From assembly GCA_016765295.1 (NCBI GenBank), contig JAESQF010000084.1:1-33546 (forward strand): a stretch of DNA of 33,546 nucleotides, read 5' to 3'. This document shows positions 1-33,546 of the stretch, in pieces. Under the pieces are notes generated by a model. It saw nothing but the letters and a program-made list of their open reading frames with translations, made no database searches and was not told the DNA's origin. The position numbers and the translations under genes are program-made. This stretch comes from Oleispira sp. Its GTDB lineage: Bacteria; Pseudomonadota; Gammaproteobacteria; Pseudomonadales; Oceanobacteraceae. The first letter of the stretch is position 1. Each line of letters opens with the position of its first letter.

Positions 1-66
1 GCGGAAGGCACGTTACAAGAAGTGAAAGCCAATGAAGACGTTATTGAAAAGTATCTGGGGCGCTAA
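1..66 (+). CDS. urtD: UrtD, urea ABC transporter ATP-binding protein (3' end only)
   Basis: Only the last 21 codons and the TAA stop are inside the window; the reading frame is open to the left edge. The visible tail ends in the residues KYLGR, the usual C-terminus of the LivG/UrtD class of branched-chain amino acid/urea transporter ATPases. It lies two bases upstream of urtE, its expected partner, so the two form an operon and the ATPases would work as a pair on the inner membrane. The assignment rests mainly on the neighbour and the short tail, so LivG of another amide transporter is possible. Confidence 0.75.
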   Translation, partial: AEGTLQEVKANEDVIEKYLGR

Positions 67-68
67 TT

Positions 69-767
69 ATGTTGAAAGTTAAAAATATTGATGTGTCTTA
101 CGGTGCAAGCCAAGCGTTATACAATGTATCGATGAATGCTGAAATTGGTAAAGTGACCTGTGTGCTAGGTCGTAACGGGGTAGGTAAAACTACCTTGATG
201 AAAGCGTTGTCGGGTCACTTGTCTGCGGGTAAGGGACAGATCGAATGGATGGGCAAAGATATAAACGGCCAAGCGCCGTTTGAGCGTGCTCGCCAAGGCA
301 TTGCGTATGTTCCACAAGGTCGTGATATTTTCTCTCAGCTGACGGTTGAGGAAAATTTAGAAACGGCGTTTTCGGCCTTACCTAAAAGCCAACGCAAAAT
401 CGATCCAGAAATTTTTGCTTTGTTCCCGGTATTACAAAAAATGCTTAAGCGCCGCGGTGGTGATTTATCCGGTGGTCAGCAGCAGCAACTAGCCATTGCT
501 CGTGCACTCTTACTGAAACCTAAAATGCTGATTCTGGATGAGCCTACCGAAGGGATTCAACCTTCGGTGATTAAAGATATTGGCAAGGTGATTGAACTGC
601 TGCGTGATCGTGGTGAGATGGCAATTGTTTTGGTGGAGCAGTATTTAGAATTTGCTGCTGCACTGGCGGATGAGTTCATTATTCTTGAGCGTGGTCGTGT
701 TGTGGCGACGGGTGCAGGTAGTGAGCTGTCTGAATCTGAAGAAGCGAAAGAGTTGCTGGCGATCTAA
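69..767 (+). CDS. urtE: UrtE, urea ABC transporter ATP-binding protein
   Basis: ATPase of an ABC importer, cytoplasmic face, most likely for urea (UrtABCDE). Seen in the 232 residues: Walker A GRNGVGKTT at 34-42, ABC signature LSGGQ at 133-137, Walker B MLILDEP at 153-159, and VEQYLEFA at about 213-220, where Gln replaces the common H-loop His as is normal in the LivF/UrtE group. The length fits UrtE. The start ATG is two bases after the urtD stop, so translation is probably coupled. A terminator follows 40 bases downstream, making urtE the last gene of its operon. LivF-type amino acid transport is the alternative, but the QYLEFA segment and the nitrogen genes next door favour urea. Confidence 0.88.
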   Translation: MLKVKNIDVSYGASQALYNVSMNAEIGKVTCVLGRNGVGKTTLMKALSGHLSAGKGQIEWMGKDINGQAPFERARQGIAYVPQGRDIFSQLTVEENLETAFSALPKSQRKIDPEIFALFPVLQKMLKRRGGDLSGGQQQQLAIARALLLKPKMLILDEPTEGIQPSVIKDIGKVIELLRDRGEMAIVLVEQYLEFAAALADEFIILERGRVVATGAGSELSESEEAKELLAI

Positions 768-806
768 TCCTTATTTTTAAAGTAAGTTAGATTGTTTCTT
801 TTTATA

Positions 807-836
807 AAGGCGTGCCACATTGGTGCGCCTTTTTTC
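807..836 (+). terminator. Rho-independent terminator after urtE
   Basis: A 10-bp stem (AAGGCGTGCC at 807-816 against GGTGCGCCTT at 822-831, two G-T wobbles) with a 5-base loop runs into a T tract. It closes the urt operon and isolates the following sigma-54-driven genes. Confidence 0.85.
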
Positions 837-843
837 TTTGCGC

Positions 844-880
844 GCACCATAAGTGGGCTAGTCTCATTGGGAGTGCACCA
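844..880 (+). promoter_or_regulatory. Possible NtrC enhancer half-sites
   Basis: GCACC at 844-848 is followed after five bases by a partial inverted match, and TGCACCA at 874-880 is a further half-site. NtrC binds TGCACC-N5-GGTGCA; neither site is a full palindrome. They lie about 80-110 bases upstream of the sigma-54 element, the usual distance for NtrC enhancers. Tentative. Confidence 0.35.
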
Positions 881-954
881 TTATTAACACCTAGAAAACC
901 TGTTTTTATCATACTTAACCACTAAATCCTTGAAAATATAGGCTTTTTTAAAGT

Positions 955-970
955 TGGCACGTAGCCTGCT
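955..970 (+). promoter_or_regulatory. Sigma-54 (RpoN) promoter for the porin/glnK/amtB group
   Basis: TGGCACG at 955-961, four bases, then CTGCT at 966-970 matches the -24/-12 consensus TGGCACG-N4-TTGCW in all but one position, with exact spacing of the GG and GC pairs. Transcription would start near 982, leaving a leader of about 70 nucleotides before the porin ATG. Nitrogen-limitation control through NtrC and RpoN is the expected regime for glnK-amtB. Confidence 0.8.
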
Positions 971-1053
971 ATACAGTAAGTACATAACTAAAACTGTGCA
1001 GGGCCTTTTATAGGTAATGACGCGGTTACTAAAACTGAAGAAGGGAAAACCTA

Positions 1054-1749
1054 ATGACTAAATTATCTCAAGCAATTGCTCTTGCAACAGCTATGACCGC
1101 AGGTCTAGCGATTACAACGACAGCTCAGGCTGAAGTTGAAGTTGCTGCCTCTGCCGCTGTTTCTAACATGTACCTATGGCGTGGACAGGATTTGGGTCAA
1201 GATACTAATGGCACTACTGGTGGCGTACCTGCTATCTCTGGCGACTTAACTGTAAGTGCTTCTGGTGCTTACGCGGGTGTTTGGACTTCTTCAGGTGATG
1301 CGTCTAACGGTCAGGAATATGACCTATATGTTGGTTACGGTATGGAAGCTGGAGAAGTAGCACTTGATATCAGCTACTGGACTTATATCTATCCAGGTGC
1401 TGATAATGATGATATTGCTGATCTACACGAAATCATTGCTTCTGCAGCCTTTAAAGGCGCAAGCCTAGGTGTTTATTACAACATCGACCAAGACGAAGAT
1501 GATCAAACTGATTACTTCTATACCACTCTAGGTTATGAATATAACCAGTTTAGCGCGACTTATGGTATTCAGACTTATAGCGATACTGAAGATGGCGATT
1601 ATTCTCACATCAATCTTTCTTATGCCTATAACGATAACCTCTCATTCACTTTAAGCCAGATCGTTAGCGCTGACTTAGATGAAGATGAAAATGGTCTAGA
1701 TCGTAGCCCTAAAGTTGTTGTAACTTATAGCCTGCCTATTGAGCTATAA
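1054..1749 (+). CDS. TorF-family putative porin (TIGR02001 type)
   Basis: A 231-residue exported protein with a clear signal peptide (hydrophobic 8-22, cleavage after AQA at 24-26). The mature part has SNMYLWRG near its start, the hallmark of this family of small outer-membrane proteins, then alternating aromatic/acidic strand-like segments consistent with a beta barrel. Asp/Glu are very abundant in the second half, giving an acidic protein typical of marine bacteria. A purine-rich AGAAGGG ribosome site precedes the ATG. It sits just behind the sigma-54 promoter and ahead of glnK-amtB, so it is probably induced by nitrogen limitation and may help ammonium, urea or another small nitrogen solute cross the outer membrane; this role is inference. 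The substrate is unknown. Confidence 0.8.
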   Translation: MTKLSQAIALATAMTAGLAITTTAQAEVEVAASAAVSNMYLWRGQDLGQDTNGTTGGVPAISGDLTVSASGAYAGVWTSSGDASNGQEYDLYVGYGMEAGEVALDISYWTYIYPGADNDDIADLHEIIASAAFKGASLGVYYNIDQDEDDQTDYFYTTLGYEYNQFSATYGIQTYSDTEDGDYSHINLSYAYNDNLSFTLSQIVSADLDEDENGLDRSPKVVVTYSLPIEL

Positions 1750-1760
1750 AAAGCATACAA

Positions 1761-1786
1761 TGAGCTCTTGCCTCCGCAAGGGCTCA
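1761..1786 (+). terminator. Hairpin between the porin gene and glnK
   Basis: An 11-bp stem (TGAGCTCTTGC against GCAAGGGCTCA, one wobble) with loop CTCC. The T tract is not adjacent (AAATTTCCAAATTTTT follows), so this may be a leaky terminator or an RNA-processing/stability hairpin that sets the porin to glnK ratio rather than a full stop. Confidence 0.6.
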
Positions 1787-1809
1787 AATTTCCAAATTTT
1801 TAATCTTAA

Positions 1810-2160
<351 letters not shown>

Positions 2161-2177
2161 TCTTTTCCTGTGTTTTC

Positions 2178-2250
2178 ACTGATTCTGCCGAATCAGTAGA
2201 ACAGAGTAAAAGACGATAAATATCATTTTTGAATCAGATTTTCTGATTCA
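2178..2250 (+). promoter_or_regulatory. Twin hairpins with interchangeable arms in the glnK-amtB spacer
   Basis: Two perfect hairpins occur: ACTGATTC/GAATCAGT with a 4-base loop (2178-2197) and TGAATCAGA/TCTGATTCA with a 3-base loop (2230-2250). Both use the same 7-base word GAATCAG and its complement, in opposite order. Arms could therefore also pair across hairpins (2179-2185 with 2231-2237, and 2190-2196 with 2243-2249). The second hairpin ends 16 bases before the amtB ribosome site. This could be an attenuator-like switch, a processing site, or a repeated protein-binding word. Confidence 0.55.
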
Positions 2251-2278
2251 TTGTTAAGCCTAATGCGGAGGGCTTTCC

Positions 2279-3535
2279 ATGGAAAACCAAATTTTTGAGT
2301 TGCAGTATGCAATGGACACCTTTTATTTCTTGGTGTGCGGTGCGTTAGTTATGTGGATGGCGGCAGGTTTCGCCATGTTAGAAGCGGGTCTTGTTCGTTC
2401 TAAAAATACCACCGAAATTCTTACCAAGAACATCGCTCTTTACGCGATATCTTGCACAATGTATTTAATTTGCGGTTATGCAATTATGTATAAAGGTGCT
2501 GCTGATTTCTTCTTCTTAAGCGGTATCGTAGCAGATGGTGTAACAGGTGCTGAAGATCCAGCAACTTACTCTCCATCAGCTGATTTCTTCTTCCAAGTTG
2601 TATTTGTAGCAACGGCTATGTCGATTGTTTCCGGTGCGGTTGCTGAGCGTATGAAGCTTTGGGCTTTCTTGGCTTTCGCTGTGGTAATGACCGGTGTGAT
2701 TTATCCACTGGAAGGTTCTTGGACTTGGGGCGGAGAATCTGTATTCGGTTTGTTCTCTCTAGGTGATACGGCTGATGGCGGATTTGGTTTTAAAGACTTC
2801 GCGGGTTCAGGTATTGTTCACATGGCTGGTGCTTCTGCTGCTCTTGCAGGCGTTATCTTATTAGGTGCACGTAAAGGTAAGTACGGTAAGAACGGTGAAG
2901 TAAACGCCATTCCTGGTGCTAACTTGCCAATGGCAACCTTGGGTACTTTCATCCTATGGATGGGTTGGTTCGGTTTCAACGGTGGTTCAGTATTAGCATT
3001 AGCAAGTACAGAAAGTGCTAACTCAGTTGCGGTTGTATTTATGAATACCAACGCCGCCGCTGCGGGTGGTTTGATCGGTGCTTTATTGTTCGCTCGTATT
3101 TTGTTCAAGAAAGCTGATTTAACCATGGCGCTTAACGGTGCATTAGCCGGTCTAGTGGCCATTACTGCTGAGCCTTCTACGCCTACGCCTTTGCAGGCAA
3201 CGTTGATTGGTTTAATCGGTGGCATTATCGTTGTTGCTGCAATTCTTACTTTAGATAAGCTAAAGCTAGATGATCCAGTAGGTGCTATCTCTGTACACGG
3301 TGTGGTTGGTCTGTTTGGTTTGTTGGTTGTTCCTGCAACGAATGGCGATGCGACACTACTGGGTCAGTTAGTGGGTGCGTTAACGATCTTTGTCTGGGTA
3401 TTCGGTGCTTCATTCCTAACTTGGTTAGTACTGAAAGCGGTGATGGGTATCCGTGTTACTGAAGAAGAAGAATACGAAGGTGTTGATCTAGCGGAATGTG
3501 GTATGGAAGCATATCCAGAATTCACAAATAAGTAG
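2279..3535 (+). CDS. amtB: AmtB ammonium transporter
   Basis: Inner-membrane ammonium channel, 418 residues with about eleven hydrophobic segments. The paired pore histidines are visible: H181 in GSGIVHMAGA and H340 in GAISVHGVVG. Other family motifs are ALNGALAGLVAITA at about 284-297 and MWMGWFGFNGGS near 227-237. No cleavable signal peptide is evident. GGAGGG at 2267-2272 fixes the ATG start. GlnK, encoded just upstream, should gate the pore. The acidic C-terminal tail (TEEEEYEGVDLAECGMEAYPEF) is the cytoplasmic region that usually contacts GlnK. Confidence 0.95.
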   Translation: MENQIFELQYAMDTFYFLVCGALVMWMAAGFAMLEAGLVRSKNTTEILTKNIALYAISCTMYLICGYAIMYKGAADFFFLSGIVADGVTGAEDPATYSPSADFFFQVVFVATAMSIVSGAVAERMKLWAFLAFAVVMTGVIYPLEGSWTWGGESVFGLFSLGDTADGGFGFKDFAGSGIVHMAGASAALAGVILLGARKGKYGKNGEVNAIPGANLPMATLGTFILWMGWFGFNGGSVLALASTESANSVAVVFMNTNAAAAGGLIGALLFARILFKKADLTMALNGALAGLVAITAEPSTPTPLQATLIGLIGGIIVVAAILTLDKLKLDDPVGAISVHGVVGLFGLLVVPATNGDATLLGQLVGALTIFVWVFGASFLTWLVLKAVMGIRVTEEEEYEGVDLAECGMEAYPEFTNK

Positions 3536-3564
3536 ATCAAAAATAAGTAGATCAAAAATAAGTA
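3526..3564 (+). repeat. 15-bp tandem repeat across the amtB stop codon
   Basis: Unit AAATAAGTAGATCAA occurs at 3526-3540 and 3541-3555, followed by a partial third copy (AAATAAGTA, 3556-3564). Because 15 is a multiple of three, each copy keeps the amtB frame, giving successive in-frame stops TAG, TAG and TAA. Confidence 0.9.
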
Positions 3565-3608
3565 AGCTCTAACCCAGGCCTAATTAGTTCTGAGTTAAGA
3601 TCTACCGG

Positions 3609-3641
3609 AAACCCCGTCTAGGCAACTAGATGGGGTTTTTT
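3609..3641 (+). terminator. Rho-independent terminator after amtB
   Basis: A 13-bp stem (3609-3621 against 3626-3638, one G-T wobble) is closed by a GCAA tetraloop (GNRA type) and followed by a run of T. It ends the nitrogen operon. Confidence 0.93.
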
Positions 3642-3661
3642 GCGTTTAGCACTCATTTCCC

Positions 3662-3690
3662 TTGAGTATCTGAGACAAGTGCTATTAAAT
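3662..3690 (+). promoter_or_regulatory. Possible sigma-70 promoter for the DUF4124 gene
   Basis: TTGAGT at 3662-3667 and TTAAAT at 3685-3690 are separated by 17 bases, and lie 38 bases before the start codon. Moderate match only. Confidence 0.4.
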
Positions 3691-3727
3691 TTATTTCATT
3701 ATCTGAATGAATGAGTATTAGGACATT

Positions 3728-4183
3728 ATGTTACGTTTATTAGTTATTCCTTTAACCCTGATACTGATGGTTTGCGGATCGTTAAGTGCGGTGGCCGATA
3801 TCTATCGCTGGGTAGATGATAATGGCAACATACAGTTTTCAGACCGACCTGCTAGCGGCAAGAAGTCTGAGACGATAGAGATTGATACCACGAGGAACTC
3901 TTATGGCGGTGGAGACGTATTAAACCGTCAGAGTGATTTACTTGATCGCTATCAAAAGCAAGACCAGCAAGCGCAGAAAAACAAACAGCAGGCAGCGCTT
4001 GAGAAAGAAAATCAAAAAAGACTTAAGTCCAAATGTTTGCGCGCCAAAGACCAGCTTGCAAGGTACGAGAGAGGCAGTCTATATACGCTGGATGAGCAGG
4101 GTGAGCGTATTTATTACTCTGAGGAAAAGCGTACCCAGAAAATAGAGGCGTATCGAAAATCAATCAATACAAATTGTAAATAA
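3728..4183 (+). CDS. Exported DUF4124-domain protein
   Basis: A 151-residue protein with an N-terminal signal peptide (hydrophobic residues 3-23, probable cleavage after AVA near 21-23) followed directly by a DUF4124 motif, DIYRWVDDNGNIQFSDRP. Residues 70-105 are rich in Gln, Lys and Glu and likely form a helix or coiled coil; the C-terminal part has YTLDEQGERIYY and ends in a lone Cys-Lys. DUF4124 proteins are common periplasmic proteins of gammaproteobacteria without a settled function. AGGA precedes the ATG. It stands alone between terminated amtB and the sutA promoter. Confidence 0.8.
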   Translation: MLRLLVIPLTLILMVCGSLSAVADIYRWVDDNGNIQFSDRPASGKKSETIEIDTTRNSYGGGDVLNRQSDLLDRYQKQDQQAQKNKQQAALEKENQKRLKSKCLRAKDQLARYERGSLYTLDEQGERIYYSEEKRTQKIEAYRKSINTNCK

Positions 4184-4256
4184 ACACATTATTTATAAAA
4201 ATTACTACGAAAGTAGCAGTCAAAGCTGGCAAATTCCTGAAACTCAACTATAAATA

Positions 4257-4276
4257 TTGACAACCTGATGTCAGGT
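4257..4276 (+). promoter_or_regulatory. Perfect -35 box plus 14-bp palindrome ahead of sutA
   Basis: A consensus TTGACA (4257-4262) is followed immediately by the palindrome ACCTGATGTCAGGT (4263-4276). The nearest AT-rich -10 candidate, GATATT at 4284-4289, gives a 21-base spacer, too long for ordinary sigma-70 promoters but reminiscent of MerR-type promoters where a dyad sits in a stretched spacer. The regulator is unknown; the reading is tentative. Confidence 0.4.
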
Positions 4277-4316
4277 GAGAGCGGATATTGATTAATAATT
4301 AAAGGGAGCTGACATT

Positions 4317-4580
4317 ATGTCTGATCAAAAGACAAAGAAAACAGAAACAGCTGCGGCTAAGGCTGATAAGCCGAAAATGCATGCTGAAGGCTATCATAGT
4401 CATAATGAGGATATGCCAAACAGTGCTACCATTGCGGAGCGTCAGCGGCAGCGTGATGAGGTTGCGTCTGAAGTAGAAGCCTTCTTAGCACACGGAGGTG
4501 GAATAACTTCTGTTGATGCTAATGTGCGCGCAGATCCACCGAAAAAGCCTGAATCGAATTATGGCAGCCGACCTATCTAA
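4317..4580 (+). CDS. sutA: SutA-type RNA polymerase-binding regulator
   Basis: An 87-residue protein whose C-terminus (VRADPPKKPESNYGSRPI) matches from memory the C-terminus of Pseudomonas SutA, a small protein that binds RNA polymerase and raises transcription of housekeeping genes in slow growth. The preceding helix RQRQRDEVASEVEAFLAHGGGI also fits the family's central region. The N-terminal third differs: Pseudomonas SutA has a long acidic tail, whereas here residues 1-35 are Lys/Ala-rich with a His cluster (HAEGYHSHNE). AGGGAGC before the ATG is a strong ribosome site. In Pseudomonas sutA is also close to glnK-amtB, which supports the call. Confidence 0.75.
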   Translation: MSDQKTKKTETAAAKADKPKMHAEGYHSHNEDMPNSATIAERQRQRDEVASEVEAFLAHGGGITSVDANVRADPPKKPESNYGSRPI

Positions 4581-4603
4581 TTAACCTTTTATGTCTAATG
4601 CAG

Positions 4604-4631
4604 TATCACTGCTTTTAAAGTAGCAGTGATA
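4604..4631 (+). terminator. Hairpin after sutA
   Basis: A perfect 10-bp stem (TATCACTGCT at 4604-4613, AGCAGTGATA at 4622-4631) with an 8-base loop lies 24 bases after the sutA stop. No T tract follows, so it is either a weak terminator or a 3'-end protecting hairpin. Confidence 0.5.
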
Positions 4632-4715
4632 ATATATGTCTAAATTATGTCAAAGCTAAGTAAATCTTGTCAACTTGGTCACACTTTTCGTATTCTTTTT
4701 GTAGCTTTTGTTAAT

Positions 4716-4740
4716 ATTTACTTACACTAGTTAAGTAAAT
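4716..4740 (+). promoter_or_regulatory. Inverted repeat upstream of the small membrane protein gene
   Basis: ATTTACTTA (4716-4724) and TAAGTAAAT (4732-4740) form perfect 9-base arms around CACTAGT; TAAGTAAAT occurs again at 4657-4665. Placed 44 bases before the ATG at 4784, it looks like an operator for a dimeric repressor, though AT-rich symmetry can arise by chance. Confidence 0.4.
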
Positions 4741-4783
4741 ACGAAGTTTAACAAACTCAGGATGGATCCTGAAGGACAGTTCA

Positions 4784-4903
4784 ATGGCTAAGATAGCTTC
4801 CCCCGCAAAAATTCGTCGTCGCTTACATGCTTTCCCGGTCGCGTTTGGTTTACTGGCGTTATTGACTGTTATCATGTTTACCCGACAGAGTGCGGGTATG
4901 TGA
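4784..4903 (+). CDS. Small basic single-span membrane protein (39 aa), function unknown
   Basis: ATG at 4784 preceded by GAAGGA at 4771-4776 with 7-base spacing opens a 39-codon frame ending TGA at 4901-4903. The product starts with a basic segment (MAKIASPAKIRRRLHA), has one hydrophobic stretch (FPVAFGLLALLTVIMF, residues 17-32) and a short polar tail TRQSAGM, so it should be a single-pass inner-membrane protein with its N-terminus inside. I do not recognise the family. The stop touches the stop codon of the convergent HAD gene with no base between. The ribosome site, basic-plus-hydrophobic layout and upstream dyad argue it is real; its size leaves doubt. Confidence 0.6.
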   Translation: MAKIASPAKIRRRLHAFPVAFGLLALLTVIMFTRQSAGM

Positions 4904-5605
4904 TTAAGCGTACTGCTTAAGCAATGGTATAAGCTGGTCGAGATGCGTTATTTCATGATCGGCTAACTTTAATTCTTGCGGCCATGACTGTTGTAATAGA
5001 TTGGCCCAGATCGTTTTAAAGCCAAGCTGCTGTGCAGCCAAAACATCCTGTTCAGGATGATCTCCCACATGAATACATTCATTCGCTGATACTCCGGCAT
5101 GCTTCATTGCCGCGATAAACATATCAGCGTGAGGCTTTGGTCGTGGCATGTTTTCAGCGTGAAAGTGGCCAGCAAATAAGTGATCAATACCAATGACTTT
5201 TAAGTCCGAGTTGCCATTACTTAACGCGATTATTTGGTAGTCCTGCTGCAATGCTTGCAGCATATTAAGAGCCCCAGGAAATAACTCGACATTATTACGA
5301 GCGCTTAAAAATTCAGTAAATCCCTGCTGTGCTAAATCTTGTGCACGCAATGGCTCGCAGTCGCAGACTAAAAAAAGTTGGTAGAGAAATTCTACTCTAA
5401 GTTGGCTGAGTTTATGGCGTAGGTGTGGATTTTTACTAGCGATTTGAGCTTTAAATACTTGTAGGCTCTCAGGGTTGAATCGCTTCATCACGATTGGACA
5501 ATGAAGCTGAATCCAGTCCCATAATAGCTGCTCTGCGCGAACTATTACGGGATCGGTATGCCACAGGGTATTATCAAGATCAAAAGTGATCAGCTTAATA
5601 GTCAT
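4904..5605 (-). CDS. HAD-family phosphatase (YigB-like)
   Basis: A 233-residue cytoplasmic HAD hydrolase. Motif I is FDLDNTLW with nucleophile D9 and D11, motif II Ser is S129 in ALSNGN, motif III Lys is K157 in RPKPHADMF, and motif IV is HVGDHPEQD (D182, D187). The C1 cap is a helical insert at about residues 15-105. In E. coli and Pseudomonas the gene at this place, after dapF-DUF484-xerC, is yigB, reported to act on FMN and the riboflavin precursor phosphate, so that activity is likely but not shown by the sequence. It is the last gene of the lptM-lysA-dapF-DUF484 operon, 39 bases after DUF484, and no strong ribosome site is visible. Confidence 0.85.
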   Translation of the reverse strand: MTIKLITFDLDNTLWHTDPVIVRAEQLLWDWIQLHCPIVMKRFNPESLQVFKAQIASKNPHLRHKLSQLRVEFLYQLFLVCDCEPLRAQDLAQQGFTEFLSARNNVELFPGALNMLQALQQDYQIIALSNGNSDLKVIGIDHLFAGHFHAENMPRPKPHADMFIAAMKHAGVSANECIHVGDHPEQDVLAAQQLGFKTIWANLLQQSWPQELKLADHEITHLDQLIPLLKQYA

Positions 5606-5644
5606 GCGATCTGTTCATTCGAGCTGTTCATTTAATTCTGGAGC

Positions 5645-6316
5645 TTAGTTTTGTGGAATAGTGGGTAAGATTAATCCTAGAATATCAGCGATATAATCTA
5701 AGAATAAGGTATCCATTGAGCTGCGATAAAATTTAGGGTCATCGCTGGCAACACTAATAACACCGGTTTGCTGACCATTACGGATTTGTGCGGCGGCGAT
5801 AGACTCAGCGCGGCTTTGTTTTTCGTCTAGCAATAAATCCATTGTTTCATCGGTTAGCTGTCCACAAAAAGCGCGATGCCCTTTAAATAGGCGATGAATT
5901 TCGCGCTGCTTGTCTTTATCGCTAATGCTGTGCATTGGGTGTTCAAGCTTTTGCTCGGAAAAATACAATAGCGTCCAATGATCCACATTGAAGTCTTGGC
6001 GCAGACTATCATCCAGCGCTGCCTCAATATCAATCCAGTTTTTGGCATCAATCAGGGCCAACACCAAGCGCTTAGTTTTGCCAAATAATTTATCATTACG
6101 ACGGGCGTTTTCTAATAAATCAGTTAAGCGTTGGCGCAGCTCGACATTACGCTCACGATAAACTGCCAGTTGGCGTTCAATTAAGCTAGTCGCTTGGCCA
6201 GACTCGTGCGGAATACGCAGTCCTGCTAATAAATCATCCTTGGCGATGAAGAAATCAGGGTTATCTTGTAAATACTGTATGACATCGGCATCAGTGAGTC
6301 GTAATGAGTCGCTCAT
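5645..6316 (-). CDS. DUF484 family protein
   Basis: A 223-residue DUF484 protein: the N-terminal DADVIQYLQDNPDFF motif is diagnostic, followed by a helical RQLAVYRERNVELRQRLTDLLENARRN coiled-coil segment (about 48-75) and a GAF-like domain from about 80 to 220. Its function is not established; the family sits between dapF and xerC in most gammaproteobacteria. Here dapF is 45 bases upstream but xerC, expected directly downstream, is missing. AGGAAT in TAAAGGAATAGATA supports the start. Confidence 0.87.
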   Translation of the reverse strand: MSDSLRLTDADVIQYLQDNPDFFIAKDDLLAGLRIPHESGQATSLIERQLAVYRERNVELRQRLTDLLENARRNDKLFGKTKRLVLALIDAKNWIDIEAALDDSLRQDFNVDHWTLLYFSEQKLEHPMHSISDKDKQREIHRLFKGHRAFCGQLTDETMDLLLDEKQSRAESIAAAQIRNGQQTGVISVASDDPKFYRSSMDTLFLDYIADILGLILPTIPQN

Positions 6317-6361
6317 TATCTATTCCTTTAAATCTGCATCGTCTATCAATAGCGCTGGCTA

Positions 6362-7204
6362 TTAGATATTAACTCGGCCTTCAAATACATTGCTGGTTGG
6401 TCCTGTCATGATGACATCGCCTTTACCATCCCACTCAATGGTTAGTGAGCCGCCTGGCAAATCAACCTGCACCTTGTGGTCGAGTAAATCGCGTAATATA
6501 CCCGAGACAACCGCGCCACAAGCGCCAGTGCCACAGGCTTTAGTTTCGCCAACCGCGCGTTCGAAAACGCGAAGCTTTATATGGCTGCGATTAACAATCT
6601 GCATGAAGCCAACATTTACTTTCTTTGGGAAGCTAGTATGGGTTTCTACTAGCGCCCCTAAAGTATCTACTGGCGCCGTTTCAATGTCGTCTACTAGGAT
6701 AACCCCGTGCGGGTTGCCCATAGAAACGGCACCTAGTTCAATGCAACCATGGCCTTCAACATCAATCTTGTAGCTAACGGCTTGCGCTTTATCAGCGCCA
6801 GCAGGAATAAAAGGCACATCTGCTGGGGCTAAAATTGGAGGTCCCATATTCACGATGACATCGTTTTCAGGGGTCAGCTCTAATGTCATATTACCATTGG
6901 CTGTTTCAACACGAATGTTACGGCGACCAATCAACTTTTGCTCGTAAACAAAACGCGCAAAACAACGAGCGCCGTTTCCACAGTTTTCAACTTCACTGCC
7001 GTCGGAATTAAAAATACGATATTTAAAATCAACGTCCGTTTGAGTAGGTACTTCCACTAATAATAATTGGTCGAAGCCTACGCCAAAGTTGCGATCCGCC
7101 AAATGACGAATCTGCATCGGTGTGAGGTACGCATGCTGAGTGACGAGGTCAACGACCATGAAGTCGTTACCTAGGCCGTGCATTTTACTAAATTTAATCC
7201 ACAT
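6362..7204 (-). CDS. dapF: Diaminopimelate epimerase
   Basis: DapF converts LL- to meso-diaminopimelate, the precursor of lysine and of the peptidoglycan cross-link. The 280 residues have the two catalytic cysteines in their motifs: C75 in ENCGNGARCF and C224 in KACGTGACG. Substrate-binding GNDF (12-15) and GNPHGV (163-168) are present. Length is typical. It lies 23 bases downstream of lysA, which uses its product, so the two are co-transcribed. TAAAAGG near the lysA-dapF junction serves as ribosome site. Confidence 0.96.
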   Translation of the reverse strand: MWIKFSKMHGLGNDFMVVDLVTQHAYLTPMQIRHLADRNFGVGFDQLLLVEVPTQTDVDFKYRIFNSDGSEVENCGNGARCFARFVYEQKLIGRRNIRVETANGNMTLELTPENDVIVNMGPPILAPADVPFIPAGADKAQAVSYKIDVEGHGCIELGAVSMGNPHGVILVDDIETAPVDTLGALVETHTSFPKKVNVGFMQIVNRSHIKLRVFERAVGETKACGTGACGAVVSGILRDLLDHKVQVDLPGGSLTIEWDGKGDVIMTGPTSNVFEGRVNI

Positions 7205-7227
7205 TCTATTTAACCTTTTAGTGCCCG

Positions 7228-8505
7228 TTACTCAGCAGGTAGTAATTGCTCACCTGCGTATAAGTTAGCAATGGTTTCACGCGCACGCACGACATAACTA
7301 GTATTACCGTCAACCATGATTTCACAAGGGCGAGGGCGACTATTATAGTTAGACGCCATGACAAAGCCGTAGGCGCCAGAAGACATAACGGCTAGCAGAT
7401 CACCGGGTTGTAGATTTAACTGACGATCCTTTCCGAGGAAATCACCGGTTTCACACACAGGGCCTACTAGGTCCCAGGCTTTGGTATCGGCTTCATTACG
7501 ATCTGTATGCTGAACCACCGGAATAATCGCTTGCCATGCACTGTATAATGCAGGGCGAATCAAATCGTTCATCGCACCATCAATAATGGCAAAATTCTTT
7601 TCTTCGTTCGATTTCAAAAACTCAACTTGAGTTAAGAATATGCCCGCGTTGGCAGCAATAGAACGACCCGGTTCGAAGATCAATTTAAGCTGACGATCAC
7701 CTAAGCGCTCCGTCAATTCTGCTATGTATTCACCAGGTGTCGGTGGGACTTCGTCATCATAAGTTACGCCCAAACCACCACCTAAATCTAGGTGATGAAT
7801 AGGAATGCCTTGCTCAGCCAAAATATCAACCAAGGCTAAAACACGATCTAGCGCATCCATAAAAGGTGCGGTTTCGATTAGCTGGCTACCGATGTGGCAA
7901 TCAATACCTTGCACGTCTAAATTCGACATGGCATTGGCTTTGGCATAAATACGTGGGGCGTCATCAATATCGACACCAAACTTATTTTCTTTTAAACCCG
8001 TAGAAATATACGGATGAGTCTGTGCATCAACGTCTGGATTCACCCGAATCGAGATAGGCGCCTGCATGTTCATGTCAGCCGCGACGTCGTTAACACGATC
8101 AAGTTCTGCTTCCGATTCGATATTAAAGCAATGTACACCGACTTCTAGCGCACGACGAATTTCGTGGGCTTGCTTACCAACGCCAGAGAAAACAACTTTC
8201 TTCGGATCACCACCAGCAGCAAGAACACGCTCAAGTTCGCCCACGGACACAATATCAAAACCCGCACCTAATTTTGCCAAGACATTTAATACGGCTAAAT
8301 TAGAGTTTGCTTTCATCGCATAACATACAAGATGATCACGGCCTTGCAGGGCATTTTCATAGGCTAAATAATGTTGCTCAAAGGCTTGGCGAGAGTATAC
8401 ATAGCACGGAGTACCATACTGAGCCGCTATGTCGGCTGCAGAAACAGATTCAGCGTGCAATACGCCATTGGTATAATCAAAAATAGGATCGTTGTATCGG
8501 CTCAT
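7228..8505 (-). CDS. lysA: Diaminopimelate decarboxylase
   Basis: PLP enzyme for the last step of lysine synthesis, meso-diaminopimelate to lysine. The 425 residues include the PLP lysine K65 in CYAMKANSN, HIGSQL in the barrel, the phosphate-binding LGGGLGV, EPGRSI, and the catalytic CETGDFLG near 350 followed by the C-terminal AYGFVMASNYNSR motif. Length and motif order fit LysA. It begins 14 bases after the lptM stop and is followed by dapF. Confidence 0.97.
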   Translation of the reverse strand: MSRYNDPIFDYTNGVLHAESVSAADIAAQYGTPCYVYSRQAFEQHYLAYENALQGRDHLVCYAMKANSNLAVLNVLAKLGAGFDIVSVGELERVLAAGGDPKKVVFSGVGKQAHEIRRALEVGVHCFNIESEAELDRVNDVAADMNMQAPISIRVNPDVDAQTHPYISTGLKENKFGVDIDDAPRIYAKANAMSNLDVQGIDCHIGSQLIETAPFMDALDRVLALVDILAEQGIPIHHLDLGGGLGVTYDDEVPPTPGEYIAELTERLGDRQLKLIFEPGRSIAANAGIFLTQVEFLKSNEEKNFAIIDGAMNDLIRPALYSAWQAIIPVVQHTDRNEADTKAWDLVGPVCETGDFLGKDRQLNLQPGDLLAVMSSGAYGFVMASNYNSRPRPCEIMVDGNTSYVVRARETIANLYAGEQLLPAE

Positions 8506-8519
8506 AATGTGCTTCTAAT

Positions 8520-8666
8520 CTAAAAAGTTGCAGTATCACTTTGGGGTGGGCGCTTTGTTGCTGTCTCTATCGTTGCTTCATCTTGAGGCATATAAAGAGG
8601 GCCTTTTTGGCCACAACCAGCTAACAGTAAAAGCCCTGATAGGGCAGGTAGTAATAATAAGCGCAT
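8520..8666 (-). CDS. lptM: Small lipoprotein LptM/LppL (48 aa)
   Basis: Reverse-strand ATG at 8666 with GGGAG six bases upstream opens a 48-codon frame. It has a lipoprotein signal with lipobox LLAGC (Cys18), followed by GQKGPLYMP, the hallmark of the LptM (YifL)/LppL family, and a polar disordered tail. In E. coli LptM assists oxidative maturation of the LptD-LptE lipopolysaccharide translocon in the outer membrane. Position directly ahead of lysA-dapF is the Pseudomonas arrangement. It is the first gene of this operon and has its own promoter. Confidence 0.9.
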   Translation of the reverse strand: MRLLLLPALSGLLLLAGCGQKGPLYMPQDEATIETATKRPPQSDTATF

Positions 8667-8689
8667 ATTTGTCTCCCAAGTTTGGCGAC

Positions 8690-8718
8690 ATTATACGGTT
8701 TAACAGGGAGGCTGTCTG
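8690..8718 (-). promoter_or_regulatory. Sigma-70 promoter of the lptM-lysA-dapF operon
   Basis: On the minus strand CAGACA (8718-8713, four of six -35 positions) and a perfect TATAAT (8695-8690) are 17 bases apart, 24 bases before the lptM ATG. It begins just after the cyaA stop codon, so the operon is not dependent on cyaA read-through. Confidence 0.7.
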
Positions 8719-8720
8719 CG

Positions 8721-11531
8721 TCAGTTAGGAATTTTTACAAGGCTATTAATCGCATGATTCAGTTGCTTTTCAATCCTTAGTTTAAGCTTAATATGCTGAA
8801 TAATACTTTCATCAGTGTAGAGGGATAAATCCGTTAAATAAGCAGGATAGAGATCTTTATTGGAGCGCATCGCCAATAGGGTTTTGGCCACTTGGTTATA
8901 GAGCTGGTCACCCCATTCCCAGACGCTGAACTCTTCACCATTGCAATATAGCGTGACTTGGTCTTGATCATCGAGTATCGCGTTGAGTTGAATCTGGCTG
9001 GTTTGACTCTGCAAAGGCGGTAAGCGGCGCGAATGAGGCTCAAATTCGGCAGTTTCATTATTGCGTTTTAATTCGAATAATAAAATGGGGCGTGCGCGTT
9101 GACGTAATAATTGCCCCTGCATGCGCTGATCGACCTGACGCAAAAACCGAATAATAGGAATAAGCACTTCGCTATCACTTTCGGCGTGTTGCTGCTGGTG
9201 CAATAATACGCCGCGTTCATCCAATAAATAGCAAAAATAAGTATTATCTTTACGCCAAAAAAATAGCTGCCAGCTACCAGGCCGAGGATGGTTGAAGATC
9301 GATTTAAGTGGGCTGCCACTAAGTGCATTGGTATCTAAGCGATAGTGAGCGTAATGCTTACGGGGGCGCGATAAAAGAGCCAGGAACTTGCTCACCGAGT
9401 CAGCCTTCGCTAGGTGGATTTGCTGATTTTTCTGCTGCCAAATATAATAGTTTTTACCCGCTTCAAGAATATAATCAACATTAGGCTGCTCGATTGTATG
9501 GGTCGTGATATCCGCGAATATTTTTTCAACACGCTGGCTAATAGCGCCTGCCCGACTTGCACAAAAGCAGTGGCATTGATATTCCGGCCAGCCTTGTTTG
9601 CGCGCTAGGGGAACGTATTGTAAGAGATATTGTAAGCAGTCAATGGCAGCAGTATCACTGCGGAAGCGCTGAATACGCCATTCTCCCCAGCTATTAATGG
9701 TTAATAAATCAATACTCTGCACGAGGTTCTCTTTTAGAGCGCTATAGCCCAAAGCATCATCTCGACTGCTTAGTTTTTGCATACCTCGGCGAGTGAATTG
9801 GTGCATCGGATCAATGCCAGCATTAATGAATAGTTGCCATTGAATAGGAATGCTTGGACGTAAAAAATTAGCTGGGGCGATATGTTTTGGCTGTGCTATA
9901 CCGCGGACGACTTGTAGTAGTTCATTGAGTTCATACTTGCTCAGAGAATTATGTTCAGGGTAAATGCCAAAGTTAGTATGGTTACTTAATAAACCATTAA
10001 AATGAGCGTAACAAAGCAGCTCAATCAAGCTAAGTGATTGCTTAATTACCTTATGTTCAGACTCTTTTTTATAGGTACCTGATATCAACTGCCAGCGTTC
10101 GTCGATCAACACAAGGGAGATCTTTTCCTGTACCAAGTCGCTGACAATATTAGGGTTAATGGTTAATATTTTGCCAGGTTTGGCATCGTAAATAGCATAG
10201 AGCTGGTTGCCTAAAAGCGTCAGGTCTTGGCGATTGATACGCGCTTTTTTAGTGTATTTATTACTGAATGCGGCCAAATAACGATAGCTGGTGAGCATTT
10301 CGTTGACGAGAGCATTTCGCTCCGCTTGCACTTCATGCACTTGCCATTCTTCACGGTTATCTAAATGCATCAACATACCTTGCGACCAGCGCCATGTCGT
10401 TACAAGTTGCTGCAATTCTTGAAAGCGCCATTGGCGCTGCTGCCCCTGACTGGCTTTGGTCAGAGGTAGATTTGCTTTGAAATAAAACGCTCGCCGTAAT
10501 AACTCTAAGCGTTTATCGTCATGCTCCGCGGCAACGTGCTGGCTGACTCTATTTAGCATCAATAAGTAGCTATCACAGCTGAGAGGATCCGTATTACCTT
10601 GGTGGATATTATCTTTAAGGTCCCAGCATAACGGTCGAATATTGGGGAATTGGCTGGCGTAATGTTGCGTTAATAGCAGTTTAAGTAAGGCTTTATAGGG
10701 ATTCTTTAAACCCTTATTCAGTTGCCATAGACCGGCACCGACAAACTCAGCCGCAGGAATGGTAGAGATGCTGCCGAAGTTGATCCAGTGACAGTCATGA
10801 ATGAGCTGGTGTTCAGAAAGTTGTTCCAAGTAATGCTGGCTGTGTTTTTCGTACTGGGTAGGAATTAACCACCAGCTGGGTTGCCGTCCTGCTAGCCATA
10901 GCGAAGAGCGATAAAACTCATCGAGTAATAATAAGTGCTGAGTCGAGCCTGAATGTTCGCTATCAACATTCGTTTGTTGTTTTCCTTGGCGGAATTCTGT
11001 CGCATCCATTAAGAAGAAATGCAGTTCGACTTTCTGGCTGGCCGCCCATTTCTCGATCATTTCGCATTTTGTTTTTAGCATCGCGAGCTGTTCATCGCTC
11101 AAATCAGAGGTATGGCAGAGCCAGACATCAAGATCGCTACTGGCTGATTGCGCCAGTGTGCCTAAACTGCCCATCAAAAATATGGCTTGGATACTGTGTG
11201 TGCCAGTAATGCGTGGGACTTGTAAGCCTTTAGCGACGTAGCGCAAGGCATTGAGTGATTCTGTTTGTGGACTAAAGTGCTCGATGCCTGCGGGAACTCT
11301 CTGGCTGATAAAGCCAGGAAGCTGAGGGTGATTGATATGTAGTAATAAGGGTAATACATCTAATACCCGAGTTTGGCGTTCGAACATTAAGCTGCGAGCT
11401 TGTTCTAGACGCGCCTGATTAAGGTTTAAGAATGCTTGGCGCCACTGATTAATTTGCTGCGCCGGAGGCAGCTGAATATCAAGCTTTTGTGCGGGCTGCT
11501 GCTTATTAACGGGAGTAGACAAATTTGGCAT
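8721..11531 (-). CDS. cyaA: Class I adenylate cyclase
   Basis: CyaA makes cAMP from ATP for Crp/Vfr control. With the ATG at 11531 it has 936 residues. The N-terminal catalytic domain carries the nucleotidyltransferase motif GSLGTLAQSASSDLDVW (Gly-Ser at 121-122, catalytic Asp 133 and 135), and LLHINHPQLPGF matches the class I start region. The large C-terminal half is the regulatory domain. The frame extends 26 codons further upstream to a TTG, but that part lies inside the argH terminator and encodes a nonsense hydrophobic string; the ATG start aligns better with known CyaA N-termini. A weak AAGG lies close to the ATG. Unlike E. coli and Pseudomonas, no cyaY is next to the cyaA-lptM junction. 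Confidence 0.92.
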   Translation of the reverse strand: MPNLSTPVNKQQPAQKLDIQLPPAQQINQWRQAFLNLNQARLEQARSLMFERQTRVLDVLPLLLHINHPQLPGFISQRVPAGIEHFSPQTESLNALRYVAKGLQVPRITGTHSIQAIFLMGSLGTLAQSASSDLDVWLCHTSDLSDEQLAMLKTKCEMIEKWAASQKVELHFFLMDATEFRQGKQQTNVDSEHSGSTQHLLLLDEFYRSSLWLAGRQPSWWLIPTQYEKHSQHYLEQLSEHQLIHDCHWINFGSISTIPAAEFVGAGLWQLNKGLKNPYKALLKLLLTQHYASQFPNIRPLCWDLKDNIHQGNTDPLSCDSYLLMLNRVSQHVAAEHDDKRLELLRRAFYFKANLPLTKASQGQQRQWRFQELQQLVTTWRWSQGMLMHLDNREEWQVHEVQAERNALVNEMLTSYRYLAAFSNKYTKKARINRQDLTLLGNQLYAIYDAKPGKILTINPNIVSDLVQEKISLVLIDERWQLISGTYKKESEHKVIKQSLSLIELLCYAHFNGLLSNHTNFGIYPEHNSLSKYELNELLQVVRGIAQPKHIAPANFLRPSIPIQWQLFINAGIDPMHQFTRRGMQKLSSRDDALGYSALKENLVQSIDLLTINSWGEWRIQRFRSDTAAIDCLQYLLQYVPLARKQGWPEYQCHCFCASRAGAISQRVEKIFADITTHTIEQPNVDYILEAGKNYYIWQQKNQQIHLAKADSVSKFLALLSRPRKHYAHYRLDTNALSGSPLKSIFNHPRPGSWQLFFWRKDNTYFCYLLDERGVLLHQQQHAESDSEVLIPIIRFLRQVDQRMQGQLLRQRARPILLFELKRNNETAEFEPHSRRLPPLQSQTSQIQLNAILDDQDQVTLYCNGEEFSVWEWGDQLYNQVAKTLLAMRSNKDLYPAYLTDLSLYTDESIIQHIKLKLRIEKQLNHAINSLVKIPN

Positions 11532-11589
11532 ACCTTGAGTATAGACAATCTGGTCTATAGACAAGGTGGATAGGGTATAAAAAAGCCAT

Positions 11590-11635
11590 AAAAAAAGGCA
11601 GGATTTCAATCCCTAAAGAGATCAAAACCTACCTT
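11590..11635 (-). terminator. Strong terminator after argH
   Basis: On the minus strand a left arm of 18 bases (11635-11618) pairs with a right arm at 11613-11595, with one bulged base, a few G-T wobbles and loop TTTA, then seven T. The outer 8 bp are AAGGTAGG against CCTGCCTT. It separates argH from cyaA, and its position rules out the upstream TTG as the cyaA start. Confidence 0.88.
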
Positions 11636-11693
11636 CTTCTTTCTGTTATCAAGCACAAATTAGGCTATCAAACAAAAGCTATCAAACAAAAAA

Positions 11694-13085
11694 TTAACGC
11701 TTAGCTAAACGCTCACTAGCACGCTTAGCAGCAGCAAGTACTTGCTTCGGTGCTGTGCCACCAATATGGTCACGAGCAGCAACAGAACCTTCAAGAGTCA
11801 GTACGTCAAATACGTCAGCAGTGATTTGGTCAGAGAACTTTTGTAATTCTTCTAAGGTCATTTCACTCAAATCTTTACCGGTTTCAAGACCATAAGCCAC
11901 GGCTTTACCCACGATTTCGTGAGCATCACGGAAAGGAATACCTTTCACGACGACGTAATCGGCAAGGTCGGTGGCGGTAGAGAAACCGCGACGCGCTGCT
12001 TCATACATAGAAGGCTTGTTAGGCTCTATGTGAGGCATCATATCGGCGAAAGCACGCAGGCAATCGCGTAGGGTATCAACGGTATCGAATAATGGCTCTT
12101 TGTCTTCTTGGTTGTCTTTGTTATAGGCCAGCGGCTGTGACTTCATTAAGGTAAGCAGCGACATTAGGTGACCATAAACACGGCCCGATTTACCGCGCAC
12201 CAATTCTGGCACATCGGGGTTTTTCTTCTGCGGCATAATAGAAGAACCGGTGCAGAAGCGATCTGGCAAGTGAATGAACTGGAACTGAGCCGAAGCCCAA
12301 AGCACCAACTCTTCTGAGAAGCGCGACATGTGCATCATGATTATGGCACCAGCCGAGATAAATTCGATGGCGAAGTCACGATCAGAAACAGAATCTAGGC
12401 TGTTCTCGGTAGGTGCAGTGAAGCCTAATAGCTCAGCGGTATAGTGACGATCGATGGGATAAGTTGTTCCCGCCAGCGCCGCAGCACCTAATGGCAAATG
12501 ATTCAAACGCTTACGCACATCGACTAGACGCTCGAAATCGCGTTCAAGCATTTCATTCCAAGCTAACATGTGATGACCAAAGGTCACGGGTTGTGCGGTT
12601 TGCAAGTGAGTAAAGCCCGGCATAATCGTATCGGCGTGGGTTGTCGCTAGGCCGATAAGCCCTTCTTGCAAGCGCGTTAACTCGTTACGGATATGATCGA
12701 TTTCATCCCGTAGGTATAGACGAATGTCGGTGGCGACCTGGTCGTTACGAGAACGGCCGGTATGCAATTTTTTACCGGTGGTACCGATCTTAGCGGTTAA
12801 AGCCGCTTCGATGTTCATGTGCACGTCTTCTAGTTCGATAGACCAGTTAAAGTCTCCACGTTCGATCTCGATACGAACTTCTTCTAGGCCGCGTAAAATA
12901 TCGTCGCACTCAGCTTGGGTTAACACCCCGACCTTAGTTAGCATCTTCGCGTGAGCGATAGAGCCTTGAATATCTTGAGCATACATACGCTGATCAAAAT
13001 CAACTGAGGCAGTAAAACGGGCAACAAAAGCATCGGTTGGCTCAGAAAAACGGCCACCCCAAGAAGAGTTAGTTTGATCGGACAT
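11694..13085 (-). CDS. argH: Argininosuccinate lyase
   Basis: ArgH splits argininosuccinate to arginine and fumarate, the last step of arginine synthesis. The 463 residues match the family length. Motifs seen: [14 protein letters not shown] at 107-120, the catalytic His160 in [10 protein letters not shown], and the signature [11 protein letters not shown] at 280-290 with the catalytic Ser. GAGG before the ATG is the ribosome site. The gene stands alone, with its promoter in the 140-base divergent gap with algZ and the terminator behind it; linkage of argH to algZR is as in Pseudomonas. Confidence 0.97.
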
Positions 13086-13156
13086 GAAAACCTCGAACGA
13101 AAAGTGAAGGGTGCACTGCCAATAGATTGAGATTGCACTGAAATTTGAATGTGCGA

Positions 13157-13185
13157 ATTATAGCCTTCTCGCCGCCTAACGGCCA
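13157..13185 (-). promoter_or_regulatory. Likely argH promoter
   Basis: A perfect TATAAT on the minus strand (13162-13157) with a weak -35 (TGGCCG, 17 bases upstream) lies 71 bases ahead of the argH start. Confidence 0.5.
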
Positions 13186-13255
13186 GCGGTCTAACGCGTG
13201 AGGCATTTAGTCGTGCTATCTAGTCGTGGGATTGGACGGGGTTTGTTACACTCAA

Positions 13256-14320
13256 ATGATGGATATACATAATAAAAAACTCGACTCCTTCTTCTTACCT
13301 GACCTGTGTAATGTATACGCAGTATTAGTGCTCATCGTATTATCTGAAACTTTAGTGATGGCGCTTTTGCTGGTCGAAAGTGGCTTGGTGGGTTTTCAGT
13401 GGGAACGTTTTGCCACCTTGTCGTATTTTGTGCAATGGGTGGCGTTACTATCGGTGGCTCTCTTATGTCAGTCGCGCAAGTTCATGGCTCGCTTAGCCTT
13501 GCTCTGGGCTGTCTGCTGGGCAATGTCACTATTGATGCTGGTTTGCTTTGTTATTAGTTATGCCGCGGAGTCTCTATTTCCTTTTGCGGCACTGAGTAAC
13601 CAAGTTAACTGGTTATGGATTTTGCGGAATATCATCATCAGTGCCATCTTTGGGGGTATGGGTCTGCGCTATTTCTATGTGCAAAGCCAGTGGCGATTAA
13701 AAAGCCAAGCTGAATTAAATTCGCGCTTACAGGCACTGCAGGCTCGAATTCGTCCGCACTTCTTCTTTAATAGTCTTAATACAGTCGCTTCGTTAATCGC
13801 CATAGATCCAGAAAAGGCAGAAAACATGCTGGTGGATCTATCATCGTTATTTCGTGTGGTGCTGAAAGATCAAGATGCGCAAGTGGATCTTGCCGCCGAA
13901 ATCGAATTAGGCCGCCGTTATTTGAATATTGAACAAGAGCGTTTGGGAGATAGACTCAGATTGGAATGGCAGTTACCTGATGACATTCCAAATATCCAAG
14001 TGCCGCAATTACTATTACAGCCTTTATTGGAAAACGCGATTTATCATGGCATTCAACCTTTGATTGATGGTGGTAAAGTTACTATTAGTTTGAGCAGCAT
14101 GATCAATAGTGGCGCTAAATATCAGCGTTGGTTCTTAGCCATAGAAAACGATAAGCTCGATTCCCCAGTGAAAAGCGCAGGCCATCAAATCTCATTGCCC
14201 AATATAGCCATGCGTTTAGAAGCCATATTTGGCGATAAAGCGGCATTAGACTTCAGTGAAACTGCTAACCAGTACCGTGTGATTATCGAGCTACCCGATT
14301 ACAATAAAGACCGTAACTAA
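13256..14320 (+). CDS. algZ: AlgZ/FimS-type LytS-family sensor kinase
   Basis: Inner-membrane sensor of the AlgZ-AlgR pair. The likely start is the ATG at 13256 (354 residues); the frame can extend to a GTG at 13226 without a ribosome site, and the AlgZ-like DSFFLPDLC segment lies just after the ATG. Four hydrophobic helices occupy about residues 20-145. The kinase core is of the His_kinase type: phosphoacceptor-region His168 in ARIRPHFFFNSLN and N-box LLLQPLLENAIYHG, ending with LPNIAMRLEAIFG as the G-box region. In Pseudomonas this pair governs alginate, pili and virulence; targets here are unknown. algR follows 38 bases downstream. Confidence 0.85.
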   Translation: MMDIHNKKLDSFFLPDLCNVYAVLVLIVLSETLVMALLLVESGLVGFQWERFATLSYFVQWVALLSVALLCQSRKFMARLALLWAVCWAMSLLMLVCFVISYAAESLFPFAALSNQVNWLWILRNIIISAIFGGMGLRYFYVQSQWRLKSQAELNSRLQALQARIRPHFFFNSLNTVASLIAIDPEKAENMLVDLSSLFRVVLKDQDAQVDLAAEIELGRRYLNIEQERLGDRLRLEWQLPDDIPNIQVPQLLLQPLLENAIYHGIQPLIDGGKVTISLSSMINSGAKYQRWFLAIENDKLDSPVKSAGHQISLPNIAMRLEAIFGDKAALDFSETANQYRVIIELPDYNKDRN

Positions 14321-14358
14321 GAATAATCGCTAATACAGCTACAAACGCAGGAGGCCCA

Positions 14359-15141
14359 ATGAGTATAAGAGTATTACTGGTAGATGATGAACCACTGGCG
14401 CGCCAGCGTTTAGCAAGGTTGCTAGTTGAGCATGACAATTATCAGATTGTTGCTGAGGCAGGAAATGGCCAGGCTGCATTAGACTGGCTGCGTCAGCATA
14501 AAGCGGATTTGGTTTTATTAGATATCCAGATGCCAGGTTTAACCGGATTGGAAGTTGCAGAGCAGTTAATGGCTTTGCTACCGGCTACTGCAGCGCGACC
14601 TGCCATTATTTTTTGCACTGCTTATGACGAATATGCCTTGGATGCTTTTAAGGTTGAAGCGGTAGATTATTTGTTAAAACCCATTCGCAAAGATGATCTA
14701 TCGAAAGCCTTACAAAAAGCTCAACGCTGGATTGAACAGCAACCCGATGCTGAGCAAACCACGGCCATCGAAAACTGTGCCCGAACTCATATCAGCGCCC
14801 GTACTCATCAAGGCTTACAGCTTATTCCGATTACTGAGATCTACAGCTTTCAGGCAGATCAAAAATACATCACGGTGAAATATGAAACCACCGATGCCGC
14901 CAGTGGTGAATCTAGCAATGGCGAGGTGCTAATTGATGAACCGCTGAAGATGCTAGAAGATGAATTTGAGCAGCATTTTGTGCGCATACATCGTAATGCG
15001 CTAGTGGCTAAAGATAAGATTGATCGGCTTGAAACCGTTGATAGCAGTATCCATATTCTCTATCTGAAAGGTGTAGCGGAAGGGATGAGCGTGAGTCGTC
15101 GCCATTTACCTGGTGTCAGGAAGTTAATGCGCGGGCTATAA
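14359..15141 (+). CDS. algR: AlgR-type LytTR response regulator
   Basis: A 260-residue response regulator: receiver domain at 1-125 with acidic pocket D9/D10, phosphoacceptor D55 in VLLDIQMPG, switch Thr in FCTAYDEYA and K107 in LLKPI; LytTR DNA-binding domain from about 150 to 255, with [15 protein letters not shown] as its signature. GGAGG 6 bases before the ATG. It pairs with the preceding kinase and lies before hemC, the conserved Pseudomonas order. LytTR regulators bind direct repeats; no clear AlgR box was found in this window. Confidence 0.9.
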
Positions 15142-15202
15142 ATCATTAAATAGTCCTGACGTAGAGCATTCTACTCCCTTAGGTAATGCTGTTATCATAA
15201 CC

Positions 15203-15225
15203 CCAATTATAGTTATTTTAATTGG
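15203..15225 (+). promoter_or_regulatory. Inverted repeat over the hemC leader
   Basis: CCAATTA (15203-15209) and TAATTGG (15219-15225) surround a 9-base spacer and end 7 bases before the hemC ATG. The right arm includes the GG of the only plausible ribosome site (TTGGAA), so folding or protein binding here would affect hemC translation. Confidence 0.4.
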
Positions 15226-15232
15226 AATCCTT

Positions 15233-16165
15233 ATGTCAGCCCGTACTCTTCGAATTGCTACCCGTAAAAGTCCTCTTGCTTTGTGGCAGGCTGAACACGT
15301 TAAATCTCGCTTAATCGCCTTAAACCCAGACCTAATCGTTGAGCTTGTCACTTTCACTACTAAAGGCGACATTATTCTGGATACACCTCTGGCTAAGATT
15401 GGTGGCAAAGGTTTATTCGTTAAAGAATTAGAAGTGGCGATGCTGGCGGGTGATGCAGATATCGCGGTGCATTCAATGAAGGATGTACCGATGGAATTTC
15501 CTCAAGGCTTAGAGCTAGGGGTTATTCTAGAGCGTGAAAACCCAACGGATGCTTTCGTATCCAATAATTACAAAAGCCTAGATGAATTGCCACAAGGTGC
15601 TTGTGTCGGAACATCCAGTCTTCGTCGTCAGTGTCAGTTACAAAAATTACGCCCTGATTTAGTAATCCGTTCATTGCGTGGCAATGTACAAACGCGCTTA
15701 GGCAAGTTAGATAGCGGTGAATTCGATGCCATCATACTGGCTTCCGCGGGTCTACTTCGTTTAGAAATGGACTCACGTATTGCGCAATATCTTGAGCCTG
15801 AAGTATCACTTCCTGCTGGTGGCCAAGGCGCTGTGGGTATTGAATTGCGCAGCGATGATGCCGAAACGTTAGCCTTGCTAAAACCCTTACAGCACGACAT
15901 TACCACGTATCGGGTAACGGCCGAGCGAGCTATGAACCGTCGTTTAGAAGGTGGCTGCCAAGTACCAATTGCTTGTTATGCGATAGAGAAAGACGGTGAG
16001 CTTTGGTTACGTGGTTTAGTGGGTAGCGTTGATGGTAAGCAAATGCTCACCACAGAATATCGTGCTCCGGTAGCTGAAGCAGAAGCGTTAGGTATTAAGG
16101 CCGCAGAAGATTTATTACGCCAAGGTGCTGATAAGATTTTGGCTGAAGTCTATGCAAACGCTTAA
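15233..16165 (+). CDS. hemC: Hydroxymethylbilane synthase (porphobilinogen deaminase)
   Basis: HemC joins four porphobilinogens into hydroxymethylbilane for haem and sirohaem. The 310 residues have the family start [14 protein letters not shown], catalytic D84 in HSMKDVP, TSSLRR (128-132) and [10 protein letters not shown] (147-156) for substrate binding, and the cofactor-carrying C242 in LEGGCQVP. It heads the hemCDXY operon and follows algR by 91 bases. The stop overlaps the hemD start region. Confidence 0.97.
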
Positions 16166-16922
16166 GGTTAGCGTTAAAAAATTACCCGTGCTAGTCACTC
16201 GACCAGCATCGCAAGCAGAAGAAATTTGCCCCGAGTTGGAAGCTCTAGGCTGCGAAGTTATTCGCCAGCCTATGTTAAAAATCGACGCGGTGGCTGAAAC
16301 GGCTAAAATCAAATCCCAATTTATGGATATTGACCTGTTTGATGCAGTTATTGCGATCAGTCGTAATGCCGCTGAAATGGGTTTAATGTATCTTGATCAA
16401 TACTGGCCGCAGTGGCCTCTAGGTGTTGATTGGATTGCGATTGGTCCTGTTACTGCTGCCGTTATGCAGGCTCAAGGGTTGGAAACCAAAATGCCTAGCA
16501 GTCAATTTGATAGCGAAGGCGCATTGAACATGCCTGAATTACAGAATGTTGCTGGCAAAAAAATCCTTATTTGGCGCGGTGTCGGTGGGCGTGAAACATT
16601 AGCCAGCACATTGCGTGAGCGCGGCGCAGAGGTAAAATATGCCGAGCTATATCAACGTTTAATCCCCGAGTATGATGAACAGCAATGGCAGCAAGCTTTA
16701 GCATTAAAACCTTTATTACTGGTCAGCAGTGGTCAAGGGTTAGAGGCTATCGCGGCGCAGCAGCCAAAGATTGCAGATAGCGTTCGTGGCATCATTGCCC
16801 CTAGCAGCCGCGTCGCAAAACTGGCAAAATCATTGGGCTTTGGCAAAATTCAGATTGCCACCAGCGCTCAAGATGTCGATATGTTAGGTGCAGTTAAAAA
16901 GTGGATAGCGACGAGTCAGTAA
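16152..16922 (+). CDS. hemD: Uroporphyrinogen-III synthase
   Basis: HemD closes and inverts ring D of hydroxymethylbilane to give uroporphyrinogen III. With ATG at 16152 it has 256 residues and overlaps hemC by 14 bases, so translation is coupled; an upstream GTG at 16125 in the same frame is less likely. The weakly conserved family shows [22 protein letters not shown] at its start, a Ser-Arg-Asn-Ala segment ([12 protein letters not shown]) and [25 protein letters not shown] midway, typical of the two-lobed fold. Confidence 0.9.
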
Positions 16923-16976
16923 TTTACAGCTGGCTGGTGATAATAAAATGAGTCGTCAATGGTTAAGGAAATAGAT

Positions 16977-18074
16977 GTGACTGAACAACTGGATGCAGAT
17001 AAGCCAACGAATGAAGTTGTGGAAGCTAACGTTGAAAGCAGTGCTAAAAATAGTACTGAAAATAACGTCGAAGCGAAAAAAGAGTCCCCCAAGCCGAAAA
17101 AACCTCTTTCTTTATTAGCGGTTCTCGCACTGATTTTAGTCTCCTTGGCTTTTCTTGCTATTGCCGGACTTAGCTGGAAAGGCTTTGGATTTATTCAACA
17201 GCTATCGGCGATTGAATTACAACTGCAAAAATCTGAGCAAGCTAAATCTACAGTTAATAAAGACCTTCAGCGTTTACAACAGAAAATGCTTGTGCAAACG
17301 AAGCTACAACAGCATACGAGCCAGCGCTTAGCACAACTCCCCGGTGCTGATAGTGATGATTGGTTAATTGCAGAAGCTGAATATTTATTACGTTTGGCAA
17401 ATCAAAGATTAAATTTAGAAAAAGATTGGCAAGGCTCGTTAGCAATTTTGGTCGTTGCTGATGGCATACTGGCGGAAACTAAAAATCCTCAGCTTGATCA
17501 TGTGCGTTCATTATTAGCCAATGAAATTGTCACCTTACGTGCCGTTCCCGCCGTCGATATAACAGGAGCAGTAAGCCGTATTCAAGCCGTTCAAGATCAA
17601 GTATTCAAATTAGAGTGGGTGCCTCGTACATTACCAAAGCTGGTACCTGAAGTTGAAACCAGCGACGAAAAAGTTGAGCTGAACCCTTGGCAAAAATTCT
17701 TAGCCAAAGCATGGAAAGGCTTAGGCAGTATTGTGCGTATACGAGACAATGATAAAGCGTTACCTGCGCCGTTAACCCCTGATCAGCATTATTATTTACA
17801 GCAAAATATGCAGCTCATGTTAGAGCAAGCACAAGTTGCCTTAGTGCGTCAGCAAGCTGAATTATATCGTCATAGCATCAATCGCACACAAGTTTGGTTA
17901 ACTCAGTTTGTGCGTACTGAAACAGCTCAAGCGCAAGCATTAAAAGAGACCTTGGCTGAATTGGCTAAGTGGCAGATTGCCCCCGTACTTCCTGATATCA
18001 GTGGCTCATTAATTGAACTACGTCGTTATTCTAGTGCGCAAAACCAGCCGCCAGTTAATAACTCAGCGAAATAA
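16977..18074 (+). CDS. hemX: HemX, membrane-anchored haem-operon protein
   Basis: HemX-family protein of unsettled function, often mislabelled uroporphyrinogen-III methyltransferase. The GTG at 16977 is preferred over the ATG at 16959: AAGGA sits 7 bases before it, and the product then begins TEQ after the initiator as E. coli HemX does (365 residues). A polar, Glu/Lys/Asn-rich N-terminal tail is followed by one transmembrane helix (about 43-67), a coiled coil (about 70-105), and a large periplasmic helical domain containing LLRLANQRLNLEKDWQGSLAIL. No methyltransferase SAM motif is present. It lies between hemD and hemY. Confidence 0.9.
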   Translation: MTEQLDADKPTNEVVEANVESSAKNSTENNVEAKKESPKPKKPLSLLAVLALILVSLAFLAIAGLSWKGFGFIQQLSAIELQLQKSEQAKSTVNKDLQRLQQKMLVQTKLQQHTSQRLAQLPGADSDDWLIAEAEYLLRLANQRLNLEKDWQGSLAILVVADGILAETKNPQLDHVRSLLANEIVTLRAVPAVDITGAVSRIQAVQDQVFKLEWVPRTLPKLVPEVETSDEKVELNPWQKFLAKAWKGLGSIVRIRDNDKALPAPLTPDQHYYLQQNMQLMLEQAQVALVRQQAELYRHSINRTQVWLTQFVRTETAQAQALKETLAELAKWQIAPVLPDISGSLIELRRYSSAQNQPPVNNSAK

Positions 18075-18091
18075 GCCACGGAGCCATTATT

Positions 18092-19291
18092 ATGAAAAAA
18101 CTTGTGGTACTTATCGCACTCTTTTTATTAGTCGGCTTAGGCTTTGGCTATCTTGTTAGCATTGATCCTGGTTATGTTTTATTTAGCTGGGATAGCTACA
18201 CCTTAGAAACCAGTTTTTGGTTTTTTAATATTATGCTGGGGTTGTTTTTCCTGTCAGCGTATTTGATTTTACGCTTTGTTTTGTTTTTGATCGGTAGCGA
18301 TTGGCGAATGAGCGATTGGCGTACACTGCGTCGCGCTAAACGCGGCAAGCGCCAAACAACACGGGGCTTTTTAAGCTTGGCTCAAGGCCAGTGGCATACT
18401 GCGGAACGTCAATTGATTCAAGCGGCGGCATTAGGTGATAACCCATTAATTAATTATTTGGGTGCTGCTCGCGCTGCTTATGAAAAAGGCGATATGGACA
18501 AGTCCGATCATTGGTTAAAAGAAGCCAGTCACAGTACCAAGGGTGCAGAGTTAGCCGTTGCGATAACCCAGATTCAGTTATTACTGTCTCGAGGACAAAC
18601 AGAACAAGCATTAGCCGTGGTATTACGCTTGCGTAAGAATAACCCTAAGCATAAGCATCTATTGAAAATGCATATTAAGGTATTGCGCGAATTAGAAGAT
18701 TGGGTAGGTTTAAAAGAATTATTGCCGACGGTACGTAAGCTGGCCAAGCTAATTCCTCAAAACAAGCTAAAAGAATTGGAAGAAAAAGTAGTCATTCAGT
18801 TAATGCAGCGTGCTGCAAAAAGTTCGAATACAGCAGCAAATGGAGCTGGGCAGGCAGAGCTAATTAAAGAAATCTATAAGGATGCGCCGCGTTCGGTACG
18901 CTTATCGGCAGAGGTCTTAGGCTGTTATGTGGAGCTGTTAATACAATTACAGCAGCAAGGAAAGGCTGAGCAAGTATTGCGTAGTGCGTTGCCTTCAGTA
19001 TGGCATGATGATCTGGTGATGACTTATGGACGCCTGCAAGGTGATGATGTTCCGCAGCAATTATTGTTTGCCGAACAGCAACTAAAAGAACGCACTAATG
19101 ATCCCGTACTATTGTTAGCCTTAGGGCGAATAGCTATCCGAGCAGGGAATGAAGCAAAAGCGCAAGAATACCTAGAGGCCGCAAGCAAGATTAAAGCGCT
19201 GCCTGAAGTGCATTCTGAACTGGGTTATTTGTTAACCAAGCAAGGTGCATTTGAAAGTGCTTGTGAGCACTTCAATAAAGCGTTGGCTTAG
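18092..19291 (+). CDS. hemY: HemY, TPR membrane protein of haem synthesis
   Basis: A 399-residue protein with two N-terminal transmembrane helices (about 4-22 and 43-67), the HemY_N signature YLVSIDPGYVLFSWDSYTLE between them, then SLAQGQWHTAERQLIQAA beginning a series of tetratricopeptide helices to the C-terminus. Unlike the Bacillus protoporphyrinogen oxidase of the same name it has no flavin motif; in gammaproteobacteria it is thought to act late in haem assembly or porphyrin homeostasis. It starts 17 bases after hemX, and a terminator follows. Confidence 0.92.
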   Translation: MKKLVVLIALFLLVGLGFGYLVSIDPGYVLFSWDSYTLETSFWFFNIMLGLFFLSAYLILRFVLFLIGSDWRMSDWRTLRRAKRGKRQTTRGFLSLAQGQWHTAERQLIQAAALGDNPLINYLGAARAAYEKGDMDKSDHWLKEASHSTKGAELAVAITQIQLLLSRGQTEQALAVVLRLRKNNPKHKHLLKMHIKVLRELEDWVGLKELLPTVRKLAKLIPQNKLKELEEKVVIQLMQRAAKSSNTAANGAGQAELIKEIYKDAPRSVRLSAEVLGCYVELLIQLQQQGKAEQVLRSALPSVWHDDLVMTYGRLQGDDVPQQLLFAEQQLKERTNDPVLLLALGRIAIRAGNEAKAQEYLEAASKIKALPEVHSELGYLLTKQGAFESACEHFNKALA

Positions 19292-19303
19292 CTAGCTTAG
19301 AAT

Positions 19304-19330
19304 AAAGGCTTCTTATAAGAAGCCTTTTTT
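19304..19330. terminator. Bidirectional terminator between hemY and the ferredoxin reductase
   Basis: A perfect hairpin with arms AAAGGCTTCT (19304-19313) and AGAAGCCTTT (19318-19327) and loop TATA is flanked by A on the left and T on the right, so it can stop transcription from both convergent operons. Confidence 0.92.
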
Positions 19331-19343
19331 ATATATTTATTTT

Positions 19344-20399
19344 CTACTTCTTTTCACGCGGAGCATAGCTAAACACATCGCTGTGCATATTCGCTTCGCT
19401 TAATCCTAACTTCTCTAATTGATCCAATGTTCCATGCACCATAGTCGGTGAACCACAGGCATACATCTGCACATCTTTTAAATCATCAAAGTCTTCATGA
19501 ATTATTTCATAAATCCAGCCAGCACGCCCTTGCCAGCTATCAACACCGGCTTCTAGCACTGGATGGAAGGTGAAATTGGTGAACTCATCAGCCCAGTGCT
19601 TTGGCGTATCGTATAAATAGAATTCATCTAAAGAACGATTTGACCAGTATAGGTGGACTTCGTGTTCAGGATCTTGGGCTAAAATGGCTTCTGCTAAACA
19701 TTGAATTTGCGAAAATCCAGTGCCTGCACAGACTAATAAAATAGGCTGCTTGGGTAACTTTTTTAAGAAACACTCACCTTTGGCGAGAGTGACTTTAACG
19801 GTGCTGCGATTCTCAGCGGCTTGGCTTAGCTCGGCAATAATACTTGCGGTCACTTCATTATGATCAGAGATCTGCAATTCTAAGCGACGCGGCTGCTTGG
19901 GGTCAGGCGCATTGGCGATAGAATACGGCAGTTGCTGATCAGCAATATGCAGTTCTAAATACTGGCCTGGTAAATACTCGAGTTTGCTGCCCGCAGGGGC
20001 CAATAGCTCGATGCGGTAAACAGATGCATTTAAGGCCTCAACACTCGACACTTGGCAAGCAAGGGTCTTTACCGGGGAGTGTCCGGGTGCATAAATCTCT
20101 GGCATAAAAATCTCTAGATCTGATAACGGATAAGTTAAACACAATAATACCTGATTAGGAGACTCAAGTATTTCACCTTTTTGCTGCTCGACCTGATAAC
20201 CCTGGCGCTGATCGATGCTGCCAGACAACAATTTGGCTTCGCAGATTTGGCAGACACCGTTTTCACAGCTTAACGGAATAATGACTCCTTGCTCAAAGCA
20301 AGCCTCTTGCAAGGCCTGGTTGTCGGCCACCTGAATGGATACTCCAGATGGCTGAAAGGTTACCCTATGTGTATTCGGCTTCTGTGGAAAAGTCGTCAT
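19344..20399 (-). CDS. Ferredoxin/FAD-dependent NAD(P)H reductase
   Basis: A 351-residue electron-transfer flavoprotein: an N-terminal plant-type [2Fe-2S] ferredoxin domain with ligands C45, C50, C53 and C87 (motif CENGVCQIC), an FAD-binding barrel with LPYSIANAP at about 157-165, and an NAD(P)-binding domain with LVCAGTGFSQ. Such proteins are often annotated CDP-6-deoxy-glucoseen reductase, but the constant partnership with ubiD (here 15 bases upstream) suggests a role as flavin or electron supplier, for example reduced FMN for the UbiX/UbiD prenyl-FMN system; that is inference. Confidence 0.85.
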   Translation of the reverse strand: MTTFPQKPNTHRVTFQPSGVSIQVADNQALQEACFEQGVIIPLSCENGVCQICEAKLLSGSIDQRQGYQVEQQKGEILESPNQVLLCLTYPLSDLEIFMPEIYAPGHSPVKTLACQVSSVEALNASVYRIELLAPAGSKLEYLPGQYLELHIADQQLPYSIANAPDPKQPRRLELQISDHNEVTASIIAELSQAAENRSTVKVTLAKGECFLKKLPKQPILLVCAGTGFSQIQCLAEAILAQDPEHEVHLYWSNRSLDEFYLYDTPKHWADEFTNFTFHPVLEAGVDSWQGRAGWIYEIIHEDFDDLKDVQMYACGSPTMVHGTLDQLEKLGLSEANMHSDVFSYAPREKK

Positions 20400-20414
20400 G
20401 TTATAAAGCTCTTC

Positions 20415-21878
20415 TCATAAGCCTAGCTCATCCCAGATATCATCGATCTTATCTTTTACCGCTTCGTCCATGACTATCGGTTCACCCCATTCACGATCGG
20501 TTTCACCAGGCCATTTGTTGGTCGCGTCTAAGCCCATTTTTGAGCCTAGGCCAGAAACGGGAGAGGCAAAATCGAGATAATCAATCGGCGTATTGTCGAT
20601 CAAGGTAGTATCGCGAGTCGGATCCATGCGGGTCGTTATCGCCCAAATTACGTCGTTCCAATCACGGGCATTAATATCGTCATCGGTGACGATGACGAAC
20701 TTGGTATACATAAACTGGCGTAAGAAAGACCACACCCCAAGCATTATGCGTTTTGCATGCCCTGGGTATTGTTTCTTAATCGTTACGATCGCCATACGAT
20801 ACGAGCAGCCTTCAGGCGACAAGTAGAAGTCGGTAATCTCGGGGAATTGCTTACGTAAAATCGGTACAAATACTTCATTCAGCGCAAGACCCAAGATGGC
20901 TGGCTCATCAGGTGGACGGCCGGTATAGGTGCTGTGATAAATCGGATCTTTACGATGGGTGATACGCTCAACGGTGAATACTGGGAAGCTATCCACTTCG
21001 TTGTAATAGCCAGTATGGTCACCAAACGGACCTTCATCAGCCATTTCGTCTGGGTAGATAAAGCCTTCTAGAATAATCTCTGCGGTAGCGGGTACCATCA
21101 AGTCGTTACCCATACTCTTCACAACTTCGGTGCGGCTATTGCGTAATAGGCCAGCAAAGGCGTATTCCGATAGGGTATCCGGCACCGGTGTTACCGCGCC
21201 TAGAATTGTTGCCGGATCAGCCCCTAAGGCAACGGATACCGGATATGGCTGACCAGGATTCTGCTGCTGAAATTCGCGGAAATCCAAGGCACCGCCACGA
21301 TGGCTTAACCAACGCATAATGAGTTTGTTCTTGGCGATCACCTGCATGCGGTAGATGCCTAGATTGTGACGATCTTTATTGGGCCCTTTGGTTATAACTA
21401 AAGGCCAAGTAATCAGTGGCGATACATCTCCCGGCCAGCAATGCTGGATCGGAAATTTACTCAGATCGACAGCTTCACCTTCGTGCACAATTTCTTGGCA
21501 AGGCGCTTTCTTAACGACTTTCTGGCTTAAGCTCAGTATCTTTCTGAAAATAGGCAGTTTACTCCAAGCGTCTTTAAGATCCTTGGGTGGCTCTGGCTCT
21601 TTCAGGAAGGCGAGCAGTTCGCCCACTTCGCGCAAGGCTGCTACGGAAGATTCACCCATGCCCATCGCGACGCGCTCTGGAGTACCAAACAAGTTGGCAA
21701 GTACGGGCATGGTATGCCCAATAGGGTTTTCAAATAATAATGCCGGGCCGCCCGCACGTAATACACGATCGGCGATTTCGGTCATTTCTAAATGAGGGTC
21801 GACTGGATAGCTGATGCGCTTAAGCTCACCCTTCTTTTCCAGTTGCTTGATGAAGTCACGCAGGTCTTTATATTTCAC
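20415..21878 (-). CDS. ubiD: 3-octaprenyl-4-hydroxybenzoate decarboxylase
   Basis: UbiD decarboxylates polyprenyl-4-hydroxybenzoate in ubiquinone synthesis using prenylated FMN. I choose the GTG at 21878 (487 residues) over the ATG at 21923 because the product then begins [21 protein letters not shown], as UbiD proteins do, with AGG seven bases before. Recognisable segments are [18 protein letters not shown], the cofactor-site [18 protein letters not shown] and a C-terminal [12 protein letters not shown]. Length is close to the 497 of E. coli. The ferredoxin reductase follows in the same operon. Confidence 0.95.
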
Positions 21879-21937
21879 GAATAGCCTGTTTATGGTGATG
21901 AATATCTTGAATGCCCACATCATAAAGGGCTAAGCGG

Positions 21938-21965
21938 TTGATTTCTAATCTTATGTCCCTAATAT
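21938..21965 (+). promoter_or_regulatory. Possible promoter for the DUF423 gene
   Basis: TTGATT (21938-21943) and TAATAT (21960-21965) are 16 bases apart in the divergent gap between ubiD and the DUF423 gene. Moderate match. Confidence 0.35.
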
Positions 21966-22023
21966 GGCGGCTAATTACCCTTAATGTCGATATTTAGGCG
22001 ATTAATTTAGAAGGATGCGGAAT

Positions 22024-22455
22024 ATGCTTAGCGCCAGAGTTTATTTACTAATAAGTGCTATTAGCGGTTTGTTAAGTGTGGTTTTAGGCGCTTTTGGTGC
22101 TCATGGATTAAAGAAGGTAGTGAGTGCTGAAATGCTGACGGCCTATCAAACTGGGGTGCAGTATCAGTTTATCCATACCTTAGCTTTGCTGGCCTTGGCA
22201 ATCGTGATGTTAACCTCTGGATCTAATCCTGCGGTGGCTGCTATTAAGGTAAAGAATAAGCTGAAGTGGAGCGCTAATCTGATGATAGCTGGCATTGTGC
22301 TATTCAGTGGCAGCTTATATACCATGACATTTATGTCTGTGGCAGGTGGGTTCCCAGCTTGGTTAGGCCCGATTACCCCTATTGGTGGATTAACCTTTAT
22401 AATGGCTTGGATTTTATTGGCAGTTGCAGCTTACAAGCTACCTGTTGAAAAGTAA
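22024..22455 (+). CDS. DUF423 membrane protein
   Basis: A 143-residue inner-membrane protein of the DUF423 (YgdD) family. Four hydrophobic segments, with the hallmark [10 protein letters not shown] in the first loop and [11 protein letters not shown] in the second helix. Start at 22024: AAGG at 22011-22014 is correctly spaced for this ATG, whereas the upstream ATG at 22015 directly abuts it. Function unknown in the family. trmB begins about 50 bases downstream and is likely co-transcribed. Confidence 0.88.
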
Positions 22456-22504
22456 GAATCGTTTTACTGCACATTTTAATATGATTGATGAAGAGAAAAA
22501 TACC

Positions 22505-23287
22505 GTGACTGAGCAAGACCCATTGTTGGTAGAGAAAGAGCTGACAGAAGAAGTCTCTAATGAAGAAGTTGTTAGCGAAGAAGCTTTAACTGAAGCCGGT
22601 GTTATTGATAGCCAAAAGCGCCGTATCCGATCTTTCGTGCGTCGTACCGGTCGCTTGACCGCAGGCCAGCAACTTGGCTATGACCGTCAGTGGGATACTC
22701 TAGGGTTTGCTTTAGAAGATGGCGTATTTGATATTCCAAAAGCTTTCGGTCGCGAAGCGTATACCGTATTAGAAATCGGTTTTGGTATGGGCCAATCATT
22801 TATTGAAATGGCTAAAGCTGAGCCAGAAAAGAATTACATCGGTATCGAAGTGCATACTCCGGGTGTAGGTTCTGCTTTACGCATGGCGGATGAAGAAGGC
22901 CTAACCAACGTTCGTATCAGCCAAGACGATGCGATTGAAGTATTGAAGCACCAGATTGCGGATGAGAGCTTTGATTGTTTGCAGTTATTTTTCCCCGACC
23001 CTTGGCATAAGAAACGCCATAATAAGCGTCGCATCGTAAATGAAGAATTTATTCAGAAGATTCGCAGTAAAATGAAGACAGGTGGCATTATCCACATGGC
23101 AACAGACTGGGAACCGTATGCTGAGCACATGATGGAAGTATTGAGCGCTGCTAAAGGTTATAAAAACCAAGCGGGCGAAGGACAATATACTGCGCGTCCT
23201 GAGCATCGCCCACTGACTAAATTCGAAAAGCGTGGCGAAAAATTAGGCCATGGGATTTGGGATTTGTTTTTTGAGAAAGTTAGTTAA
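22505..23287 (+). CDS. trmB: tRNA (guanine-46-N7)-methyltransferase
   Basis: TrmB methylates G46 in the variable loop of tRNA with S-adenosylmethionine. SAM-binding motif EIGFGMGQ at about 90-97, IGIEVHTPG, and the diagnostic [16 protein letters not shown] at about 160-175; the C-terminal [16 protein letters not shown] is also typical. The start is uncertain: GTG at 22505 (260 residues) has GAAGAGA 8 bases upstream; ATG at 22481 (268 residues) has no ribosome site. The Glu-rich segment at 10-35 is a variable N-terminal extension. Confidence 0.94.
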
Positions 23288-23338
23288 TTCAAATTAGTTA
23301 ACAAAGATAATTCAGTTTTAGAATTTAGGAATTTGAGC

Positions 23339-23632
23339 ATGATTAAGAAAGATAAAGAAAAAGTATTCGGTGGTGAGTGGAGCCAAGCTCAGTTGGAAGA
23401 GTTCTTAGTAGAGCAAGATTATCCTGGTGAAACGGCTAACTTCACCTCAATTATTCGTGCCTATCGTCACATGATGCCAGCGTCTTTTGCTGATTTTCTT
23501 GTTTTGTTAAAAGAAAAAGGCGGTGATGTGAACGCTAAGAATGACGCGGGCGAAACGGCTTATTCCATTATAGCGACACACCCTAAAGGTGTTGAGTTTG
23601 CAGCTTTATTGCAAGAAGCTGGCGCTAAGTAA
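23339..23632 (+). CDS. PA4642-family small protein
   Basis: A 97-residue soluble protein resembling the uncharacterised PA4642 family of Pseudomonadales. It has a Lys-rich start (MIKKDKEKVFGG) and a C-terminal ankyrin-like segment, GGDVNAKNDAGETAYSII, then EFAALLQEAGAK. The ATG at 23339 has AGGA eight bases before; a TTG six bases upstream is also in frame but less likely. No function is known. It follows trmB by 51 bases. Its last codons abut the gene remnant described next. Confidence 0.75.
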   Translation: MIKKDKEKVFGGEWSQAQLEEFLVEQDYPGETANFTSIIRAYRHMMPASFADFLVLLKEKGGDVNAKNDAGETAYSIIATHPKGVEFAALLQEAGAK

Positions 23633-23666
23633 TTTCAGCCATCTGTTCAGTGTGGCTAATTAGAAA
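23631..23666 (-). pseudogene. Remnant of a second solute-binding protein gene (C-terminal 12 codons)
   Basis: Read on the minus strand this gap encodes FLISHTEQMAEI, against FLISHAEQVAEI at the C-terminus of the intact solute-binding gene (24172-24207). About 29 of 36 bases agree and several differences are synonymous (CTA/TTG, ATT/ATA, ATT/ATC), which indicates descent from coding sequence. After one more codon the remnant reaches a stop, inside the end of the PA4642-family gene. Confidence 0.6.
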
Positions 23667-23685
23667 TGTAACATTGGAGAGCAGA

Positions 23686-24129
23686 ATGAAGCGCATTAAA
23701 ACTAGTTATGTAAAACGAATAGTATTAAGTACTATTTTATCATGTTCATTAGGCTCTATCGCTTATGCAGAAAGCCCAACTGCGCTGCAGGGCGTAAAGC
23801 TCGGTTTCGGTGCAGATATGGGGCTTGGCATTACGGCTCAGATGGGCAAGTTTAATGGTTTTTTTGGTAATGATGGTATAGCGGTTGACTATATTGTTGT
23901 TAAAAAGAAACTCGGGAAAAAACCAAGTGCTACTCCTGTTCATTGGTATGCAGGTGCCGGTGGCTTTGGTGAGTGGAAGGGTGGTGCTGGTGTGCGTGCT
24001 CCTGTTGGTATTGAAATCAGCTTTGCTGAACGCTTGGATGCATATGTCCAGGTGATTCCAGAATTTAAGATTATTGACGGTGCCAAATTTGGCTTAGGTG
24101 GTGGCCTTGGTGTACGTTACCAGTTCTGA
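23686..24129 (+). CDS. Small exported outer-membrane-like protein, unknown family
   Basis: A 147-residue protein from the ATG at 23686 (GGAGAG six bases upstream). It has a basic N-terminus and hydrophobic core with cleavage after AYA (about residue 29), then a Gly-rich, alternating sequence (LGFGADMGLGITAQMG, WYAGAGGFGEWKGGAGVR) ending in VRYQF. The terminal Phe and strand pattern suggest a small beta-barrel outer-membrane protein. I do not recognise the family; it resembles YadA-type or BAPKO_0422-like barrels only in composition. It separates the PA4642-family gene plus remnant from the intact solute-binding gene, as if inserted between them. Confidence 0.7.
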   Translation: MKRIKTSYVKRIVLSTILSCSLGSIAYAESPTALQGVKLGFGADMGLGITAQMGKFNGFFGNDGIAVDYIVVKKKLGKKPSATPVHWYAGAGGFGEWKGGAGVRAPVGIEISFAERLDAYVQVIPEFKIIDGAKFGLGGGLGVRYQF

Positions 24130-24147
24130 TGTAACCCTACGCTCTGA

Positions 24148-24873
24148 TTATTTCAGCCCGTAGCGGTTACGGATTTCAGCCACCTGTTCTGCGTGGCTTA
24201 TCAAAAACTTATCAAATAGTGTAATTAGCTCTTTATGTTTAATACTGGAAAGGTGATAAGCATAATTAAAAGCAGGGTACTTAGGATGGGCTATCAATAT
24301 CTTATTTGGATAGAGTTGTTTAGCCACTTCTAGCGCAACCTCAGTATTAAAATAAATAGCATCGACTCGGCCAGAAATGAGCATATGAATTAATTGTTCA
24401 ATTTTTTTGGTCTTAACCAGTTCAAATTCTTTGTTTTTTATATTGTCTTTTATTCCTGGAGTGCTGAAACCAAAAATATTACCGACTAATTTAACCGTTT
24501 TATATTCATCCTCGCTTCCTTTTTCCGGCTTAACAATAATCAGTGTCTCACTGACGGCTAATACCGGCGCGCTATAATGTACTAATACCTCAGAATGTAG
24601 TGAGGCAGACCAAAGAGAATTATCAGGGAACTTTAAGTCGATACGGCCTTTGACAAATTCGTTGAATAAACGAGGTACCGGCATGGGGTGGTAATCAAGT
24701 TTTAATTTTTGCGACTGAGCAAATAAATCAATAATTTCGCGCGCTGCTCCTTGGTATTTGTCCTCTTTGTCAAAATGGAAGTAAGGGGCGTAGTCAGTTG
24801 TTTCGACTCCCACGATAAGGGCAGTTGAAATATTACAGTAGAGACTGAATATAACTAAAAGAAATAAACGCAT
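24148..24873 (-). CDS. Periplasmic solute-binding protein (SBP_bac_3 type)
   Basis: A 241-residue exported protein with signal peptide 1-18 (cleavage near STA) and a family 3 extracellular solute-binding fold: VGVETTDYAPYFHFD near the start, GAAREIIDLFAQ for the first lobe, RLFNEFVKGRIDLKFPD, and LISGRVDAIYFNTEVAL in the second lobe. No transporter permease or ATPase adjoins it, so it may serve as a stand-alone ligand sensor or unlinked transporter subunit. The gene is AT-rich relative to the surrounding core genes. No strong ribosome site. A C-terminal fragment of a related gene lies about 540 bases away. Confidence 0.75.
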   Translation of the reverse strand: MRLFLLVIFSLYCNISTALIVGVETTDYAPYFHFDKEDKYQGAAREIIDLFAQSQKLKLDYHPMPVPRLFNEFVKGRIDLKFPDNSLWSASLHSEVLVHYSAPVLAVSETLIIVKPEKGSEDEYKTVKLVGNIFGFSTPGIKDNIKNKEFELVKTKKIEQLIHMLISGRVDAIYFNTEVALEVAKQLYPNKILIAHPKYPAFNYAYHLSSIKHKELITLFDKFLISHAEQVAEIRNRYGLK

Positions 24874-25005
24874 AAGTTCTTAATACATATGGTTAAAAAT
24901 AAACGGGAAGAAATAACAGAGTATCATAGTTTGTCAGTACTGCTACACCTATCATTAACGACTATGGCGTGGATATCAATATATGAAATGTAATATCTAA
25001 TATGT

Positions 25006-25050
25006 AAAGAAGAGAGAAAACACTAGAAGGCTTTTGCAGCACTTCTAGTG
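25006..25050 (-). terminator. Terminator after the beta-propeller gene
   Basis: On the minus strand CACTAGAAG (25050-25042) and CTTCTAGTG (25029-25021) form a perfect 9-bp stem with a 12-base loop, followed by TTTTCTCTCTTCTTT. It lies 16 bases after the stop codon. Confidence 0.75.
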
Positions 25051-25065
25051 AAGAGGTTGTGTAGA

Positions 25066-26382
25066 TTATTTGAACAATAGTTTACCCGTACGAATTCTTT
25101 GAGGGTGATCTCCCACAGGAAAACTGGCGATTTCTTTCGCTTCATCAAATGAGATCACAGAAACACGGTCTTGTTCGCTTACTGATACATAGCAATATTT
25201 TCCATCGGCACTTTCGGTAGCCCAATAAGGCTTAGCGCCTAAAGGTGTCTCTGCAAGCTGGATAGTTTTATATTCAAAACTTTCGCGGTCTACGATGGCG
25301 GCATAACCCGACATAGTGGCGGCAACACATAACTTAGTGCCTTCACTATTCATGGCTAAACCATGGTGTGCGGAGTTCAGTTGGTAATCACGTAAGTTCA
25401 TGTCAGCAATTTCTTGTGGGATAGGCAGATCCATTTTACGAGTGATCTTTTGCTGCTCTACATCGTATTCAAAGAAGCCGTGGAAGAAAGAAACCTGCAT
25501 ATATACAAACTTACCATCGGGTGAAATAGCCATTGGACGAACAGCGCTATCAACCCAAGGAAAACCAAACTCTTCTAGTTTTTCACCAATATCGACACGC
25601 TGTAAAATTTCATAAGTATTGGCATCGACAATCTGAAATACTCGCTCGCCTTTAAGCCAATCTAACCAAGAGCTGGTGAAAGGCACGTACACTTTACCAA
25701 TGCTGGCGTGGAAGATGCGCTGGCCATCTTTTGAATAGGTACTTTCATGGGGCTGATCGCCGGAATCAAATTCCCCAATGATTTTTCCGGTGGCGGTATC
25801 AATCGCATGAACTTTACCGGCGGTCGAGGCAGAGACTAAAAAGGTTTTACCATCGGGTGAAATAGCCGAATGGTCTGAACGAGAACCTTCCACCTGAGTA
25901 CGCCAAATAATCTCACCACTATTCACATCCAAAGCGATGACATCAGCAAAACTTGGGCGAGAGATGAATAGGTGGCGGCCATCATTGGACGGAAACATGT
26001 CATCAACCATCTGGTGATGACCTTCTCCAATGACTTCTTTAATGAAAGTCGAAACGATACGGCGCTTGATCGTGCTGGTAAGTTCTTCTAAGCGTTCTGC
26101 TTTATCGGGAACGGCGTTTAACTTTTTAATGCGCTGATGAGTATGAGAATCATAGATGTCTATGGTGCCATCCCAGTTGTTACCGACTACGATCACGTCT
26201 CGAAGATCGGTATTTAGCTCAGGGGTACTCGTTTGAGTCACTGCGTCAGTGGTTTGGGGATTAACAGTGCTTGCTGTATCTGCAAATACGCTAGGCGCTG
26301 CAATCAGGCTGGTAGATAGCATGATACCAAGCGTAATCTGTATAATGCTACGCTCTTTGTTTTTATATTGTGAAATTGTCAT
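25066..26382 (-). CDS. Exported YncE-like beta-propeller protein
   Basis: A 438-residue periplasmic protein. The signal peptide is long (basic to residue 11, hydrophobic 14-30, cleavage after VFA at about 34), then a Thr/Ser/Pro-rich linker (35-56), then a beta-propeller of the YncE/YVTN type with repeated blades such as [40 protein letters not shown] and [13 protein letters not shown]. There is an unusual helical insert at about 90-120 after the first blade. Function unknown; such propellers often bind partners or ligands. AAGG precedes the ATG. It is a single transcription unit. Confidence 0.78.
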
Positions 26383-26664
26383 CTGTGTACCTTGAATTAC
26401 TCACTCATTACATAGAGAAATCTTGTAGTTACTTTTATCGTTATTCATATTATGGATCTACTGTACCAAGAGTTTTAGGTGATTGCAGTGGCCGATAAAG
26501 ACAAAGGGATTGACTATAGCGGCCACTTTATTAGTCTCAATTTGAAATGACCTTTGGGCTGTAGAGATTATTTAAGATTGAGTAGGGCTGTATTAATTAA
26601 ACCAAGACAACCACACTTAATAGTAATAGAAGAAGGATAATCGAGTTATATAAAAGCGTTTAGT
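26383..26664. other. 282-bp gap between the beta-propeller and acyltransferase genes
   Basis: No convincing ORF. The one structure is a dyad AGTGGCCG (26487-26494) and CGGCCACT (26520-26527) with 25 bases between arms, standing out as GC-rich in AT-rich DNA. It may belong to the beta-propeller promoter region or end the acyltransferase transcript. No T tract adjoins it on the minus strand. Confidence 0.4.
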
Positions 26665-27834
26665 TTATCTCTTCGTTTTGTTTAATAATGTATTCTTTAT
26701 TTTTCTTAGTACCGTGATTTCTTTAAAACGAATCTTTAATGCTTTCGCGAAGCTTAAAAATGTTCCTATTAGGCTCGGTTTAAATAACCAATAATTGTAA
26801 AATGGTCGCCTTTGCATGTTCCAATTATCATACCAATCTTGGCTGGTCATTAAGTCTATCTGGGTGATATTGCCATTACTGGAAGCGCTCTCTATTAATT
26901 TTTCCATTAACATGCCACCTGGTGAATAGCGACGGTGCGCTTCGTCATAGCCTAATTTCCAGAGTAATGTACTTCCCATAAAATCGATGGCCAGATTAGC
27001 AGCGATTGCCTTGCCTTCTAATTCCAATATGTGAAATCTTAACCATCCTTTGCTTGCTAACTTGGCAGACAACTTACGATAAAACTCCATGGTTTTGATA
27101 TTACTTTTAATCGATGTACCTTCAGTACCTTTCCAGCATGCATGCTCTACATCGGCAAAAACATCGAGATTAGTGATGTCGATGGCATTGCTATTATTAA
27201 TAATGTATTTAACGTCGGAATGCCGAGAGAGTTTATTTTTAGCTTTATTAAGGTTGGCTTTAAAGTTTTTCTTTAATGATGAACGGTAATTTTGATAATT
27301 TTCAGGAATTTCAAGAGATGCACCACTTTCGCAATATTCTTGTATGCACGATAGAGTCTTATTTTGATACAGCTGCTTAAATGCCGTTGAAATACCGTCA
27401 ATCCGATAGAACTCAAAAAAATCAGCGCGTGGGGTGATTTCAAGCGCTTTTTCTATCATCATTTGAGCAAGATTGAGCTGGTCTTTAGCATGGGTATTTG
27501 TTGAGTCCATGACCATATCGATTGATAGTGTTTGGTCATCATTTGGAGTCGTAAGGTAATAGCGAGAAAGCCCTAAGAAGCGATAGGGAATAACGACAGT
27601 TGGTAATACAGCGATTAGTTGCCCAGCGTGGAAAGAGGCTATAACAAACCAGGATTGTTTTTCTGTAATGCAGCATTCAAAAAATGCGGAAAGCCAGCTA
27701 TAAGTCATCAATGGACTTTTATGTGGCATCGTCTGAGCCAATAAATCCCAGGCTGGCCCTATCTTAGATAGCTCTTGTAGATTACGATATAGTCGTATTT
27801 CGATATTGTTCTCTGATATCACTTGTTTGCCCAT
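26665..27834 (-). CDS. CelD/BcsL-type GNAT acyltransferase
   Basis: A 389-residue cytoplasmic protein of the Acetyltransf_6 (CelD/FemAB-like) group: N-terminal GPAWDLLAQTMPHKSPLMTYSWLSAFF is the family signature, followed by a double GNAT fold with WLRFHILELEGKAIAANLAIDF and the cofactor-lobe segment YSPGGMLMEKLIESA near 300. The C-terminus is a basic tail. Relatives act in exopolysaccharide, cellulose or lipid modification; the substrate here is unknown. The gene is AT-rich. The ATG is preceded by AAGG with no spacing, a poor site, and immediately upstream is a degenerate copy of its own first 20 codons. Confidence 0.8.
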   Translation of the reverse strand: MGKQVISENNIEIRLYRNLQELSKIGPAWDLLAQTMPHKSPLMTYSWLSAFFECCITEKQSWFVIASFHAGQLIAVLPTVVIPYRFLGLSRYYLTTPNDDQTLSIDMVMDSTNTHAKDQLNLAQMMIEKALEITPRADFFEFYRIDGISTAFKQLYQNKTLSCIQEYCESGASLEIPENYQNYRSSLKKNFKANLNKAKNKLSRHSDVKYIINNSNAIDITNLDVFADVEHACWKGTEGTSIKSNIKTMEFYRKLSAKLASKGWLRFHILELEGKAIAANLAIDFMGSTLLWKLGYDEAHRRYSPGGMLMEKLIESASSNGNITQIDLMTSQDWYDNWNMQRRPFYNYWLFKPSLIGTFLSFAKALKIRFKEITVLRKIKNTLLNKTKR

Positions 27835-27905
27835 CCTTAGGTCACTCTTGTAAATTGCTATATACGTATATCGATACTGTTCGCTAATATCACTTGCTTA
27901 CCCAT
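27770..27905 (-). repeat. Tandem degenerate duplication of the acyltransferase 5' end
   Basis: Bases 27842-27905 repeat 27770-27834, a 71-base period. The 35 bases covering the start codon agree at about 30 positions. On the minus strand the extra copy reads MGKQVILANSIDIRI then TAG, against MGKQVISENNIEIRL in the intact gene; further on it is frameshifted. The copy's end lies 7 bases before the intact ATG. Confidence 0.8.
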
Positions 27906-27962
27906 CAGTGCGATTGGCACGTATCGATTGAGCATAGTACATGGATATTGGCAGGAAAGAGC

Positions 27963-29177
27963 TTACATAAACAGCGCTAGAATCTCATTCAAAAATAGGC
28001 TGCCTTTAGCAGAGGTTTTTATTTCTTCGCTGCCGTCTTCTAGCAGGTGTTTTTCCAGCAGGCCTTTTTCAATTGCCGCATTGATGCCACTGGCGATGGT
28101 AGTCAGTGGATAACCTGTTCTTTGCTCAAATAAATTCAAATCAAAGCCTTGCTGTAAACGTAAGGCATTCATTAAAAACTCTAAGCCTATATCTTCGTTC
28201 TGAATCGACTCTTTACCCGCTAGAAAGCTCTTTCCCTTCTGCTTAGCATCGTCTGTTGCAGCATAGAGGAAGTCTTTTGGCGCACGAGTTTTCCATGTTC
28301 GTAAAACGGGAGACGCGGTGAGGCTTTCCGGAGCATTAACTAAGTCCGTTACCTTGCCGTGAGCGCCAGCGCCAATGCCTAAATAATCACCGAACTGCCA
28401 ATAGTTTAAATTGTGCGTCGCTTGCTTGCCTGCTTGTGCGTAAGCCGAAACTTCATATTGCACAAAACCATGCTTGGCTAATAAAGCTTGTCCTGCTTCT
28501 TGAATGTCCCACAGGGTTTCGTCTTCGGGTAATACTGGCGGACGTTTAAAGAACTCAGTATTCGGTTCAATAGTGAGTTGATACCAAGACATGTGCGTTG
28601 GGCCAAGGTCTATGGCTTGCTGAATATCGGCTAACGCTTGGGCTTCAGATTGGTCGGGTAAACCGTGCATCAGGTCGATATTAAAATTATCGAAGCCTGC
28701 TGCTCTGGCCATGTTAATTGCGGCGACTGCTTGCTGACCATCGTGAATGCGGCCAAGGTGTTTTAGCTGATGATCGGCAAAACTTTGCACGCCAATGGAA
28801 AGGCGATTAATACCGAGCTTGCGATAACCGGCAAACTTTTCTGCTTCGAAGGTACCTGGATTGGCTTCCATGGTAATTTCGATGTCCTTAACAAATGTTA
28901 CTTTTTCTTGTAAACCTGTCAGTAAATTCTTATAAGCTTCAACACTCAATAGCGAAGGCGTGCCACCCCCGATAAAAATGGTTTGAATCTCGCGCCCTTG
29001 TACATAAAGAAGGTCTGCTTCTAAGTCGTCTAACAACGCCTGAATATACTCAGCTTCCGGAATGTGTGCTTCTGCTTTGTGAGAGTTGAAGTCGCAGTAA
29101 GGACACTTACGCACGCACCAAGGCACGTGAATATAAAGCGATAACGGTGGCAGACTCATGTTAGAAAGAGACGACAT
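27963..29177 (-). CDS. hemW: HemW, radical SAM haem chaperone
   Basis: HemW (formerly called anaerobic coproporphyrinogen oxidase-like) binds haem and a 4Fe-4S cluster. The 404 residues begin with LSLYIHVPWCVRKCPYCDF carrying the radical-SAM cysteines C21, C25 and C28; FIGGGTPSLL, ITMEANPGTF, RLSIGVQSF and LMHGLPDQ follow in the usual order. The HNLNYW segment near 255 replaces the longer HemN C-terminus. The ATG shares a base with the upstream yheS stop (TAATG), so translation is coupled. A second in-frame ATG at 29159 is possible. Confidence 0.94.
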   Translation of the reverse strand: MSSLSNMSLPPLSLYIHVPWCVRKCPYCDFNSHKAEAHIPEAEYIQALLDDLEADLLYVQGREIQTIFIGGGTPSLLSVEAYKNLLTGLQEKVTFVKDIEITMEANPGTFEAEKFAGYRKLGINRLSIGVQSFADHQLKHLGRIHDGQQAVAAINMARAAGFDNFNIDLMHGLPDQSEAQALADIQQAIDLGPTHMSWYQLTIEPNTEFFKRPPVLPEDETLWDIQEAGQALLAKHGFVQYEVSAYAQAGKQATHNLNYWQFGDYLGIGAGAHGKVTDLVNAPESLTASPVLRTWKTRAPKDFLYAATDDAKQKGKSFLAGKESIQNEDIGLEFLMNALRLQQGFDLNLFEQRTGYPLTTIASGINAAIEKGLLEKHLLEDGSEEIKTSAKGSLFLNEILALFM

Positions 29178-31132
29178 TATTCAGCGGCTTCCATTTCTTC
29201 ACTCAGTTCCATCCACTGCATTTCAACGTCTTCCATTTCGCTTTTGGCATCACCTTGCTGTTGCAGTATTTTTTGTAAATCGGCTTTACGCTCGGCTTCA
29301 TACAAGGCGGTATCGCCGAGTTGATTTTCGGATTCATCTAAAATGCTTTGTAATTTTTCCATGCGAGTATCAAGTTTATTTAACTCTTTGCGCATCGGGG
29401 CTAAACGCGCACGACGTTCAGCGTCTAATCGTTTTTGTTCTTTACGATCTTGAGCGCTTGAGCCCGCCGCTTTATTTTCGCTAGTACCAGAACCTTGACT
29501 GTCCGCAGAGTTTGGATTTGTCGCTAACTGACCTGCATTAAATCCAGATGCAGCTTGCTTGGCTTGAACGTGTTTATGGTAATCGTCTAGGTCACCTTCA
29601 AACAGAGCTACCTTGCCATCTTCAACCAACCAATATTCATCCACTGTCGCTTTTAATAAGTGACGGTCGTGGCTCACCAGAACAATTGCCCCAGCAAAGG
29701 TTTGCAGCGCCATGGTAAGGGCTTCACGCATATCAATATCAAGGTGGTTAGTTGGCTCATCCATAATCAATAGATTAGGCTTTTGCCAAGCGACTAAAGC
29801 CAAGGCTAAACGCGCTTTCTCACCACCGGAAAAAGGTTCACAAGCTTCCAGTGCTTTTTCACCGCGGAAATCAAAGCCGCCTAAAAAGTTACGCACTTCT
29901 TGGTCTGTTGCTGATGGAGTAATACGCTGAATCATCAGCATTGGACTGGCTTTCACATCAAGGGTTTCTAACTGGTGCTGAGCGTAATAACCCAGTTTTA
30001 AATGCTCACCTTCATGACGCTTGCCCGATAGCTGTGGCAGCTCTTCACACAAGGTTTTAATTAAGGTCGATTTACCTGCGCCGTTTGCACCTAATAAACC
30101 AATACGATGCCCAGGCACCAAAGAAATATTTTGATTTTCTAAAATGGCAACGGCTGTGCCGCCATTCTTACCTTGATAGCCAATATCTGCGGTTTCAAGA
30201 TTTAATAACGGCGTCGAAACTTTATCAGCACAGGTGAATGAAAAACTAAACGGTGAATCGACATGGGCAGGGGCAATCAGCTCCATACGTTCTAATTCTT
30301 TCATTCGGCTTTGCGCTTGCTTGGCTTTACTGGCTTTGGCTCTAAAGCGAGTAACAAATTTTTCAATCTCAGCGATACGTACTTGCTGTTTATCATGCAT
30401 TACTTGTTGCTGGGCTAAACGCTCTGCGCGAATACGTTCGTAAGCACTGTAGTTACCCGGATAGCTGGTGAGCGTCTGCTGGTGTAGGTGAACAATATGA
30501 TCGGCGACACCATCGATGAAATCCCGGTCGTGAGAAATAAAGACCAAGGTGCCCTGATACTTATTTAACCATTGCTCTAACCAAAGAGTCGCGTCTAAAT
30601 CTAAGTGGTTGGTTGGCTCATCGAGTAATAATAAATCGGAGGGAGTCATCAACGCTTGAGCTAGGTTTAAGCGAATACGCCAGCCCCCAGAGAAACCTGA
30701 TACCGGCTTGATCATGTCACTTTGCTTAAAGCCTAAACCGTGTAATAGCTGCTCGGCTTGGACTTTAATATTGTAGCCATTATGCGCATCCATCTTGCTA
30801 TGCCAGTTGGCCAGTTCATTATCGCAGGTGGTGGTTTCAATGCCGTGCTCAATTTCGCGGTAGATCTTATCCCCATCAATCACATAATCAACAGCACAGC
30901 GGTCAGTGGCTTCAACTTCTTGCGCCATGTGGGCAATGCGCCAGCCAGTCGGTAAATATAACTCACCCTCTTCAACGCCTAATTCACCTAACAATAGAGC
31001 AAATAAGCTAGACTTACCTGCTCCGTTCGGGCCAATTAGGGCGAGTTTTTGGCCATCATGAATTCTCAAATCTGCATGTTTTAGCAGAGGTTTGATACCA
31101 CGGTGTAATGAAACCTGATTAAATTCGATCAT
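29177..31132 (-). CDS. yheS: ABC-F ATPase YheS
   Basis: A 651-residue cytoplasmic ABC-F protein with two ATPase domains and no membrane part: Walker A GPNGAGKSS at 34-42 and GANGAGKST near 348-356, signatures FSGGWRIRLNLAQAL and FSGGEKARLALAL, and two DEPTNHLD Walker B motifs. Between them is the linker FVTRFRAKASKAKQAQSR typical of ribosome-associated ABC-F proteins. The C-terminal coiled coil (about 555-645) matches YheS. Members act on stalled ribosomes. It starts 38 bases from the divergent TIGR02444 gene, the common gammaproteobacterial arrangement, and is coupled to hemW. Confidence 0.93.
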   Translation of the reverse strand: MIEFNQVSLHRGIKPLLKHADLRIHDGQKLALIGPNGAGKSSLFALLLGELGVEEGELYLPTGWRIAHMAQEVEATDRCAVDYVIDGDKIYREIEHGIETTTCDNELANWHSKMDAHNGYNIKVQAEQLLHGLGFKQSDMIKPVSGFSGGWRIRLNLAQALMTPSDLLLLDEPTNHLDLDATLWLEQWLNKYQGTLVFISHDRDFIDGVADHIVHLHQQTLTSYPGNYSAYERIRAERLAQQQVMHDKQQVRIAEIEKFVTRFRAKASKAKQAQSRMKELERMELIAPAHVDSPFSFSFTCADKVSTPLLNLETADIGYQGKNGGTAVAILENQNISLVPGHRIGLLGANGAGKSTLIKTLCEELPQLSGKRHEGEHLKLGYYAQHQLETLDVKASPMLMIQRITPSATDQEVRNFLGGFDFRGEKALEACEPFSGGEKARLALALVAWQKPNLLIMDEPTNHLDIDMREALTMALQTFAGAIVLVSHDRHLLKATVDEYWLVEDGKVALFEGDLDDYHKHVQAKQAASGFNAGQLATNPNSADSQGSGTSENKAAGSSAQDRKEQKRLDAERRARLAPMRKELNKLDTRMEKLQSILDESENQLGDTALYEAERKADLQKILQQQGDAKSEMEDVEMQWMELSEEMEAAE

Positions 31133-31170
31133 AATCTTTCAGAATACTTTAATAAAAGAGGGTATAGCAT

Positions 31171-31710
31171 TTGTCTGAATCAAAAGACGACTCAATAATT
31201 GGTGGGCATTTTGCCACAAATCCGCCTGCGAGCCCACTTGAAAACCCATCCCGCGACCATCTAGACAGCCCGCTTTGGCGCTATGCTTGTCAGGTATACT
31301 CGCAGCAAGGTGTGGAAGCGACCTTGTTGAAATTGCAAGATGATCATGGGGCAGATATTAACTTGATTCTGCAAGCCTTGTGGCTAGCTAATGAGGGGCG
31401 CAGTTGGACGAAAGATTGTATTCCTGCCAATTATGAAAAATGGATGATCGAACAGGTGCTGCCGTTACGACGGGTGCGCCGTAGTATGAAGACGGACTGG
31501 GTAGGCTATGAGGATTTCCGCCAGCAGGTGAAAAAGCTGGAGCTTAAAGCTGAGCAATATGCGTTGGCGATGTTGTATTTAAATACAGAGGGATCGGCAA
31601 CTGAGTCTGCCGCGGAAAAAGTCAGCTTAGCAGGGCAGAATATGCGTACCCTGGCAGAGTATTTGGCAATCGAAAATACTCTACTACAGGATATTGTTCC
31701 TTATGCCTAA
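31171..31710 (+). CDS. TIGR02444 family protein
   Basis: A 179-residue cytoplasmic protein with the TIGR02444 (DUF2390) pattern: SPLWRYACQVYSQQGVEATLLKLQDDHGADINLILQALWLA, then WMIEQVLPLRRVRRSMKT. The start codon is TTG at 31171, supported by GAGGG eight bases upstream; the next in-frame ATG would remove the conserved region. The first 30 residues are a polar extension. It is divergent from yheS, its usual neighbour. Function unknown. Its TAA overlaps by three bases the stop of the convergent kinase gene. Confidence 0.85.
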   Translation: MSESKDDSIIGGHFATNPPASPLENPSRDHLDSPLWRYACQVYSQQGVEATLLKLQDDHGADINLILQALWLANEGRSWTKDCIPANYEKWMIEQVLPLRRVRRSMKTDWVGYEDFRQQVKKLELKAEQYALAMLYLNTEGSATESAAEKVSLAGQNMRTLAEYLAIENTLLQDIVPYA

Positions 31711-32933
31711 ATCGATGGTGCCTGAATGATAGGTTCCTGCTTATTTTCATGAGCACGGGTTATTAAATTAGCCGGTAAATGAATAGTGAAGCTAGTCCCT
31801 TGATCTAGGATGCTTTTACATACTAGCTCCCCTTTTAAATGGCTCACAGTATTGTACAAAATTGTCATACCCAGTCCGGTATGGCCTTCTACACGTTTAG
31901 TTGTATAAAACGGATTAAATACTTTCTCGACCTGCTCCTCGTCCATGCCTAGGCCATTATCGGAATACTTTATTAATAACGAACCATCAGCGTCGAGCAT
32001 AATATTCAACTCTATTAGCCCTTGTGCAGGATTGGTAAAAGCATGGATGGCAGAATTCTCCATTAAATTAGTCAGGATATGAATAATACTACTGGGGTTA
32101 GCGGTTATCATTATGTCTGGTGGGCAATTAAATTCTATATTCGAGGGTGTTAATTTGAGCTTACTTGATAGAACACTGATTAGATCGACTAAATAGTCTT
32201 TTAGATCAAAGCAAAAATCATCGTCGCGTTTTTGATTAACGGCAATGTTTTTGAAAACCTCAACCAAGTTGGCAGTTTGATTGAGGTTTTTATATATTAA
32301 TTCGATGCCATCCGATAATTCATCAAATAATTGAGTAGAGTCTTGTGGGGTTAACTTTGTTTTTTTCCCCCACTCAATTCTTTCTTGTAGATAGCTGGCC
32401 GAGGTTATACCAATGCCAATGGGGGTATTTAACTCGTGGGCAATACCGCCCACTAGATTACCTAGGGAGGCTAGTTTCTCTGATTCAATAATATGTTTTT
32501 GCGCAGACTTTAACTTGTTTAGTGAAATAGATAGCGCTTCGTTCTTTTTCTTTAACATGGACGGGCTGGCGAGGCCGAGAAAAAAAGGCAAGATAAACCA
32601 AATGAGAATGCCGGTGAAGAAAGAACTGGTCGCGGTGATGGCTTTTGATATGGCTGAAATACCGTATATAGGTTCCCAGATCACTATGGCACTAATGAGA
32701 TGGGTGGTACCGCAGGCCATAAATATAATGGACCCCGCTAGAACAAAAAACCAAGGATAGGGCAAATCAGTTCGTTTGTTGACAAAATAAATGAAAGCCA
32801 AGGTTATTGAATAGTAAGATAATGCGGTGACGATATCTGAGGCGACTGAGGTCCAGAGAATATCGGGTTGCCAAAGGTAGCACATACCGTGGGGCATGAA
32901 TTTTTCGTAATCAAAGAAAGAATCGCTGTTCAT
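31707..32933 (-). CDS. Orphan sensor kinase with ethylene-receptor-like membrane domain
   Basis: A 408-residue histidine kinase. Residues 25-120 form three transmembrane helices resembling the ethylene-binding domain of plant ETR1 and cyanobacterial Etr1: D33 and Y40 (ETR1 D25, Y32), I43 (I35), IYFV in the first helix end, PY-W in the loop, and CGTTHLI with C74 and H78 (copper ligands C65 and H69). The residue at the P36 position is Thr. A short coiled coil (125-150) leads to the H-box GGIAHELNTPIG (H166), N-box NLMENSAIHAF, DNGLGMD and GHTGLGM. No response regulator adjoins. AGGAAG precedes the ATG. Ethylene binding is not shown; related domains may sense other ligands. Confidence 0.85.
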   Translation of the reverse strand: MNSDSFFDYEKFMPHGMCYLWQPDILWTSVASDIVTALSYYSITLAFIYFVNKRTDLPYPWFFVLAGSIIFMACGTTHLISAIVIWEPIYGISAISKAITATSSFFTGILIWFILPFFLGLASPSMLKKKNEALSISLNKLKSAQKHIIESEKLASLGNLVGGIAHELNTPIGIGITSASYLQERIEWGKKTKLTPQDSTQLFDELSDGIELIYKNLNQTANLVEVFKNIAVNQKRDDDFCFDLKDYLVDLISVLSSKLKLTPSNIEFNCPPDIMITANPSSIIHILTNLMENSAIHAFTNPAQGLIELNIMLDADGSLLIKYSDNGLGMDEEQVEKVFNPFYTTKRVEGHTGLGMTILYNTVSHLKGELVCKSILDQGTSFTIHLPANLITRAHENKQEPIIQAPSI

Positions 32934-32954
32934 ACATACTTCCTAGAACTGAAA

Positions 32955-32980
32955 TTAGTAGTTAACTTAGTAATTTAGTA
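32955..32980 (-). promoter_or_regulatory. Three TTAGTA/TACTAA words upstream of the sensor kinase
   Basis: TTAGTA occurs at 32955-32960, 32967-32972 and 32975-32980, on the upstream side of the kinase gene. It may be a direct-repeat operator; the region is AT-rich, so chance is possible. Confidence 0.3.
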
Positions 32981-33092
32981 GGGTATGTATAGACGATATA
33001 TGACAATGGTGAATAATCTAATTTTTGTAATTAATTTCAGTTTAAAACTAGGTTAAAGATCAAATCATTATTAACAAACATTAGTAATTCGT

Positions 33093-33546
33093 TTATGGAA
33101 TAACCGTTTTTTTCCTCCTCGCTAATAGCCACAACATCAAAGCTGCGCCCATACCTGCAGTGCCTAATATCATGGCCATGATCATAATCTGATAGCGTAC
33201 GGCGATTAATGGTGAAACCCCAGACAGAATTTGCCCCGTCATCATACCGGGTAAGGCAACGATACCAACGGCTAATAGGCTATTAATCTGTGGAATCATA
33301 GCCGCATGAAAAGCGCTTAAGCGTGCTTTATCTTTTGTCTGACCATTGTGCACTTCGCTATGATAGCGCTCAGCAGCTAAACTTATCGCGTTCATGGTAT
33401 TGGCAAAATACATCCCTGCTAATGGGATTAATAATTGCGGTTGAAACCAATCATCAGCTTTCAATACTAACATCAGTGAAATAGCTAAATGCAATCCTAC
33501 CGAGCAAGCCAAGGCGATAATTGCGGCGGGTAAATAGCCTTTATGA
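33093..33546 (-). CDS. FetB/YbbM-type ABC transporter permease (C-terminal part)
   Basis: The frame is open to the right window edge, so only the C-terminal 150 residues are seen; an internal TTG at 33512 is not the true start. Membrane helices alternate with family segments: PLAGMYFANTMNAISLAAER, then FHAAMIPQINSLLAVGIVALPGMMTGQILSG and AVRYQIMIM, which are diagnostic of the UPF0014/FetB family. In E. coli FetAB is a proposed iron exporter linked to oxidative-stress resistance; an ATPase partner would lie outside the window. The C-terminus ends in a basic RRKK segment. Confidence 0.88.
   Translation of the reverse strand, partial: HKGYLPAAIIALACSVGLHLAISLMLVLKADDWFQPQLLIPLAGMYFANTMNAISLAAERYHSEVHNGQTKDKARLSAFHAAMIPQINSLLAVGIVALPGMMTGQILSGVSPLIAVRYQIMIMAMILGTAGMGAALMLWLLARRKKTVIP

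Follow-up and report, generated by a model that had tools for sequence, protein, structure and literature searches.

A proteobacterial ETR1-type sensor kinase from Oleispira sp. belongs to a clade with an extra helix 2 residue and a probably remodelled ligand pocket

Introduction

AzoEtr1 of Azospirillum binds ethylene, and ETR1-type domains are thus known in bacteria (PMC11819568). The first 130 residues of AzoEtr1, cloned from strain Sp245, bound ethylene saturably in Pichia, cells of strain Sp7 bound ethylene through AzoEtr1, and a response regulator gene lies adjacent to the receptor gene (PMC11819568). Ligand tests of microbial ETR1-type receptors are few, and direct evidence before AzoEtr1 is said to have come only from Synechocystis and one mycorrhizal fungus (PMC11819568). 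The Synechocystis protein, SynEtr1, is a bacterial, kinase-type ethylene receptor acting via its kinase and a response regulator (PMC11819568). It resembles the protein studied here in these respects and differs in being also a light sensor, a likeness drawn from description rather than from sequence.

The plant allele etr1-4 carries the change I62F, and Never-ripe of tomato carries P36L. In ETR1, P36 and I62 both count among the residues described as essential for the binding of ethylene (PMC6586836), and a squash receptor carrying P36L has been counted among the ethylene-insensitive etr mutants (PMC8012379).

The window analyzed here is a stretch of 33,546 nucleotides from Oleispira sp. (contig JAESQF010000084.1, positions 1 to 33,546). 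A preliminary description made from its letters had named an ethylene-receptor-like sensor domain on an orphan histidine kinase and suggested that the bacterium may sense ethylene, another small olefin, or copper/redox state.

Methods

Searches with the Pfam ETR1_N profile gave two matches in the own genome and matches over the cut-off in 4 of 55 genomes of relatives, 46 of 390 genomes of the order, and 10 of 274 genomes of the class. A second profile was built from the first four sequences with an extra helix 2 residue (hereafter the +1 form; all clade members but L104). With this profile, matches were obtained in 23 of 349 genomes of the phylum, in 1 of 2, 5 of 15, and 1 of 6 genomes of three families, in 5 of 44 genomes of the own family, and in 11 of 369 genomes when the class was searched again. 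Five plasmid records were added to the ETR1_N sample, and AzoEtr1 (L110) from A. brasilense Sp7 plasmid ABSP7_p1 served as the positive control.

For the residue table, 110 open frames passed a filter of 25 bits and 70 positions, and frames that agreed in the matched core's first 70 residues were merged, leaving 86 domains. Four below-cut-off matches of the order search were left out, and L045-L048 (class search) and short fragments failed the filter. L130 and L132 (61 bits; second class search) stand outside the 86-domain table, and L130 has normal helix 2 spacing. One profile scan of viral contigs confirmed no viral relatives, and a scan of a genome contig collection gave a single match, which was kinase-only.

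Results and Discussion

The kinase gene and its domains are located as follows.

31707..32933, minus strand: sensor histidine kinase, 408 aa (open reading frame list; ETR1_N and HATPase_c over cut-off)
32577..32861, minus strand: ETR1_N domain (PF25487), residues 25-119, three predicted transmembrane helices (Pfam genome scan, protein scan, hydropathy)
32436..32438, minus strand: His166, H box AHELNTP (sequence)
31770..32096, minus strand: HATPase_c catalytic domain, residues 280-388 (67.2 bits, cut-off 26.4)

The gene has an ATG start with AGGAAG upstream. Its product matched ETR1_N with 91.5 bits (Pfam; cut-off 27, E = 4.2e-26), a value that rules out chance resemblance and bears out the ETR1-type domain that had been proposed at 32574-32876 (residues 20-120). 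The domain did not fall into an unrelated family of membrane sensors. The motif set of two-component histidine kinases is present, with an H box, an N box, G boxes, and HATPase_c, while HisKA scored 18.9 bits, under its cut-off of 26.9. We assign His166 as the phospho-acceptor of the H box, and the N box and G boxes were located under their usual motif names. No GAF domain was found in a Pfam scan of the protein. Judged by its sequence, the window gene is a real ETR1-type sensor kinase of the bacterial ETR1_N family.

Hydropathy placed hydrophobic stretches at about residues 30-52 (weak), 56-87, and 97-128. Lysine and arginine counts were 1, 2, 0, and 6 in the N-terminus, loop 1, loop 2, and the region after helix 3, respectively, a positive-inside pattern. 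Because of these three stretches and this charge distribution, the N-terminus is predicted to lie outside and the kinase inside. Single-sequence structure predictions reached a pLDDT of 59.5 for the domain and 35.3 for the whole protein, too weak for any distance to be read, those among D33, C74, and H78 included, and the low-confidence domain model shows three helices. A profile search for a solved ETR1_N structure found none and returned xanthorhodopsin at chance level (E = 0.51). A high-resolution structure is also described as lacking for ETR1 (PMC13012798, section 6).

The sensor positions considered below are the following.

32880..32891, minus strand: His15 and Cys18 of the N-terminal PHGMC motif
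32835..32837, minus strand: Asp33, at ETR1 D25
32802..32807, minus strand: Ile43, at ETR1 I35, and Thr44, at the ETR1 P36 place
32721..32726, minus strand: Ile70 and Phe71, ambiguous counterparts of ETR1 I62
32700..32714, minus strand: Cys74-x3-His78, at the ETR1 C65/H69 copper ligands, after the one-residue helix 2 insertion
32643..32645, minus strand: Lys97, at ETR1 K91 in helix 3
32610..32612, minus strand: Gly108, at the ETR1 A102 place

Residues D33, Y40, I43, C74, H78, K97, and S104 correspond to ETR1 D25, Y32, I35, C65, H69, K91, and S98, respectively, in an ETR1 numbering that agrees with published positions. The preliminary description had read the Asp, Tyr, and Ile of helix 1, a PY-W motif in the first loop, Cys-x3-His in the second helix, Thr for P36, and one extra residue between the loop Trp and the Cys, and all of these were recovered. 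The loop motif is P58-Y59-x-W61, and W61 and C74 are 13 steps apart versus 12 in ETR1 and AzoEtr1. Of the ETR1 set D25, Y32, I35, P36, C65, and H69, P36 is the one replaced. Further differences from ETR1 are Gly108 for A102, PHGMC for CNC, and the missing GAF domain.

The counterpart of I62 is as ambiguous as first described, with Phe71 at Cys-3 and Ile70 at Cys-4. As the residues stand, either the distance from the Ile to the copper Cys is longer by one residue, or Phe substitutes for Ile. Both MAFFT alignments placed the extra residue two positions before the Cys (M72) and Ile70 at the I62 place, so the Ile of the pocket may have been retained. Immediately ahead of helix 1, 77 of the 86 sampled bacterial domains carry a PHGxC-like motif that ETR1 lacks, having Cys-x-Cys at that position. 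This motif could be a second metal site or a copper-entry site.

AzoEtr1 (525 aa) and the window protein each carry a three-helix ETR1_N domain on a proteobacterial histidine kinase, with the same D, Y, I, C, H, and K places, and are 42.7% identical over residues 4-127 (Sp7 sequence). The control showed D35, C75, H79, and K98 as published (PMC11819568). AzoEtr1 also has P46, Ile at Cys-3, normal helix 2 spacing, a PAS domain, and an adjacent response regulator, none of which the window protein shares.

The extra helix 2 residue was found in 5 of the 86 domains: the window protein, L104, L063, L064, and L065. These five formed one branch with a support of 100/100 in a tree built without the trait columns (ETR1 36, 57-64 with the insertion, and 102); the tree held 84 rows including ETR1, with the very divergent L043, L044, and L066 left out, and 86 columns, its bootstrap had not quite converged, and it leaves many other forks open. 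All five members belong to the window's order. The +1 form was not seen elsewhere in the class, phylum, and family searches, where the highest scores outside the clade were 132 bits (class, phylum) and 140 bits (families) versus 208-245 bits for the clade. No published description of it was found in the literature searched, an absence that is not proof. An assembly or sequencing error behind Thr44 and the extra residue was rejected as unlikely because both recur in the independent L104, from another genus of the same family; L063, L064, and L065 likewise have the extra residue.

Within the clade, the D25, Y32, C65, H69, K91, and S98 places were kept in all five members. The I35 place holds Ile in three and Phe in two, and the P36 place Thr in two, Ala in two, Met in one, and Pro in none. 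Phe stands at Cys-3 in every member, the Ile70 column reads Ile, Ile, Val (L063), Ile, and Ile, and the A102 place is Gly in four and Ser in one. The other 81 domains have Pro at P36 in 70 cases (Ser, Ala, or Gly in the remaining 11), Ile at Cys-3 in 73, Ala at 102 in 76, and normal spacing in 79. Among the 75 rows with D25, C65, and H69, Phe at Cys-3 is confined to the five +1 members. The seven ETR1 residues tied to ethylene reception (D25, Y32, I35, P36, I62, C65, and H69) are all present in 59 of the 86 domains. The residue table also holds L006 with Trp at the copper Cys, and L090 and L091 with Arg at the copper His.

The sensors of the window protein and L104 are 70% identical, with a dN/dS of about 0.18 (0.225/1.256) from this one pair only, and the sensor is under purifying selection. 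Their kinases are 44% identical, and dS is inestimable there. Clade outputs differ: a plain kinase in the window protein and L104, and a hybrid kinase with a receiver in L065. L063 (2183-3388, minus strand) has Asn for the phospho-acceptor His in its H box, a changed G2 box, and an intact sensor, and from these residues it is likely a pseudokinase. L064 (3331-3825, minus strand) is a stand-alone +1 sensor of 164 aa, and no kinase was seen downstream when three frames were inspected by eye.

A canonical second receptor accompanies the +1 copy in two of the five clade genomes, several of which are fragmented: the own genome (L001) and G987 (L108, whose start is cut off and whose six visible ETR1 residues are all kept). 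The other three carry the +1 copy only, by the order search, and five other genomes of the genus had no ETR1_N match. L001 (G000:C12) resembles the window protein in having ETR1_N and a related kinase; the sensors are 50% identical and the kinases 34%, over a region where L001 has ambiguous residues. It differs in retaining the full set of seven ETR1 residues with the usual helix 2 spacing, and it lies on another branch of the tree. The different branches and the 50% sensor identity rule out a recent duplication of L001. The kinase half of L001 and its downstream neighbours are rich in ambiguous bases, as if strains had been mixed in assembly.

The kinase had been called an orphan, and within the contig this holds. 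Among 28 window ORFs scanned with Pfam (a set with few ORFs shorter than about 150 aa), the sole response regulator, at 14359-15141, lies about 16.6 kb from the gene and adjoins a histidine kinase of its own. That pair (13226-15141), a LytTR response regulator with its kinase, lies between the argininosuccinate lyase and porphobilinogen deaminase genes and presumably resembles AlgZ/AlgR of Pseudomonas. No response regulator was found on the one available side of L104, whose contig begins 189 bases before the gene, and the nearest one to L063 lies at a distance of 8.4 kb and is paired with a kinase of its own. Orphan status does not extend to the whole clade: in L064, two genes on the same strand precede the sensor gene, a hybrid kinase and a response regulator whose HD domain is of the HD_5 type (at 4051-5211 and 5283-6992). 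These neighbours hint at cyclic-di-GMP output.

Just upstream of the window gene, and on its strand, lies a UPF0014 gene fragment (140 bits), and the FetB-type iron exporter model was sub-cut-off. After fetB, genomes G002, G003, and G005 have other sequence, and inspection by eye showed nothing resembling a fetB ORF next to L063. A conserved operon with fetB was ruled out by these differing neighbourhoods. In the sibling G002, a Band_7 (SPFH) gene (L121, 2025-2897, plus strand, 290 aa) stands between fetB and a DUF2390 gene, so the kinase site is a variable slot.

Our favoured reading, to which we assign a probability of about 0.55, is that the window protein is a Cu(I)-type sensor kinase of the +1 sub-clade with a remodelled pocket, and that its ethylene affinity is probably weak or lost. 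C74 and H78 of helix 2 would bind Cu(I), and D33 (helix 1) and K97 (helix 3) would couple this copper site to helix 3. Helix 3 would shift in response to a small neutral ligand or to the loading of copper as such, and the stretch past residue 120 would relay this shift to the kinase. The kinase would autophosphorylate H166 and then pass the phosphate to a response regulator that we infer is encoded elsewhere. The signal may be copper/redox state or a different small molecule that binds copper. High-affinity binding of ethylene is expected to be slight or absent because P36 is replaced and the pocket Ile-Cys distance is changed, with Phe at Cys-3. These clade changes fall at or beside the plant ethylene-loss positions while the copper ligands are kept, which makes ethylene sensing less likely. 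The suggestion in the preliminary description therefore survived in part: the ETR1-type family and the intact copper ligands stood, and the case for ethylene lost strength.

Ethylene sensing by the window protein is possible, though less likely than for canonical members. In an alternative that we consider unlikely, the protein would be an ordinary bacterial ethylene receptor in which a helix 2 bulge absorbs the extra residue and ethylene still binds at Cu(I). Retention of every copper-site residue, Ile70 at the I62 place in both alignments, and the identity to AzoEtr1 agree with this. Loss of the Pro alone is also no proof of lost ethylene binding, because the 11 other domains without it have no known ligand; Thr or Ala at P36 may be tolerated where Leu is not. 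Against an ordinary receptor stand the combination of a replaced P36 and Phe at Cys-3 in all five members, the description of P36 and I62 as essential in ETR1 (PMC6586836), and the presence of L001, with all seven residues, in the same genome.

A narrower form of the favoured reading, which appears doubtful, would make the protein a copper/redox sensor whose ligand is the metal and whose pocket for an organic ligand has been given up. It would account for metal ligands that are invariant across the clade beside pocket positions that vary, for the conserved PHGxC-like His-Cys pair as possible periplasmic metal entry, and for the UPF0014 fragment upstream. The inconstant fetB neighbourhood argues against it, and no copper regulon is linked to the window kinase. 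Decay to a sensor domain without a ligand is very improbable: the missing phospho-acceptor of L063 and the kinase-less L064 would fit it, but the sensor is the better-kept part of the protein and under constraint, which speaks against decay, as do the intact H boxes of the window protein and L104, clade changes that are common to members rather than scattered, and the hybrid kinase and response regulator adjoining L064.

Extended from the window protein to the +1 clade, the favoured reading becomes more tentative and falls somewhat short of even odds. The clade would have kept the ETR1 copper site with its register against the ligand pocket shifted by one residue, giving an ethylene-blind Cu(I) sensor for another small ligand or copper that in two of five genomes shares the cell with a canonical receptor. 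Perhaps the register shift takes the form of a pi-bulge beside the Cys, balanced by Gly or Ser at the A102 place.

Conclusion

Herein, ETR1-type sensors in bacteria were already known, and what is new is the +1 type as a clade. The clade offers a natural experiment that parts copper binding from ethylene binding. Its comparison with AzoEtr1 and with the canonical copy of the own genome would reveal the positions that set ligand choice. Such a comparison would also test how safe it is to annotate every ETR1_N protein as an ethylene receptor.
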